NCBI RefSeq assembly: GCF_900186975.1
Contig: NZ_LT906441.1
Coordinates: 1,488,001 to 1,552,000, forward strand
Direction of reading: 5' to 3'
DNA length: 64,000 nt
Source of the DNA: Cutibacterium granulosum
GTDB taxonomy: Bacteria > Actinomycetota > Actinomycetes > Propionibacteriales > Propionibacteriaceae
Shown: positions 1 to 64,000 of the stretch, one piece after another
Numbering within the stretch: the stretch's first letter is position 1
Layout: each line of letters begins with the position of its first letter
The notes under the pieces: generated by a model
Database searches by the model: none
What the model saw: the letters and a program-made list of their open reading frames with translations, nothing else
Told to the model about the DNA's origin: nothing
Translations under genes and position numbers: made by a program

Positions 1-966
1 CCTGCGGCAGTACCAGCGCAGGTAGCACACGACGGCGACGGCTCCTCCGGCCAAGCCGATGAGACGCCAGTTCATGCCGTCGGTGAGCGGGATGCCTGCG
101 GAGTTGGTCGCGATGGCCGAGGAGAACGGGTTGATCGTGGAGAAACATGTCCCCACCGACCCGGCGAGGAAGATGGCGCCGACCACGACGATGGAGTCAT
201 AACCCATGAGGATGAATATCGGCGCGATGATGGGGTAGAAGGCCACCGCCTCCTCCTCCAGGCCGCAGGTGGACCCGCCGAGAATCATGAGCAGGCTCAC
301 GGCCAGTACGAGGATGAACTCGTGCCCCTTGGTCACCTTCGTCAGCCGCAGCAGACCGGTCTCGAAGGCCCCCGTGGCGCGCACGACGCCAATCATGCCA
401 CCGAGCACGAGGATGAAGACGATGATGTCCACGGCGTCGATCGTGCCGTTGACCATGCCCGTGACGATGTCGGAGACTCCAGCGGGGTGTTGCTCCAGAC
501 GCTGGTAGGTGCCGGGGATGGACACCGGCTTGGTGATGGCTCCGCTGGTGAAGGACTCGATGGGGATCCTCACGTGCAATCTGTCCAAGGACCCCTGGGT
601 TGCGGGCACCGAACTCGTCCTGCCGTGTGGATCGGTGATCTGCAGCTGGGAGGCACCGGTTTCATAGGCCAGTTTGGAGTAGCTGCCTGCTGGGACCAGC
701 CAGGTGGCGATGACGGCGAGGATCGTCAGGACGAAGAGGATGGTGAATGCCGAGGGGACGCGCAGACCACGTCTGTGATGAGTGACCTCCGGATGGTCTG
801 CGGGGGCGGGCACCTCGGTGTCGGGTGACTGTCCCCCGGATCCTTTCGGCAGGCTGGCAGTGTCTTGCTGTTGCAGGTGGCTGCTCAGGAGTGTCGTCTT
901 GCTGCTGGTCATCGTGTCTGCAGAGGCATCCTGATCGTCATGAGGAGCTGTCGTGCTCGACTCCAT
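1..966 (-). CDS. YfcC/DcuC-type membrane transporter, 3' end beyond the window
   Basis: This is the N-terminal 322 codons of an integral membrane carrier of the YfcC / C4-dicarboxylate anaerobic carrier family. The ATG at 966 has GAAGGAA just upstream. The first ~65 residues are hydrophilic, Ser/Thr/Gln-rich and presumably cytosolic. They are followed by a hydrophobic segment (about residues 71-92), a long extracellular-type loop, and paired membrane segments around the family hallmark GGSTCGLEEEAVAFYPI. Family members next to arginine deiminase genes are thought to act as arginine/ornithine or peptide-related carriers. The location downstream of arcB and arcC on the same strand fits arginine/ornithine exchange, but the substrate is inferred from context. 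The gap to arcC contains its own likely promoter. Confidence 0.8.
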   Translation of the reverse strand, partial: MESSTTAPHDDQDASADTMTSSKTTLLSSHLQQQDTASLPKGSGGQSPDTEVPAPADHPEVTHHRRGLRVPSAFTILFVLTILAVIATWLVPAGSYSKLAYETGASQLQITDPHGRTSSVPATQGSLDRLHVRIPIESFTSGAITKPVSIPGTYQRLEQHPAGVSDIVTGMVNGTIDAVDIIVFILVLGGMIGVVRATGAFETGLLRLTKVTKGHEFILVLAVSLLMILGGSTCGLEEEAVAFYPIIAPIFILMGYDSIVVVGAIFLAGSVGTCFSTINPFSSAIATNSAGIPLTDGMNWRLIGLAGGAVAVVCYLRWYCRR

Positions 967-1010
967 CGTCGGTTCCTTCGGTCTGGCTGGTGACGCATGC
1001 CACCGGTGGT

Positions 1011-1056
1011 CTCCGCCGTGGTGAGGGCGGAGATATACAAATACTGAGTAATTATA
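1011..1056 (-). promoter_or_regulatory. Candidate promoter and leader hairpin for the YfcC-type transporter
   Basis: On the minus strand a perfect TATAAT hexamer lies at 1051-1056 in an AT-rich patch that stands out from the GC-rich surroundings. It is followed in the 5' leader by a hairpin with 7-bp arms, CTCCGCC (1011-1017) and GGCGGAG (1026-1032). No good -35 box is visible. The rest of the 255-base spacer between arcC and the transporter shows no gene. This suggests the transporter can be transcribed separately from arcBC. Confidence 0.45.
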
Positions 1057-1221
1057 AGGTGGTGGATTCGGTAGTGTTCGGGTCCGTTTCGGGCTGTTGC
1101 CTGGGGATGACGATCCCAGGTCGAGGTGGCCTGGGAGGCTGGTGGCCCTAGGACGGCATCCAGCTGGCTGCACGTCCCTGGACCACCGGGCTCAACCACC
1201 AGGGCTCACTCATGTGGAGAA

Positions 1222-2127
1222 TCAGGGCTCGATGAGCGTGCCGGCCCGTCCAGCGACGATGTCGCCGATGTCCTCCAGGGAGCCGATGACGGCACGCTGC
1301 CCGGTCCTGCGGACGAACCGGCAGGCGGCGCGCACCTTTGGCCCCATGGAGCCATCGGCAAACCGTGACCTCTCGAGGTCGGACGGCTTCGCATGGTCGA
1401 TACGTCGTTGCCGGGGCGTTCCCCAGTCGGTGTAGACGCCGTCCACGTCGGTGGCGATGACCAACAGCTCGGCGCCGGTTTCCCGGGCGAGGATCGCCGC
1501 ACACAGATCCTTGTCGATGACGGCCTGCGCTCCGGTGTACAGACCGGTCGAGGAATCCCGGATCACCGGAACGCCACCGCCTCCGCAGCAGACCGGGATG
1601 ATCCCGGCGTCGACGACTGCCCGGATCGACTCCGCCTCGACGATCTTGAGCGGATCGGGGCTGGCCACGACCCGACGCCAGTACTCGCCGTCCGGCTTGA
1701 CCGTCCACCCGAACTCCTCGGCCTTGGCGCTGGCCTCCTGCTCGGTGTACACAGGGCCGATGAACTTCGTGGGATTGGCGAAGGCCGGGTCGTCCTCGTT
1801 GACGAGCGAGGTCGTCACCAAGGAGACGAAGTCGCGGTCGGGAAGCTTGTTGCGCAGCTCCTGCACGACCATGTAGCCGACCATGGCCTGACTTTCGGCG
1901 CCCAGCACGTCCATGGGATACATGGGCACGTCGGTGTAGGCGTTGTTCTGCAGGGCGAGCAGACCCACCTGTGGACCGTTTCCGTGCGTGATGACGAGGT
2001 CATTGGCGGCGGCGATCCGGGCAATACGTTCAGCAGCGACGATGACGTTGCTGCGCTGATTGTCTGCACTGAGGGTCTGGCCGCGACGCAGCAGGGCGTT
2101 GCCGCCCAGCGCAAGGGTGATTCTCAT
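1222..2127 (-). CDS. arcC: Carbamate kinase
   Basis: Catalyses carbamoyl phosphate + ADP to ATP + carbamate, the energy-yielding last step of the arginine deiminase pathway (cytosol). At 301 residues it is close to the usual family length. It shows the N-terminal LGGNALL (7-13), THGNGPQVG (47-55), the glycine-rich CCGGGGVPV (180-188), DKDLCAAILA (205-214) and TDVDGVYTDWG (226-236), all typical of the amino-acid kinase fold. It follows arcB after a 15-base gap and is very probably co-transcribed with it. The arginine deiminase gene arcA is not visible in this window. Confidence 0.96.
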   Translation of the reverse strand: MRITLALGGNALLRRGQTLSADNQRSNVIVAAERIARIAAANDLVITHGNGPQVGLLALQNNAYTDVPMYPMDVLGAESQAMVGYMVVQELRNKLPDRDFVSLVTTSLVNEDDPAFANPTKFIGPVYTEQEASAKAEEFGWTVKPDGEYWRRVVASPDPLKIVEAESIRAVVDAGIIPVCCGGGGVPVIRDSSTGLYTGAQAVIDKDLCAAILARETGAELLVIATDVDGVYTDWGTPRQRRIDHAKPSDLERSRFADGSMGPKVRAACRFVRRTGQRAVIGSLEDIGDIVAGRAGTLIEP

Positions 2128-2142
2128 CTTCGCATCTCCACG

Positions 2143-3147
2143 TCAGGACAAGGAGGAGACGAGGACTGCCTTGATGCTGTGCATGCGGTTCTCGGCCTCC
2201 TCGAAGGCGATGTTGGCAGACGACTCGAAGACGTCCTCGGTGACCTCGATGCCGTTGGCCAGCTGCGGGTACCGCTCCGCGACCTCGCGGCCGACCTCGG
2301 TCTCGCAGTTGTGGAAGGCCGGCAGGCAGTGCATGAACAGGACGTCTGGATTGCCGGTGCGCTCCAGCAACTTCGAGTTGATCTGGTAGGGCAGTAGGAT
2401 GTCGATCCGCTCGGCCCAGGACTCGACGGGCTCACCCATCGACACCCACACGTCGGTGCACACGAAGTCGACGTCCTTGACGCCTTCGTCGACATCGGCG
2501 GTGACACTCACCCGGGCACCGGAGACCTTGGCATTGTCAGCGGCCATGGCGAGGATCTCATCGGTGGGACGCAGGGAGTCGGGGGTGACGATGCGCACGT
2601 CCATACCGAGTTTGCTGCAGATGAGCAGCAGGGAGTTGGCCATGTTGTTGCGGCCGTCACCGAGGTAGGCGAACTTCACCTCGGGCAGGGGCTTGGAGGT
2701 GTGTTCCTGGATGGTGAGGATGTCGGCGAGCATCTGGGTGGGGTGGTACTCGTCGGTGAGGCCGTTGAAGACCGGTACGCCGGAGTGGTCGGCGAGGGTC
2801 TGCACGTCCTTCTGGGAGAAGCCACGGTACTCGATGGCGTCGTACATGCGTCCGAGCACACGGGCGGTGTCCTTCATGGACTCCTTGTGGCCGATGTGTG
2901 ATCCGCTGGGGCCCAGGTAGGTGACGTGGGCGCCCTGGTCGTGGGCGGCGACCTCGAAGGCGCAACGAGTGCGGGTGGAGGCCTTCTCGAAGATGAGGGC
3001 GATGTTCTTGCCGGTGAGCTGCGGTTGCTCGATGCCGGCGTACTTGGCCCGTTTGAGGTCTCGAGCCAGGTCGAGCAGGTAGTGCACCTCGCGTGCCGAG
3101 TGGTTGTTGAGTGACAGCAGGTCCCTGTCCCTGAGGTTGAACGCCAT
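2143..3147 (-). CDS. arcB: Ornithine carbamoyltransferase, catabolic context
   Basis: Transfers the carbamoyl group between ornithine/citrulline and phosphate. Beside arcC it most likely runs catabolically, from citrulline to carbamoyl phosphate. The 334 residues match the family. Carbamoyl-phosphate binding STRTR is at 57-61, HPTQ at 135-138, ornithine-loop SMGEP at 236-240 and HCLPA at 273-277. The start is an ATG with GGAGAG-like sequence just upstream. It is the first gene of the minus-strand cluster, so the 430-base spacer upstream should carry the promoter. The anabolic enzyme ArgF is the same family, so the catabolic label rests on the arcC neighbour. Confidence 0.94.
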
Positions 3148-3577
3148 CGTTCTCTCCTTGTCTTCCTCATGTCGCTCGCGCCAGTGCCGGTGAACGACTT
3201 CGTGTGTGATGACGTCGCCATATTAATGGCAGGGGAGTGGTTCCTATGGCGAAACACCTAGCCAGAAAGAGGTGATGAGAATATTTTTCGATCCCGGTGG
3301 ATACATTTCATACCAGAGGGTGAATATTCGTTCGTCTCGTGACAGGCGTACATAGATCATCCGTGCACGATGATGCGTCACGGTGAATGCTGTTTCCGAA
3401 GTGGGGGAGGAAGCGGAGGATCAGTTTTCATCGGTACGTCTCAAGTCATGTGCCACCTGATGAAAAGGAGGCTTGGCAGATGGGCGCGTCGGCGATCCGA
3501 CGATGCGGACGTGGTGGGATGCAGCTCTGGTCGCGATCTTGTGTGGTGGGCTGTGACATCTGTGCCAAGATGACGCC
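3148..3577. other. Divergent spacer upstream of arcB and the DUF389 gene
   Basis: No convincing gene is present in these 430 bases. The part nearest arcB is AT-rich compared with the rest, with AATATTTTTCG near 3280-3290 and a perfect palindrome GAATATTC at 3322-3329. It should hold the arc promoter and possibly an operator (ArgR or anaerobic regulator; inference only). No full 18-base ARG box could be recognised. Confidence 0.5.
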
Positions 3578-4558
3578 ATGATGCAGTTGCGGGTGGTCAC
3601 CACCGAGGAAGACACCGATGATGTACTGCGCCTCCTGTCGCAGGCCGAGGGGGTCACCTTTCCGCAGGTCTACCGTGGTGTCGTCGTCGAGCCACCTGGC
3701 AACGTCATCGTGGCTGGGGTCACTCGAGAATCGGCTGATCCCGTTATTGACGCCATTCGCAACCTTGGCGTGGGGGAGACCGGGCTCATTGCACTCAATG
3801 AGTCCGAGACGTGGATCTCAGAGCCAGGTCTGGTGGCTGAACTCACCACACCGGGCTCGGAGGCCGACGCCATGGTCTGGCCGACGATCATCAAACGTGC
3901 CTACGACGAGTCCGAACTCAACTGGACGTTCATCAGTACATTCATCCTGTCGACGTTGCTTGCCGGTATCGCGATCATCACCGACTCCCAGATTCTCACC
4001 GTGGGGGCCATGGTGCTCGGCCCGGAGTTCGGGGCCGTGGTGGCTCTCGCCCTGGCGCTGGTGAGACGCCGCCCACACCTGTTTGCCCTGGCCGCACGAG
4101 CTCTGGCGATGGGTTTCGTGGTGAGCACCCTCGTGACGGCTTTGGTGACCAAACTCGGATCCGTCATGGGGTGGCTCTCGGCAAGCTCCATCCGTGCGAA
4201 CCGGCAGGCCACGTCATTCATCTACCACCCGGATCGATGGTCACTGGCCGTGGCTCTCATCGCGGGAATCGTCGGTGTCCTGGCGTTGACGTCGTCACGT
4301 ACCGGTGGGTTGAGTGGTGTGTTCATCTCGGTGACGACGATCCCGGCGGCAGCCAACATCGGCGTCGCGCTGGCACTGGGGGAATGGGACGAGATACGCG
4401 GCTCACTGGTACAGCTGGCCGTCAGCCTGGTGGGAATGACCCTTGCCGGGTACCTCACCCTGCAGTTTCAGCAACAGGTGTGGTCACGCCTGGCTCGACA
4501 CCGGCTCAAGAGGTATGGCCGATCGACACGGTGGAGCGTCGATCGGTACCGGCCATGA
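3578..4558 (+). CDS. DUF389 family membrane protein
   Basis: Conserved membrane protein of the DUF389 / TIGR00341 family, whose function is unknown. The first ~105 residues form a soluble ferredoxin-like N-domain with a Val-rich beta pattern (QLRVVTTEEDTDDVLRLL near the start). After residue ~115 come about six membrane segments with the family pattern TDSQILTVGAMVLGPEFGAV near 136-155 and TTIPAAANIGVALALGEWDE near 251-270. It starts at an ATGATG pair; either ATG could be used. It stands alone, divergent from the arc genes and followed by a decayed hsdR. Confidence 0.85.
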   Translation: MMQLRVVTTEEDTDDVLRLLSQAEGVTFPQVYRGVVVEPPGNVIVAGVTRESADPVIDAIRNLGVGETGLIALNESETWISEPGLVAELTTPGSEADAMVWPTIIKRAYDESELNWTFISTFILSTLLAGIAIITDSQILTVGAMVLGPEFGAVVALALALVRRRPHLFALAARALAMGFVVSTLVTALVTKLGSVMGWLSASSIRANRQATSFIYHPDRWSLAVALIAGIVGVLALTSSRTGGLSGVFISVTTIPAAANIGVALALGEWDEIRGSLVQLAVSLVGMTLAGYLTLQFQQQVWSRLARHRLKRYGRSTRWSVDRYRP

Positions 4559-4798
4559 GTCAGTGCTGGTGCAGCTGTTGGCGAGGCTCCTGGTCTTGAG
4601 CCCTCGGCCTTTTCGGGGCCACGCCGTGGTTGCTGGCCTCACGGTACGCGCACGACGCCGATGAGTCTGTGAGGAGATTGTGGCTGATGGGAGATTTCGT
4701 GCCGCGACTCCAAGGAAGGGCGTTCGGGGAAGCAATGGTCAGCGGACACGCAGTTCGTAGGCGTAAAATGTCATAATGTATCTTATCGGACAACCAAG

Positions 4799-5981
4799 GC
4801 GAGTAGCAGACTGCACGCGGTGAAGACCAAGGCCGATTCGTGCCCTGGTGGCGTTCAGTGGCGCGGTGAGCGATCCCGACGTGCCAGAGAAGCAGTGGAC
4901 CGAGGCCGAGATCAACGGGTTCTCCGCGTCAGAACTTCCCGAGAAGTTCCACGGTGATGACTACCAGGTGCTCGTGGTGGCCGAGAAGTACCAGACCGGA
5001 TTCGACGAACCGCTGCTGCACACCATGTACGTCGACAAGAAGCTTGCCGGGGTCAAGTCTGTCCAGACCTTGTCGCGTCTCAACCGTACCGCGTCGGGCA
5101 AGGAAGACACCTTCGTCCTCGACTTCGCCAACACCGCCGAGGAGATTCAAAAGGCATTCCAGCCCTTCTACGAGGAAACCGTGGCGGAGAAGACCGACCC
5201 AAACGCTCTGTACAACCTGAGTGGCGATCTGTGGGCCGCGCAGGTGCTCTCCGAATCGGAGATGGACGCTGCGGTCACCGCCCTACTCAGTGACGATCCG
5301 GCACGCCAGGGCGAGGTGTACCGCAATCTCGAGTTCGCCCAAGGCCGCTGGATGAAGCTCGATAATGAAGAAGCCGAGGAGTTTCGAGCAAAACTCAACC
5401 ACTTCTGCCGCGCCTACAGCTTCCTATCCCAGGTGATGCCGTTCATCGACCCATCGCTGGAAAGGCTCTACCTCTACGGCAAGCTCCTGCTCACCCAACT
5501 TCCCACTGGCGAGCACGATCCGATGCCGCAGCTCAGCAAGGAGGTGCTACTCACACACCTGCGCATGAGCGTCACTGGGGAAACCGACATCCAGCTCGAG
5601 GCTGGCGACCAGACACCGGGCACCGCCCTGCCGGGTGAGGGGCTGGGCAGCAAGACCGAACCGGTCACCGACAAGCTCTCGGCACTCATCGAGGTGATGA
5701 ACGAGAAATTTGGTGCCGATCTCGACGAGTCCGACAAACTCGTCTTCGAGCAGACCCGCATGGATATCATGCGTCGAGAGGACCTGCGCATCATTGCCGA
5801 GGGCAACGACCGGGAACACTACCGGCTTGCCCTGGCCGACGAGGTGGACGACCTCATTGCCAGCCGTGGCAATCGCAATGCACAACTCTTCGACGCCTAC
5901 TATGCACGCCCCGAGATTCGCGACGCGTTCATCGACTTCGTCAGTACCACCTGGGAAGATTTCCGGGCTGCGGCCAAGTGA
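4799..5981 (+). pseudogene. hsdR: 3' remnant of type I restriction endonuclease subunit R
   Basis: About 380 codons match only the C-terminal third of HsdR proteins, which are normally around 1000 residues. Helicase motif V-like VVAEKYQTGFDEPLLHTMYV and motif VI QTLSRLNRT are present, followed by the helical C-terminal domain that binds HsdM. The N-terminal nuclease domain and helicase motifs I-IV are absent. Upstream of 4836 a short stretch in another frame reads SSRLHAVK, which is the HsdR sequence expected just before IRALVAFSG. A frameshift with a small deletion therefore separates the two pieces, and everything before about 4799 is lost. No hsdM or hsdS is present in the window. A GTG at 4848 could start a truncated protein, but restriction activity is impossible. 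Confidence 0.85.
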
Positions 5982-6043
5982 CTCGACGTTCCCGGAGAAG
6001 ATCCGTTGTCCTTGCTGGTCGGCGGGTACTAACGTGACCCGTC

Positions 6044-7264
6044 ATGAGCAGTGACGAACGGTTCCAGCCAGGTACTCGTGGATACAGACGTGTGACGTGG
6101 GCCCTGTTCGCTGCCGGTCTGGCGACGTTCGCCGAGCTCTACACGACTCAACCACTGCTCCCCCTGCTCAGTACGCATTTCGGTGTCACTGCCGGGTCAG
6201 CTGCGCTGTCGGTGAGCGTGACGACCCTCACCCTGGGAATCGCGCTGCTCTTCGTCGGCCCGATGAGTGAGGTCATCGGGCGCACCAAGGTCATGATGAT
6301 CTCGTTGTTCGGGGCCTCGGTGATGGTCGTCGCGTGCGCCGCAGCACCGACATGGGGTTCGCTGTTGGCTTTGCGTGGTCTGTTGGGGTTCGCCGTGGCC
6401 GGGCTCCCGGCGGTGGCCGTCGCGTATCTGCGTGAGGAAGTCGCTCCCAGCGCCATGGCACGAGCCACCGGACAGTACATCGGTGGCACCGCCCTGGGCG
6501 GGATGAGTGGACGTCTGGTGGCCGGAGCGCTGGCCGACGTCGGCGGATGGCGTCTGGCCGTTGCCGGCATCGGCGTGCTCGGGTTGGTGTGTGCGATCTT
6601 CGTGCGTGCCACCCTGCCGCCCTCGCGGCATTTCGTCGCCGTCCCGTTGGATCACCGAGTGCTGTGGACCATGACCCGGCGGGTGCTCTCGGATCGGGTG
6701 CTCCTGGCGCTCTACGTGCTTCCGTTCCTGTCGATGGGTGCCTTCGTCGCGGTCTACAACGCCATGGGCTTCCGACTCGCGGCCGCACCGTACCAACTGT
6801 CGGCCGGGGCGGCCGGGCTGGTCTTCCTCATCTATCTGCTGGGCTCGGTGTCCTCGTCTCGAGCCGGTCGATTCGCTGACCGGTACGGTCACCGTGCCGT
6901 GGTTCCGTTGACGCTCGTCCTCATGCTCGCCGGGCTGTTGATCAGCCTTGCCCGACCCTTGGCCCTCGTCATCGTGGGACTGGCCCTGTTCACGATGGGA
7001 TTCTTCGGGTGCCACGGTGTCGCGACCGGGTGGGTGGTGACGCGCGCAGCTGCAAGCGGTCCGGGGGCCGGTCAGGCATCGGCCCTCTACACCTTCATGT
7101 ACTACCTGGGCTCGTCGGTTGCCGGATTCATCGCCGGGATCGCATGGTCGGCCGGAGGGTGGTCACGGGTCGTCGAGTTCACCGGGGCGTTGGTCGCCGT
7201 CGGATTCGTGATCTCCATGTGGCTGCGGAGAACATCTCCATTGCCGGAGCATCGTCAACCATGA
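6044..7264 (+). CDS. MFS transporter, YnfM/AraJ-like
   Basis: A 406-residue major facilitator with about twelve membrane segments and no signal peptide. The N-terminal pattern (AELYTTQPLLPLLSTHFGV) and the motif-A-like loop GPMSEVIGRTKVMM resemble the YnfM branch of drug and metabolite exporters. A second half-site, GRFADRYGHR, follows segment 8. Such proteins use the proton gradient to export small molecules; the substrate cannot be told from sequence. The gene is monocistronic between the hsdR remnant and a strong palindrome at 7339-7376 that probably terminates it. Confidence 0.85.
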   Translation: MSSDERFQPGTRGYRRVTWALFAAGLATFAELYTTQPLLPLLSTHFGVTAGSAALSVSVTTLTLGIALLFVGPMSEVIGRTKVMMISLFGASVMVVACAAAPTWGSLLALRGLLGFAVAGLPAVAVAYLREEVAPSAMARATGQYIGGTALGGMSGRLVAGALADVGGWRLAVAGIGVLGLVCAIFVRATLPPSRHFVAVPLDHRVLWTMTRRVLSDRVLLALYVLPFLSMGAFVAVYNAMGFRLAAAPYQLSAGAAGLVFLIYLLGSVSSSRAGRFADRYGHRAVVPLTLVLMLAGLLISLARPLALVIVGLALFTMGFFGCHGVATGWVVTRAAASGPGAGQASALYTFMYYLGSSVAGFIAGIAWSAGGWSRVVEFTGALVAVGFVISMWLRRTSPLPEHRQP

Positions 7265-7338
7265 CTCCAGATCACCGGGGCATGCGTCCCACCGGCGATT
7301 GCGGATGAGTCCTGGAGCGCTTACCTGGTATGAGCGAT

Positions 7339-7376
7339 GCAAGGCGGTGTCGTGCTGCAGCACGACACCGCCTTGC
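7339..7376. terminator. Perfect 38-bp palindrome between convergent genes
   Basis: A perfect inverted repeat: the left arm GCAAGGCGGTGTCGTGCTG is the exact reverse complement of the right arm, centred on CTGCAG at 7355-7360. It lies between the 3' ends of the MFS gene (plus) and the cupin gene (minus), so it probably works as a bidirectional terminator. Neither strand has a T-run after it, as is common for actinobacterial terminators. Confidence 0.7.
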
Positions 7377-7432
7377 GGGTTCCACACCTGTTGTCCGCTA
7401 CCTTCCGGGACACAGGGGTGGCTCCAGATGAC

Positions 7433-7891
7433 TCACTTGGGCTGGATGGTCCACTCCGGCGGGGTGTCCTTGCCGGACTTCTCGTCCGCCTCGGCGTCGG
7501 CAGCGGTCTCGTGGACGATGCCCTTGGCGTGGTGGCTCGGCGCGTACACCGCATAGACCTGCATCGGCTCGTCGCCGGTGTTGACGATGTCGTGCCACGT
7601 ACCGGCCGGCACCTGCACGGCCCAGCCGTCGCTGACGTCCTGCACGACGGTGGCCTCATCCTGGTTCTCGTTGGGGCCCAGAATGCACTTGCCCGTGCCG
7701 CCGTCCAGACGCAGGAACTGATCGGTCTCGGGGTGCACCTCCCAACCGATGGACTCCCCCACCGGGATCGACATGAGCGTCACCTGCAGGTACTTGCCGG
7801 TCCACGCCGTCGTGCGGTAATTGGTGTTCTCCTCGGTGGCAGTCTCCAGATCGAAGACGTTGGGCTCGGGTCCGTTGTCCACAATCTCCAT
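7433..7891 (-). CDS. Cupin-domain protein
   Basis: A 152-residue single-domain cupin. Metal-binding motif 1 is seen as GWEVHPETDQFLRLDGGTG (about 49-67) and motif 2 as VPAGTWHDIVNTGD (about 95-108), so the usual His/Glu ligand pattern is partly present. The start is supported by GGGGAGGAG eight bases upstream of the ATG. Family members include mannose-6-phosphate isomerase-like and stress or detoxification cupins. Nothing nearby indicates a substrate, and the gene stands alone. Confidence 0.85.
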   Translation of the reverse strand: MEIVDNGPEPNVFDLETATEENTNYRTTAWTGKYLQVTLMSIPVGESIGWEVHPETDQFLRLDGGTGKCILGPNENQDEATVVQDVSDGWAVQVPAGTWHDIVNTGDEPMQVYAVYAPSHHAKGIVHETAADAEADEKSGKDTPPEWTIQPK

Positions 7892-8268
7892 GATGTGCTC
7901 CTCCCCTGTGTTGGTGGTCTGTGTGGTCTCGCTGGCGGCCTCTGGTCAAACCAACCGATGACCGTCGGTCGTGGTCGTCATGACGTGGTGACGATGACGA
8001 CCACGGCTTGTCCCATTCTATGAGCGACTGGGTATTTCGGGTCAGGACAGGGCATTTCTGGCCAGGACAGGGCGTTTCGGGGCAGAACCTGCGCCAACGT
8101 GGGTTTGACGTGTGACTCCTATCGCCCCGGCACCGACGCACGCAGATGTGGATCGAGCGCGTCGAAGCGTGCGACCGGACGCATCCCGGCCATGCCGCAG
8201 TACCGGTTTCGATGACGATCGGGATACATTGTTGGGGTGCATTTTGACTTTCAAGGGCCTGTGGTCAC
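7892..8268. other. Spacer between the divergent cupin and membrane-protein genes
   Basis: No gene is seen in these 377 bases. The cupin promoter should lie in the part nearest 7892. The middle contains a three-copy 20-bp repeat (8022-8081), annotated separately. Confidence 0.4.
8022..8081. repeat. 20-bp imperfect tandem repeat, three copies
   Basis: Three head-to-tail 20-base units at 8022-8041, 8042-8061 and 8062-8081. The consensus is close to TCAGGACAGGGCATTTCGGG. The first copy is the most diverged. They lie between divergent genes and encode nothing recognisable. Confidence 0.75.
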
Positions 8269-9006
8269 GTGGTGAGTGACTATCTGGTCGCGCGATCCTT
8301 CAACGTTCTCTACATCTGGATCGACGTCATACTGTTGCTGGCCTTCCTCTGCATACTGGCGCGGACACGCCGACGTGCGGCTCTCGTCGTTGGGCTGCTC
8401 GGTGGCCTGCTCTACTTCATCGTCGACTACGGGTTTTTCTACCGGATGCTTGGAACCCGCAGCGTGGTCGGAATGGGGGTCCTGCCGCTGGAGTTCTGGT
8501 TGTCGTTCAGCTACGGCATCACGAACATGGCGTGGATGTGGCTCTGGTTCGACGAGCCGGAGAACCGTTGGGAGTGGTCGATCCTCTTCCCCACCGGCTG
8601 GCTCACCAGCGCTCTGGTCAGCCAAGGACTTGGTGATTCCTCCCACAGCGTGCAGATTGCACGTCATGTCAGCGGTTATCACGGTGCCATGGTCGTTCTC
8701 GTGCTCGTGGGATACGGATGGCTCGCGTTGCACAACCTGCGCCACCCGGACGAGCGTCATTCGATTCGCTCGGCACTGGCCATCGGCGTCGGCATCCAAC
8801 TCACCTGGGAGGCCGTGCTGATGATGTCGGGCATCCGGCCGTTGTCCTGGCGTCCACTCGTCATCGACTCCCTCATCGAGACCAACCTCGGTGCCCCCTT
8901 CATGCTGCTCATCGTGCAGGCATGGCGAGTACGTCACCCGAAGGAGTTCCTGGTTCCCCTACCTGCCGACACCGCACGATCTGCGGTGCAACGCGAATCC
9001 GTCTGA
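8269..9006 (+). CDS. Conserved membrane protein of unknown function
   Basis: A 245-residue protein with about seven predicted membrane segments (near residues 10-30, 38-58, 66-95, 130-152, 172-190 and 205-225). The loops are short and Arg-rich. Trp/Tyr clusters such as YGITNMAWMWLWFDEPENRW (about 85-104) are notable. No known family was recognised. GTG at 8269 and GTG at 8272 are both possible starts and there is no strong ribosome site. The gene is isolated, flanked by repeat-bearing spacers. Codon use and frame conservation look genuine. Confidence 0.65.
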   Translation: MVSDYLVARSFNVLYIWIDVILLLAFLCILARTRRRAALVVGLLGGLLYFIVDYGFFYRMLGTRSVVGMGVLPLEFWLSFSYGITNMAWMWLWFDEPENRWEWSILFPTGWLTSALVSQGLGDSSHSVQIARHVSGYHGAMVVLVLVGYGWLALHNLRHPDERHSIRSALAIGVGIQLTWEAVLMMSGIRPLSWRPLVIDSLIETNLGAPFMLLIVQAWRVRHPKEFLVPLPADTARSAVQRESV

Positions 9007-9407
9007 GCTGGTGCCGAGCCGGATGAGGCCCTCGGGTTGGCCAGGTTGCCAGAGCGGACAACTCACATGACAGGCCTTGACCCGGGAACGTACGGCAGGC
9101 GCCGGAAGACACTCCCCCTGGCCCTGCTCGCGGGAACCGCATCTGACGAGTGGTGAGCACCGCTGACCAGTGCGGGAACGAGGGTCTGTCGGCACGTCCG
9201 AGACCCCTTGGTATGGGTAGGCCCTCGATTTCGTCCAACCCATCACGATCGGTTGGTTCCGAGACCTCTTGGTATAGGCCCGGACCGCAAGGCAGACCGT
9301 GGCACGTGGTGGCTGCGTGTGCCGTCCACGATTGCCGCTCCGGGATTGCCGCAATTGTCGTCCCCGGGGATTGTTGCCCCGGCGATTGTCGCTTGGGGGG
9401 CCGGGGA
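9007..9407. repeat. Repeat-rich spacer before the lpdA 3' end
   Basis: This 401-base stretch holds no gene. Two direct copies of a ~20-base sequence starting TCCGAGACC and ending TTGGTATGGG / TTGGTATAGG lie near 9197 and 9258, 61 bases apart. From about 9330 to 9398 there are four or five imperfect ~15-base units of the form GATTGYCGCYCCGGG running up to the lpdA stop codon. Confidence 0.6.
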
Positions 9408-10811
9408 TCAGATGTTGATCATCTCACCGGCAATGCCCTCGACAGCGTCCTTGATGGCCTCGGACATCGACGGGTGCGGGAAGATGTTGCGTCCCACCTC
9501 CTCGGTGGTGATGTCCCACATCTGTGCCAGAGTGAGTACCGGGATGAGGTCGGAGACGTCGTGACCGATGATCGTGGCGCCCAGCAGCTCGTTGTGGCGG
9601 GCGTCGGCAACGACCTTGACGAATCCCGATCCGTCCCCCACTCCCCAGGCCTTGCCGTTGGCGGAGAACGGGAACTTGTTGACCTTGACGTCGTAGCCCT
9701 TGTCCCTGGCCTGCTGCTCGGTGTATCCGAACGACGCGATCTGTGGCTGGCAGTAGGTGACGCGCGGGATCATGTCGTAGTTGATCGGCATGGTCTCGGC
9801 ACCCGCGATGGTCTCGGCGGCGACGACACCCTGGGCCTCGGCAGTGTGGGCCAGCATGAGCTTTGCCGTGCAGTCACCGATGGCATAGATGCCGTCGACA
9901 TTGGTGCGCATGAAGTCGTCCACGGCGATGGCGCCGCGCTCGGTGAGCTTGACCCCGGTGGTCTCCAGCCCGAATCCCTCGGTGCGTGGGGCGAATCCGA
10001 CGGCCTGCAGGACGCGGTCGGCCTCCAGCACCTGCGCATCGCCGCTCTTGGCCGGGGAGACGGTGACCTTGACCTTGTCACCGGAGTCGTCAATGGCGTC
10101 CACCTTGGTGGACGCCATGACCTTCACACCCATCCTCTTGTAGGCGCGGGTGAGCTCCTTGGAGACCTCGGGATCCTCGTTGGGGACCATGCGATCCAGG
10201 TATTCCACGATCGTCACCTTGGCTCCGTAGTTGGCCAGAACGTAGGCGAACTCTGTGCCGATGGCACCGGAGCCGGCAATGATGATCGACTCGGGGACCT
10301 CGTCGGAGAGGATCTGCTCGCGATAGGTGACGACCCGTTCGGACAGCTGGGTGCCCGGCAGCGTCTTCACCGACGAGCCGGAGGCGATGATGCAGCTGTC
10401 GAAGGTGAGTTCCTCACTCACCGCTCCCCCGTCGTCCTTGACGACGATCCCCCTGGGCCCAGTGAACTCGCCCCAGCCGTGGTACTCGGTGACCTTGTTC
10501 TTCTTCATGAGGTAGTGGATGCCATTCACCATGCGGCCGGACACGTCACGGGAGCGGGAGTAGGCCTTGCCGAAGTCAACGGTGACATCACCTGAGATGC
10601 CGAAGGTGCTGGCCTGCTTGGTGACGATGTTGGCGAGTTCGGCGTTGCGCAGGAGCGACTTGGTGGGGATGCACCCGACGTTGAGGCACACGCCGCCCCA
10701 GTACTCCTTCTCGATGATTGCGGTCTTCTTGCCAAGCTGTGCGGCGCGGATGGCGGCGACATAGCCACCAGGGCCGGCTCCGAGGACGACGACGTCAAAG
10801 TGTGAGCTCAT
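9408..10811 (-). CDS. lpdA: Dihydrolipoyl dehydrogenase (E3)
   Basis: FAD-dependent E3 of 2-oxoacid dehydrogenase complexes and/or the glycine cleavage system, reoxidising dihydrolipoamide with NAD+. At 467 residues it has normal length. FAD-binding [10 protein letters not shown] lies near the N-terminus, the redox disulfide motif [11 protein letters not shown] follows, then the NAD-binding [25 protein letters not shown], and the C-terminal FPHPSMSEA with the catalytic His-Glu region. The ATG at 10811, reading [11 protein letters not shown], is chosen over an upstream start because the family begins with this beta strand. It is divergent from the XRE-MurA gene. Confidence 0.95.
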
Positions 10812-10898
10812 GGGAACAACTTTAGTGTGAGATCGGCCACTCATGTGTCACTCGTATCACTTGTGTGCAGTTCTGCTGTGAGCTGGTTTGTGCTGTGC

Positions 10899-10925
10899 GG
10901 TGACGCATTTGTACCGCGCGTCACC
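10899..10925. promoter_or_regulatory. Inverted repeat, candidate operator
   Basis: Perfect 8-base arms GGTGACGC (10899-10906) and GCGTCACC (10918-10925) are separated by 11 bases. They lie in the divergent spacer between lpdA and the XRE-MurA gene, about 75 bases before the latter's GTG start. The size and symmetry suit a dimeric HTH regulator, and the adjacent gene encodes an XRE domain, so autoregulation is plausible. It is also possible that the hairpin acts in RNA. Confidence 0.45.
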
Positions 10926-10999
10926 TTGGTTCATCTCGCATGTGATATATCGTGGAGGGGTTACTGAGAGTCCCCGCGATCCGTCGAAAGGAATCTCCC

Positions 11000-12538
11000 G
11001 TGGACAACGTCAGCCCTGCATCCGTTGGACGCCTCATCCGTGATGCCCGCAAGCAGCGTGGTCTCACCCAGCACCAGCTGGCAGAACTGCTCAACACCTC
11101 CCAGAGCGCCATCCATCGCATCGAGGCCGGCAATCAGAATCTCTCCCTAGACTACATCAACCGGATTGCCCAGGCTCTGGAATCGCCACTGTTGACGACG
11201 CCGGGCACCGGCACGATGAACTACCTCATCGAGGGGGGTCACCAGCTCTCCGGTTCGATCGAGGTGCGGTCGTCGAAGAATGCCGCTGTCGCCCTGCTGT
11301 GTGCCAGCCTCATCAACCGCGGACGTACCGTGCTGCACGGCATCGCCCACATCGAGGAGGTCAACCGCATCCTCGAGGTGCTGCGCTCCATCGGCATGCA
11401 GACCGAGTGGTCCGACGACGGCGTCGATCTCACCCTGACACGCCCTGACGAGCTGTGCTTGGACCAGATGGACATCGACGCGGCACGACGCACCCGAAGC
11501 GTCATCATGTTCCTGGGCCCCCTGCAACGCGTCTACAAGGAGTTCAAGCTGCCCTACGCCGGGGGTTGCAACCTCGGGGCTCGTACCGTCGAACCCCACC
11601 TGCAGGTGTTGCGAGCCTTCGGACTGGAGGTCGTGGCCACTGAAGGATTCTACAACTGCCAGGTCAGTGAGGACGGCGACAAGAGCGGCGACCGGGAACG
11701 TCACATCGTCCTCACCGAGCGCGGCGACACCGTCACCGAGAACGCCTTGTTGGCCGCCGCTCAGACACCCAGCCTCACCGTGCTGCGCAACGCCAGCCCC
11801 AACTACATGGTGCAGGACCTGTGCGTCTTCCTCACCAAGCTCGGTGTGCGGATCGAAGGCATCGGTACGACCACCCTCAAGGTACATGGTGTGAGTGACA
11901 TCAACGCCGACGTGGAGTACTGGCCCTCCGAGGACCCGATCGAGGCGATGAGCCTCATGACGGCTGCCATCGTCACCGACTCCGAACTCACCATCGAACG
12001 CTGCCCCATTGAATTCCTCGAGATTGAGCTGGCCATTCTCAAGGAGATGGGGCTGAAGTATGAGCTCTCCTCGGAATATCCCTCCAACAACGACTTCACC
12101 CGGCTGGTCGACATCACCGTGTTCCCCAGCCACCTGATTGCAGTGGCCGACAAGATCCACCCCATGCCGTTCCCCGGCCTCAACATTGACAACCTGCCGT
12201 TCTTCGCAGTGATTGCCGCGCAGGCTCAGGGGCAGACCCTCATCCACGACTGGGTGTACGAGAACCGAGCCATCCACCTGGTCGACCTGGGAAAGCTCGG
12301 TGCATCCGTACAGCTGCTCGACCCCCATCGGCTCATCGTTCACGGTCCCACTCACTGGCGTGGCCGTGAACTCATCTGCCCGCCTGCCCTGCGTCCCGCT
12401 GTCTGTCTGCTGCTGGCCGCCCTAGCCGCCACTGGGGAGACAACTCTGCGGGACGTCTACATGATCAATCGCGGCTATGAGGACCTGCCCACTCGGCTCA
12501 ATGCTCTGGGGGCGTCGATCAGCGTCTTCACCGAGTGA
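11000..12538 (+). CDS. XRE-type HTH domain fused to a MurA-family enolpyruvyl transferase
   Basis: The GTG at 11000 is preceded by AAAGGA and gives 512 residues. Residues ~5-65 form a complete XRE helix-turn-helix (VGRLIRDARKQRGLTQHQLA, SQSAIHRIEAGNQNLS). The remaining ~440 residues are a full EPSP-synthase-like domain of the UDP-GlcNAc 1-carboxyvinyltransferase type. MurA landmarks are kept: SSKNAAVALL (the Lys-Asn of the active site), GGCNLGARTVEPH with the catalytic Cys and the following Arg, and FPGLNIDNLPFF carrying the Asp. The enzyme would add enolpyruvate to UDP-GlcNAc, the first committed step of peptidoglycan synthesis. The fusion suggests a moonlighting regulator or a MurA controlled through DNA binding. 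Whether the genome has a second, plain murA is unknown. Confidence 0.88.
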   Translation: MDNVSPASVGRLIRDARKQRGLTQHQLAELLNTSQSAIHRIEAGNQNLSLDYINRIAQALESPLLTTPGTGTMNYLIEGGHQLSGSIEVRSSKNAAVALLCASLINRGRTVLHGIAHIEEVNRILEVLRSIGMQTEWSDDGVDLTLTRPDELCLDQMDIDAARRTRSVIMFLGPLQRVYKEFKLPYAGGCNLGARTVEPHLQVLRAFGLEVVATEGFYNCQVSEDGDKSGDRERHIVLTERGDTVTENALLAAAQTPSLTVLRNASPNYMVQDLCVFLTKLGVRIEGIGTTTLKVHGVSDINADVEYWPSEDPIEAMSLMTAAIVTDSELTIERCPIEFLEIELAILKEMGLKYELSSEYPSNNDFTRLVDITVFPSHLIAVADKIHPMPFPGLNIDNLPFFAVIAAQAQGQTLIHDWVYENRAIHLVDLGKLGASVQLLDPHRLIVHGPTHWRGRELICPPALRPAVCLLLAALAATGETTLRDVYMINRGYEDLPTRLNALGASISVFTE

Positions 12539-12663
12539 CGCCCAGCTCTGCACGGGTTTGGTGATTCGCTGAGTGGTTGCTGCGAAGGCGGGTGCCTGTT
12601 TGCGTATTACGGGTTTCGGGGCAGCGGCCGGGAATCCATTGCTCCGATCAGATTCGCGATAAG

Positions 12664-12766
12664 GGGTTGCCTGCTGGTCTCCCTGCCCTGCTCCTTGTCC
12701 TTCCTTGCCGATTCGGGTTGCCAGCTGGTTTCCTTGCCTCCCGCTCCTTCATGTCCTTGCCCTGCC
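12664..12766. repeat. ~51-bp imperfect direct repeat in a 324-base spacer
   Basis: Two pyrimidine-rich copies begin GGGTTGCCTGCTGGT (12664) and GGGTTGCCAGCTGGT (12715). Both continue through CTCC..TGCC blocks. The surrounding spacer, from the XRE-MurA stop to 12862, shows no gene and no clear terminator. Confidence 0.6.
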
Positions 12767-12862
12767 ATGTCATGGCACACCGTTTCATGGGGTACCTACT
12801 GGCTTGCGGAACATTGTCTCCTCGCGCGGGGTACTGCTGGTTCGTCTGCAAACAGGGGGTCG

Positions 12863-13996
12863 TCACTGGGCGAGACGATGTGTCGCAGCGCCCTCCTGAA
12901 CGGTGAGCAGGTCCTGATGGGCGACGAGCGCCAGCTCGCCCGGCTCCTCGCTCTCTGGGGCGTCCGACGCGGTTGCCGACAGGACGAGCCAAGTCTGCTG
13001 GGTGGCTCGGGCCACGGCCTCGCTCAACCGTGCATCACTGTTCTTCTGCTGGCCGTGCAGCAGCCCTGCCAGCAGAAGGGCTGCGAAGAGGTCACCGGAG
13101 CCACTGAAATGCCTGGACAGTGTGGGGGTGCTGCACACCCAGGCTGAGTTGGGTGTCACCGTCATCACATGGGTCTGATCCTCGGGAAGATCCGTGGTTC
13201 GTACTGAGGTGACGACCACCGCACGCGGTCCGGCAACCGTGGCTCCAGATGCACGGGGTCGGAAAGGATTCTGACCCGTCGTGTGGGACATCACGTGCCA
13301 TGTTCCGGCGTGGTGTTCGGCATCGTCTCTCGCTGACCCCATGAGTGCTGACCCCATGAGTGATCGCGCGGCGGCAATCACTTCGGCACATGTGGGCATT
13401 GAGTTGCCGTCTCCCCGGGTACTGGTTGTGGCCGTGTCCCCTGGACGACTCGTGGGCCCCGGGCAGGTCGCGAGTCCCGGATGATCCGTGAGCATCGCGA
13501 GCTCGAAAAGGTTCGGTGTGATGATGTCCGCAGCCGGGACGACGAGCTCGTGCATCATCTGCACCACACCGTCGCTGACGTAACAGCGGCCGTCGTCACC
13601 CATGACCGGGTCGCACAGGTAGTGTCCTGCCCCTCCCCTGGCGCGGATCTGCTGGACGGCATCGACGACGACTGGCCCGCTCGTCTCGGTGAGGTATCCC
13701 GACAGGACGGCGTCACACCGTCCGAGGAAACCGTTGTGCCCCAATGATCGCAGTACGGCACGAAGATCCTGGGCGTTCACCGGAATCGATCCCACGTTCG
13801 GGTACCCGTTGTGGTTGCTGAGCACTGCCGTGGGAAGCGAGATGACCTCGACTCCATTGCGCTGCAGCGGGAACACGGCTGCGCCGTTGCCGACATGCCC
13901 GCCACACACCTGGCTCTGGGCCGAAAGAACTGTGGGTGTGGTGATGGTGGATGGGGGGATGGATGCCATGCCACGATCATGGCACGTGTGTTCCAC
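12863..13996 (-). CDS. pdxY: Pyridoxal/pyridoxamine kinase-like protein with an insertion
   Basis: Ribokinase-fold kinase that phosphorylates pyridoxal to PLP (vitamin B6 salvage). It shows PdxY features: SLPTAVLSNHNGYPN near 53-67, LSGYL, CDPVMGDDG, TPNLFELAML and the C-terminal SGSGDLFAALLL with the catalytic Asp. The protein is ~377 residues against a usual ~285. The excess sits at about residues 175-255, a Pro/Ser/Thr/Gly-rich low-complexity insertion that includes a tandem LMGSA duplication. The start is uncertain: GTG at 13996 or ATG at 13969. The N-terminal SQVCGGHVGNGAAVFPLQR matches the family substrate loop. Activity despite the insertion is likely but unproven. Confidence 0.82.
   Translation of the reverse strand: MEHTCHDRGMASIPPSTITTPTVLSAQSQVCGGHVGNGAAVFPLQRNGVEVISLPTAVLSNHNGYPNVGSIPVNAQDLRAVLRSLGHNGFLGRCDAVLSGYLTETSGPVVVDAVQQIRARGGAGHYLCDPVMGDDGRCYVSDGVVQMMHELVVPAADIITPNLFELAMLTDHPGLATCPGPTSRPGDTATTSTRGDGNSMPTCAEVIAAARSLMGSALMGSARDDAEHHAGTWHVMSHTTGQNPFRPRASGATVAGPRAVVVTSVRTTDLPEDQTHVMTVTPNSAWVCSTPTLSRHFSGSGDLFAALLLAGLLHGQQKNSDARLSEAVARATQQTWLVLSATASDAPESEEPGELALVAHQDLLTVQEGAATHRLAQ
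13332..13361 (-). repeat. 15-bp tandem duplication inside the pdxY-like gene
   Basis: The 15-mer GCTGACCCCATGAGT occurs twice head-to-tail (13332-13346 and 13347-13361). It adds five residues in frame, giving LMGSA LMGSA. The copies are identical, so the duplication is recent. It lies in the low-complexity insertion of the kinase. Confidence 0.85.
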
Positions 13997-14360
13997 AATG
14001 ACCTGATTGCCACCTCACGTGGCAGGTGAGGGCACGAGAACCATGATTTCCACGGCGGCGAGCGGAGCTCGATGGATCTTCACCCCACGTTGTGGTGCAG
14101 GCAGGTCGATGTGGTGGGGTGCCTCGGTCGGGATGGGTGGTTTTGGTGGTGTGGTATTCGTGCTCGGAGTCGTCCGTCCTGCCACGCCAGATGGCAGGTG
14201 GGGGGCATCTGCACCACGATTTCCACGCGACGGTGATGGAGTGGTGTCCATGGCTCGGGAATCTCGATACACGGTCGAAAAGAGACAGCGATGCAAATTC
14301 GCGGGTCAAAAAGCGGCGCAGCCTCACATGCGGATGACCTGCCGGTGGAAGAATCGAGCC
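13997..14360. other. Spacer with a diverged ~42-bp duplication
   Basis: No gene is supported here. Bases 14019-14060 and 14191-14232 are diverged copies of one sequence, both containing TGGCAGGTG and GATTTCCACG. The glycerophosphodiesterase ribosome site GGTGGAAGAA is at its right end. Confidence 0.5.
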
Positions 14361-15137
14361 ATGCATGCACGCGACTTCGACTTCTTCGGCTCTGGATTCA
14401 TCGCCATGGCACATCGTGGTGGCGCCCAGTTGCCGGAGAACCTTGGCAAGGAGAACACCATTGCTGCGTTCTCCCATGCAATGAATCGTGGAATCACTCA
14501 TCTGGAGACCGACATCCAGGTGACCAGGGATGGCCATCTCGTCACCATGCACGATCCGGTTCTCGCTCGGGTCACCGACGACGACCACGGCGTCGTCGCC
14601 ATGCTCACCTTGGTTGAGCTGCGCGAGGCCACCATTGACGGTGAACCCATCCCCACTCTCGATGAGGTGCTCGACACCTTTCCAGACGCCTGCTTCAACA
14701 TCGACATGAAGGCTCCGGGCACCGTCGAGCCGCTCGTGGCAACCCTCGCTCGTCATCAGGCCTGGGATCGGGTGTGCGTGGGTTCGTTCAATCCGCGAAG
14801 GCTCGCTGCATTCCGGCGTCTGGTGAATCACCCGGTGGCGACGGCCGTGGGGCCGGTCGGGGTGATGTCCTCGTGCCTCACCCATCGACCCACGACACAC
14901 GCGCCACTCGGGGTCGTCTACCAGATGCCGTGGCGTGTCAAGGCAGGACCTTGTGAGATCGACCTCGTCACACCGTCGTTCATTCGGGCCGCGCACCGGG
15001 CTGGCAAGCTGGTGCAGGTGTGGACGATCAACGATCCCGGCCAGATGGAACAGCTCATCGAGATGGGCGTGGACGGCATCATCACTGATCGTCCCGACGT
15101 CCTGCTCAACGTCATGCGTAGGCGTCATGTGGTCTGA
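14361..15137 (+). CDS. Glycerophosphodiester phosphodiesterase
   Basis: A 258-residue cytosolic-type GDPD that hydrolyses deacylated phospholipids to glycerol-3-phosphate and an alcohol. The catalytic site is clear: MAHRGGAQLPENLGKENT (His-Arg and Glu-Asn-Thr), then LETDIQVTRDGHLVTMHDP with the metal-binding Glu/Asp and second His. NIDMKAP and VQVWTINDP follow, and the protein ends with GVDGIITDRPD. The ATG at 14361 is chosen because GGTGGAAGAA lies upstream and the domain starts right after it. No signal peptide is present. It is followed by rbpA in the same direction after about 95 bases. Confidence 0.92.
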   Translation: MHARDFDFFGSGFIAMAHRGGAQLPENLGKENTIAAFSHAMNRGITHLETDIQVTRDGHLVTMHDPVLARVTDDDHGVVAMLTLVELREATIDGEPIPTLDEVLDTFPDACFNIDMKAPGTVEPLVATLARHQAWDRVCVGSFNPRRLAAFRRLVNHPVATAVGPVGVMSSCLTHRPTTHAPLGVVYQMPWRVKAGPCEIDLVTPSFIRAAHRAGKLVQVWTINDPGQMEQLIEMGVDGIITDRPDVLLNVMRRRHVV

Positions 15138-15151
15138 GTGTGAGGGGTCGC

Positions 15152-15191
15152 CTGCCATGACGGGTGGTTCTCTGCCATGATGGTGAAGGTA
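15152..15191. repeat. 20-bp tandem pair between the GDPD gene and rbpA
   Basis: Two imperfect copies, CTGCCATGACGGGTGGTTCT (15152-15171) and CTGCCATGATGGTGAAGGTA (15172-15191). They sit in the rbpA promoter region. Confidence 0.6.
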
Positions 15192-15231
15192 CGGTGCCAA
15201 TCACCGACATCGTCAGCGAGAGGAGCATGTC

Positions 15232-15564
15232 GTGGCTGATCGGGCTCTGCGAGGCATGGGACTGGGTTCCAAGAGCTTTGAGGACGAAGAGGGCGTCGAG
15301 ATGGCTGAGCGGAAGGAGGTCGGTTTCGACTGCGCCAATGGCCACCATTTCGAGATCACCTTTGCCATGGAAGCCGAACTACCAAGCCTGTGGGAGTGCC
15401 CACGTTGCGGAGCAGAGGCCACCCGCAGCGATGGGACCGACCCCGAGCGCAAGGCCCAGAAACCACAACGCACCCATTGGGACATGCTCACCGAGCGTCG
15501 CAGTATTCCTGAGCTGGAGGAGCTGCTCAGCGAACGGCTCGAGGAAATTCGCAAGAACGACTGA
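15232..15564 (+). CDS. rbpA: RNA polymerase-binding protein RbpA
   Basis: A 110-residue actinobacteria-specific transcription activator that binds the principal sigma factor and RNA polymerase and stabilises the open complex. The N-terminal arm is MADRALRGMGLGSKSFEDEE. The core domain has the zinc-type FDCANGHHFEITF and WECPRCGAEA, where only three of four Cys ligands are obvious. The basic linker is followed by the sigma-interaction domain, THWDMLTERRSIPELEELLS. The GTG start has AGAGGAG at good spacing. Confidence 0.96.
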   Translation: MADRALRGMGLGSKSFEDEEGVEMAERKEVGFDCANGHHFEITFAMEAELPSLWECPRCGAEATRSDGTDPERKAQKPQRTHWDMLTERRSIPELEELLSERLEEIRKND

Positions 15565-15587
15565 TCTCGCGCCACGAGTGATAGCGG

Positions 15588-15628
15588 AAGGGGCCACGCG
15601 CATCACGCAGTTGACGCGAGGGTCCCTT
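15588..15628 (+). terminator. Candidate rbpA terminator
   Basis: An imperfect hairpin pairs AAGGGGCCACGCG (from 15588) with CGCGAGGGTCCCTT (ending 15628). It is followed by GGCTTTTGGG and lies 24 bases after the rbpA stop. The rest of the 407-base spacer up to the ppm 3' end at 15972 shows no recognisable gene. Confidence 0.5.
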
Positions 15629-15971
15629 GGCTTTTGGGCCCATACAGTGACTGCTGATCCATTGGCCCTGCATGGCTTATGGATCAGATGGTTGGTCCCT
15701 GCAGCGCTGCACGTGTTGTCAAAAGGCGTGTGGCGCACGGTACATCACAGCGGGTCGGTCATCAGCGGCATGCTATTTGCCCTTGGACGTGGTGACCCGT
15801 CTCGGCGCTCCCCGCCCCAGTTGCGAGGGCACCGAACTACCGAACGGATTTCCCACTGGTATCGGGGGCGCACACCATTAACCGGTGAGATCCGAGGTGG
15901 CGAGGCGACATGCCATGCGGACACCGGCCGCTCGGTACCGTTTGGGGGTGCTGGCATCACGGAATCGGTTG

Positions 15972-16775
15972 TCAGCGTCTGAACTGCTTGATGGCCCCAC
16001 TTGCCTTGCCTGCGAGCTCGTCTGCCATGTGACGCACCTGCTTGGCTCGGTGCTCCACACCCCATCTGGTGGTCTGGGCCATGGCCTCGACGACGATGTC
16101 CTTGCTCATCTTGGACGCCCCACGTTCGCGTTCGACGAAGGTGATCGGCACCTCGACGACGACCCCTCCGGCCTTGAGGACGCGCCAGGTCATGTCGAGC
16201 TGGAAACAGTAACCGGCCGAGTCGACCGTCGCCAGGTTGATCGTCTTCAGCGTCGAGGCGCGAAAGGCATTGAATCCGCCGGTGGGGTCCTTGACGTCGA
16301 TGCCCAGCATGAGCCGAGTCCATGCTCCTCCCCCACGAGAGATGAACTCGCGGCTCTTGGGCCAGTTGACGACTGACCCGCCGGACACGTAGCGCGATCC
16401 CTTGACCATGTCGGCATGCTGCAGAGCGGAAAGCAGGGCTGGCAGTTGTTCGGGCTGGTGAGACAGATCGGCGTCCATCTCCACGAGCACGCCGTAGTCG
16501 TGCGAGAGCCCCCAGTCGAATCCAGCCAGGTAGGCGGCCCCCAGCCCTTCCTTACCCTTGCGGTGCATGACGTGGACGTGTTCGTCTGCGCCGGCGAGCC
16601 GATCGGCGATCTCACCGGTGCCGTCGGGGGAATTGTCGTCGGCAATGAGCACGTGCACCTGCGGATTGGCGGTCCGCAGTCGCGATGTGACGGTCTCAAT
16701 GTTTTCTGCCTCGTTGTAGGTGGGGATGATCACCAGGACCTCTCCCAGATCTGCACCCATCGGTTCGCCGGCCAT
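15972..16775 (-). CDS. ppm: Polyprenol-phosphate mannosyltransferase
   Basis: GT2-family enzyme that transfers mannose from GDP-Man to polyprenol phosphate, giving the donor for lipoglycan and protein O-mannosylation on the outer face of the membrane. The protein has 267 residues with no membrane segment. Visible motifs are IIPTYNEAENIETV (16-29), ADDNSPDGT (45-53), the metal-binding DAD at 101-103, GSRYVSGGSVVNWP, and DPTGGFNAFR. In mycobacteria the Ppm1 protein combines this domain with an Lnt-like domain. Here lnt is a separate gene 466 bases upstream on the same strand, so the pair is split but still linked. Confidence 0.93.
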   Translation of the reverse strand: MAGEPMGADLGEVLVIIPTYNEAENIETVTSRLRTANPQVHVLIADDNSPDGTGEIADRLAGADEHVHVMHRKGKEGLGAAYLAGFDWGLSHDYGVLVEMDADLSHQPEQLPALLSALQHADMVKGSRYVSGGSVVNWPKSREFISRGGGAWTRLMLGIDVKDPTGGFNAFRASTLKTINLATVDSAGYCFQLDMTWRVLKAGGVVVEVPITFVERERGASKMSKDIVVEAMAQTTRWGVEHRAKQVRHMADELAGKASGAIKQFRR

Positions 16776-16906
16776 GACACTCCCATCTCTGGACCGTTGA
16801 AATACCCCTCAGCTTAGCGGCTACGCGGTAGGGCGGGCATGTTCGAGGGAAGGTTCAGTTCGCACCTGTGACACTGGGTGTTCATCGGGACCGCTCAGTC
16901 TTCGTC

Positions 16907-17017
16907 ACTGCGGTGGTTTTGAGCAGATGCGTGGTAATTCCGTTCGGGACTGCGTCGGTTGCCACGCAAGGAGGCAGACATGACGGTCAGGAACACATGT
17001 GCCACAGCGAGTGTGCG
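16907..17017 (-). pseudogene. Diverged duplicate of the lnt 3' end
   Basis: Translated on the minus strand, this segment reads LAVAHVFLTVMSASLRGN and then RRSPERNYH. It parallels the Lnt C-terminus, LAVANVFLALVSAFLRGR and RCRPKHKYH, residue by residue. The DNA is also similar: AGGAACACATGTGCCACAGC here against AGGAACACATTTGCCACAGC in lnt. It is a relic of a duplicated lnt end lying about 350 bases downstream of the real one. No start or catalytic part is present. Confidence 0.75.
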
Positions 17018-17094
17018 GGGATTGGACTTGGGGGTGGGGCCTTGGCGTGGGGAGCTGGGCATGACACCCACAGTGCTGAACACCTTGCGGAGGG

Positions 17095-17240
17095 CTGAGC
17101 TCTAGGTGTCAGCAGCTGGGTCCTGCTCGCTTTTCTTTTTGCCATTGGAGGCTGAGCCCTGGGTTTAGGGAGCTGGATTGTCGCGCCCACGTTCGACGGA
17201 CCATCCCGAGGCAGAGCCCTGGGTGCAGGGAACTGGATTC
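17095..17240. repeat. Three imperfect ~28-bp repeats spaced ~60 bp, downstream of lnt
   Basis: Copies start near 17095 (CTGAGCTCTAGGTG), 17151 (CTGAGCCCTGGGTT) and 17212 (CAGAGCCCTGGGTG). They share a core close to GAGCCCTGGGTNNAGGGAGCTGGATT. They fill the spacer between the duplicate lnt end and the real lnt stop codon. The core AGGGAACTGGAT resembles the 21-bp unit at 19795. Confidence 0.6.
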
Positions 17241-17241
17241 A

Positions 17242-19197
17242 TCAGCTCGTGGACTGCTGGCTTCGGATGGGTGTGTGGTATTTGTGTTTCGGACGGCATC
17301 GCCTACCACGCAGGAATGCAGACACAAGTGCCAGGAACACATTTGCCACAGCGAGACCGACGCTGATCCAGGTGATCCACGGTGTCAGCACCACGCCCCA
17401 GGACATGCCTTCGGTCAACGGCACGCTCACCGAACGATGGGTGTGGGTGCCCTCCGTGGTTTGCGTCACCACCTCACCGGTCGACGTGATGAGCCCGGAC
17501 AATGACGAGGTGGTCGACACGACGATCGGGCGTCCCAGCTCGATGGCTCGCGCCCGCGTCATGCGCCACTGCTGATGGGGCTGCCGAGTCGCGGTGTAGG
17601 TCGCGTTGTTGGACTGCACGGCTATGAGCTGGGCTCCGTTGCGTACCGTGTCATGGACCGTCGGGTCGTACGCCAGCTCGAAACAGATCACGTCTCCCAC
17701 GACGACGTGTTTCCCGGTGATGCGGGCATCGATGACGCCGGGGGCGGTTCCCGGTACCGACTGACGGCCCACCTGTTTGAGCACCGGGATCAGGGGAAGC
17801 AGGGTGCTGCGCCACGGGATCCACTCGCCGAAGGGCACCAGATTGCGCTTGTGGTAGACGGACGTCGGTGCGTGGGCATGGGCGGGCCACCACATGCCAG
17901 TGGTCTGACGTTCGCCCTCGTGGGGGCCATGGGTGACGGCCCCCACGAGGATTGGCTGATGGGCGATCGTGGATGCCAGGGTGATGACCCGCCCCACCTC
18001 GGGATTCTGGACCGGGTCGATGTCGGTGGAGTTCTCCGGCCACAACAGGAAATCTGTGGTTGGACGCCCATGCGCACGATCGTCGGCCACCTGAGCGATG
18101 GTTTCGGAGAGGTGGTTGGCTGTCACCGAGCTGGCATAGCCGGTTGCATGTGAGCCAGCGGTACCGTCCACACCACCTTGGATGATCCCCACCCGTACCG
18201 ATCGGGTGGGCGCGACGGTGGTACCGGAGCGTCCCTTCGCAGGTGGAGTGTGGCCCGCCAACTGGGGTGGAGCGGCTGAGCCGGATCTTCTCGTCTCGGA
18301 CGGGATGCTGCTTGCCGCGGGCGCTGCTCCGGTCGCTGCACGACCTGTCCTGGGGTGATTGCTCGTCCACGTGCCCACGGCACACATGAGTCCCAGCACC
18401 AGGATCAGTATCGTTGCGTCCACGAGCTGGTGTGCCCTTCTTCGGTACAGGACGGTGAAGGCAAGCAGCTGGCCCGCCAGCGCCACCATGAGGCTCACTC
18501 CCACCGCTCCAATCCACCGCAGCATTCCGGCAGCCGGGGTGTCCATCGCCGACCAGGCCAGACGCACCCATCCGAACCCACCGACCGGCCAGCGGGCGAG
18601 CAGCACCTCGGTGGCACTCCACATGCACGCAGCCCACACCGGGGCACCTGGCAGGTCACGCACCAGACGGATCGTCCACGCGGTGAGGGCCGGGAACATC
18701 CCCAGGACGGCGATGAGCAGCACGGCCACCGGCCATCCCAGCACCGAGGCCCACGAAACCGTCGAGGCGTACAACCCCAGTCCGAACAGGTATCCCAGCA
18801 GTGGTGCACGTCTGGTTGGATGCCAGCAGACGAGCACGGTGAGTGCGGCAACCCCCGGAACCGTCAGCCACTGACCGCCTGGGATCTGTCCCAGCCCCGT
18901 GGCCACTCCGGTCACCATGGCGAGCAGGCCACGGCAGAGCCGGGCCATGTGATCGTCTCGGGTGAACCATCGCGGCAGCGGACGGATCCGCTCCGTGGTC
19001 GTGGGGTGAGCGTTCCGCCAGTGTCGCTGCTGTCGTGGTCGGTGGATCGGGGCCCCGGCGCCCTGCTCGTCCATGCCTTCCGTGCAGTGAGGATGCACAG
19101 GAGCGAGGCCCTGCTGCGAAGGAATCGTTTCCGCAGAGCAGGAGTCGGTCGATCTCGGCACAGGTGGGTCCGCCGCAGGGTCCGGCGGGACGTTCAC
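17242..19197 (-). CDS. lnt: Apolipoprotein N-acyltransferase
   Basis: Membrane enzyme that adds the third acyl chain to lipoproteins. The GTG at 19197 overlaps the regulator's stop as GTGA and gives 651 residues. That is longer than the usual ~530 because of a hydrophilic Pro/Arg-rich N-terminal extension of ~85 residues; a later ATG could instead be used. About six membrane segments follow. The periplasmic nitrilase-like domain contains the catalytic triad context: Glu in LLWPENSTD, Lys in VYHKRNLVPFGEW and Cys in VICFELAYDP. A Pro/Ala/Ser-rich linker lies between the two parts. A final membrane helix near the C-terminus ends in a basic tail. It is coupled to the upstream Lrp-type gene. Confidence 0.9.
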   Translation of the reverse strand: MNVPPDPAADPPVPRSTDSCSAETIPSQQGLAPVHPHCTEGMDEQGAGAPIHRPRQQRHWRNAHPTTTERIRPLPRWFTRDDHMARLCRGLLAMVTGVATGLGQIPGGQWLTVPGVAALTVLVCWHPTRRAPLLGYLFGLGLYASTVSWASVLGWPVAVLLIAVLGMFPALTAWTIRLVRDLPGAPVWAACMWSATEVLLARWPVGGFGWVRLAWSAMDTPAAGMLRWIGAVGVSLMVALAGQLLAFTVLYRRRAHQLVDATILILVLGLMCAVGTWTSNHPRTGRAATGAAPAASSIPSETRRSGSAAPPQLAGHTPPAKGRSGTTVAPTRSVRVGIIQGGVDGTAGSHATGYASSVTANHLSETIAQVADDRAHGRPTTDFLLWPENSTDIDPVQNPEVGRVITLASTIAHQPILVGAVTHGPHEGERQTTGMWWPAHAHAPTSVYHKRNLVPFGEWIPWRSTLLPLIPVLKQVGRQSVPGTAPGVIDARITGKHVVVGDVICFELAYDPTVHDTVRNGAQLIAVQSNNATYTATRQPHQQWRMTRARAIELGRPIVVSTTSSLSGLITSTGEVVTQTTEGTHTHRSVSVPLTEGMSWGVVLTPWITWISVGLAVANVFLALVSAFLRGRRCRPKHKYHTPIRSQQSTS

Positions 19198-19703
19198 CGC
19201 ACCAGTCCGTCTGCCGGGATCTTCCGCTCGCCCACCATGTTGAGGTCGTCGAAGATGGTGTCGAGCACGACGATCGTCTCCGTGCTGCAGTTGCACAGGG
19301 TACGAATGCGGGTGAGCAGGTGGTCGAGCTCAGTGGGAGTGCGCGTCTGCACCCGAATGAGATAGGACGCGCGTCCAGCGATGGAATGGCAACCGCGTAC
19401 CTCGGGAATGGTGAGAAGCTCACCGGGGATGGCGACATCGTCCTGGGGTTCCACCGGCATGAGGTGGATGAAGGCCGTAATCCCAGCCCCGATGGACTCC
19501 AGATCGATGACGGCCTTGTACCCCTTGATGACCCCCTTGGCCTCCAGACGACGCACCCGCTGCTGCGCTGCGGAGGTGGACATGCCGGTCTGCTTGCCCA
19601 GGTCTGTCCATGACATGCGCCCGTCGGACTCCAGCAGGGCCAGAATGTGGCGGTCGGTGGCATCCAGCTCGTCGGAGGTGTCGCCGTCCGGTCGTGTCGT
19701 CAT
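19194..19703 (-). CDS. Lrp/AsnC-family transcriptional regulator
   Basis: A 169-residue regulator. The N-terminal winged HTH reads LDATDRHILALLESDGRMSW and STSAAQQRVRRLEAKGVIKG; the C-terminal RAM effector domain starts around VIDLESIGAGITAFIHL. The ATG at 19703 is preferred because AGGA lies about nine bases upstream; an in-frame start at 19739 would add 12 residues. It overlaps lnt, so the two are probably co-translated. This is an unusual partner for lnt. The effector, typically an amino acid, is not known. Confidence 0.9.
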   Translation of the reverse strand: MTTRPDGDTSDELDATDRHILALLESDGRMSWTDLGKQTGMSTSAAQQRVRRLEAKGVIKGYKAVIDLESIGAGITAFIHLMPVEPQDDVAIPGELLTIPEVRGCHSIAGRASYLIRVQTRTPTELDHLLTRIRTLCNCSTETIVVLDTIFDDLNMVGERKIPADGLVR

Positions 19704-19794
19704 GAGAAGAATCCTGTCCATGCGGGGTAGGCCAACCATAACAAGGTGTGCCGCGGCACCCGATCCGTCGGGAACAACGTTTCCTCCCCATTGC

Positions 19795-19871
19795 GTGGTG
19801 CAGGGGGCTGATCGTGTGGCGCAGGGAACTGATCGTGTGGCGCAGGGAACTGATCACGTGGCGCAGGGAAC
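19795..19871. repeat. 21-bp tandem repeat, 3.7 copies
   Basis: Unit GTGGCGCAGGGAACTGATCGT at 19795, 19816, 19837 and 19858 (last copy partial). Copies 2 and 3 differ by two bases, and copy 1 is more diverged. It lies between the divergent Lrp and CoA-transferase genes and could vary in copy number. There are no spacers, so it is not a CRISPR. Confidence 0.85.
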
Positions 19872-19919
19872 AGGGGTGACCAGCTGCGAGGAGTGCGAAC
19901 CTGCCACTACGGTTAAGCC

Positions 19920-21185
19920 ATGAAGGTGCTGACCACGACGGCTTTCCGCAAAGTGCTGCATGCCCTGGGAGACAATCCTCGAGTGGTGACGCCGGGTTCT
20001 GCAGCCACCCCGTGCGAGGCTCTCCACCTCATTGACGAACAGCTGGATCGCTGGACGTTGTTCTGCGTCAACGCCCCGGTTGGCGTGCCCACCCGCGCCG
20101 AGGTCACCCACGAGACCATCTTCGTCGGTCCGGGACAGCGTCATGCCGAACACGTCGAGTTCCTTCCCGGTCGGCTGAGCAACACACCGGACTTGCTCAG
20201 GACCACCCGCACACCTGATCTTGTCGTCCTGCACACCACCACTCCCAGGAACGGCCAGGTCTCCATGGGCATCGAGGTGCAGATCATGCCGGCTGCCGTG
20301 GAGGCAACACGTGCCCACGGCGGAATCGTCGTGGCAGTCATGAATCCGCGCATGCCGTTCGTCGCTGGCGACGGCGTCATGTCCACCGACGAGATCGACT
20401 ACGGCATCGAGATCGACGCGCCGCTCGTCACCGTCGACAAGGCGAGCCTCGATGATGCCTCCATGACGATTGGGGACACGATTGCCGCACGCATGGGCGA
20501 GGGGGCGACGATTCAAGCGGGAATCGGTGCCATTCCCGACGCCGTGCTCTCCTGCCTGCAACAACCCCAGGTCGACTCGCACCCCGGGCTACTCTCAGTC
20601 ACCACGCGACGCCATCTGGGCGTGTGGACCGAGCTCATCGGCGACGGGGTGCGCGAGGTGGACGATGCCGGTGTGCTCGACCCGAATCGCCCGATCGTGG
20701 GAACCTTCCTGATCGGTGGTGACGAGTTGTATGAATGGGCCGGGCGTCAATCCCGGTTGCAGTTGTTGCGGTGCGAGCGGACCAACGACCCCGGAACCAT
20801 CGCCCGGCAGCCGGCCATGACGAGTGTCAACACCGCCATGCAGGTGGATCTGTTCGGGCAGGTGAATGCCTCACGGATCGGTACGCGGATCTTCTCCGGT
20901 ACGGGTGGTGCCACCGATTTCCTCGTCGGGGCGCTGCACTCCCCCGGCGGTCAGGCTCTCGTTGCGATGCGAAGTTGGCATCTCAAGGCCGGCGTGTCGA
21001 CGATCGTCGGCAAGCTCGATGCACCGGTCACCAGCGTGCAACCCACCGCCGTCGTCACCGAGCAGGGGGTGGCCGAGCTGTTCGGGAATTCTGAGCGGGA
21101 ACAGGCTCGTCAACTCATTGAGAATGCCGCCCACCCCCAGGCGCGCCCCCAGCTGAGACAGGCCGCGGCCCGTTACGGGTTGTAG
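19920..21185 (+). CDS. Acetyl-CoA hydrolase/CoA-transferase family protein
   Basis: A 421-residue family I CoA-transferase, related to 4-hydroxybutyrate, succinate:acetate and propionyl-CoA:succinate CoA-transferases. Landmarks are GATIQAGIGAIPDAVLS (CoA-binding), LGVWTELIGDGV with the catalytic Glu in the usual position, FSGTGGATDFLVGALHSPGG, and VVTEQGVAELFG near the end. In propionic-acid bacteria such enzymes drive the succinate/propionyl-CoA exchange of the Wood-Werkman cycle. That role is attractive but not proven, because paralogues use other acids. The gene is single and divergent from the Lrp-type regulator, which could control it. Confidence 0.87.
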   Translation: MKVLTTTAFRKVLHALGDNPRVVTPGSAATPCEALHLIDEQLDRWTLFCVNAPVGVPTRAEVTHETIFVGPGQRHAEHVEFLPGRLSNTPDLLRTTRTPDLVVLHTTTPRNGQVSMGIEVQIMPAAVEATRAHGGIVVAVMNPRMPFVAGDGVMSTDEIDYGIEIDAPLVTVDKASLDDASMTIGDTIAARMGEGATIQAGIGAIPDAVLSCLQQPQVDSHPGLLSVTTRRHLGVWTELIGDGVREVDDAGVLDPNRPIVGTFLIGGDELYEWAGRQSRLQLLRCERTNDPGTIARQPAMTSVNTAMQVDLFGQVNASRIGTRIFSGTGGATDFLVGALHSPGGQALVAMRSWHLKAGVSTIVGKLDAPVTSVQPTAVVTEQGVAELFGNSEREQARQLIENAAHPQARPQLRQAAARYGL

Positions 21186-21202
21186 CGATGGTCGGGTGCT
21201 GC

Positions 21203-21350
21203 TCCAAATCAAGGGCCTCAGTCCAAATCAGGGACCCCTGTTTGCCCAGCTGCTTTGGCAGGAGAGGATCGGCAGGTGCGATGGCACGGATCTCTCACCG
21301 ATCGAGCCGACCTCTCACCGGTCGAGGCAGACTCCTCACAGGCCGAGCAG
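21203..21350. repeat. Two short repeat arrays at the 3' ends of convergent genes
   Basis: A 19-bp pair beginning TCCAAATCA lies at 21203-21221 and 21222-21240. A three-copy 20-bp array at 21291-21310, 21311-21330 and 21331-21350 has the consensus CTCTCACCGGTCGAGCAG. The last copy overlaps the stop codon and final codons of the HAD gene, so the array looks like serial duplication of that gene's 3' end. Confidence 0.65.
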
Positions 21351-22256
21351 GGCACTCAACACCTGCACCACGCCGTCCTCGGTGTTGGGTGGGGCAAGGT
21401 ACGCCGCCTTGTCGATGACCTGGGGGTGGGCGTTGGCCATGGCGAACGACATCGTCGCACAGTCCATCATGGCGAGATCGTTGAGGTAGTCACCGAAGAC
21501 GACCGTCTCGTCACGGCTGATCCCCAGACGACCCTGCACCTGCGAGAGGGCAGAACCCTTGTTGGTGCCGACATTGGACATGTCGATCCAGTGCTGGCCA
21601 GAGACCGTCACCTGGCACAGCTCGGCGAAGTCTGCCACCCGCGGTGCCAGAACGGTTTCCGCATCGTCGAAACAGTGGATCGCCACCTTCACCGCCCCCT
21701 CACACACGGCCCCATGGTGGGCATTGACGAGGTCCGTCGTGATCTCGTGTGACAGGTAGTAGGGAGTCACCTCACGCAGGAACGGCTCGTCGTCGCGTTC
21801 CACATAGCCACACTCGGGGTGGCACACCACTGCCGCACAGTCGATTCCCGCTGCCCTCAGCTCACGTACCCGGATGATCGTGCGTCGTACCACCCGGGGA
21901 TCCAGCGGTGTGGAATAGATCAGCTCGTCGTCCATGACGACGTTCGTGCCGTTCTCGGCAATGATGAGGCTGTGGCCCGGCACTGTCGGGAACTGTGCTG
22001 CCAGGGCGGCACATTGCCGTCCGGAGGCAGGAGCGAAGATGATGTCACGGTGGGCCATCGTCTGCAGGACGGGCTCCAGCCCTTCGGGCAGGTGATGGTC
22101 GGGACGCAGCAGGGTTCCATCCATGTCCGTGACGACGAGTCGGATCCTCGAGGCCAGGGGGTTGGCCTCCGGTCTCAGCCGACGCAGGTCGTCTGGCCGA
22201 TGAGGGTTGTCATGGGCGGCTGGGTCACGGAACGGGTGGTCGATGGCGTGCGTCAC
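21336..22256 (-). CDS. Cof-type HAD-superfamily phosphatase
   Basis: A 306-residue haloacid-dehalogenase hydrolase of the Cof/IIB subfamily, which usually dephosphorylates sugar phosphates or cofactor precursors such as FMN or PLP. Motif I DMDGTLL is near 43-49, motif II Ser in FAPASGRQ, motif III Lys in NVGTNKGSAL, and motif IV GDYLNDLAMM. The ~38 residues before the domain are hydrophilic and variable, so translation may start further downstream. It converges with the CoA-transferase gene and is divergent from the OPT transporter. Confidence 0.88.
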   Translation of the reverse strand: MTHAIDHPFRDPAAHDNPHRPDDLRRLRPEANPLASRIRLVVTDMDGTLLRPDHHLPEGLEPVLQTMAHRDIIFAPASGRQCAALAAQFPTVPGHSLIIAENGTNVVMDDELIYSTPLDPRVVRRTIIRVRELRAAGIDCAAVVCHPECGYVERDDEPFLREVTPYYLSHEITTDLVNAHHGAVCEGAVKVAIHCFDDAETVLAPRVADFAELCQVTVSGQHWIDMSNVGTNKGSALSQVQGRLGISRDETVVFGDYLNDLAMMDCATMSFAMANAHPQVIDKAAYLAPPNTEDGVVQVLSALLGL

Positions 22257-22439
22257 GGCCCCATTGTGCCTGACAAAAGCACCATTGAGTCTGGTCGTGT
22301 GTGGCGGTGTGGCACTGGGCCCGCTGTGTAGCTGGTATCAAGACGTAGTAGAGTCCCCTTGACTCAGCGGCTGCTTCATACCCAGCGGCTGTTCTGGAAA
22401 GAACCTGGATCATCTGCGATCCGGTTGAAGGGAGAACTC

Positions 22440-24413
22440 ATGTCACTTCCAGTGACTGAGCAGATGGGTACACGTGAGTTGACGGTGCGAGGAGTGCTCC
22501 TCGGCGGGTTGATCACCCTTCTGTTCACAGCAGCGAACACGTACATGGGGCTCAAGGTTGGTCTTACCTTTGCCACATCGATTCCTGCGGCCGTCATCTC
22601 CATGGCCGTGCTGCACATGTTCAAGAATCATTCGATTCAGGAGAACAACATCGTACAGACGGTGGCATCTGCTGCCGGTACCTTGTCGGCAATCGTCTTC
22701 GTCCTGCCCGGCCTCATCATGGTCGGATGGTGGAATCACTTCCCCTACTGGACGACCCTGGCCATCTGTGCGATCGGCGGAATCCTCGGCGTCATGTACT
22801 CGATTCCACTGCGTCGGGCGTTGGTCACAGGTTCCGACCTGCCGTACCCCGAAGGTGTGGCAGCGGCCGAGGTACTCAAGGTCGGTGACACCACCGAGGG
22901 CGCCCAGGCCAACAAGGTCGGCATCCGGGTCATCATCATGGGATCCATCGCCTCGGCCCTGTACCTCGTCGGGACGTACCTCGGCGTCGTCAAGGGTGAG
23001 ATTCGCAAGAACTTCAGGGTGGGAAACACCAGCACCTACATCGGTGCCGGACTGTCCATGGCCCTCATGGGCGTGGGGCACCTCGTCGGCCTGACGGTGG
23101 GTATTGCCATGCTCGTCGGCGTCGTCATCTCCTACGGGTTCGTGCTTCCCTGGCAGATGTACGGCAAGCCCATCGACATGATCGACGGTGTCTTCGCCCA
23201 CCAGGTGAGGTTCGTCGGTGCTGGAACGATGGCGATCGCAGCAGTGTGGACCCTGCTCAAGATTCTCGGTCCGATCATTCGCGGTATCAAGGAAGCCCTC
23301 GTCTCGCACCGCAAGCAGCGTGCTGGTCAGACCGTTGACCTCACCGAGCGTGATCTTCCGATGAGCGTCGTGCTGCTCGCCGTCATCGCTTCGCTCATCC
23401 CGATCGGCCTGTTGCTGTGGGACTTCCTGCGCGACACTGCCGTACATGGCGGGATCTCCGGCCTCATTCTCGTGACGATCGTCTTCATCCTGCTGGTGGG
23501 TCTGCTCGTTGCCTCGATCTGTGGCTACATGGCTGGTCTCATCGGCGCCTCGAACTCCCCCGTCTCGGGTGTCGGCATTCTCGTGGTCATCCTCACTGCC
23601 CTCATCATTCGTGCCACCCACCATGCCACCGGTGTGGAGGAGTCCAAGGTGCTGGTGGCGTACACCCTGTTCACCGCGGCGATCATCTTCGGCATGGCGA
23701 CGATCTCCAACGACAACCTGCAGGACCTCAAGACGGGCCAGCTGGTCGGCGCCACCCCCTGGAAGCAGCAGGTGGCGCTCATCATCGGCGTGATCTTCGG
23801 CTCGGCCATCATTCCGCCGGTGCTCAGCCTCATGCACCAGGCCTTCGGCTTCCAGGGAGCTCCCGGAGCCGATCCCAAGACTGCCCTGGCGGCTCCCCAG
23901 GCTGGACTCATGTCGTCGCTGGCCCAGGGTGTGTTCGGTGGCAATCTTGAGTGGAACCTCATCGGGCTGGGCGTGCTCATCGGTATCGGTGCCATCATCG
24001 TCGACGAGCTGCTCGGGCACTTCACCGATCGCATGCACCTCTCGCCGCTGGCCGTGGGCATGGGCATGTACCTGCCGATCATGACGTCGGTGGCCATCCC
24101 CATCGGTGCCCTGCTCGGTGTGGGCTACGACAAGTGGGCCCAGCGGGCCGGGGGTGACGTCGAGGGCAAGAAACGTACCGGTGTGCTGCTGGCGACCGGC
24201 CTCATCGTGGGTGAGGCCATCATGGGCGTCATCTACGCCGGTGTCGTCGTCGCCACCGGAAATGGTTCCGTGCTCGACGTCGTCGGCGACTCCTCCTACG
24301 GCAACTACGCCGAGTACGTCGGCCTCATCGTCATCGCCCTCATGACGTGGGGGGCCTACAGCCGCGTCAAGAAGATGGCTGTCGCGCGGGAGAATGCCAG
24401 TACCTCGCAGTGA
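22440..24413 (+). CDS. OPT-family oligopeptide/metal-chelate transporter
   Basis: A 657-residue integral membrane protein of the OPT superfamily with about 14-16 membrane segments. The ATG at 22440 has a clear GAAGGGAG ribosome site. Family hallmarks are AANTYMGLKVGLTFATSIPA near the N-terminus, the SDLPYPEGVAAAEVLKVGD loop, and SPVSGVGILVVIL. Bacterial members import oligopeptides or metal chelates by proton coupling; the substrate is unknown. The gene is monocistronic, with a strong hairpin just after the stop codon. Confidence 0.92.
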   Translation: MSLPVTEQMGTRELTVRGVLLGGLITLLFTAANTYMGLKVGLTFATSIPAAVISMAVLHMFKNHSIQENNIVQTVASAAGTLSAIVFVLPGLIMVGWWNHFPYWTTLAICAIGGILGVMYSIPLRRALVTGSDLPYPEGVAAAEVLKVGDTTEGAQANKVGIRVIIMGSIASALYLVGTYLGVVKGEIRKNFRVGNTSTYIGAGLSMALMGVGHLVGLTVGIAMLVGVVISYGFVLPWQMYGKPIDMIDGVFAHQVRFVGAGTMAIAAVWTLLKILGPIIRGIKEALVSHRKQRAGQTVDLTERDLPMSVVLLAVIASLIPIGLLLWDFLRDTAVHGGISGLILVTIVFILLVGLLVASICGYMAGLIGASNSPVSGVGILVVILTALIIRATHHATGVEESKVLVAYTLFTAAIIFGMATISNDNLQDLKTGQLVGATPWKQQVALIIGVIFGSAIIPPVLSLMHQAFGFQGAPGADPKTALAAPQAGLMSSLAQGVFGGNLEWNLIGLGVLIGIGAIIVDELLGHFTDRMHLSPLAVGMGMYLPIMTSVAIPIGALLGVGYDKWAQRAGGDVEGKKRTGVLLATGLIVGEAIMGVIYAGVVVATGNGSVLDVVGDSSYGNYAEYVGLIVIALMTWGAYSRVKKMAVARENASTSQ

Positions 24414-24447
24414 CTGTCACATGCATGTGATCGGTTGATCGATTATC

Positions 24448-24479
24448 AGTTGCCTGGTGCCGTACGGTGCCAGGCAACT
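24448..24479 (+). terminator. Terminator of the OPT gene
   Basis: The stem AGTTGCCTGG (24448-24457) pairs with CCAGGCAACT (24470-24479). The loop contains an inner CCGTACGG palindrome, and the hairpin is followed by GCTTTCCC. It starts 35 bases after the OPT stop. From here to 24716 no gene is seen. Confidence 0.75.
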
Positions 24480-24716
24480 GCTTTCCCAGACATGGAAGAT
24501 CAGCGTCAGGCTCACCCCCACCAAAAGGTTCTGCGGAGTCTGGACGATGGGGTTCCCCGCGCCGCATGGACCGTGTTGACAGGCATCTCGATGACGACTG
24601 CCTGCGGCCTTGGCTTGCATTGGTGATCCGTGAGCAACGGCTTGGGATCTTTGCTTCGGCCACATGTCATGGCCCGGACCATCAAACCGCGTCATTGCGT
24701 GCTCAACAGCCTCTGG

Positions 24717-24790
<74 letters not shown>

Positions 24791-24878
24791 ATGGACTCGG
24801 TTGTGAATCCGAAGAAGAACATTAGCGTACTTTCATCGGCTACGACAAATCGACTCCGTCGGGCAGCAGCGTGAGCTC

Positions 24879-26312
24879 TCAACTCGTCGGCCTGCCGCGT
24901 CCGCCACGGCGTTCCCTGGGCCTGATCTCCACCTGAACCGGCGTCCCCTCGAATCCGAAGTCCTCACGCAGCCGGCGTTCGATGAAACGCACGTAGCTGT
25001 CGTCCATGACACCACTGGTGAACAGGGCGAAGGTCGGTGGACAGTTATGGGCCTGGGTGCCGAAGAGAATACGAGGCTGCTTGCCGCCGCGCACCGGGTG
25101 CGGATGGGACGCGGTGAGTCGTCCGAGGAAGGCATTGAGCTTGCCGGTCGACACCCGGGTCTCCCACCCGTGCAGGGCGGTCTTGATGTTCCTGGACAGC
25201 TTGTCGACTCCTCTCCCCTTGAGGGCGGAGATGTTGATCCGCGGGGCCCAGGCGAAGGCCTGCACGTCCCGTTCTATCTCGCGTTCCAGGTACCGGCGAC
25301 GCTCCTCGTCGGTGAGGTCCCACTTGTTGTAGGCGACGACCAGGGCACGCCCGGCTTCCTCGACCATGTTGAGGATGCGCATGTCCTGGTCACTGATCGA
25401 CTCGGAGGCGTCGATGACGACGATGCACACCTCGGCTCGCTCGATGGCGGTCTGGGTGCGCAGGGAGGCGTAGAACTCGTGACCGGAGGCCTCCTTGACG
25501 CGTCTGCGCAGCCCTGCGGTGTCGATGAACCGGTACGGCACTCCCCCGACCGCCACGACCTCGTCCACCGGGTCGACGGTGGTGCCGGACATGTCGGAGA
25601 CCACCGAGCGGTCCTGACGGGCCAACCGATTGAGCAGCGATGACTTTCCGACGTTGGGTTTGCCCACGATGGCCACCCGGCGTGGACCACCGACCAGGAC
25701 CGGGGCTGCAGCGCGTTCTGGCAGCACGCCCACCAAGGCGTCGAGCAGATCGCCGGAGCCTCGTCCGTGGATCGCCGAGACCGGATGCGGCTCCCCCAGG
25801 CCGAGATTCCACATGGCGGCCGCCTCGATCTCGGTGTGCATGTCGTCAACCTTGTTGGCGGCCAGCACCACCGGTTTGTGGCTACGGCGCAGCACCTGCA
25901 CCACGGCCTCGTCCTCATCGGTGGTGCCGACGGTGGCGTCGACGACGAGCAGGACGGCATCTGCGGTGGAGATGGCGAGTTCGGCCTGCTCGGCGATCCG
26001 GGCCGCCAGGCCGTGGGCGTCCGAGGCCCAACCGCCGGTGTCGACGAGGACGAAATCGTGCCCCGCCCATTCGGCGTCGTAGGAGACCCGGTCACGGGTC
26101 ACACCAGGGGTGTCCTGCACGACGGCCTCGCGGCGCCCCAGAATTCGGTTGACGAGTGTGGACTTGCCCACATTGGGCCGCCCCACGACGGCGACGACCG
26201 GCTTGGGAAGCGCCTCCTCGTCCTGCAAATCAGCTTCCAGGGGCTTGGGGATCGAGGCGTCAGGGGCATCAGCAGCCTGGACAGAGGCGATGGACTCATC
26301 TTCGAAGGGCAT
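24879..26312 (-). CDS. der: Ribosome biogenesis GTPase Der (EngA)
   Basis: Essential GTPase for 50S subunit maturation. It has two tandem G domains, each with a P-loop (GRPNVGKST around 44-52; GKPNVGKSS in the second), DTPG/DTAG motifs and NKVD/NKWD. A C-terminal KH-like domain ends in [11 protein letters not shown]. The ATG at 26312 has CAGGAG upstream, giving 477 residues. A TTG at 26345 would add 11 and seems less likely. There is an acidic N-terminal extension of ~35 residues. It follows cmk by 34 bases, the standard cmk-der pairing. Confidence 0.96.
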
Positions 26313-26346
26313 GTCGTACTCCTGGTCGACGAACAACTGGTTCAAT

Positions 26347-27069
26347 TTACATGATCTCAGTGAGGTTGGCAGCGCTACGCCATGAGGACCGTCGACCCAC
26401 CTGCTCGGCGAGCGCCATCACCCTGGCAACCACCTCGTCCAGTCCCAACGAGGTGGAATCAATGAGGGTGACCCCCGGGGCCGGCGTCTCGAACTGACTG
26501 ACGGTGGCGTCGTCCCGGTCGCGACGAACGATCTGGTCGTGTATCTGATTGTGGTCCACGCCCTCGCCCAACTCACGGGCGCGGCGGGCCATCCGCACGG
26601 CAGGGTCGGCCACGAGCAGCACCCGCACCTGCGCATCGGGACACACCACAGTGGTGATGTCTCGTCCCTCGACGACGATCCGTCGATCGTTCTGCTCGAC
26701 GATGTCGCGCATTCGCTCCACGAGTAACACCCGCACCTGTGGGATCGTGGCAACCGCAGAGACCCGGGCGCTGGTACGCGGGTCGCGGATCTCCTCGGTG
26801 ACGTCCACCTCATCGATGATCAACGTGTCGTGACCAGGCCGGGTGTCCACCTCGATGTCGGCGCTGCCTGCCAGATCGATGACCTTGTCGGGCTCGTCCT
26901 GGGGATCGATCCCGGCGTGGGACACGGCGCAGGCCAGTGCGCGATACATGGAACCAGTGTCCAGATGAGCAAGACCCAGCTGGGTGGCGACCATGCGTGA
27001 GGTCGACGACTTGCCCGAACCGCTGGGCCCGTCAATTGCAATCACCATTTCACCATTGACACGTGCCAT
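26347..27069 (-). CDS. cmk: Cytidylate kinase
   Basis: Phosphorylates CMP and dCMP with ATP. The P-loop is GPSGSGKS (14-21). TGSMYRALA follows, then [14 protein letters not shown] in the CMP-binding region and the LID-like RRDRDDA. The 240-residue length is normal. The ATG at 27069 is supported by GAAAGGAG upstream. In many actinobacteria cmk-der follow scpA-scpB-rluB. Here the genes directly upstream (61-base gap) are the proteasome genes, an unusual arrangement that may put prcBA, cmk and der in one transcript. Confidence 0.95.
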
Positions 27070-27130
27070 GTGCGCATCTCCTTTCTCGGGGTGAGTTCGC
27101 AGGGCCCGGTGAGGGCTGTGGTGTGGCTCG

Positions 27131-27790
27131 TCACGGCTGCCGCAGATCCGTGCTTGGATCGACACGGTGGAATGCCCGGGGGTCGCGCCCGCGCTCCAGC
27201 AGCGCGACCTCCATCTGATCCGCTGGGACCCCAAGATGTGTTGACACCGTACGAACCACCTCGTCCAGTGACTGTTGTCCGGCGAGATCTGATTGCATCT
27301 GCGTGGTCCGTGCAGGGTCTGCACCAAGGATCACTGGACCGACGGACTCGCTCACGGTGCCATCGGCGTCGATGGTGAAGATGGCATCGGCTTGACTCGT
27401 CGTTCCCAGTTCGGCCAAGGCCATCTGCACTTCGTAGGGTTTGGTCGTCGGATCGGCGAAGGCAGCTCCCAGATGCCGGCCGTACCAGCTGGCCAGGGAC
27501 TGTGCGTGCACATCGGTGCGGGAGTACAGATATGCCGAGATGTCCGCCTGTCGAATCCCAGCGATGCGAAGCATCTCGATCTCGCTGAACTTGCCCACGG
27601 CAGCCATCCCGATGCCACCCAGGATCTCCCCGGTGCGATGCAGTTGCGCGGACACTTGCGGGCCCACGAGGGCGATTCCGCTGGCGCACTGGGCCACTAC
27701 CAGCGGCAGATGGGGGGCCAGGGCCTCGTGCAGAAAGCGATGACGATCGTCCACCCACTGCTGTGGCGGCATGTACCACGGTGTGCTCAT
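27131..27790 (-). CDS. prcA: Proteasome alpha-type subunit PrcA
   Basis: A 219-residue alpha subunit of the actinobacterial 20S proteasome family. It opens MSTPWYMPPQQWVDDRHRFL, comparable to the mycobacterial N-terminus. It carries the diagnostic stretches MAAVGKFSEIEMLRIAGIRQ and KPYEVQMALAELG. The mycobacterial pocket Lys that receives ATPase C-termini (Lys52, from memory) aligns with Arg. The C-terminal ~35 residues extend past the family core and are hydrophilic. The ATG overlaps the prcB stop as ATGA, the standard prcB-prcA coupling. In active proteasomes alpha rings cap the beta rings and gate entry. The partner beta subunit here appears catalytically altered. Confidence 0.87.
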   Translation of the reverse strand: MSTPWYMPPQQWVDDRHRFLHEALAPHLPLVVAQCASGIALVGPQVSAQLHRTGEILGGIGMAAVGKFSEIEMLRIAGIRQADISAYLYSRTDVHAQSLASWYGRHLGAAFADPTTKPYEVQMALAELGTTSQADAIFTIDADGTVSESVGPVILGADPARTTQMQSDLAGQQSLDEVVRTVSTHLGVPADQMEVALLERGRDPRAFHRVDPSTDLRQP

Positions 27791-28896
27791 CGGTCCTCCC
27801 CATGCAGTTTTTCAGACCCGTGCAGCTCCTCAGACTCGCGCATCTTCTCAGACGTGGTGCGTGACTTCTTCGACGTGTTCTGGTCCAGACCGTCCTCATG
27901 GGGGCTATGCGTCTGGCCGGAGGCCCCTTCCTGGTGTTCGCCACCAGAATCCTCGCCACTGGCGAGGGATGACGCATCGTCAGTTGTGTGCTCGAGGTCG
28001 GCGGGGTCCTCGCTCGTGGCCGCGTCGGAGGTGGCGTCTGTCGGGTTGGAGGTGTCGTCAGTGGGATGTGTCCGCGGTGTGGCGGCGGTCGTGTCGGTCC
28101 CGATGGTGTGTGCGTCCACCAGGTCCTTGAGCCAGCGTCGTACCTGGGTCGTGTCCGGGGTGGTGATCCCACGGGGGTCGATGATGCGCACCTCGGGGAC
28201 GACGGCATCGGCAAGGCTGGGCACCGGATCGTCGGCAGTTGCAGCGTGAACGGCCTGCAGGGTCATGTGAATCGCTTGGGCCTGGCTCATCGCAGCCAGG
28301 TTGGCATTGCTCAGATGGTTCTTGGCAAAGATCATCCCCTTGCCGGCGCAGGCGAAGGAGGCCTCCTCGATGCGTCCACCGGTGACGTCGTAGCTGAAGA
28401 TGCGGGCGCGATGACGGTCCTCGTCCCATCCGGCGAGGATCGGCGTCACGAGGATTCCACCCGAGGTGGGGGTGTTGGTGACGCGTACCAGATTGGACAG
28501 TCGTGCTGCCTGACCATCCAGGGACAGACGATGGCCATCGACCTTCTCGAAATGCTCCACCTCGATGGTGAACAGGCGCATCGTCTCGAAGACGAGACCG
28601 CTGGGTCCGGCCATGGCAGTCACGGCGTGACTCGCGGTGGAGCTGATCACCTGGCCGATGTCCTGCTGGGTGATGACGTGTCCCAGGGCGCTGCGCCGAT
28701 GTGCGGCGATGACGACACCCTGGGTGTACTTCACCGCGACGATGGAGGTGCCGTGACGTCTCATCTCCGGAGCCGAGGAGTCGATGGACGCTGGCGGCCA
28801 CATCTGAGGAGCCATGCTGCTCAACAGCTCGGCAAACGATGCCGTGTCAGGGGTGAGGTATTCATTGGAGCGTTGGGTGAGCGGTTGCTGGGTCAT
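27787..28896 (-). CDS. prcB: Proteasome beta-type subunit PrcB with substituted catalytic residues
   Basis: A 369-residue precursor; the ATG at 28896 has a near-perfect AAGGAGGAG site. The first 49 residues are a propeptide ending HG, followed by Thr50 (mature Thr1), as in active actinobacterial beta subunits. Clear homology runs from TSIVAVKYTQGVVIA through TIEVEHFEKVDG and GRIEEASFACAGKGM. However, numbered from Thr1, position 17 is His (AAHRRS) where catalytic Asp is expected. Position 33 is Gln (DIGQVI) where catalytic Lys is expected, and the Ser129 loop GSGS reads GKGM. After about residue 260 a ~100-residue Ser/Thr/Asp/Glu-rich tail follows, ending in a three-fold six-residue repeat. 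The fold is well supported; normal proteolysis is doubtful. Confidence 0.87.
   Translation of the reverse strand: MTQQPLTQRSNEYLTPDTASFAELLSSMAPQMWPPASIDSSAPEMRRHGTSIVAVKYTQGVVIAAHRRSALGHVITQQDIGQVISSTASHAVTAMAGPSGLVFETMRLFTIEVEHFEKVDGHRLSLDGQAARLSNLVRVTNTPTSGGILVTPILAGWDEDRHRARIFSYDVTGGRIEEASFACAGKGMIFAKNHLSNANLAAMSQAQAIHMTLQAVHAATADDPVPSLADAVVPEVRIIDPRGITTPDTTQVRRWLKDLVDAHTIGTDTTAATPRTHPTDDTSNPTDATSDAATSEDPADLEHTTDDASSLASGEDSGGEHQEGASGQTHSPHEDGLDQNTSKKSRTTSEKMRESEELHGSEKLHGEDR
27804..27857 (-). repeat. 18-bp tandem repeat in the prcB tail
   Basis: Three imperfect 18-base units at 27804, 27822 and 27840, each with the form GCAGCTCCTCAGACYCGT. They keep the frame and encode KMRESE, ELHGSE and KLHGED. 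They sit at the very 3' end of prcB, just before the prcA start overlap. Confidence 0.75.
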
Positions 28897-29197
28897 GCTC
28901 CTCCTTGCCAGTCGACGACGTGTCCAGACTATCGGGACGCAGCCCTCACGCCAGATGTGAAGCTGATCTTCCGGAGAGCCGTGACGTATTCGTTTCTCAC
29001 CCACCCTTGACCACGGCGTGCAACCAGCGCAGTGTGATCGCCCTTGCCCCGAGGTGTCCGGAGGAATGCGTCCAGGTGTCCACTGCGTGACACTTTCATG
29101 AGAATCCTTCAGCACAGCGGTGAGCATTTTGGATCGACCACGATGATCACTACGATGGGGACCCGATTCCGCTGGTATCGGACCTTGGAAAGACACG
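28897..29197. promoter_or_regulatory. Divergent promoter region of prcB and the TetR operon
   Basis: A 301-base spacer between minus-strand prcB and the plus-strand tetR gene, with no gene in it. It includes the prcB Shine-Dalgarno (reverse complement at 28897-28906) and must hold both promoters. A short duplicated AGGTGTCC lies near 29056 and 29075. Operators of the TetR protein would be expected here, so it could influence prcBA as well (inference). Confidence 0.4.
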
Positions 29198-29203
29198 GTG
29201 ACC

Positions 29204-29806
29204 ATGACGCAGGACACGGGGCAGGCGCGCCCGGACGTACGCGCTGCCATCCTCGCCTCAGCGGCGCAGAACTTTCAGGAGCACGGTTACTCCGGTGCAG
29301 ATCTGCGCACCATCGCCCGGGACGCTGGCTACACCAAGGGAGCCATCTACTCCAGTTTCGGTTCCAAGCCCGAACTGTTCTGCCAGGTGTGCATGGCTCA
29401 CTCACGCATCGAACTGGAGTCCATCGCCCAGACCATCGATCAGGTACGTACCAGTGGGAGCTCCGACCCAGTCGGTGACTTCAGCCGTCGTGTCGCGACC
29501 TCACTGATGGACGATGTTCCTTGGCAGCTACGTCTCGCAGAGTTTCGTCAGATCTCCAACTCCGATCCCAAGGTCGCCCTGGCCTACCGGGACCTGGTGG
29601 TACAGCGGTTTGACGCCATCTGCGAGGCCCTGGCCACCTTCTCGCCATCCATGGGAATCGACGGCGCAGACATGCAGACGATGTCCATCGCCATCCTTGG
29701 TCTGGCCAATGCCATGGCCCTGGAGCACTGTGCACTGCCCGACATCGTCACCGAGTCACTGGTGGCAGATGCCATCTGTCGAACTATCAAGGGAATTCTG
29801 CAATGA
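29204..29806 (+). CDS. TetR-family transcriptional regulator
   Basis: A repressor-type regulator of ~200 residues. The N-terminal HTH is visible as VRAAILASAAQNFQEHGYSG followed by LRTIARDAGYTKGAIYSSFG, with a variable ligand-binding C-domain after it. The start is either GTG at 29198 or ATG at 29204, with GGAAAG upstream. Its stop overlaps the next gene as ATGA, so it is the first gene of a TetR-ABC-YhgE operon and very likely controls it. The inducer is unknown. Confidence 0.9.
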   Translation: MTQDTGQARPDVRAAILASAAQNFQEHGYSGADLRTIARDAGYTKGAIYSSFGSKPELFCQVCMAHSRIELESIAQTIDQVRTSGSSDPVGDFSRRVATSLMDDVPWQLRLAEFRQISNSDPKVALAYRDLVVQRFDAICEALATFSPSMGIDGADMQTMSIAILGLANAMALEHCALPDIVTESLVADAICRTIKGILQ

Positions 29807-30720
29807 CTGAACCGCTCGTACATGCGGTTGGACTGACGGCCTCGGCACGTCAGGGAACGATATTCGGTCCTCTCGACCTCGACCTGTACCCGGGGCAACT
29901 GGGTATCGTCCATGGCGATCGGGGATCTGGAAAGTCTGCCCTGTTGCTGTCCTTGACGGCACGGTTCCGGCGGGCCGAGGGCACCTTGTTCATCAACGGC
30001 ATCAACGCGATAGAAAAACCCTACGAGGCGATGAAGTACACCAGCGTCGCCCGACTCGCCGATTACGTGCAGCCCGAGGATCGTCTCACCATCGACGAGT
30101 CGGTGGTGGAGCGGTGCTACATCGACGCGATTTCCGCCCAGCAGGGCAAGGATCGGGTTCGTGAGTTCGAGGAGACCTTGGGCATGACGATCGACCACTC
30201 CTGTGAACTCGAGCAGCTCTCGTCGGTGGAACGGGCTGTCGCCTCCGTGTGCCTGGCCATGCTGCGGCCTGCCAAGGTCATCGTCCTGGACGACGCGGAT
30301 TCCATGGTCCCCCACCGCCATCAGCGTCCACTGTTCGACATCCTGCTCAAACTTGCCCGGCATGAGGATGCCACCATCATCGCTGCGACGATGGATGACG
30401 ACTCGGTGCCTCCCGAGGCCGTGGATCTCGGTCTTCCGCGATCCAAACGCATGGCGATGGCCCAACCGATCAAGCTCGATCAGCTGCCCCGGTTCAACAC
30501 CAAACGTCGCGAGGCAGCTGCCCAGCAACCCGGACCCGATGGTTTCGTCCCCAGCAGGTCACGTTCCGATGAACCCGCGTCCTACACCGCTGGTGAGGAG
30601 AAACAGGAATCCAGCTCGGGCTCCGCCCCGGATCCAGGCGAGGACTCAGACGGTGCGTCCACCCTTGGTGACGTCTTTCGCCATGACGACGACAGTTCCG
30701 CACACGACAACGAGGAGTGA
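29803..30720 (+). CDS. ABC-type ATP-binding protein with degenerate signature
   Basis: A 305-residue ATPase. The Walker A GDRGSGKS is at 38-45 and the Walker B KVIVLDDADS near 163-172, but the ABC signature is degenerate (LEQLSSVERA in place of LSGGQ). The final ~85 residues are a hydrophilic, acidic Ser/Asp/Glu-rich tail (for example SSSGSAPDPGEDSDGAS). It overlaps tetR by four bases and precedes the YhgE/Pip gene by six, so it is probably the ATPase partner of that membrane protein. It may hydrolyse ATP poorly or act as a regulatory subunit. The fold call is firm and the partner is inferred. Confidence 0.82.
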   Translation: MTEPLVHAVGLTASARQGTIFGPLDLDLYPGQLGIVHGDRGSGKSALLLSLTARFRRAEGTLFINGINAIEKPYEAMKYTSVARLADYVQPEDRLTIDESVVERCYIDAISAQQGKDRVREFEETLGMTIDHSCELEQLSSVERAVASVCLAMLRPAKVIVLDDADSMVPHRHQRPLFDILLKLARHEDATIIAATMDDDSVPPEAVDLGLPRSKRMAMAQPIKLDQLPRFNTKRREAAAQQPGPDGFVPSRSRSDEPASYTAGEEKQESSSGSAPDPGEDSDGASTLGDVFRHDDDSSAHDNEE

Positions 30721-30726
30721 CAGTTC

Positions 30727-32913
30727 ATGTTGATCAACTTGGCCAAGCTTCTCAAATATGAGTTCCGCCGATTCAAGGGACGCTCCCGTCTGGCGCTGTT
30801 CTTCGTGCTCATCATTCCGCTGCTCTACGGCGGGGTGTACCTGCACGCCAACTGGGATCTCTACGCCAACACCGACGATGTGCCCATCGCGGTGGTCAAT
30901 CTTGACGAGCCGACCACCTTCGGGGACAAGACGGTTGACGGTGGTAACCAGCTGGAGAGCCAATTGAAGAGCCGTCCCCTCTTCGACTGGCGCTTCATGG
31001 GCACCGACTCCCAGGCTGCCGTTGATGGCCTGCGCGCCGGTGACTACTACATGGTCATCACCATCCCCAAGGACTTCTCCAAGAACCTTGTCAGCGCCGG
31101 AGACTACAAACCGGCTCGCGCCACCCTGCAGCTGCGTCGCGACGATGCCAATGGCTTCATCATCGGCCTGCTCACCTCCCAGGTGGAGACCTCGTTGGGC
31201 AAGGCCTTGGACGAGTCCGTCACCCAGACGTACTTCGAGTCGGTCTTCGGCAACCTGCAGAAGATCAAGGATTCCCTGGGCAATGCCTCCGATGGTGCCA
31301 AGAAGGTCTCCGACGGCAACAAGTCCGTCAACGACGCCGTCACCCTCATGAACACCAAGATGCTCGACGCGACGAAGTCCTTGGGAGAAGGCCAGGAATC
31401 CGTCAATCGCGTCAACTCCGCCCTCAACGACGCCGACTCGGCATCGAGCAAGCTCACCCAGGCCGTCGGTCAGGCCAGGAATGGGAGTACGACGATTGCC
31501 GCCGCTGCGCAGGACGTCGGTGAGGACGCCCAGGTCGTCAATGCCCAGACCGGTCAACTCATCGATCAGATCAACAACAACCTGCCAGCTCTGCAGCAAC
31601 AGGCGAAGCATCTGGTGACTGCCACCGGGAAACTCGAGAATCCCAACGGTCCCACTGTCACGACGATCAACAGCAATGTCTCCGGTGCCCGCGACGCGTC
31701 GACCCAGCTGCTTTCCACCCACCCGGAACTTGCCAATGACGCGCACTACATCGAGCTCGTCAAGAACCTCTCCGGGGCTGCCAGTGCGACGACGACCGTC
31801 TCGTCGAATGTCGCCGCCGTCGTCAACGCTTCCGCCGGGCTCAATCTGAGCCTTGACCAGTCCACGGCCAACCAGGCGGCACAGAACGCCAAGTCTGCCT
31901 TGGATCGCCTCAACCGCGACGTCGACAAGGCCAATGCGGGAACCGATCAGCTCAAGGCCTCCATGGCAACCGCCGAGTCCGGCGCCAAGGACATGGACTC
32001 CGCGGTGCACAAGGCCACCCAATCAGGTCGCGAGGCGACCGAGAAGATGCCCAAGGTGGTCTCGGGCGTCGTGCAACTGTCCAACGGACTGGGTCAGCTC
32101 AAGAAGGGCACCGACACCCTCACCACCGGTGCCAGCCAGTTGTCCACGGGACTGCAGGACGGCTACAAGAAGATGCCGAGCCTGAGCCCCACCCAGACCG
32201 AGACCATGTCGAAGGTCATGAGCACTCCAGTGGACGTCGAGCAGACGGTCGACCATCCGGCCAAGTACTACGGACGAGGCCTGGCGCCGATGTTCTTCTC
32301 CATCGCCATGTGGATCTCCGCGATCTCGACATTCCTCGTGCTGCGCACCATCTCCGGACGCGCCCAGGCTGGACGTGCCTCGTCGGTACGCCTGCTCATG
32401 ATGGGATTCGGCCCAGCTGCCACCGTCTGTCTGGTGGGAGCACTCATCATGATCTTCGGTGTGTGGCTGGTTCTTGGACTGGATCCAGTGCACCCGTGGC
32501 TGCTCCTGTTGTTCGTGACGGTGACGTCGTTGGCCTGGATGGCGATGGCACACGTCCTGCGACTCATCATGGGTAGTCCGCAGACGGCGGTGTTCCTCAT
32601 TCTCCTCGTGCTGCAGCTGCCCACCTGTGGTGGCACCTTCCCGGTGACCATGTTGCCGACCTTCTACGAGCACCTGGCGGTGTTCATGCCGATGAAGTAC
32701 TCGGTGGACGCCTTCCGATACCTCATCTCCGACGGTCCGCTGCACTACTTCGTCACGGGTATCACGGTCCAAGCAGTCCTGCTCGCCATCAGTCTGTTCT
32801 GCATCGCCTGGCTGGGACACCGACACAAGAGGTTCCGGATGCGAGACCTGCACCCGCCGATGGTCACCTCCAACTCCAGTGGTGATTTTGCCTTCTCAGT
32901 TCACCCGAGGTGA
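30727..32913 (+). CDS. YhgE/Pip-type ABC-2 membrane protein
   Basis: A 728-residue membrane protein. One N-terminal membrane helix (about 20-40) is followed by the family-typical VVNLDEPTTFGDKTVDGG. A large extracytoplasmic region (about 45-510) is rich in Ala/Ser/Asp/Lys heptads, compatible with long coiled coils. Five to six membrane helices follow (about 515-710), with QLPTCGGTFPVTMLPTFYE in the last part. Relatives include Lactococcus Pip (phage infection protein), YhgE, and components near type VII secretion loci. They are ABC-2-like and probably involved in export or envelope processes. Co-transcribed with a TetR regulator and an ATPase. A strong hairpin ends the operon. Confidence 0.9.
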   Translation: MLINLAKLLKYEFRRFKGRSRLALFFVLIIPLLYGGVYLHANWDLYANTDDVPIAVVNLDEPTTFGDKTVDGGNQLESQLKSRPLFDWRFMGTDSQAAVDGLRAGDYYMVITIPKDFSKNLVSAGDYKPARATLQLRRDDANGFIIGLLTSQVETSLGKALDESVTQTYFESVFGNLQKIKDSLGNASDGAKKVSDGNKSVNDAVTLMNTKMLDATKSLGEGQESVNRVNSALNDADSASSKLTQAVGQARNGSTTIAAAAQDVGEDAQVVNAQTGQLIDQINNNLPALQQQAKHLVTATGKLENPNGPTVTTINSNVSGARDASTQLLSTHPELANDAHYIELVKNLSGAASATTTVSSNVAAVVNASAGLNLSLDQSTANQAAQNAKSALDRLNRDVDKANAGTDQLKASMATAESGAKDMDSAVHKATQSGREATEKMPKVVSGVVQLSNGLGQLKKGTDTLTTGASQLSTGLQDGYKKMPSLSPTQTETMSKVMSTPVDVEQTVDHPAKYYGRGLAPMFFSIAMWISAISTFLVLRTISGRAQAGRASSVRLLMMGFGPAATVCLVGALIMIFGVWLVLGLDPVHPWLLLLFVTVTSLAWMAMAHVLRLIMGSPQTAVFLILLVLQLPTCGGTFPVTMLPTFYEHLAVFMPMKYSVDAFRYLISDGPLHYFVTGITVQAVLLAISLFCIAWLGHRHKRFRMRDLHPPMVTSNSSGDFAFSVHPR

Positions 32914-32928
32914 GGGGCCTCAGGGTTT

Positions 32929-32961
32929 CCCGGTGCACCGCTGCCGTGCTGGTGCACCGGG
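32929..32961. terminator. Terminator between the YhgE gene and HAD-trmI
   Basis: Perfect 11-bp arms CCCGGTGCACC (32929-32939) and GGTGCACCGGG (32951-32961) with an 11-base loop. It follows the YhgE stop by 15 bases and lies between convergent genes, so it can serve both. There is no T-run on either strand. Confidence 0.75.
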
Positions 32962-33122
32962 AGTGAGTCCGACGCGTCCTGGGTGACCCGGATGACTCAG
33001 ATCATCGCCGGACACGGCTGAGGGGCCGGGCAGGACGAGGATCTTGCCGGGATGCCCACCGTCAGTCGTGGGTCTGGGTGTCACGCCCGGGCCCAGCAGG
33101 ATCGTGACACCCTGTGCGTCAG

Positions 33123-34760
33123 TCACTCGGCACGGGAATCCTCGGCATGGTGATCTTTGGTCTGGGGATTCTCGTCCTGGGGATCCGTCAGGTTACGGGG
33201 ATCCGGCAGATGGATGGGTCGCGGGCCGTGGTAGTCGGGGCCGTACGCTCCGGGTGCCGGGCGTCGCTTGCGGATCGGTGCCTGCACGCCGGGAGCGAGG
33301 CGACGGGCGATGACGAGGAACCCGGTGTGTCCCGTCGTCCCGTGTGCCGGGCGGATCGCCAATCCCTCGGCGTGCCACGGGCGAGTGGTGGTCTCGGTGG
33401 CTTCCGGTTCGGTCCAGCCGCCCTCGGCACGCAAGGTCTCCATCACTCGCCCCATCTGGGTGGTCGTCGCCACGTAGCAGCACAGCAGGCCGCCGGGTAC
33501 GAGCACTCGCCCCACTGCGTCGATGCACTCCCACGGGGCGAGCATGTCGAGGATCGCCCGGTCGATGGGTTCCGGATCGATGTCGGTGACGAGATCTGCC
33601 ACCTCGAGGCTCCACGTGTCCGGTGTCGTCCCGAAGAAGTTCTCGACATTGCGAGCTGCCACCTGGGCGAACTCGCCACGCCGTTCGTAGGAGTGCAGCC
33701 TGCCGGTCGGACCAATGGCACGCAGCAGTGGGATGGAGAGTCCGCCGGACCCCACCCCCGCCTCCAACACCCGTGCCCCGGCGAAGACATCTGCCCACAT
33801 GACGATCTGGGCAGCTTCCTTGGGGTAGATGATGGCTGCTTCACGCGGCATGGACACGGTGAACTCGCTCAACGTGGGGCGCAGGGCCAGGAACTCCAGC
33901 CCGCCCACCGACGAGACGACGACCCCCTGCGGTCCCCCGATGAGGTCATCGTGACGCACGGCTCCCTTGGTGGTGTGGAAGATCCCGCCAGCCTTGAGGA
34001 CGATGGAATGACGACGCCCCTTGTTGTCGGTGAGGGTGATCCGCTCCCCCTCACGCAGCACCCCGCCGCCCCCCGAGGCCAAGGGCACGGGCTGTTCCTG
34101 GGCCAGGTTCCAGAGCTTGACGAGATCGCTGGTGCGCAGACCGGACAGATCATGGCGATGAACACGTCGTGGTGCCGGGCCAGGGGTGGCTGCCCCGTCG
34201 ACGACGAGGGTGACGGCACCAGCCGCGGCCGCGGCAGCAGCCCCGGTGGCCGAATCCTCGACGACGAGGCAGTCGGTGGCCGCCACCCCCAGCGCGGCAG
34301 CAGCGTCCAGGTAGGGACGGGGATGGGGTTTGGCCGTCTCGTGGTCCACGTCGTCGGCAGTGATGACAGCGCCGAACCAGTCGGGGTCGACGTGGTCGAG
34401 GATGGGCTGGACCGTACTGCGCAGTGCGCTGGTGGCGATGGCCATCGGCACCCCTGCCTCGTGCAGGTCGGCCAGCAGCTGCGGGACGCCGGGCATCCAC
34501 GGAACGTCCTGTTCCCTGTTGAGCTGCGCAACGATGGCGACGAACTCGGTCAGCACATCCTGCGCGCTCATCCCGTTGTCGATGATCCGAGCCATCTCCT
34601 GGCAGACCTCGATGACCGGCCGTCCGGTGAAATTGTGGGAGTCCTCACCCCAGGACGTGCCGTAGCGCGCCAACAGGGTGTCCTCTGCCTGCGCCCACCG
34701 AGGTTCGGTGTTGACGAGGGTGCCATCGAAATCCCACAGGACGGCGGCGAACATGTGCAT
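33123..34760 (-). CDS. trmI: Fusion of a HAD-IA phosphatase and tRNA (adenine-58-N1)-methyltransferase
   Basis: A 545-residue two-domain protein. Residues ~1-215 are a HAD subfamily IA phosphatase: LWDFDGTLVNTEP (motif I), ATSALRS (motif II), KPHPRPYLDAA (motif III) and VVEDSATG (motif IV). Residues ~225-500 are TrmI, the SAM enzyme that makes m1A58 in the tRNA T-loop: FHTTKGAVRHDDLIG, IYPKEAAQIVMWADVFAG, the SAM site VLEAGVGSGGLS, and DMLAPWE. A basic/acidic hydrophilic tail follows. Separate HAD and trmI genes are neighbours near proteasome genes in other actinobacteria (recalled). Here they share one frame with no internal stop. Confidence 0.9.
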   Translation of the reverse strand: MHMFAAVLWDFDGTLVNTEPRWAQAEDTLLARYGTSWGEDSHNFTGRPVIEVCQEMARIIDNGMSAQDVLTEFVAIVAQLNREQDVPWMPGVPQLLADLHEAGVPMAIATSALRSTVQPILDHVDPDWFGAVITADDVDHETAKPHPRPYLDAAAALGVAATDCLVVEDSATGAAAAAAAGAVTLVVDGAATPGPAPRRVHRHDLSGLRTSDLVKLWNLAQEQPVPLASGGGGVLREGERITLTDNKGRRHSIVLKAGGIFHTTKGAVRHDDLIGGPQGVVVSSVGGLEFLALRPTLSEFTVSMPREAAIIYPKEAAQIVMWADVFAGARVLEAGVGSGGLSIPLLRAIGPTGRLHSYERRGEFAQVAARNVENFFGTTPDTWSLEVADLVTDIDPEPIDRAILDMLAPWECIDAVGRVLVPGGLLCCYVATTTQMGRVMETLRAEGGWTEPEATETTTRPWHAEGLAIRPAHGTTGHTGFLVIARRLAPGVQAPIRKRRPAPGAYGPDYHGPRPIHLPDPRNLTDPQDENPQTKDHHAEDSRAE

Positions 34761-34872
34761 GGAGCGGCTCCGGAGTCTGGACGGATCGGGTTGTCAGGAG
34801 CTGTCGAGGGCCACCTCGACGAGCGTCCACGACTCTACCGGTACGAGGGGAACATGGCATAGGCTGTGCACC

Positions 34873-35733
34873 ATGCCGTCTTCACAGTCATCTGGTCCGT
34901 GGATCGTCGTCGGATTCTCAGGCTGGAACGACGCTGGAGGCGCCTCCTTCGATGCCGTCATGAACATCGTCGACCGCTACCACCTCATGCCATCGGTGGA
35001 ACTGGACTGCGAGGACTACTACGACTACCAGATCCTGCGTCCCGTACGACGGGTGACGGATTCCGAGGCCACCATCACATGGCCGACGACCACCCTGTGG
35101 CAGGGACTCGACGAGGAGCAGCCCGTGGTGTGCGTCACCGGCCCCGAGCCCAATCTTCGTTGGCGACGGTACTGCGCCGACCTCATCGAGAAGTTCGCGC
35201 GGCTCGACCCGGCCGGTGTCGTCGTGCTCGGTGCGATGATCTCCGACGTCCCCCACACCCGCCCGCTGCCGGTGTCGGGGACGGTGAGTGATGCGCAGAT
35301 GGCATCGCGGCTGGGAATTGACGAGGTGGACTACGAGGGGCCGGTCGGGCTGCCTTCCGTCCTCGTGGAGGAGGTACGTAAGTCTGGCACGGACGCCATG
35401 GGTCTGTGGGCGTTCGTGCCCCAGTACGCCTTCGAACCGCCCTGCCCTCCTGCCGTGCTTGCCCTGCTGCTGCGCGTCGAGGAACTCACCGGTCTGGCCC
35501 TGGTGTCCGAGGAATTGCGTGCGCAATCCCAGCAGTGGGTCGAGGAGGTCTCCCAGGAGGCCACCCAGACCGAGGGGCTGCCCGAGTACATTCGCGACAT
35601 GGAGCAGGAGCAGGACGCCGACCTGCCCGAAGGGCTCACCGGAGACGTCCTTGCCGTGGAGTTCCAGTCGTACCTGCGCAATCGTAGGAAGGACGATCCT
35701 CCCCGAGGTGAGGGGTCTGGTCCAGAGGCGTGA
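34873..35733 (+). CDS. PAC2-family protein (proteasome assembly chaperone 2 homologue)
   Basis: A 286-residue PAC2-domain protein. The core begins WIVVGFSGWNDAGGASFDAV, followed by DYYDYQILRPV and the glycine-rich VVVLGAMISDVPHTRPLPV. The C-terminal region has GLWAFVPQYAFEPPCPPAVL and a helical acidic end. Archaeal and eukaryotic relatives help assemble proteasome alpha rings; the bacterial role is not established. PAC2 genes occur in the wider proteasome neighbourhood of several actinobacteria (recalled), so its presence ~6 kb from prcBA is suggestive. The ATG at 34873 is preferred because the domain starts immediately after. It is divergent from HAD-trmI. Confidence 0.88.
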   Translation: MPSSQSSGPWIVVGFSGWNDAGGASFDAVMNIVDRYHLMPSVELDCEDYYDYQILRPVRRVTDSEATITWPTTTLWQGLDEEQPVVCVTGPEPNLRWRRYCADLIEKFARLDPAGVVVLGAMISDVPHTRPLPVSGTVSDAQMASRLGIDEVDYEGPVGLPSVLVEEVRKSGTDAMGLWAFVPQYAFEPPCPPAVLALLLRVEELTGLALVSEELRAQSQQWVEEVSQEATQTEGLPEYIRDMEQEQDADLPEGLTGDVLAVEFQSYLRNRRKDDPPRGEGSGPEA

Positions 35734-35766
35734 GGCCCACGAGGCGCGTCACCAGGTCGTGCAACA

Positions 35767-35791
35767 CCCTGCCCGCTCCCAGCCGGCAGGG
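35767..35791. terminator. Hairpin between convergent PAC2 and rpe genes
   Basis: Arms CCCTGCC (35767-35773) and GGCAGGG (35785-35791) enclose an 11-base loop. It sits in the 70-base gap between the two 3' ends, so a bidirectional terminator is likely. Confidence 0.55.
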
Positions 35792-35803
35792 CCTCGAGAG
35801 CCG

Positions 35804-36466
35804 TCAGGCCGTGGCACGAGTGGCGAGGTTCCGCAATCGCTGCACCGCTTCATCGGGTGCCTCCGCCCGGTAGACGGCCGATCCTGCGACGAAGGTGTCG
35901 GCACCAGCCTGTGCCGCGCGGGCAATCGTCCGTGGCGAGACTCCCCCGTCGACCTGCAGCCAGATGTCCTTGCCAGTGCGGTCGATGAGCTCCCGGGTCC
36001 GACGAATCTTGGGCAGGACGCAGTCCAGGAATGACTGACCGCCGAATCCGGGTTCGACCGTCATGAGCAGCACCTGGTCGAACTCGTCGAGGAAGTCTGC
36101 GATCTGCTCCACCGGGGTGGCCGGTTTCAGGGCGACGGCGGCCCGTCCACCGCGGGAGCGAATCTCGCGGGCCAGACGAATCGGTGCCTTGGCCGCCTCC
36201 AGATGGAAGGTGACGGTCTGGGCACCGGCATCGACATATCCCGGCGCCCACACGTCGGGATCCTCAATCATGAGATGCGCGTCGAACGGCAGGTCGCTCA
36301 CCTTGCGCAGCGCCTCGACCATCGGCACACCCATGGTGAGATTCGGCACGAAATGGTTGTCCATGACGTCGATGTGGACGCCGTCGGCGGACTCGATGCG
36401 TCCCACCTCCCGGCCCATGTCGGCGAAATCGGCATTGAGAATGCTCGGGGTGATGCGCACAGTCAT
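35804..36466 (-). CDS. rpe: Ribulose-phosphate 3-epimerase
   Basis: TIM-barrel enzyme interconverting ribulose-5-P and xylulose-5-P in the pentose phosphate pathway. All family marks are in place: [30 protein letters not shown] (metal-binding His/Asp), [23 protein letters not shown], and [10 protein letters not shown] with FVAGSAVY at the C-terminal phosphate site. The 220-residue length is normal. Last gene of the priA-fmt-rsmB-rpe series, 84 bases after rsmB. Confidence 0.96.
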
Positions 36467-36550
36467 GACCCCAGCCTAGAGGATCGGTGCTGATTCACAG
36501 ATCTCTGGCCACGGCCTCGATGTGACCTCCCAGACAGCCCGTCACGGCCG

Positions 36551-37957
36551 TCAGGACGTTCTACGCAGGACTGCGCAGAACATGGCATCGGTACCATGCC
36601 GGTGCGGCCACAGCTGGACGAACCTGCCGTCCGGGCCGGTGGCACAGTCGGGCACGCCGGCCATGAGACTCGGGGTGTCCAAGGCCTCCACCGGTTCGTG
36701 CCGGAGCGCCTGGCAGACGACTTCGGTGGTTTCGCGATGATGTGGTGAGCAGGTGACGTATCCGATGACGCCGCCCGGCCTGGCCAGTGCTATGGCATGG
36801 TGCAGGAGGTCCTGTTGCAGCGGCACGAGGGTGTCGAGGTCGCGTTCCCGCCAGCGCGACTCGGGACGGCGGCGCAGCGCTCCCAGGCCGGAGCACGGCA
36901 CGTCGGTCATGACGGCGGCACACACTCCGGGTCGCACGGGTGGATGGGTGCCGTCGGCGACGAGGACGGCATGATCCCCGGGGATCGGGGCCAGAGCATT
37001 GGCAACCAGTCGGGCACGGTGCGGGTGCAGCTCACCGGCAGCGAAGAAACGATGGTGCTCGGCGGCCAGTCCGGCCAACAGTGCTGCCTTGCCTCCGGGG
37101 CCAGCACAGATGTCGACCCACGGCCCATCGACATCGCAGGTGTCGGCCAGGGCAGTTGCCACCAGTTGGGATCCTTCGTCCTGCACGCCGGCTCGTCCGT
37201 CGGCGACTGCCGGCACCTCGCGTGGATTTCCGGCGCGGTGCCCGCCGAATCGGGAGTACTCACACGCGCTCGCCCCCTGGGCGAGCAGTTCGTCGACCGT
37301 GGCGAGTCCGGGCCGCACGACGAGGGTGGGGGTCGCGGCGATGTTGTCGGCCATGAGGGCACGGCGCACCTCGCCGGAGCCCGCTGCACAGCCGGCCGCG
37401 AGATTCTCGGAATCGAGCGATTCGTCACCATCCAGCAGCTCTGCGTACTCCGTCACGATCCATCGGGGGTGCAAGGTGGCGATGGCAAGCTGTTCGACCG
37501 GATCGTCGGGGGCAATGATCTCGGCCCACTCGGGAAGGCCGTGCAGGGAGATCTTGCGGGCCACGGCATTGACCAGTCCAGTGACCCGCTCCCCGATGAC
37601 GTGGGCGGCAAGATCCACCGAGGTGCCGACAGCGGCGTGCGTGGGCACCCGCATCTGCAGGATCTGGTGGCAGGCCATCCGTAGGACGACGCGCACCCCA
37701 GGCTGCAATGTGCTGGCAGGACGTCCACCTGCAGCAGTGATGATGCGGTCCCAACTCCCGGTGCCGCGGGCCGTACCGTCCACCAGTTCTGTGGCGAAGG
37801 CGGCATCGCGCCCGGTGAGTGCGCTCATCCGTAGCTGCTCGGACAGGGCGAGGTTGGCATAGGCACCGCGCGTCTCGGTGGCCAACAGAGCCGTGTAGGC
37901 GACGCGACGCACCGGGTCGCAGCGGCGACGACGCCTGGAATGCGACCGCGAACTCAT
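36551..37957 (-). CDS. rsmB: 16S rRNA (cytosine-967-C5)-methyltransferase
   Basis: A 468-residue Sun/Fmu family enzyme. A basic Arg-rich start (SSRSHSRRRRRCDPVRR) leads into a NusB-like RNA-binding N-domain (about 17-150). The SAM-dependent RNA m5C methyltransferase domain follows, with DICAGPGGKAALLAGLA in the SAM site. The two catalytic Cys are in TDVPCSGLGALRRRPE (motif IV) and YVTCSPHHRET (motif VI). The start overlaps the fmt stop as ATGA, so it is translationally coupled to fmt. Confidence 0.95.
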   Translation of the reverse strand: MSSRSHSRRRRRCDPVRRVAYTALLATETRGAYANLALSEQLRMSALTGRDAAFATELVDGTARGTGSWDRIITAAGGRPASTLQPGVRVVLRMACHQILQMRVPTHAAVGTSVDLAAHVIGERVTGLVNAVARKISLHGLPEWAEIIAPDDPVEQLAIATLHPRWIVTEYAELLDGDESLDSENLAAGCAAGSGEVRRALMADNIAATPTLVVRPGLATVDELLAQGASACEYSRFGGHRAGNPREVPAVADGRAGVQDEGSQLVATALADTCDVDGPWVDICAGPGGKAALLAGLAAEHHRFFAAGELHPHRARLVANALAPIPGDHAVLVADGTHPPVRPGVCAAVMTDVPCSGLGALRRRPESRWRERDLDTLVPLQQDLLHHAIALARPGGVIGYVTCSPHHRETTEVVCQALRHEPVEALDTPSLMAGVPDCATGPDGRFVQLWPHRHGTDAMFCAVLRRTS

Positions 37958-38901
37958 GACAGCACCTTGCCATTCGGGTGTGCGCCACGTGCCCAGTCGG
38001 CACCGCGCATCGCCTTCTTGCCGAATGCCTGGACCTCCATGAGCCGCAGGACCCCCTCCCCCGTGCCCAGGTACAGGTTGTTCTTCGTGGCATGAAGCTC
38101 ACCGGGGGCAAGGTCTGAGTCCAGATCTGTCTCGTGGTCGCGTGCTGGATCGACGAGGCAGGTGCGCAGGATCTTGAAGCGTCTGCCATCCAGCAGTCCC
38201 CACGCCCCGGGGGCCGGGGACGTGCCACGGATGAGACGATCCAGGGTGCGAGCCGGCAGCGACGGGTCGACACGGGCCTCCTGTGGGGTGATCTTGGCGG
38301 CATGGGTGAAGCCCTGCTCCGGTTGCGGGGTGGGGTCGATGCCATCGGCCATGCGGTCCAAGGCCGTCGTGATGAGACCAGTGGTGTCGGCGGCAAGACG
38401 TTCCAGAAGCTCACCGGAGGTCTCCGTGGGTCCAATCGTGGTCGTCATCGACGCATGAACCGCCCCCGCGTCGAGCTCGGGAACCAGTTGGAAGACGCAG
38501 GCTCCGGTCCGCTCATCACCTGCCATGATGGCTCGTTGGACCGGGGCGGCACCACGCCAGCGCGGCAACAGTGAGAAGTGCAGGTTGATCCAGCCGTGCT
38601 CGGGGATCTTGAGAAGATCGGCCGGGACGAGCCCACCGTAGGCGACGACCACGGCGGCATTCACGTCGAGACTGGCCACCTCGTCATGGCCGGCCCCCGT
38701 GCGTACCGAGGCAGCCTTGATGGTGCGAATCCCCCGTCGGTGCGCCAGGGCGGCCACCGGTGAGGGGCGCGCAGTACGGTGCCGGCCCACGGCGGCGTCC
38801 GGGCGGGTGAGCACGGCCACCACGTCGTGGCGGGGGTCGTCGTCCAGTGCCGCCAGCGCTGGGCAGGCGATCTCGGGTGTTCCAGCAAAGAGCAGTTTCA
38901 C
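37954..38901 (-). CDS. fmt: Methionyl-tRNA formyltransferase
   Basis: Formylates initiator Met-tRNA with 10-formyl-THF. Chosen start: GTG at 38901 with GGAG five bases upstream, giving the canonical opening KLLFAGTPEIACPAL and 315 residues. The formyl-transfer core has INLHFSLLPRWRGAAPVQ with the catalytic Asn/His context, and the Asp is in LVPELDAGAVHAS. The C-terminal tRNA-binding OB-like domain ends GADWARGAHPNGKVL. It lies between priA and rsmB, a common order. No def gene is seen here. Confidence 0.95.
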   Translation of the reverse strand: MKLLFAGTPEIACPALAALDDDPRHDVVAVLTRPDAAVGRHRTARPSPVAALAHRRGIRTIKAASVRTGAGHDEVASLDVNAAVVVAYGGLVPADLLKIPEHGWINLHFSLLPRWRGAAPVQRAIMAGDERTGACVFQLVPELDAGAVHASMTTTIGPTETSGELLERLAADTTGLITTALDRMADGIDPTPQPEQGFTHAAKITPQEARVDPSLPARTLDRLIRGTSPAPGAWGLLDGRRFKILRTCLVDPARDHETDLDSDLAPGELHATKNNLYLGTGEGVLRLMEVQAFGKKAMRGADWARGAHPNGKVLS

Positions 38902-39077
38902 AATCTCCAACCTATCCATCATTGCGTCGATGGCGTGGTGCTCCAGCGGTGAGGGGTCGGATTCGGTGCCTCCGTGGGGCAGGTGAGCAGACGTTGTGCT
39001 GAGCCGTGCACGGGGAGAGCTCCCTGGCGTTGTCCCAAAGTTGTGGGCAGCGCCGTGCCAGTCGTGCATGGGGGATC

Positions 39078-41255
39078 TCATATCTCGGTGGCGCCATCCA
39101 TGCGGATGCGCAGGGTCCCCTCGGCACGAATCATGGTGTGCTGGGCACGTAAGTGGGCAAGGATGGTGGCCAGAGAGGCTGTCTCACTGGCCGGGGTGCG
39201 CACGATCGCCTGGAGACGGGGCTCGTCGTCATCGTGTCGGTTCGGGATCGGTACCGGCCCCAGCACGTCGACATGTGCCGGTGTTCCGGTGACTGCCGTT
39301 GCATCGCTGGATGCGGCGCACAACTGCTCGACGGCGGCCCGCACGGCCTGGTCCGAGCCACTGATGATGGCGGCGCACGTGGCTGGGGGGAAACCCGCCT
39401 CCCGACGGTCGGCAAGCTCCTGTCGGGCCCAACCGACCGGGTCATTGCGAATGAGTGCCTGCACGGCGCGGTCCCCCGTCGGGCCCACCAGCACCACCCG
39501 TCCCCCCTCCGGGGCGCCCCGCACCAGGGAGACGACGTGGAACCACCGATCCACGGTCTGCTCGACGCTGGTGAGCCCGGGCCGTTCCAGGGCCGAGGTG
39601 GCGTCCAGCACCACGGCAGCGGCATACCCGGACTCCGAGCGTGGCTCTGCCCCTGGGGTGCACACCACGAGGACGGGCTGCGTTCCAATCGTCGTGGTGA
39701 CGTGATCGGACGAGGAGTCGACGACCGTCGTGTCGGGGAAGGCCTGTCCCAGTTGTTCGGCAGTGGTGCTGGCACCCACCAGACCGGATCGGATCGTCGT
39801 GGCGCCACAGGTGGCGCACGACCAGTCCGTCTGCTTCTGCCCGCACCACTGGCAGGTGAGCTCGGTGCCGTCGGTGGTGCGACGCGCGTGCATCGGCCCG
39901 CCGCACGAGGAACAGACGATGGGTGTACGGCAGCGGTCACAGGACGGACGCACCAGGTCTCCGGTGCGAGCAACCTGAACCAGGACCGGTCCCTGAGCGA
40001 GCCCAGCACGAATGGTCTGCAGGGCAAGGTCGGGGATGCGTACCGAGGTCGCCAGGGGGTCACGGGCGAGGGCGACATCGGAATCGCCAGGTACCCGAAC
40101 GGGCGCGCACACCCGACGTTCCGTCCCGCGATCCGCCTGGATGAGGGCGAGCCACCTCGATTCCAGCCAGCGGGCCACCGGCACCGAGCAACCGTGGTCA
40201 GCCAGCAGGAGCGCAGCGTGCTCGGTGTGGGCACGTAGTGCCGCCACGTCCCGAGTGTTGGGATACGGGGCACGTTGTTCGTCGTGGACGTCCGATCCCT
40301 CGTCCCACACACAGATGACACCAAGATCTCGTAGTGGAGCCATGACGGCCGAACGTGTTCCGACGACGATCCGCGCCTGGCCGCGTAGCACTGCCAGATA
40401 GTTGCGCCACCGAGCGGCAGTGGACTGCTCGGCATGAAGTCTGGCCACCGTCCCTGGCCCCAGCTGGGATTCCAGGGTTTCGGCGAGTTCATCGACCTCC
40501 TCAACAGTGGGAGCGCAGCACAAGGCAGTACGGCCGCTGACCACGGCTGCCGACACGGCTTGACACAGTCCCAGTGTCCAGGAACCCAGTGCGAGCTCAT
40601 CGGCTGGTCCACTCACCGGTGTCACCCGCCAGAAGCCACGTGGGGACTCCCCGGCTCGCACCTGGGTGAGGAACTGGGCTCCCCGTTCGATGGCAGCCAT
40701 CCCCGAGGTTTCCCGCGTGGCGACCGGCCGAGGCTCGGCAGATCCGGTCACATGGGGTCCTGTTGCGACAGGATCATGCGCACCGGGTCCCGTTGTGGTG
40801 AGTTGGGGGCTGTCGGGGGCAGGAACGTCGGATTCGAGTGGTCGGGGCTGTGGCCACTCGGGCGGGGTGGCGGCCTCGGTGCGGGCATGACGGGTGGGAA
40901 TCGCCCAGCGTAGGACGTCCTCCAGGGTTCCGGCATAGTGGTCGGCCACTGCGCGTGCCAGTCGCAGTTGCTCGACAGTCGTGACCGGCTGGGCCGAGAC
41001 CACCTTCTCCAGATTCGCCAGCTGCATCCCCGCGATGTGGTCATGGTCGACGGCGAGCACGATTGCGTCACACAGGCGTCCGGCCAGTCGTACGCGCACC
41101 CGTACCCCGACACTCACCTGCTCCACGAGGTCATCAGGCACCAGGTAGTCGAATGGCCGATCAAGATGGGCCAGCCCCGAGGCAACGCAGACGTGCGCCA
41201 CCCACTGCTCGTCAGGAATCACCAGCTCCTCGTCCGAGGTCATCTGTTCGCTCAC
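39078..41255 (-). CDS. priA: Primosomal protein N' (PriA), helicase motifs degenerate
   Basis: A 725-residue PriA. The N-terminal 3'-DNA-binding domain is seen as ASGLAHLDRPFDYLVPDDL. A Pro/Thr-rich linker insertion lies at about 125-185. The helicase core lacks a Walker A (VSGRTALCCAPTVEE where GxTGSGKT is expected), and the DEEH box reads WDEGSD. The eight-Cys zinc region is intact (CDRCRTPIVCSSCGG, CQWCGQ, CATCGA). Actinobacterial PriA proteins are known to lack ATPase motifs, so it probably works as a loading scaffold for replication restart. The GTG start overlaps the aldehyde dehydrogenase stop by four bases. Confidence 0.93.
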   Translation of the reverse strand: MSEQMTSDEELVIPDEQWVAHVCVASGLAHLDRPFDYLVPDDLVEQVSVGVRVRVRLAGRLCDAIVLAVDHDHIAGMQLANLEKVVSAQPVTTVEQLRLARAVADHYAGTLEDVLRWAIPTRHARTEAATPPEWPQPRPLESDVPAPDSPQLTTTGPGAHDPVATGPHVTGSAEPRPVATRETSGMAAIERGAQFLTQVRAGESPRGFWRVTPVSGPADELALGSWTLGLCQAVSAAVVSGRTALCCAPTVEEVDELAETLESQLGPGTVARLHAEQSTAARWRNYLAVLRGQARIVVGTRSAVMAPLRDLGVICVWDEGSDVHDEQRAPYPNTRDVAALRAHTEHAALLLADHGCSVPVARWLESRWLALIQADRGTERRVCAPVRVPGDSDVALARDPLATSVRIPDLALQTIRAGLAQGPVLVQVARTGDLVRPSCDRCRTPIVCSSCGGPMHARRTTDGTELTCQWCGQKQTDWSCATCGATTIRSGLVGASTTAEQLGQAFPDTTVVDSSSDHVTTTIGTQPVLVVCTPGAEPRSESGYAAAVVLDATSALERPGLTSVEQTVDRWFHVVSLVRGAPEGGRVVLVGPTGDRAVQALIRNDPVGWARQELADRREAGFPPATCAAIISGSDQAVRAAVEQLCAASSDATAVTGTPAHVDVLGPVPIPNRHDDDEPRLQAIVRTPASETASLATILAHLRAQHTMIRAEGTLRIRMDGATEI

Positions 41256-42730
41256 CCCAGGCGCACGTATTTCAGCTCGAGGTATTCACTGAGTCCTTCG
41301 TGAGAGCCCTCTCGTCCAATCCCGGACTCCTTCACCCCGCCGAACGGTGCAGCCGGGTCAGAGGCCACCCCGACGTTGACGGCGACCATTCCGGAATCGA
41401 GTCCGCGCACCACGTGACGCACCTGGTCCAGATCCTGGCCGGCGACATAGGCCATGAGTCCGAACTGTGTGTCATTGGCCAGGGCAAGCATCTCGTCGAC
41501 GTCGTCACAGACGATGATGGGCGCCACTGGTCCGAAGATTTCCTCATGGCACACCCGGGAATCGGCAGGAACGTCCTTGAGCACAGTCGCTGGGTAGAAG
41601 AACCCCTCCCGGTCCGGGATCGTGCCTCCCGTGAGGACCGTTGCACCTCGCGACACCGCGTCGTCGACGAGTTCAGCGCACCTGGTCACAGCGTCGGGGT
41701 CGATGAGCGGGCCCAGCGTGGTTGCCGCGGAACAACCGTCACCGAGAACCAGTTTCTCGGCCTGCGCCACGAAGGCATGGATGAATTCATCAGCCACGTC
41801 CGAATGGACGTAAATCCGGTTTGCAGCAGTGCACGCCTCACCATTGTTGCGGAATTTTCCAGCCATGGCGGCGGTGACTGCGGTGGGGATGTCGGCGCTG
41901 TCCAGGACGAGGAACGGAGCATTGCCACCCAGCTCCATCGAGGTGCGCAGCACATGCTCACTGGCCCGGGAGAGCAGGTCACGTCCCACCTGGGTGGAAC
42001 CGGTGAACGACATCTTGCGCAACCTGTGATCGCTCATGAGATGGTTGGAGAACTCCGAGGAGCTCGTCGGTACCACACAGTTGACGACCCCATCGGGGAC
42101 ACCGGCATCCCGCAGGATCTCCATGAGCAGCAGTGCGGTCAGTGGTGTCGCCGATGCGGGCTTGAGGACGACGGGACAGCCTGCTGCGAGGGCTGGGGCG
42201 ATCTTTCGAGTGCCCATCGACAGGGGGAAGTTCCACGGTGTGATGAGCAGACACGGTCCCACTGGCTGGAAGGTGACGATCATGTCCTGCCCCACCGAAC
42301 CAGGCGCCGGGCGGGCGCGTCCCGGGCCACGTACCGCCTCCTCGGAGAACCAGCGCAGGAACTCCGCGCCATAGGTGACCTCGCCATAGGACTCGGCCAG
42401 CGGCTTGCCCATCTCCAGGGTCATGGTGAGGGCCAGGTCATCAGCTCGTTCGTGGCACAACTCGTAGGCACGACGCAATGTCTCCGAGCGACGTCGTGGG
42501 GTGGACTCAGCCCATGCAGGCCCGGCAGCGCAGGCAGCCGTCAGGGCAGCGTCCCCACTGGTCTGCGGGTCTGCGGCGGACACGGTGAGGAGGTCCTCGC
42601 CAGTGGCTGGGTTGACAACGTGCATATGTGGTTCACCATCAATGAAGTGACCATTGATGAATGAGCTTCGTGGTAAACGGGAGATGAGATCATCAACGAC
42701 CTGTGGGGCGACGGGAAGCTCGATGGTCAT
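41252..42730 (-). CDS. gabD: NAD(P)-dependent succinate-semialdehyde dehydrogenase-like enzyme
   Basis: A 492-residue aldehyde dehydrogenase. It has ITPWNFPLSMGTRKIAPALA and KPASATPLTALL for cofactor binding, SFTGSTQVGRDLL, the general base Glu in MELGGNAPF, and the catalytic Cys in NNGEACTAANRIYV. EEIFGPVAP and PFGGVKESGIGREGS follow. The active-site context is closest to succinate-semialdehyde dehydrogenases, so gabD is the best label, but substrate specificity is not proven. It sits directly before priA, with overlapping GTGA; a metabolic gene coupled to a replication gene is unusual. Confidence 0.85.
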   Translation of the reverse strand: MTIELPVAPQVVDDLISRLPRSSFINGHFIDGEPHMHVVNPATGEDLLTVSAADPQTSGDAALTAACAAGPAWAESTPRRRSETLRRAYELCHERADDLALTMTLEMGKPLAESYGEVTYGAEFLRWFSEEAVRGPGRARPAPGSVGQDMIVTFQPVGPCLLITPWNFPLSMGTRKIAPALAAGCPVVLKPASATPLTALLLMEILRDAGVPDGVVNCVVPTSSSEFSNHLMSDHRLRKMSFTGSTQVGRDLLSRASEHVLRTSMELGGNAPFLVLDSADIPTAVTAAMAGKFRNNGEACTAANRIYVHSDVADEFIHAFVAQAEKLVLGDGCSAATTLGPLIDPDAVTRCAELVDDAVSRGATVLTGGTIPDREGFFYPATVLKDVPADSRVCHEEIFGPVAPIIVCDDVDEMLALANDTQFGLMAYVAGQDLDQVRHVVRGLDSGMVAVNVGVASDPAAPFGGVKESGIGREGSHEGLSEYLELKYVRLG

Positions 42731-42844
42731 GGCAAGCCTTTCCGGGGAGTCGACTGCGTCCTCTCCACCCTAGCCAGCTTCGGGCCGGGGACTACTCATT
42801 CCTCCGGCAGCCATACTCTCCTGTGCCCCTCTGCGTGATCACGC

Positions 42845-43426
42845 TCAGTCGTCGGAGGCTTTGGAACTCATCCGCTGCAGGGCGATGACGATCTGTGCGC
42901 AGGCCTGGGCGTCGGAACCGGCGTGGTGATGATCTAGGTCGAAGTTCGGATTGCAGGCATGTACGACGGTGGGCAGTTTGTAGTTGGGCAGCCCGGGAAC
43001 CATGCGCTTGGCGGTCCGGTAGGAGCAGTAGAACCGTCGTGGCAGGGTCGAGGTGTCGAAGAACTCGTCCAGCTGCGCCCAGACGCCGCGGTCAAATGCG
43101 GCGTTGTGGGCATACACCGGCACGTCTGCCACGAAATCGCGTACCTGGTCTGCGATGGCTGGCCAGCTCGGTGCATCACGTACCTCGTCCGGGCCGATAC
43201 CGTGCAGGTAGGTGAACTCGAAGTGGTCCCACCCACTCGGCGGTTTGATGAGGGTGTCCAGCTCCTCGGTGACGACCCCGTCCGTAACGCGGACCAAGGC
43301 TATCTGACAGGCCGACACACCGCTCAGTCGGTTCGCGGTCTCGAAGTCCATCGCGACGAAGGGCGACTCGGCCAGCTCGCTGTCCGGTGGAATCAGCAGG
43401 GTGGACGGTGTGGTACGACGTGTCAT
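42845..43426 (-). CDS. DEDDh-type 3'-5' exonuclease
   Basis: A 193-residue DnaQ-like exonuclease. Exo I is seen as VAMDFETANR (Asp/Glu), Exo II as VPVYAHNAAFDRGV (Asp), and Exo III as DLDHHHAGSDAQACA (His and Asp). This completes the DEDDh set of metal ligands. Such small proteins trim DNA or RNA 3' ends or act in proofreading or repair. No polymerase or BRCT domain is attached. The gene has its own position between the metK terminator and the aldehyde dehydrogenase. Confidence 0.88.
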   Translation of the reverse strand: MTRRTTPSTLLIPPDSELAESPFVAMDFETANRLSGVSACQIALVRVTDGVVTEELDTLIKPPSGWDHFEFTYLHGIGPDEVRDAPSWPAIADQVRDFVADVPVYAHNAAFDRGVWAQLDEFFDTSTLPRRFYCSYRTAKRMVPGLPNYKLPTVVHACNPNFDLDHHHAGSDAQACAQIVIALQRMSSKASDD

Positions 43427-43454
43427 GATCGCAAGACTACGACGGACGGCATGG

Positions 43455-43496
43455 GGGCGCCATGTCGTGAGTCAGTGCGGTTCCGACATGGCGCCC
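43455..43496. terminator. Perfect 13-bp stem after metK
   Basis: GGGCGCCATGTCG (43455-43467) and CGACATGGCGCCC (43484-43496) are exact complements around a 16-base loop. It lies between the metK 3' end and the exonuclease start, and probably terminates the gmk-rpoZ-coaBC-metK transcript. Confidence 0.7.
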
Positions 43497-43528
43497 TGCA
43501 GATTCGGCTGCCTCGAAGGCCTCCCGGA

Positions 43529-44722
43529 TCACTTCACGGCAGCGAGCAGGTCATCGACGCGATTGGTCTGCTCCCATGTGACTCCCGGCAGGGCGCGGCC
43601 GAAGTGTCCCCCGGCGACGAGTTGGCTGTAGATCGGGTGCAACAGGTCCAGGTCGCGCACGATGGCTGCTGGACGCAGGTCGAACACGGCGAGCACCGCC
43701 TTCTCGATGACGGACTCGGGCACCTTGTTGGTACCGAAGGTGTCGATGCGGAACCCGACCGGTTGCGCCTTGCCGATGGCATAAGCCACCTGGCACTCAG
43801 CGCGATCGGCAAGTCCAGCGGACACGACGTTCTTGGCCACCCAGCGCATGGCGTAGCAGGCCGAACGATCCACCTTGGAGGGGTCCTTGCCCGAGAAGGC
43901 ACCGCCGCCGTGTCGAGCCATACCACCATAGGTGTCGACGATGATCTTGCGCCCGGTGAGTCCGATGTCACCCATCGGTCCACCGATGACGAATTTCCCG
44001 GTGGGATTGACGAGTACCTTCATGTCGTCGGTGGCCAGGTCGTAGCGATCCAGCACAGGAGTGATGACGTGCTCGACGAGGTCAGGGGTCATCTGCCCCT
44101 CGATGTCGACGCCGTCCTCGTGCTGGCTGGACACGACGACCGTGTCAATTCCCACCGGACGGTTGTGCTCGTCGTACTGGGCCGTGACCTGGGTCTTGCC
44201 GTCGGGCCACAGATAGTCCAAGGTGCCGTTCTTGCGTACCTCGGTGAGTCGCAGCGACAGGGCATGGGCCACATCGATCGGCAGAGGCATGAGCGCGGCG
44301 GTCTCGTTGCTGGCATAGCCGAACATGAGGCCCTGGTCGCCGGCTCCCTGGGCATCCAGGGGATCAGTCGACCCGTGCCGTACCTCCCAGGAGTTGTTGA
44401 CGCCCTGAGCGATGTCCGGACTCTGGTTGTCCAGGGCGACATTGACCCCGCAGGAGGCGCCGTCGAAGGCCTTGCGAGAGGAGTCGTAGCCGATCTCGAC
44501 GATCGTCTGACGGGCAATGCTGGAGATGTCGGCGTAGGCCTCTGTGGTGACCTCACCACAGACCATGACCTGACCGGTGGCCACCAGCGTCTCCACGGCG
44601 ACGTGGCTGGTGGGATCCTGGGCCAACATCTCATCAAGGATCCGGTCGGAGATCGCATCGGCGATCTTGTCCGGATGGCCCTCCGTCACCGATTCCGAGG
44701 TGAACAGTGTTCGAGTGGACAT
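43529..44722 (-). CDS. metK: S-adenosylmethionine synthetase
   Basis: Makes SAM from ATP and methionine. The ATG at 44722 follows AGGAGACC and opens [18 protein letters not shown], the conserved ATP-site start. Further signatures are [12 protein letters not shown]-like [11 protein letters not shown] and [16 protein letters not shown], which carries the K+/phosphate residues. 397 residues, normal length. It follows coaBC after 62 bases, a standard actinobacterial order. No SAM riboswitch was seen. Confidence 0.97.
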
Positions 44723-44784
44723 TCTGGTCTCCTGACCGCGCGGCGAAGAGCCGCGCATCATGGCCCACCACTGGTGGGCCGGTT

Positions 44785-46014
44785 TCATTGGGCCAGCAGC
44801 TGGTGGATCTCGTCGACGATGGCAGCAGCTGCCCTCGCCTTGGAGCCCACGACTCGTCGCCCTGGCCCCTGCTGGTGGACCACGGTGATGTCTGTGTCGG
44901 ACGATCCGAAGACTCGTCCTGCCGAGACGTCGTTGACGATGAGGACGTCGCATCCCTTGCGGTGCAGCTTTGCGTCTGCAAGGTGCAGCAACTGCTCCCG
45001 ATCGTCGGTGGTCTCGGCGGCAAACCCCACGACGACTCGTCCGGGCACCGGATCGGCGCAGATCTGGGCGAGCACGTCGGGGGTCTGGTGCAGCTCGAGG
45101 GTCATCGACTCCCCCACATGGTCGGTGCCCTCGTGCTTCTTGATCTTGGTGGTGGCCGGGGCCGCAGCGAAATCGGCTGCTGCGGCCGCCATGACGATGG
45201 CGTCTGCCTGTCGAGCTCGTTGCGTCATGGCCTGGCAGAGGTCCTCGGTGGTGTCGACCGTCACGACCTCGACGCTGGAGGGCAGCTGAGCCTGGGTGTG
45301 GGCAGCAACGACGGTGACCTTCGCACCGCGAGCTGCAGCATTGGTCGCGATGGCGAACCCCATACGCCCCGATGAGAGGTTGCCGATGTATCGCACCGGG
45401 TCGATGGGTTCACGTGTGCCCCCGGCGGAGACGAGGATCGTCCAGCCAGCAAGGTCCTGGGCACTCATCGGCTCGGCACATTCGGGATCGTCGAGAAGGC
45501 TCTGGGCCAGCCAGACGATCTCGTCGGGCTCGGGCATGCGCCCCGGACCGGAATCGCGACCGGTCAGGCGGCCCCGAGCCGGCTCCTTGACGACGATGCC
45601 GTGCCTGCGGGCAGCAGCGGCATTCTCCTGGGTTGCGGGATTGAGCCACATGGCAGTGTGCATCGCTGGCACGAGGAGCTTGGGCGCCCGGGAGGCCAGG
45701 ATCGTCGTGGTGAGCAGGTCGTCCCCCCTACCCTGGGCTATCCGGGAGAGCAGATCGGCAGTCGTCGGCGCGACGAGTATCAGATCGGCCTGTTCACCCA
45801 GACGTACGTGTTCGACGCCGGGGACGTCATCGAAGACCCCACTGTGCACCGAGTGACCGGACAGGGCCTCCCACGTGGGTCGGCCGACGAATTCCAAGGC
45901 ACTGTCGGTGGGAATCACATGAACGTCATGGCCATTCTCGGCCAGACGCCGAACGATCTGACACACCTTGTAGGCGGCGATTCCGCCGCCCACGCCTACT
46001 GCTACAACGGCCAT
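44785..46014 (-). CDS. coaBC: Phosphopantothenoylcysteine synthetase/decarboxylase
   Basis: Bifunctional CoA-biosynthesis enzyme, 409 residues. The N-terminal CoaC flavoprotein domain has [18 protein letters not shown], a catalytic His in [13 protein letters not shown], and [16 protein letters not shown]. The C-terminal CoaB synthetase starts at [19 protein letters not shown]. It contains GRMGFAIA, the NDV motif ([16 protein letters not shown]) and a closing [20 protein letters not shown]. Directly between rpoZ and metK, as in many actinobacteria. Confidence 0.96.
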
Positions 46015-46127
46015 GACGCACTTCCCGTATCAGTGTGGGATCGGCCCGAACCAAGCTGGCCGACCAGGAGGATCGCACCGGTGGATGCTCCTGGTGAACC
46101 AGACCATCAGGTAATCCCCTCCGATGG

Positions 46128-46511
46128 TCAGTCGGAGCTTTCCGACTCGGTTGACGACGACTCGGGATCGGCAGCCTCGTCGGTCTCGGCGAGCATCGAC
46201 TTGAGCAGGTCCTCGGTGCTCATCTCCGCCTGGCGATCCATCTCGGCCTGTTCCTCCGCAGTGATCTCATGGGTCTGGATCACACCGTCCTGGATCTCAC
46301 GCATGGCGATGGACAGCGGTTTCTCCTGATTGTCGGTCTCCACGAGGGGGCCGACGTTCTCCAGCAGCCCCTCGGCCAGCTGGGAGTAGTAGGCGTTGAT
46401 CTGACGGGCCCGCTTGGACGCAAAGAGCACCAGACGGTACTTGGAGTCGACGTGCTCCATGAGCTGGTCGATCGGCGGGTAGGTGATGCCCTCGGAGTTG
46501 GTCTCAGACAA
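46128..46511 (-). CDS. rpoZ: RNA polymerase omega subunit
   Basis: A 127-residue omega that promotes beta' folding and RNAP assembly. The core reads [20 protein letters not shown], then [16 protein letters not shown] and [13 protein letters not shown]. After about residue 95 a short acidic Ser/Glu-rich tail follows. It lies 21 bases after gmk and upstream of coaBC. Confidence 0.95.
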
Positions 46512-46532
46512 GGAAGGTCCTCCTGGATGTGG

Positions 46533-47144
46533 TCACAGACCAAGCAAGTCTACCAAACGTTCAACAGCCAGGTCGACCTCGTCATTGACGACCACGGCGT
46601 CGAACTCGTCGGCCGATGCCAGTTCGGTACGTGCCGTGGCCAGACGTCGTTCCTGCTGCTCGGGGGACTCGGTGCCGCGGCCGACGAGACGGTGCACCAA
46701 CTCGTCCCAGGATGGCGGTGCCAGGAAGATGCGGGTGGCGGTGGGCAGGGACTCACGTACCTGACGTGCCCCCTGCAGGTCGATCTCCAGGATGACGACT
46801 CTGCCGGCACTCACGGCGTCGAGCACGGGTTTGCGAGGTGTTCCGTATCGGTGAACACCATGGACCGTGGCCCACTCCAGCAGGCCGTCGGAGGAGACGA
46901 GATCGTCGAACTGCTCATCGGTGACGAAGTCGTACTGCACCCCGTCCACCTCATGGGGACGCGGTGGTCTGGTCGTGGTGGATCGTGACACCATCAGGTC
47001 GGGATGACGACGCAGCAGCTCGGCAACCACGGTTCCCTTGCCCACGGCAGTGGGTCCGGAGATCACGGCAACGTGCACCGGACCATCCTGTGTCAGGCCA
47101 CGTGGTTGGGGAATCTGTGGTGTGGGGTTGGCGCCATCAAGCAT
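46533..47144 (-). CDS. gmk: Guanylate kinase
   Basis: Phosphorylates GMP to GDP. The P-loop is unusual, SGPTAVGKGTV (typical is SGPSGVGKST), then SRSTTTRPPRPHEVDGVQY for GMP binding and LEIDLQGARQV. The ATG at 47144 has AAGGTGACC upstream; a GTG at 47153 is an alternative. Residues 1-20 form a Pro/Gln-rich extension. First gene before rpoZ. The spacer upstream holds a 17-bp repeat array that abuts the start. Confidence 0.94.
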   Translation of the reverse strand: MLDGANPTPQIPQPRGLTQDGPVHVAVISGPTAVGKGTVVAELLRRHPDLMVSRSTTTRPPRPHEVDGVQYDFVTDEQFDDLVSSDGLLEWATVHGVHRYGTPRKPVLDAVSAGRVVILEIDLQGARQVRESLPTATRIFLAPPSWDELVHRLVGRGTESPEQQERRLATARTELASADEFDAVVVNDEVDLAVERLVDLLGL

Positions 47145-47154
47145 GACGGTCACC

Positions 47155-47203
47155 TTACGCCATGATCCCCGTTACGCCATGACCCTCTTACGTCATGATC
47201 TCG
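47155..47203. repeat. ~16-17-bp tandem repeat upstream of gmk
   Basis: Three units, TTACGCCATGATCCCCG (47155-47171), TTACGCCATGACCCTC (47172-47187) and TTACGTCATGATCTCG (47188-47203). They start two bases before the alternative gmk GTG, in the leader or promoter zone. Confidence 0.75.
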
Positions 47204-47268
47204 CGTGTCGTGATCGCCCCGCGACTGTCTTTCGATGACGGCCCGGGGCTGGGGAAGGAGTTAGGAAA

Positions 47269-47592
47269 TCAGTGCCGTGCGGGATCGAACTCGGCACGTA
47301 GATCGTCGAGCTGATGACGCCCCAGTCCTCGAATGCGCCTGTTTGGTGCGATGTCGAGACGTTCCATGATCTCGGCGGCACGTTTGTCCCCCACCCGGGG
47401 CATGCATTTCAGCAGGTCGACCACCTTGATGTGTGACAGGGTGTCGTCTGCCAGTGCTTCGTCAAGGCCCTCGGAGAGCGTGATCTGCCCAGAACGCACC
47501 TTCGTCTTGAGTTCGGCGCGTGCTCGACGTGCTTGGGTGGCACGATCGCGGGCAGCGCTGAGCTGCTCGGGGGTCAAGGTTGGAATGGACAC
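47269..47592 (-). CDS. mihF: Actinobacterial integration host factor
   Basis: A 107-residue nucleoid-associated protein of the mIHF family, which bends DNA and is unrelated in fold to IHF/HU. It opens with SIPTLTPEQLSAARDRATQA. The HhH-type DNA-binding motif is MPRVGDKRAAEIMERLDI, and the end reads IRGLGRHQLDDLRAEF. The GTG at 47592 is preferred, with GGGAG upstream; an ATG at 47604 adds four residues but lacks a ribosome site. It precedes gmk, the usual linkage. Confidence 0.95.
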   Translation of the reverse strand: MSIPTLTPEQLSAARDRATQARRARAELKTKVRSGQITLSEGLDEALADDTLSHIKVVDLLKCMPRVGDKRAAEIMERLDIAPNRRIRGLGRHQLDDLRAEFDPARH

Positions 47593-47838
47593 GATCGCTC
47601 CCATCTACGCCACATGGTCACTGTCCAGTAAGACAACTGTTCTCTCTGGGACTTGATTGGTCACAGATTATCGAAACGCGATGGGGATGTGAGTGAAAGC
47701 ATCCAAATTGTGATCATTTTGCGATCTTTCCGGCACCGGTCATGGCGGGATGCGAAATGAGCGACCCGGACGAGGAATCGTCACGAATCGCTCATGGATC
47801 ACATGGGTCCGAGGCGGCAGCTCTCGAGAAACCCGGGA

Positions 47839-48588
47839 TCACTCCGCTGCCGGATCTGAGGGATGATCGTCCGCTGCCTCGACAAGGTCGACGTCTTCGT
47901 CCGTCGGTGGTTGCGTTGCAGCCTCGATGGGCTCGGTAGTGGCTGGCTCGGTGGGGCCCTGCGGGTCATGGTCTGCCGCAGCCCCCGGAGCCGTCCGATC
48001 CGTGGTGACGCAGTCTGGTTGTGTCTCAGGCTCCGCGGCGGTGTCCGCCGCCTCATCGGGATCCTGCGAGTCGGCCTGCGGCGATGCCATCTCGAAGGGT
48101 CCATGCTCGGCGATTCCGGTGAGCAGGCCATTGAGGAAGGCAGGGGTGTCATCGGTGGAGAACTCCCCACCCAATTCCACGGCCTCGGAAATTGCCGTGG
48201 GATTGGGGACGTCGGTGAAGAGGATCTCGTAGGCCCCCACGAGCGCGAGCACCCGATCCACCCGTGGCATGCGTCGCAGCGTCCAGCCAGGTGCCAGGCA
48301 TTCCGACACGGCGGCATCCAACTCGGTGCGGTGGGTGGACACTCCCTCGACCAGTTCGGCTGCGAAGGGACGGACCGGGTTGTCGATCACCGTGGGGCGC
48401 AGCGCCAAGACGGTGACCGGGTCCGTCCCCATCGTGTCAGCCTCGAAGAGGATGTCGAGTGCCTGCTTGCGGGCCTTGGACCGGGTCGACAGAGCAGCGT
48501 GTTGCTGGATGTCACCGCTGATACGCTGCACCTCGAGGTCACCGATCTGTTCAACCGGCGCCTCGGTGGTGTGATCGTGCTCGCTCAC
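47839..48588 (-). CDS. nusB: Transcription antitermination protein NusB with acidic tail
   Basis: The NusB core spans residues ~34-165: [33 protein letters not shown] and [20 protein letters not shown]. It binds boxA RNA with NusE (S10) for rRNA antitermination. The protein is 249 residues against a usual ~140-150, owing to a ~33-residue N-terminal extension and a ~80-residue Asp/Glu/Pro/Thr-rich tail that is probably disordered. The GTG start overlaps the efp stop as GTGA. Confidence 0.94.
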
Positions 48589-49154
48589 TTGTCGGAGACG
48601 CGACCGAGGTAGTCGCCGTTTCGGGTGTCCACCTTGACCGTCTCACCAGTGGTGATGAACAGCGGCACCTGGATCTCACGGCCGGTCTCCAGCGTGGCAG
48701 GTTTGGTGCCACCGGTGGAGCGATCTCCCTGCAGGCCCGGCTCGGTGTACTCCACCTTGAGCTCGACGGAGGCCGGCAGGTCGATGTACAGCGGGTTGCC
48801 CTCGTTCAGGGCGACCGTGGCGTTCTGGTTCTCGAGCATGAAGTCCTTGGCATCCCCGACGACCTCGGTCGGGATGGGCAGCTGGTCGAAGCTGGTGACG
48901 TCCATGAAGATGAAGGAGTCGCCGTCCTGGTACAGGTACTGCATCTCGCGTCGATCCACCTCGGCCGATTCGATCTTGGTGTCGGAGTTGAAGGTGCGGT
49001 CCACGGTCTTGCCGCTGAGCACGTGCTTGAGCTTGGTGCGCACGACGGTGTTGCCCTTGCCCGGTTTGTGGTGCTGGAACCAGATGACCGTCCAGAGCTG
49101 ACCGTCCAGGTTCAGCACGGTGCCGTTCTTGATGTCATTGGTGGAGATGACCAC
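48585..49154 (-). CDS. efp: Elongation factor P
   Basis: Rescues ribosomes stalled at polyproline. The GTG at 49154 with AAAGG upstream opens [20 protein letters not shown] and gives 189 residues. The loop that enters the peptidyl-transferase centre is [12 protein letters not shown], with Lys at the tip. Domains II and III follow, ending [10 protein letters not shown]. Normal length. It is coupled to nusB; in other actinobacteria the order aroB-(aroQ)-(pepQ)-efp-nusB is common. Here ppk2-capA on the other strand separates efp from aroB. Confidence 0.96.
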
Positions 49155-49407
49155 AGGTGAAACCTTTCGTACCGGAGGATTGCCGGGCACAACCCATACC
49201 CGCAAACCCTATCCCATCGGCGTTGCTGCATGCGAGCTGCAGTGTCGGCTGGCATCGAAACCCGAGATCTGGCGGCAGAAGTGGCCTTGCTCCGGAAAGA
49301 TCCAAACCACCGCGACAGAAAACCACGAGTGAAGATTGAGCAAAGAACAGGTGACGTGCCGGCATTGCCCATCCATGTCGGAAGTTGTGGGCACTAGGCT
49401 GATGTAC

Positions 49408-50337
49408 ATGACCGAATCCTTGCCTGATCCGATTCTGACTGGTAGCCAGCACAGCCTGCGTGAGTTCATCGATCAGGTGCACGACGCCGGGTACGTCGTG
49501 CGTTCCGACACCCATGGTGATGATCCGGAACTCATCGCTCCCGACGGCTCCGCGGTGGAGACCTGGCACGAGGACTACCCGTACCCCGAACTCATGGATC
49601 GCATGGAGTACGAGGAGCAGAAACGCCTGCTGCAGATCGAACTGCTCAAGTTCCAGTACTCGATCGAGGACTCCGGGGACAAGCACCTCATCATCTTCGA
49701 GGGTCGGGACGCGGCCGGCAAGGGAGGCTGCATCAAGCGGTTCACCGAACACCTCAACCCGCGGGCCTGCCGCACTGTCGCCCTGGCCAAGCCGTCGGAC
49801 CGAGAGCAGGGCCAGTGGTACTTCCAGCGCTACATCCAGCACCTGCCCACTGCCGGCGAGATCGTCCTGTTCGATCGGTCGTGGTACAACCGCTCCGGGG
49901 TCGAGCGGGTCATGGGATTCTGCACCCCTGAGCAGCATCGTCAGTTCCTGCGCCAGGTGCCGCAGTTGGAGGCCATGCTCATCGAGTCGGGGATCCACGT
50001 GACGAAGTTCTGGTTCTCCGTCACTCGTCAGGAACAGCGCACGAGGTTCGCCATTCGTCAGTTGGATCCGGTACGACGCTGGAAACTCTCCCCGATGGAT
50101 CTTGAGTCCTTGGGACGGTGGGACGACTACACCCTCGCCAAGGAGGAGACCTTCCAAGCCACGGACACCGACGAGGCCCCGTGGATCACCATTCGCTCCA
50201 ACGACAAGAAGCGTGCCCGGCTCAACGCCATGCGTCACTTCCTCTCCCAGATCGACTACGACGGCAAGAACGCCGAGGTGATCGGCGAACCCGACCCACT
50301 CATCGTCAAGCGCGCGCGCGACACGATCGGGGACTGA
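49408..50337 (+). CDS. ppk2: Polyphosphate kinase 2 family protein
   Basis: A 309-residue PPK2 that transfers phosphate between polyphosphate and nucleotides (cytosol). Walker A-like EGRDAAGKGGCIKRF is preceded by YEEQKRLLQIELLKFQ. The lid motif is SDREQGQWYFQRYIQHLP and Walker B is VLFDRSWYNRSGVERVMGF. A single PPK2 domain preceded by the ~75-residue N-terminal part fits the PPK2 class I type; nucleotide preference is not decidable. The ATG at 49408 has AGG at good spacing; an ATG at 49402 is also possible. capA follows after two bases. Confidence 0.93.
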   Translation: MTESLPDPILTGSQHSLREFIDQVHDAGYVVRSDTHGDDPELIAPDGSAVETWHEDYPYPELMDRMEYEEQKRLLQIELLKFQYSIEDSGDKHLIIFEGRDAAGKGGCIKRFTEHLNPRACRTVALAKPSDREQGQWYFQRYIQHLPTAGEIVLFDRSWYNRSGVERVMGFCTPEQHRQFLRQVPQLEAMLIESGIHVTKFWFSVTRQEQRTRFAIRQLDPVRRWKLSPMDLESLGRWDDYTLAKEETFQATDTDEAPWITIRSNDKKRARLNAMRHFLSQIDYDGKNAEVIGEPDPLIVKRARDTIGD

Positions 50338-50339
50338 GG

Positions 50340-51635
50340 ATGCCTGCCAGTCATCGCAGGCCAGGTCCACGTCAGTGCCTGGCAACGGCGTTGACACTGG
50401 GACTGCTGGCCTGTGGGCGCAGCGCCTCACCCACCCCGCACGACTCTGCTGCCTCCACCAGCGAGAAATCTTTTGTCGGGGTGTCGGACAGCACGCCCTC
50501 CGCGGATCCGTCGCCCACGGCTGCCCCGACTGCCAGTGCCACGGCGAGCATGCGCGGCACCTCGGGCACATCGGCGATACCGACGCCATCGGGTGGCAAC
50601 GCGGGGACCGTGCCGCACTCCACACGATCGGGATCCCTCACCCTCACCGTCTCCGGTGACCTGCTGTGGCACAACTCGACGTGGCGCACGGCCAAGTCGG
50701 ATGGTCATGGCAGCTACGACTTTGCACCGATCTTCGGCAGCGTCGCGCCCATCATCCGTGCCGCCGACCTGTCGGTGTGCCATACGGAGGTGCCCGTCGC
50801 GCCGAAGGGAACCAGCTACTCCAACTACCCGGTGTTCGCTGTTCCCGCAGATGTCGCCAAGGGGGTGGCCACAGTGGGATTCGACGCCTGTAGCACCGCC
50901 TCCAACCACTCGTGGGACCAGGGATTTTCCGGTGTCAAGGCCACCCTCGACGCCCTCGACTCGGCTCACGTCGCCCATTCCGGCACGGCGCGATCCGCTG
51001 CCGAGGCCGACAGACCAGTCATCCTCACCGCCCACAACGGATTGAAACTCGGGCTCGTCTCGGGTGCCTACGGGCTCAATGGGCAGAGCGTCCCCAAGGA
51101 CAAGTCATGGGCCTGGAGTGATGCCCGGGCCGATCACCTCCTCGCCCGCGCAGCGGCAGCGCGGAGGGCCGGCGCCGACGTCGTCATCGTCGCGGCACAC
51201 ACCGGCGAGGAGTACCAGCAGGAACCCACCAAGGAACAGATCCAGCTGGCCACGCGTCTCACCGCCTCCCCCGACGTCGACATGGTCTACTGCCATCACA
51301 GTCACGTCGTGCAGCCGTGGGCCAAGATCAACGGAAAACTCGTCATCTACGGACTGGGCAATCTCGTGGGCAATCAGCCCTCCAGCATGCCCCGCACCCA
51401 TGAAGGTGTCGTCGGGCGGGCCACCTTTGACGTGAGATCGGGGAAGGCATCCCTGTCCAGGGCCGAGTACATCCCGGTCTACATCGGTTCACCGTCCGAG
51501 GGGCCGATTCGGATCCATGCCGTCAATGCCGAACTCTCGTCGGGCAGGGGAAACCGGGCTCGGCTCAAGGAGACCAGGAGGCAGGTGTCCCGCACCGTGA
51601 GGTCACTCGGGGTGTCCGGGGTCTCCGAGAGGTGA
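50340..51635 (+). CDS. CapA-family lipoprotein
   Basis: A 431-residue exported protein. The lipobox LGLLAC (about 20-25) follows a basic start and a short hydrophobic stretch, so it is a likely lipoprotein. Residues ~27-95 form a Ser/Thr/Pro/Ala-rich linker. The metallophosphoesterase-like CapA domain comes next: LTVSGDLLWH, TEVPVAPKG, STASNHSWDQGFSG, VVIVAAHTGEEY and CHHSHVVQPWAKINGKLVIY. CapA proteins take part in poly-gamma-glutamate synthesis, but no capB or capC is near. It follows ppk2 by two bases and is probably co-transcribed; the link between the two is unclear. Confidence 0.88.
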   Translation: MPASHRRPGPRQCLATALTLGLLACGRSASPTPHDSAASTSEKSFVGVSDSTPSADPSPTAAPTASATASMRGTSGTSAIPTPSGGNAGTVPHSTRSGSLTLTVSGDLLWHNSTWRTAKSDGHGSYDFAPIFGSVAPIIRAADLSVCHTEVPVAPKGTSYSNYPVFAVPADVAKGVATVGFDACSTASNHSWDQGFSGVKATLDALDSAHVAHSGTARSAAEADRPVILTAHNGLKLGLVSGAYGLNGQSVPKDKSWAWSDARADHLLARAAAARRAGADVVIVAAHTGEEYQQEPTKEQIQLATRLTASPDVDMVYCHHSHVVQPWAKINGKLVIYGLGNLVGNQPSSMPRTHEGVVGRATFDVRSGKASLSRAEYIPVYIGSPSEGPIRIHAVNAELSSGRGNRARLKETRRQVSRTVRSLGVSGVSER

Positions 51636-51840
51636 GCTGGCGAGGGTCCGTGCACCCCGTCCGGGCGATGACGCCCCCATGTCGACAGTCAGGGGATCGA
51701 TCTGTCACTGGGTCGACCAGCCACGGGGGCGACCGGCCATGGCTCGGGTCGGAATACGGGTCTCCGGCTCTGCGTGTGGGTGACGAGACTGGGGGAAGGT
51801 ACGGATTGGCTGAGTTGCGGCACCGACCCGAACGTGTCGG

Positions 51841-52995
51841 TCAATCTGTTCGCAGGCTCCGGTAGCACTTGGCCAGGGCGTCCTCGTCGGGATCGACGAT
51901 CATCGCGACCGACCCGGGGGCACGGATGCCGACGAAGCGCAGCACCCGTCGCCCAGTTGTCGGATCCATCCGGGTCTTCTTGTCCAGGGCCATCGTGGCA
52001 CGCAGATCGGACCAGGCAACGTCGTCGAAGCTCACCGGCAGCCCAAGATCCGACAGAATGGTCCGAGTGAGTGACACGACGTTCTCCGACAGCCCCAGGT
52101 ATCGATGCGACAGCTCGGCGGCGAAGATCATGCCGATCGCGTCGGCCTCGCCATGCCGCCAGGTGAAGTGCTCGTGGGCCTCGACCGCGTGCCCCAGGGT
52201 GTGCCCGTAGTTGAGACGTTCTCGTCCCACGTCATCACCATGCGAGGTCTGCTCGTGCGGGTCGGAAGCCACCACCGCCGCCTTGACACGCACCGCTGCC
52301 TCGAGCACGGTGCGAAACTGCTCGCTGCCGGTGTCGAGCACTGCCTGTGGTGCGGCGCGGATGCATTCGAGGATGCTCGGATCGGCAATGAAGCCGCACT
52401 TGACGATCTCGGCGAGTCCGGAGCGCACCTCACGTCCGTTGAGGCTACCCAACAGGTCGGTGTCGCACAGTACGGCCAGCGGCTGGTGGAACGCCCCGAC
52501 GAGATTCTTCCCGGACACCAGATTGATCCCCGTCTTGCCGCCGATGGCGGCGTCCGCCATGGCCAGCACCGTCGTCGGCAGATGGACGACGTCCACCCCG
52601 CGCAGCCAGGTGGCGGCGACGAAACCAGCCAGATCGGTCGCCGCCCCTCCCCCAAGGCTGACGACCAGGTCGTCGCGGGTGAATCCTGCCTCGGCCAGGC
52701 GCTGCCAACAGGTGAGCAGGCACTCAGGCGTCTTGGCCTGCTCCGCGTCCGGGACGATGATCTCGACGGAATCGGTGGGCAGCGCATTCAGCTCTCGGGC
52801 CTGTTCCGTCACGCTCGCTGGATGGATGAGCGCCACCCGACGGCCGCAGGCGACATCTGTCAGAAGCCGACTCGCCCCAGCGCCGACGACGACGTCATAG
52901 GGGCGTTCGGTGCGTACCGTGATTCGATCCATGGCCATCACCTCAGGCAACTGTGCCAGCACGCTGGACTCGTCGCTGCTTATGGCCATCGACAT
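51841..52995 (-). CDS. aroB: 3-dehydroquinate synthase
   Basis: Second enzyme of the shikimate pathway, NAD and zinc dependent. Key stretches are VVSLGGGAATDLAGFVAATW, PTTVLAMADAAIGGKTGINL, GKNLVGAFHQP and the metal ligands in LNYGHTLGHAVEA and WRHGEADAIGM. 384 residues with a slightly long N-terminus; M22 (MDRITVRTERPYD) is an alternative start. It is the last gene of the minus-strand aroE-aroC-aroK-aroB group, 12 bases after aroK. Confidence 0.96.
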   Translation of the reverse strand: MSMAISSDESSVLAQLPEVMAMDRITVRTERPYDVVVGAGASRLLTDVACGRRVALIHPASVTEQARELNALPTDSVEIIVPDAEQAKTPECLLTCWQRLAEAGFTRDDLVVSLGGGAATDLAGFVAATWLRGVDVVHLPTTVLAMADAAIGGKTGINLVSGKNLVGAFHQPLAVLCDTDLLGSLNGREVRSGLAEIVKCGFIADPSILECIRAAPQAVLDTGSEQFRTVLEAAVRVKAAVVASDPHEQTSHGDDVGRERLNYGHTLGHAVEAHEHFTWRHGEADAIGMIFAAELSHRYLGLSENVVSLTRTILSDLGLPVSFDDVAWSDLRATMALDKKTRMDPTTGRRVLRFVGIRAPGSVAMIVDPDEDALAKCYRSLRTD

Positions 52996-53007
52996 GTCCT
53001 GAGTCCA

Positions 53008-53571
53008 TCACCCCTCCAGGGCCTGCACGATGACGTCGACGACCTCGTCGACGGACAGCTCGTCGGCCGCGACGACGAGATCTGCTGGGCGCTGATAGGC
53101 CGGACGACGCTGCGCCATCATCCTCACCAGCTGGGAATGGACATTGCCCAGCAGCAGCGGTCGAGTGGTGTCGTTGAGCCCGACTCGACTTGACGCGGTG
53201 CGGGCACTGACGCTGAGCCAGACCGTGTACACCTGCTCCAGACGGGCCGCGATGGCCGCGTTGAGTGGCCCCCCTCCGCCCAGGGCAACGATCCGGGTGG
53301 CGTCGCTGTTGCAGGCAGAGCGTGCAGACATGTCGTCTGAGTGCGGTCCGTCGCCGTCACCGAGGGCAGTGAGAGTCATCTCCTGCTCCCTGGAACGGAA
53401 GAACTCCTCACCCTGCTGCAGGAAGATCTCGGGAATCGTGCGGCCCTCCCGGGACTCGATGAGCTGGTCGACGTCGACGAACTCACACCCCAGACGGGCT
53501 GCCAGACTCTGCCCGGTCGTCGTCTTGCCGGCCCCGGGGGCACCGATGAGGGCAATGACTCGGCGCATCAT
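53008..53571 (-). CDS. aroK: Shikimate kinase
   Basis: ATP-dependent phosphorylation of shikimate. The P-loop is GAPGAGKTT (10-18). [18 protein letters not shown] carries the shikimate-binding Asp and Arg, then ALGGGGPLN, and the lid [12 protein letters not shown] contains the catalytic Arg. 187 residues. The ATG overlaps the aroC stop (ATGA). It contains a small extra segment, [20 protein letters not shown], before the GGGG motif. Confidence 0.95.
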
Positions 53572-54782
53572 CGGGCCACCACCCAGCCATGTTCCGCGAG
53601 CCGAGCCAGATGTGCCTCGTAGTTGCGGGTCGTCTCGGCCACGCTGTCACCCCCAAACTTCTCCAGGACGGCGTCGGCGAGCACCAGGGCCACCATCGCC
53701 TCACCAATGACACCAGCAGCAGGAACGGCACACACGTCGGAACGTTGATGATGGGCCAGAGCTGGTTCACCAGTGGTGGTGTCGATCGTGCGCAGTGCTC
53801 GGGGAACCGTGGCGATCGGCTTCATGGCTGCACGTACCCGCAGCACCTGGCCGGTACTCATACCGCCCTCAATGCCCCCACAGTGGTTGCTCAGCCGTCG
53901 GATCCCTCGCTCGGACCTGTTCGTTCGCCGTGCTGGTGCCATCTCGTCGTGGGCTGTGGAACCCCTCATCTGGGCCAGGGACAGTCCATCGCCCACCTCG
54001 ACGGCCTTGATCGCCGGGATGCTCATGAGGGCAGCGGCGAGGCGTGCGTCCAGACGTCTGTCCCACTGGGTGTGTGACCCGAGTCCGACCGGCATGCCGT
54101 GGGCCAGTACCTCGACGACCCCGCCCAGGGTGTCACCGTCCTGGTGGCAGGCGTCGATCTGGGCGACCATACGGGCCGAGGTGTGCGGATCGGCACACCG
54201 CACCGGGTCGGAGTCGATACGCTCCAGATCATCGGGGGTGGGGCTGGTGTCCTCCGGCAGGTGAACCGTCCCGAGCCCGACGACGTGGGAGAGGATCTGC
54301 ACCCCCACCGACTGGGCCAGGAAGGCCTTGGCCACGGCGGCGATGCCCACCCGTGCCGCCGTCTCGCGTGCCGAGGCGCGTTCCAGGATCGGCCGGGCCT
54401 CGTCGAAGTCATACTTCTGCATCCCCACCAGATCGGCGTGTCCGGGGCGAGGACGGGTGAGTGGCGTTGCACGGGCCTGATCGCTCAGGTCGTCGGGATC
54501 CACGGGATCGGCTGCCATGACGGTGCGCCACCTGGGCCATTCGGCGTTGGCGATGCGTAGCGCGACCGGTGAGCCGAGGGTACGCCCATGCCGCACCCCA
54601 CCCAGCAGTTCCACCTCGTCGGTCTCGAAACCCATTCGGGCTCCCCGTCCGGCCCCCAGTCGTCTGCGACGCAGCTCATGGGCAATGTCGTCCGTGATGA
54701 TCCGAACCTGGGCGGGGAGTCCCTCGATGGTGGCCACGAGGGCCGGGCCATGTGACTCCCCCGCCGTGAGATACCTCAGCAT
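53568..54782 (-). CDS. aroC: Chorismate synthase
   Basis: Last common step of aromatic biosynthesis, FMN dependent. The ATG at 54782 opens [20 protein letters not shown], the canonical start, and gives 404 residues. FMN and substrate motifs are [49 protein letters not shown] and [20 protein letters not shown]. It overlaps aroE by seven bases upstream and aroK downstream, so the aro group is tightly coupled. Confidence 0.97.
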
Positions 54783-55669
54783 CGTTCTTCCGATCGTCTC
54801 GTCATTCGTCTGGCCAGTTCGGTTCGTGCCGCCTGGCGCATGGTCGTCATCGCCACGTGCTGGCCGGTCATGATCTCCACCTGCCTCCTGCCCTGGGCAG
54901 CCAACAGGTCGAGTCCGTCGATGCACACCTTGTTCTCCTGTCGTGCCAGGTCGAGCAGCACCGGCGGCCACGGGTCATAGACGACGTCGAAGATCACCGG
55001 GGCACATGTCACGGCCCGTGAGGCACGCAGCGTCGTGCCCGGGGAGCGGTGCTCCCCTCCGTCGAAGTCTGGTGGGCAGTGCTCCCCCTCGTCGAAGGCC
55101 TGCCTCGGAAGCGTCGAGACGAGCAGGTCGGCAGGTGCCAGCGGCTCATCCAACGGCTGCCAATGTGCAGTCACACCGAGTGCAGACGCCAGCGCCAGGG
55201 TCTGCTGGGACCGGACGCGGCTGCGAGACACGATGGTTGCACTCCGCACCCCCAGACGCGTCGCCCCAGCCAGCACCGAACGTGCCGTGGCCCCGGCACC
55301 CAGCACCGTTACGCTGCTGACTTGGTGTACTCCAGCCTGGCGCAGGGCATCACAGACCCCGGATGCATCGGTGTTGCGTACCACCGGGCCGGAGGTGGTA
55401 CGCACCCAGGTGTTGGCCACACCGAGCAGAAGAACCAACTCATCGGGCTCCCCCAGCCCAGCCAGTTCCTGCTTGTGTGGCATCGTCACGGCGAGCCCCC
55501 GCCAGGACTCGTCCAGCCCAGCCACGAAGTCGGCAAGCCCGTCACGAGCGACGTCGACTGCGTCGAAGCTCCAGTCGAGCCCCAGACCGCGATAGGCGGC
55601 CCGGTGCATGGCCGGGGAGAGGGAGTGGGCGATCGGATGGCCGATCACCGCACAGCGCCGAGAACTCAC
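54776..55669 (-). CDS. aroE: Shikimate dehydrogenase with an internal tandem insertion
   Basis: A 297-residue NADP-type shikimate dehydrogenase. [20 protein letters not shown] binds shikimate, the catalytic Lys is in VTMPHKQEL, and ANTWVRT and RNTDASGV carry Asn and Asp. The dinucleotide site is [14 protein letters not shown]. Around residues 198-217 it contains the duplicated decapeptide [20 protein letters not shown], a 30-bp tandem duplication in the region between strands of the NADP domain. The rest looks intact, so it is probably functional. Confidence 0.94.
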
Positions 55670-55672
55670 CGG

Positions 55673-56776
55673 TCAGCACTTGCCCTTGTGGTCCTGGCAC
55701 CACTGCTGGAACTTCGCGACATTGGCCTGGTGCTCCTTGGCGGTCTTGGCATAGGCCGTCGTGCCCTTGTCCGGATCGGTGACCACCCAGAACAGGTAGT
55801 CGGACTTCGTCGGTGTCACGGCAGCCTCCATGGCCTCGGATCCCGGGTTCGAGATGGGGCCGGGGGGAAGCCCCTTCACCTTGTAGGTGTTGTACGGCGA
55901 ATCAATGGCTCGCTGCTTGTCGGTCGTGGTGAGTTTGCCCTTGGCATGGTTGGCGTAGAGCACTGTTGCGTCGGACTGCAGCGGCATGCCCTTGGACAGT
56001 CGGTTGTAGATGATTCCCGAAACCATCTTCATGTCCTTGGGGTTCCTGGCCTCCCTCTCGAGGATCGAGGCGACGGTGAGGGCGCTGTAGGGATCCTGCT
56101 TGATGTTCTGGGCCTGCCCGCTGAAGTTCAGGGTGTCGGAGACCTTGGTGAACTGCTTGGTCTGGTTGCGGAGGATGTCACCTGCCGTGGGGTTGTCGGC
56201 AATCTCGTAGGTGTCGGGGAAGAGGAATCCCTCCGGCCGGTTCTTCGCCCAACTGGGCAGGTTGAGCTTGTCGGCGTTCTTGGTCGCGGCGGTCTCGAAG
56301 TCCTTGCGTGGCAGATCGCTGGCCTTGGCGAGCAGATCGAACTGCTCATCCATCGTCAGCCCCTCGGTGAGGGTGACGCGTGCATGCCGGATGTTGTCGG
56401 GGTCTGCGAGAACCTGCACGGCCTTGGCGGCGCTCATGTGCTTCTTGAGGGGGTACTGTCCGGCTTGGATCGTCACCTCGTTGGGGGCGTCACGGACGGC
56501 CTCCTTGAACGCCTTCTCGGATTTCACGACGTCCTCCTCGACGAGGATCTCACCCACCTCGTTGACGGAGGCACCCGTGGGGATGCGCACCAACAGTTCC
56601 TCCTCGCCAGCGCCCTGGTAGTCGTCGGCGTAGGCTAAGGAGATGTAGGTGTCGTAGGCCTTCTTGCCCACGTAGCCGATGCTGCCGAGGATGACGGTGA
56701 AGGAGAGGATGACGGCGAAGGCACTGCGGAAGTGGTACCAGAAGCCGGGGTCGTCATCGGAGGAGTTTCGACTCAC
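55673..56776 (-). CDS. mltG: Endolytic murein transglycosylase
   Basis: A 367-residue membrane-anchored lytic transglycosylase that cuts nascent glycan strands. It has a short cytosolic N-terminus, one membrane helix (about 17-38), a LysM-like middle domain (RIPTGASVNEVGEILVEE), and the YceG catalytic core. The catalytic Glu is in VASILEREARN. GIIYNRLSKGMPLQSDATVLY and LPPGPISNPGSEA follow. The GTG start overlaps the ruvX stop. The order ruvX-mltG-aroE is standard in actinobacteria. Confidence 0.95.
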   Translation of the reverse strand: MSRNSSDDDPGFWYHFRSAFAVILSFTVILGSIGYVGKKAYDTYISLAYADDYQGAGEEELLVRIPTGASVNEVGEILVEEDVVKSEKAFKEAVRDAPNEVTIQAGQYPLKKHMSAAKAVQVLADPDNIRHARVTLTEGLTMDEQFDLLAKASDLPRKDFETAATKNADKLNLPSWAKNRPEGFLFPDTYEIADNPTAGDILRNQTKQFTKVSDTLNFSGQAQNIKQDPYSALTVASILEREARNPKDMKMVSGIIYNRLSKGMPLQSDATVLYANHAKGKLTTTDKQRAIDSPYNTYKVKGLPPGPISNPGSEAMEAAVTPTKSDYLFWVVTDPDKGTTAYAKTAKEHQANVAKFQQWCQDHKGKC

Positions 56777-57270
56777 TGTTGATCTCCTTGCTCGGGGACG
56801 GTTGGGAGTTCACCGCGACGGGCTTGTTCCAGTACCTGTTCCAGTATGGCGACGGCAGCTGCCTGATCGATGACCGAGCGCTGCTTGCGCGTGTTGCGTC
56901 CCGTCTCGTGCAGCGCACGGGAAGCCGTACGTGTCGTCATGCGCTCGTCGACATACCGTATCGGGATCGGGGCGATGGCCTGCTGCAGGTCTCGTCCGGC
57001 CGCCCGCACGTCACGGGCGGCAATCTGCTCGGTGCCGTTGAGTGCCACCGGCAGGCCCATGACCACCTCGACGGGCTCGTACTCGGCGACGATCTGGCTG
57101 AGCCGGCGAATCGGCTGGTCCTTGGCCGACACCGTCTCCACCGGGTAGGCAAGGATACCCTCCCGATCACAGGCAGCCACCCCGATACGGGCCTTGCCCC
57201 AGTCCACGGCGACCCGCACTCCCAGCGTCGATCCCCTGGGCGTCGTCACTGGTTCCTCCGACACGATCAT
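56773..57270 (-). CDS. ruvX: YqgF/RuvX-type putative pre-16S rRNA nuclease
   Basis: A 165-residue RNase H-fold protein. VAVDWGKARIGVAACDREG carries the first catalytic Asp, VVMGLPVALNGTE the middle region, YVDERMTTRTA the Glu, and SVIDQAAAVAILE the final Asp. Role: 16S rRNA 5' processing or Holliday junction resolution. The ATG at 57270 has AGAGG close by. It lies between alaS (40 bases upstream) and mltG, as expected. Confidence 0.94.
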   Translation of the reverse strand: MIVSEEPVTTPRGSTLGVRVAVDWGKARIGVAACDREGILAYPVETVSAKDQPIRRLSQIVAEYEPVEVVMGLPVALNGTEQIAARDVRAAGRDLQQAIAPIPIRYVDERMTTRTASRALHETGRNTRKQRSVIDQAAAVAILEQVLEQARRGELPTVPEQGDQQ

Positions 57271-57310
57271 CGACCTCTCGACATGCTCATGGGCGACACA
57301 AACAAGGGTC

Positions 57311-59989
57311 TCACAACGCCGAGAGCTCGGAGGCGACGGTGGACAGCGCATCGTCAACACCCGAGGCGTTGGAGCCGGCCCCCTGGGCCATGTCGTCCTT
57401 GCCGCCGCCCCGACCGTCCAGTCGGGAGATGCCCACCTTGATGAGTGCTCCGGCCTTCGCACCGGCAGCACGGGCCGACTCGGTGGTGGCCACGATCATG
57501 GCCGGCTTGTCGTCGGTGCCACCGATGAGGACGACGACGGCCGGGCGTTCGGCGACCTTGGAGCGGATCTGGGTGGCCAGGGAGCGCAGATCACCGCCGG
57601 TGACACCGGGAACCTTGGCGCTGACGAGATCGAATTTTCCGGTCGGAGCCATCGTCTCGACGATCTGGTCCACCTGGGCGAAGAGTTCCTTGGTACGGGC
57701 CTGGGCCAAGCGGCGCTCGGCGTCCTTGAGGTCGGCGGCGAGCTTGCCCACGCGTTCGGCAAGCTGGTCGGGCTGCACCTTGAGCATGGTCGTGAGCTCG
57801 TTGACCAGGGCCCGCTCGGCAGCCAGGTGCGAGAAGGCATCGGTGGACACCAGAGCCTCCACCCGGCGGGTCCCCGAACCGACGGACTGCTCGGTGAGCA
57901 GGTCGAGCATGCCGATACGTCCGGTGGAGGGCACATGGGTGCCACCACACAGCTCGCGCGACCACGCTCCATTGAGCTCGACGACACGGACGATCGGCGG
58001 GTACTTCTCGCCGAACATGGCCATGGCGCCCATCGCCCGAGCCTCCTCCAGAGGCATCCGGGAGTCGGTGACCTCGAAGTCGTCGTGGATGGCCTCGTTG
58101 CAACGCTGCTCGATCTCGGAACGCAGCTGCCCGGACAGTCCCTTGGTGGCGGTGAAGTCGAAGCGCAGGTACCCCGGCTTGTTGTAGGAACCGGCCTGGG
58201 TGGCACTGGGGCCGACGAGCTCACGCAGCGCGGCGTGTAGCACATGGGTGGCGGTGTGAGCCTTGCACGCCTCGAAGCGCGCCGCCGGATCCACTTGGGC
58301 ACTCACCTCGTCACCCACCGCCAGATCACCGTCAAGCTGCACCTTGTGGACGATGAGACCGGGCACCGGGGCCTGCACGTCAAGTACCTCGAGATCGAAG
58401 CCGTTGGCGCGGATGATGCCGGTGTCGGAGTCCTGACCACCCATCTCGGCATAGAACGGGGTCTGCGCCAGGGCAATCTCGACCATCGAGCCGGCAGTGG
58501 CATGGAGCACGGAGCGGCCGTCGGCGATGATGCCGACCACCGTCGTGGGCACGGTGAGTTCGTCGTATCCCAAAAACGGCGTCTCGCCCTGGGCCCGGAT
58601 GGTGGCATAGGCCTCCGGGTCGGTGAGCATGCCCTTCCTGGCCTTGGCGTCGGCCTTGGCACGGGACCTCTGCTCGGCCATGAGCCGGGTGAAGGCGTCA
58701 CGATCCACGGTGAGTCCCTGCTCGGCGGCCATCTCCAGGGTGAGGTCGATGGGGAAACCATAGGTGTCGTGCAACTGGAAGGCCTTCTCCCCCGGCAGCA
58801 CCGTGGAGCCGGACTCCTTGGTCTGGGCCACGGCGGTGTCGAGCAGTGTGGTTCCGGCGCTCAGGGTGCGTCGGAAGGTCTGTTCCTCGGCGGTGGCAGC
58901 GTCGATGACGCGATCCCACTGGGTGAGCACCTCGGGGAAGGAATCCTTCATGAGGTCTCGCGAGATCGGCAGCAGCTCGGGCAGCACGGGCGCGTCCACC
59001 CCGAGCAGCCGCATGGAGCGCACCGCGCGGCGCAGCAGACGACGCAGGACGTAGCCGCGCGCCTCATTGCCGGGGGTGACGCCGTCGGTCATGAGCATGA
59101 GGCTGGATCGTACGTGGTCGGCGACGATGCGCAGCCGAATGTCGTCGTCGGGGTTGAGGCCGTACCTCTTGCCCGACAACTGGGCCGCCCGCTCGATGAC
59201 CGGGAACACCTGGTCGGTCTCATACATGTTGTTGACGCCCTGCTGGAGGTAGGCGATGCGCTCCAGACCTGCGCCGGTGTCGATGTTGCGCCTGGCCAGT
59301 GGACCGGTGATGTCGAAGTCGGTCTTGGAACGCACGGTAGACAGGTCCTCGGTCTCGAAGACGAGGTTCCAGATCTCCAGGTAGCGATCCTCGTCGGCCT
59401 CGGGCCCGCCGTCCGGACCGAACTGCGGCCCACGGTCGACGTAGATCTCCGAGCATGGGCCACCCGGGCCGGGAACGCCCATGTGCCAGTAGTTGTCTGC
59501 CAGGGACCGACCTTGGATGTGCTCGGCGGGCACCCCCACCTTGAGCCAGGTCTGTCGGGCCTCGACGTCACCGTCGGGATAGTCGGGGTGGAAGCCGGGG
59601 CCGAGCACCGTCACCCAGATCTTCGCCGGGTCGAATCCCAGACCGCCCTCGGACGTCGGGCCGGTCACCAGTTCCCAGGCCCATTCGATGGCGTCGGTCT
59701 TGAAGTAGTCGTCGAACGAGAAGTTGCCCAGCATCTGGAAGAACGTCCCGTGGCGCGTCGTTCGCCCCACCTCGTCGATGTCGAGGGTGCGTACACACTT
59801 CTGGATGCTCGTGGCGCGCTGCCACGGGGCGGGCTCGACCCCCATGAGGTAATTCTTGAACGGCACCATGCCGGCGTTGACGAACAGCAGGGTCGGATCG
59901 TTGTAGAGCAGCGATGCACTGGGGATGACGTCATGTCCCCTTTCCTCGAAGAAGGTGAGGAAACGCTGTCCGATCTCCGCAGTTCTCAT
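57311..59989 (-). CDS. alaS: Alanyl-tRNA synthetase
   Basis: An 892-residue class II synthetase. The ATG at 59989 has AAGGAAC upstream and opens MRTAEIGQRFLTFFEERGHD. The aminoacylation domain has LLFVNAGMVPFKNYLMG and TRHGTFFQMLGNFSFDDYFK. The editing domain has HTATHVLHAALRELVG and CGGTHVPSTGRIG with its zinc-binding His and Cys, and a DHHA1-type C-terminal domain includes DGRGGGKDDMAQG. Length and domain order are normal. Confidence 0.98.
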   Translation of the reverse strand: MRTAEIGQRFLTFFEERGHDVIPSASLLYNDPTLLFVNAGMVPFKNYLMGVEPAPWQRATSIQKCVRTLDIDEVGRTTRHGTFFQMLGNFSFDDYFKTDAIEWAWELVTGPTSEGGLGFDPAKIWVTVLGPGFHPDYPDGDVEARQTWLKVGVPAEHIQGRSLADNYWHMGVPGPGGPCSEIYVDRGPQFGPDGGPEADEDRYLEIWNLVFETEDLSTVRSKTDFDITGPLARRNIDTGAGLERIAYLQQGVNNMYETDQVFPVIERAAQLSGKRYGLNPDDDIRLRIVADHVRSSLMLMTDGVTPGNEARGYVLRRLLRRAVRSMRLLGVDAPVLPELLPISRDLMKDSFPEVLTQWDRVIDAATAEEQTFRRTLSAGTTLLDTAVAQTKESGSTVLPGEKAFQLHDTYGFPIDLTLEMAAEQGLTVDRDAFTRLMAEQRSRAKADAKARKGMLTDPEAYATIRAQGETPFLGYDELTVPTTVVGIIADGRSVLHATAGSMVEIALAQTPFYAEMGGQDSDTGIIRANGFDLEVLDVQAPVPGLIVHKVQLDGDLAVGDEVSAQVDPAARFEACKAHTATHVLHAALRELVGPSATQAGSYNKPGYLRFDFTATKGLSGQLRSEIEQRCNEAIHDDFEVTDSRMPLEEARAMGAMAMFGEKYPPIVRVVELNGAWSRELCGGTHVPSTGRIGMLDLLTEQSVGSGTRRVEALVSTDAFSHLAAERALVNELTTMLKVQPDQLAERVGKLAADLKDAERRLAQARTKELFAQVDQIVETMAPTGKFDLVSAKVPGVTGGDLRSLATQIRSKVAERPAVVVLIGGTDDKPAMIVATTESARAAGAKAGALIKVGISRLDGRGGGKDDMAQGAGSNASGVDDALSTVASELSAL

Positions 59990-60336
59990 GCTTGTTCCTT
60001 GTCGATGGTGGTCGGCTGGCGACGTGATGTACGGCCGTGCACTGGACAACCCTACCCGTTTCGTCGCGATGGGGTGTTCGCCAGAGGTGAGCCCGTGCTG
60101 AGCAGGTCAGGGGTGCTGTTGCGGTTGTTGGCTCCGGCAGCTCCGGTGAGCCCCGTGCCGAGGGATCAGGGGCGGCGAATCCTCGTCGCGGCTGAATCAG
60201 GTGTCGGGGCGGGGCAGGTGCGGTTCGAGGTGGCCTGCTGATGCGGTTCCTCGTACCTGCCGATCAGCCCGAGTCGATCAACCTGGGCGGAACACGGTGT
60301 GGAGAATTTGGGCGGTGCGTCATCGTTGGCCACGAG
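59990..60336. other. Spacer between alaS and the DUF948 gene
   Basis: 347 bases without a supported gene. The part next to 59990 is the alaS leader. No T-box or other riboswitch could be recognised. Confidence 0.4.
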
Positions 60337-60867
60337 TCAGGACTCGTCGGTGGCAAGGGGCTCCGCAGTGATGGGGGCCGGCCCTGTCCCACGCTTGGTC
60401 GGTTCGTCCTCGCGGGGGGACTGTGGCTCGCCGCGGCGGGATGCCGCCTCGCGCGCATCCTGCGCGGCCTGGTGCCGGGTCGGTGCCTCGATGGCAGCCA
60501 CCGCCTTGGGCCTGCGATGCCGGTGCATGGCGGTGCGCATGCGTGAGGTGGCCCGAGCTGGTGCGCCGACCACGGTGGCCACGACCCGGCCCACGTCACT
60601 GGCGTGCTGGGTGGCATTGGCGGCGTGCTCACTCATGCGGTTGACGTTCTCGGTGACGTCACCGATGCGCGAGATCTCCTCATTGGTCGTGATGACCGTC
60701 TGGCGCAGTTCCTCGAGGATCTCCAGGGCGGACCGGTCGACATCGCGCACGCTGGAGGTGATCTCGTCCATGACGTGACCGAGCTTGACGATGGGCACGG
60801 CAAGCAGTGCCACGAGGACGACGGCGGCAATCGCGGCAATGAGTGCAGCAATGCTTCCGATGCTCAC
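60337..60867 (-). CDS. DUF948 family membrane-anchored protein
   Basis: A 176-residue protein. The GTG at 60867 has AGGAGG five bases upstream and opens SIGSIAALIAAIAAVVLVAL, a membrane helix at about 3-26. A helical, heptad-rich region (about 33-90: DEITSSVRDVDRSALEILEE) resembles the coiled coils of DUF948 and methyl-accepting chemotaxis-like proteins. The C-terminal ~70 residues are basic, then Pro/Glu-rich and disordered. DUF948 genes next to alaS are typical of actinobacteria; the function is unknown. Confidence 0.85.
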   Translation of the reverse strand: MSIGSIAALIAAIAAVVLVALLAVPIVKLGHVMDEITSSVRDVDRSALEILEELRQTVITTNEEISRIGDVTENVNRMSEHAANATQHASDVGRVVATVVGAPARATSRMRTAMHRHRRPKAVAAIEAPTRHQAAQDAREAASRRGEPQSPREDEPTKRGTGPAPITAEPLATDES

Positions 60868-61260
60868 GATGTCCTCCTGGCTTTTTCGTTTGTTCGGAAC
60901 GGTCCTGCAACTGGATGCTCCCCACATCCGGTTTGCAACCACGATTACCACAGCCTAGTGGTCACGTGTTGGCTGATGGCGGTTGCCATCCCGTTTCAGT
61001 GAGCAGTGCGGGGCCTAGGATGAGGAGGGTGTCGGTGGTGATCGGGGATGGTGACTGTGGTGATTGGAGAATGGTGCTGTGGCGATCGGGCGTGTCTCAC
61101 GGGGCCTTGCGACGCCAATGTCGTTTTGCCATTGCCCATGAGAGGGCGTGTCTCATCCCGGGGCCTTGCAGCCGTAGGCCCATGGCCTGCCGCAGGTCAG
61201 TTGCGTGGTGTCCTCAGTTGTGTGATGCCCTCAGCCATGTGATTCCCTGTGTCGACCCGA
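60868..61260. repeat. Repeat-bearing spacer upstream of the DUF948 gene
   Basis: No gene is seen in 393 bases. A direct repeat beginning GGGCGTGTCTCA and ending GGGGCCTTGC occurs at 61086-61108 and 61142-61167. A 17-bp tandem pair starting CCTCAG lies at about 61212-61245, next to the rarA 3' end. Confidence 0.6.
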
Positions 61261-62676
61261 TCACCGATTCGGTCCGTTGCCCTCGGACCGGCGCTGGTTG
61301 GTGGCTTCCCGCCCCAGCAGCTCCCGTAGTCCGGGCAACAATCCCGCGATGTTGCGTTCATTGCCGTGATCGGTGGGCTGGTAGTAGCGCACCTCGGCCA
61401 GGTCTTCGGGCAGGTACTGCTGCGGGGCCACTCCTTGGGGGAAGTTGTGGGCATATCTGTAGCCGATGCCGTGGCCCAGGTCTGCTGCCGAGGAGTAGTG
61501 GGCATCGCGCAGATGTGGTGGCACCGGTCCTCCCTTGCCAGCGCGCACGTCGGCCAGGGCGGAGTCGATCGCCGTGATGACGGCATTGGACTTGGGTGCG
61601 GTCGCAGCAGCGATGGTGGCCTGGGCCAAGTTGAGACGAGCCTCGGGCATACCGATGAGCTGGACCGCCTGCGCCGCCGCCACACAGGTCTGCAACACGC
61701 TGGGAGCTGCCATGCCGATGTCCTCGGAGGCCAGGATGACGAGCCGCCGGGCAATGAATCGGGGGTCCTCCCCCGCCTCGATCATGCGTGCCAGGTAGTG
61801 CAGGGCAGCGTCGACGTCGGAGCCACGCACCGACTTGATGAAGGCGCTGATGACGTCGTAGTGCTGGTCGCCGCCCTTGTCGTAGCGCACAGCGGCCCGG
61901 TCCACGGCAGTGGTGAGCAGCTCGGAGGTGATGGTCGTCGTGTGTGCGGAGTCGGCCCCGGCAGCGGACTCCTCCAGATAGGTGAGGACGCGGCGGGCGT
62001 CCCCACCTGAGAGCTGCAGCAGATCGGCCCGAGCATCCTCGGCCAAGGTGTAACCGCCCCCGTCGGGGGTGCGCAGGCCGCGCTCGTCATTCAGGGCTCG
62101 GTCGATGAGGCGGGAGATGTCCTCGGTGCTCAGGGGTTTCAGGGTGAGCAGCAGGGACCGGCTGAGCAACGGCGAGATGACCGAGAACGACGGGTTCTCG
62201 GTGGTGGCGGCGATGAGGGTGACGATGCGGTTCTCCACTGCTGGCAGCAGGACGTCCTGCTGGGCCTTGGAGAACCGGTGCACCTCGTCGACGAAGAGCA
62301 CGGTGGGCCGCCCGTTGACGAGTTCCCGGCGCGCAACGTCCAGCTCACGGCGCACGTCCTTGACGCCAGCCGTCACCGCGGAGATCTCGACGAACCGGCG
62401 ATTGGTGGAGTGCGAGACCACCGAGGCGATCGTCGTCTTGCCGACCCCGGGTGGCCCCCACAGGAAGACACTCATCGCGGCCGTTCCCTCGGCCAGACGA
62501 CGCAGTGGTGAGCCGGGGGTGAGCAGGTGCTGCTGACCGACGATCTCGTCCACCGTGCGGGGACGCAACCGCACTGCCAGCGGGGCATCGGGATTGACGG
62601 CGTCCAGCGACCCTCCCGTGGTGGCGGGGGTCGGTTGGTCGCGCGGATCAGGGTTTCCGAAGAGGTCGGTGCTCAC
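61261..62676 (-). CDS. rarA: Replication-associated recombination protein A (AAA+ ATPase)
   Basis: A 471-residue RarA/MgsA clamp-loader-like ATPase acting at stalled forks. The DNA-polymerase-clamp-like start (MSTDLFGN) is followed by [20 protein letters not shown], Walker [11 protein letters not shown], Walker [17 protein letters not shown], and sensor 1 [10 protein letters not shown]-terminal helical oligomerisation and AlkB-like insert regions include [14 protein letters not shown] and [19 protein letters not shown]. The GTG start overlaps the phosphatase stop. Confidence 0.95.
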
Positions 62677-63581
62677 AGCTCGTGGTCCTGGGTCGTGGAT
62701 TCGGCAGGGGGTTGCTGGCCGGTGGTGGGGACGCTCCCGGCGACAGGAACACGCCCACCGTCGCCCGGATGGCGAGCAGACGCACCGTCACGACTGCCCA
62801 CCGTGGTGTGGGGGCTGGTGAGGGTTCGGCGCAGCTGCTCGTGATCGGCCGCGGTCCATCCGTGGGAACCCAGCAGGTCGAGAGCACCCTGCTGGCCGCC
62901 GAGCAACTCGAGGAACCGGGCCATGACCTCTGGCGGTGTGGACTGGTCGGGGGTGTCATATGCCCCGTGGGTGGCAGCTCCTGCACTGGCAGCCTCCCCC
63001 AGTCGGGCAACGATCTGGCTCAGACGCTGCCCGCTGGCGGCGTAGTCGTCGATGATGTCCTGCTCGTCGGCACCCAGGGCGCACAGCAGCAACCCGATGA
63101 TCGTCCCGGTACGATCCTTTCCGGCCGCACAGTGGACCACGGTGGCACCTGGACTGGATGCGATGACGCGCAGGTGGTCGACGACGACCTCGGGGCTCCA
63201 GCGCAGGTAATTGAGATAGTGCTGGGCCAGCTCGTCGTTGCGATTGGCGGAGCCGATGGCATCCACCGAGGCCTTCCACGGCGGCACGTCACTGCTCGGA
63301 TCGGTCTCGGGGTACAGCGACCCGTGATGCACTCGCACTCGCGGGTCGTCCTCCAGAGGGCTCAGCCCGATGCGTTGGCACTCGTAGTTTGATCGTAGGT
63401 CGACGACGTCGACCACCCCGATCTGCTCGATGAGCACCGCGACGTCGTGGTCGGTGAGGAAGTTGAGGTTGTCGGAGCGCACCAGCCGATGCGGCGCGAT
63501 CCGATCCCCACCGGCCAACCGGGTGCCCACCAGGTCGCGCATGTTGAGGACGCCGTCGAGTTCGATCCAGGAGAATGCCAC
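62673..63581 (-). CDS. Tyrosine-protein phosphatase, PtpB-like
   Basis: A 302-residue Y_phosphatase3-type enzyme, related to the secreted PtpB of mycobacteria but with no signal peptide here. The start [20 protein letters not shown] is typical of the family. The P-loop is [16 protein letters not shown] (Cys-x5-Arg). [13 protein letters not shown] lies upstream. The last ~55 residues are Ser/Thr/Pro/Gly-rich and probably disordered. It is coupled to rarA by a GTGA overlap. Substrates may be phosphotyrosine or phosphoinositides. Confidence 0.88.
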
Positions 63582-63738
63582 GTCCCCACCCTAGCGAGGT
63601 CATGCAGTCGTGGCCCGCATCCGGTGACTCTGCTGGCAGAACACCGTGGGTGCGGGGCCGAACGGTCAGCCTCGTCGGGTCCGGCTGTCCCCATCGGGGA
63701 TGACACCGGGTGCGGACGTGCTCAACCCACGTCTGCGA

Positions 63739-64000
63739 TCACTTCGCGGACGCTGCGTCCTTCGCCTCGGCATCCTTCTTCTTGGCGGGTTTGGTATCCA
63801 CACCGGCCTCACGACGCTGCTGCGGGGTGATGGGGGCGGGAGCCTCGGTGAGCGGGTCGAAGCCGTTGCCCGTCTTGGGGAAGGCGATGACGTCGCGGAT
63901 GGAGTCGAATCCTCCCAGGAGCATGACCAGACGGTCCAGTCCGAAGGCGATGCCGCCGTGTGGCGGGGCGCCGAACTTGAAGGCGTCCAGCAGGAAGCCG
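63739..64000 (-). CDS. aspS: Aspartyl-tRNA synthetase, C-terminal part
   Basis: Only the last 87 codons are inside the window. Class II motif 3 is clear ([20 protein letters not shown]), then [19 protein letters not shown], as in bacterial AspRS. The end is a Lys/Asp/Ala-rich tail ([17 protein letters not shown]). The gene continues to the right. The 157-base spacer downstream up to the phosphatase start holds no gene. Confidence 0.93.

Follow-up and report, generated by a model that had tools for sequence, protein, structure and literature searches.

The MurA of Cutibacterium granulosum, as in many other actinobacteria, is fused to an XRE helix-turn-helix domain (HTH). Our comparison with about 160 relatives suggests that this domain recognizes a single palindrome in the promoter of its own gene, and this protein, XRE-MurA, therefore very probably controls its own production. 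We think it likely that XRE-MurA is a trigger enzyme that, through its XRE domain, represses the murA promoter from which it is expressed. As in known trigger enzymes, a single polypeptide contains an intact enzyme domain and an intact DNA-binding domain, judging by its sequence. Also, by comparison across genomes, a putative operator lies in the promoter of its own pathway. We describe the gene within a 64,000-nucleotide stretch of the chromosome (“the window”).

One uninterrupted open reading frame (10952-12538, + strand) joins an N-terminal XRE HTH to a MurA domain (Table 1). The frame, the matches to Pfam, and the catalytic residues all confirm the preliminary description of a full XRE HTH joined to a catalytically complete MurA. 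The likely start codon is GTG 11000, which is preceded by AAAGGA in near relatives as well, so the extent proposed there was right. We preferred this start over the GTG at 10952 because the latter overlaps the -10-like box. The HTH scores 49.9 bits against Pfam’s HTH_3 model (the gathering score is 23), which places it in the XRE/HTH_3 family, and the remainder of the protein matches EPSP_synthase (E = 5.5e-47). An AlphaFold2 model, built on an alignment of 33 orthologs, has a mean pLDDT of 86.9. It shows four helices in the HTH, low confidence across the linker (aa 65-69), and a MurA fold, which aligns with solved MurA structures at TM-scores of about 0.9 when normalized by target length. Among the aligned orthologs, the HTH and the MurA domain are equally conserved (mean column entropy of 0.76 vs. 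0.74), and the linker is not conserved. The flanking genes, as named from their translations, encode dihydrolipoamide dehydrogenase (9408-10844, - strand) and a ThiD/PdxK-like kinase (12863-13996, - strand). Another open reading frame in the window (15232-15564, + strand) has a translation that, by eye, resembles the RNA polymerase-binding protein RbpA of actinobacteria.

Table 1. Features of the XRE-MurA gene and its promoter. Positions are within the window.
Feature	Position	Strand	Basis
Weak -35-like TTGGTT, 16 bases before the -10-like box (inferred)	10926..10931	+	Read from sequence
Palindromic operator (putative), genus variant CATCTCGCATGTGATATA of TATCTCA-N4-TGAGATA	10932..10949	+	Upstream of 147/147 HTH-intact orthologs
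-10-like box TATCGT overlapping the operator (inferred)	10948..10953	+	TAnnnT here in 131/147 orthologs
Shine-Dalgarno-like AAAGGA	10987..10992	+	Read from sequence; common to congeneric genomes
XRE-MurA coding sequence, 512 aa, GTG start	11000..12538	+	ORF reading; family models; start shared with congeneric genomes
XRE helix-turn-helix, aa 13-64	11036..11191	+	Pfam HTH_3, E = 3.3e-13; four helices in AlphaFold2 model
Recognition helix TSQSAIHRIE, aa 33-42	11096..11125	+	Kept in 147 palindrome-bearing orthologs, lost in 15 without palindrome
Variable, probably flexible linker, aa 65-72	11192..11215	+	pLDDT <50 at aa 65-69; high column entropy
MurA (enolpyruvyl transferase) domain, aa 74-509	11219..12526	+	PRK09369, E = 1.2e-94; MurA structure matches
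Catalytic Cys codon, Cys190 (E. coli C115)	11567..11569	+	Alignment; Cys in 54/54 orthologs

XRE-MurA is the only MurA in the cell. The genome is a single contig of 2.18 Mb (99.75% complete), and PF00275 matches just two of its genes, XRE-MurA and AroA, so the other match is not a second housekeeping murA. A direct protein search of this near-complete genome, which also encodes MurB, found no MurA paralog. The preliminary description had asked for such a check. Because XRE-MurA is the only MurA in a near-complete genome that contains MurB, it is almost certainly the housekeeping MurA.

To judge by family models, XRE-MurA is a divergent MurA: it scores above the cutoff for PRK09369, the NCBIfam model for the MurA subfamily (317.4 vs. 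297 bits), but below the cutoff for the MurA equivalog TIGR01072 (300.3 vs. 392.7 bits). K22, N23, R91, C115, R120, D305, R331, R371, and R397 are all present and are invariant in the aligned orthologs. (Residue numbers are those of E. coli MurA, mapped onto XRE-MurA by alignment.) The catalytic Cys is retained regardless of whether the HTH of the ortholog is intact or decayed (see below). Clade-specific residues take the place of D369 of classical MurA and of parts of the UDP-binding motif, and the clade has a signature of its own (GGC[DN]LG.RT[VI]EPH, SEDPIEAM, and FPGLNIDNLP). By elimination, as the only MurA-type gene alongside MurB, XRE-MurA should be a divergent but active enzyme that supplies the cell’s UDP-GlcNAc-enolpyruvate. 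As an aside, 13 of 20 ordinary actinobacterial MurAs (loci L052-L071) have Asp in place of the catalytic Cys, and every XRE-MurA keeps the Cys. This replacement is linked to fosfomycin insensitivity.

The fusion did not arise by chance in one genome, because orthologs are present in 56 of the 57 genomes that we sampled from the Propionibacteriaceae. We saw no ordinary MurA in those 57 genomes. In another family of the same order (f2), all 15 genomes have the fusion, again as the only MurA. Genomes from families f18 and f19, which we assigned to the Streptomycetaceae and Micromonosporaceae by comparison with named loci, mostly have both the fusion and an ordinary MurA, at around 31-34% identity. 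In f19, the ordinary MurA is of the Asp type, so those genomes hold one Cys-type and one Asp-type MurA. Named genera with the fusion include Acidipropionibacterium, Tessaracoccus, Microlunatus, Aeromicrobium, Streptomyces, Kitasatospora, Humibacillus, Piscicoccus, and Hamadaea. So similar fusions do exist in other actinobacteria, as had been suggested. In a phylum-wide sample, near-full-length matches were found in this class only; the next-best matches (in genomes G340 and G321) lack the XRE domain. An apparent split gene in genome G244 contains masked or unknown sequence instead.

When upstream regions are placed side by side, the palindrome TATCTCA-N4-TGAGATA is found at nearly the same position in every ortholog that we read. 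In our first set, 53 of 55 upstream regions contain it with at most 4 mismatches (of 14), which is reached by about 2% of shuffled sequences. The two exceptions are a gene at the end of a contig and an ortholog with a decayed HTH. In a set from named genomes, which overlaps partly with the first set in species, all 62 upstream regions of genes with the HTH motif have the palindrome with at most 3 mismatches; just 1 reaches that in sequence further upstream. The site in the window has three mismatches and is unremarkable on its own (0.6 such sites are expected in 64 kb). In 131 of 147 cases, the palindrome’s last two bases open the TAnnnT box. In most lineages, the start codon is only a few bases beyond this box, and the spacing suggests that the murA transcript may be leaderless there. 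Cutibacterium and the nearest genera have a short leader, with the Shine-Dalgarno-like sequence, between the -10-like box and the start codon. Just upstream of the -35-like box in the window is a perfect 8-bp inverted repeat (GGTGACGC-N11-GCGTCACC, 10899-10925). It is absent from the congeneric upstream regions that we compared, and it is possibly the site of a second regulator.

Evidence that the XRE domain recognizes this palindrome is that the two occur together. We added 40 loci to those compared before, which include 80 named loci, and we considered an HTH to be intact if it had 14-16 of 16 key residues or decayed if it had 10 or fewer. Every ortholog that could be scored fell into one of these two groups. 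The palindrome is upstream of all 147 orthologs with an intact HTH (144 with at most 3 mismatches and three with 4) and of none of the 15 orthologs whose recognition helix was lost. Among the 80 named loci, 11 fail the motif for the recognition helix: three are near-intact variants that keep the palindrome, and eight have lost both traits. The association has P ~ 2e-21 (Fisher exact test), but this figure ignores the relatedness of the genomes. On a tree of the MurA part of the protein, each trait requires four changes, which always occur together, and three of these are forced by strongly supported branches. A sign test on the three supported pairs is not significant (P = 0.25), and could not be, because there are so few independent co-losses. 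One further ortholog, L083, was too short for the tree and is probably another co-loss. By this reconstruction, there were three or four joint losses of recognition helix and palindrome.

The decayed orthologs (L083, L139, L144, L145, L148, L149, L154, L155, L205, L226-L230, and L235) are from genera that include Propioniciclava, Micropruina, and Propionicicella. They keep the scaffold of the HTH without the residues of the recognition helix or the palindrome, and could be viewed as natural knock-outs of the proposed autoregulation. Since the scaffold persists in these lineages, the XRE domain may have another (structural) role besides binding DNA.

The palindrome is nearly confined to the fusion gene. 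The C. granulosum genome contains a single copy of the genus variant without mismatches, at the XRE-MurA promoter. We also searched 196 genomes from the class for the exact pattern and tallied the results from two tables. The exact palindrome is present in 54 of the 60 genomes with the fusion and in just 10 of the 136 genomes without it (P ~ 6e-31). In all 54, an exact match lies where the fusion gene starts; there were only three further exact matches among those listed. Six fusion genomes have no exact match: in five of them the site is a variant, and in the sixth (G125) the HTH has decayed. Near the fusion gene of G244 (locus L251), the palindrome occurs twice, at positions 2145 and 3308 (about 1.2 kb apart). 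A similar palindrome, ATCTCAACGTTGAGATA, is found between divergent genes for an MFS transporter and a MarR-type regulator in G181 (locus L111, around 1501-1517). It is also present in other large actinobacterial genomes that lack the fusion, and it is probably an operator of the MarR type. A palindrome that is nearly single-copy, at the fusion gene, is the signature of autoregulation and not of a regulon.

How might autoregulation work? The MurA domain would make UDP-GlcNAc-enolpyruvate for peptidoglycan. From the comparative evidence, we infer that the 18-bp palindrome is bound by the N-terminal XRE domain, probably with two copies at each site. The bound protein would then overlap both the -10 box of the murA promoter and its spacer. 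In this way it would obstruct RNA polymerase, which would give negative feedback on the level of MurA. The preliminary description offered two options: that the protein could sense either UDP-GlcNAc or PEP to control transcription, or that it is the main MurA with autoregulation. It is the second option that is strongly supported, as XRE-MurA is the only MurA and as the conserved, almost single-copy palindrome is in its own promoter and goes together with an intact recognition helix. We saw no sign of a wider regulon. The linker, which is variable and predicted to be flexible, fits simple feedback on the level of the protein no worse than it fits tight allosteric coupling. Ligand-driven dimerization or occlusion is also possible.

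Could XRE-MurA be a housekeeping MurA whose HTH is inert or serves structure only, and could some other conserved regulator bind the palindrome? Lineages that lack the DNA-contacting residues and the palindrome do keep the scaffold. Also, other regulators may act at this locus: in Streptomyces coelicolor, a DmdR1 site is predicted between SCO5998 and SCO5999 (PMC12161575). Nevertheless, we consider this explanation unlikely, as the recognition helix and the palindrome co-occur perfectly and are lost jointly, and as the palindrome follows genomes with the fusion instead of genomes in general. The inert N-terminus that was raised at the outset is contradicted by this co-occurrence, except in the roughly 15 decayed orthologs. 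The sign of regulation could be reversed, with the XRE domain activating murA, since some XRE regulators are activators. However, the site overlaps the -10-like box and the spacer, where a bound protein is expected to block RNA polymerase; we therefore favor repression and give activation little chance.

XRE proteins often control several genes, and some genomes have a few extra palindromes, so XRE-MurA might instead be the transcription factor of a wider cell-wall regulon. This is very unlikely: in nearly every genome, the promoter of the fusion itself holds the best site, and the other copies are few and are not shared between genomes. One of them is inside a frame for a HAD-phosphatase-like protein, and another is the one between the MFS transporter and MarR-type genes. 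Least probable of all is a MurA domain that acts on a substrate other than UDP-GlcNAc. The altered UDP-binding motif, the loss of D369, the score under the TIGR01072 cutoff, and the existence of NikO-like enolpyruvyl transferases would fit such a change. But this genome and this family have no other MurA-type gene, MurB is present here, and lineages with one MurA have the same signature as lineages with two. On balance, we retain the autorepressing MurA.

We compared XRE-MurA to known systems. It has the fold and the catalytic residues of MurA (as in PRK09369 and TIGR01072), and it differs from other MurAs by its XRE domain, its signature motifs, and its lower score against TIGR01072. In Streptomyces coelicoflavus, the gene for XRE-MurA is divergent from an aconitase gene (as named from its translation). 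In S. coelicolor, SCO5998 (MurA2) adjoins acnA (SCO5999) (PMC12161575). Because of this shared position, we identify the Streptomyces XRE-MurA with SCO5998. Unlike C. granulosum, Streptomyces also has an ordinary MurA. The literature that we found names SCO5998 as MurA2 and does not mention an XRE domain.

The model enzyme-repressors BirA and PutA combine, as we propose for XRE-MurA, a metabolic enzyme and a DNA-binding repressor tied to its pathway in one polypeptide (PMC6978683). Their enzymes and DNA-binding folds are different from those of XRE-MurA, and their control by effectors is established. BzdR has an XRE head on a shikimate-kinase-like domain (PMC3602430); the protein senses benzoyl-CoA and is not active as a shikimate kinase. 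XRE-MurA likewise joins an XRE domain to the fold of a metabolic enzyme, but it keeps the catalytic residues. By sequence, its HTH resembles XRE autoregulators of the HipB type (the couple_hipB model) and the C-protein type. The operator of HipB (TATCC-N8-GGATA) is also 18 bp, with the same TATC/GATA ends. HipB is autoregulated, as we propose for XRE-MurA, but it is an antitoxin with several operator sites, instead of one site and an enzyme domain. No HipA-like toxin gene is among the immediate neighbors of the XRE-MurA gene, so it does not look like a HipBA-type toxin-antitoxin system.

We found no description of the function of the XRE-MurA fusion in the literature that we searched (which did not extend to subscription papers or preprints). 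As far as that literature reaches, a trigger enzyme would be new for peptidoglycan synthesis. MurA is the entry point of that pathway and is the target of fosfomycin. If our proposal is correct, then an autorepressing MurA would be a widespread and compact means of feedback on cell-wall synthesis in propionibacteria and Streptomyces, acting through a defined operator of 18 bp. It would also predict where the supply of substrate or fosfomycin might alter the expression of murA, and it would provide a ready-made reporter promoter.
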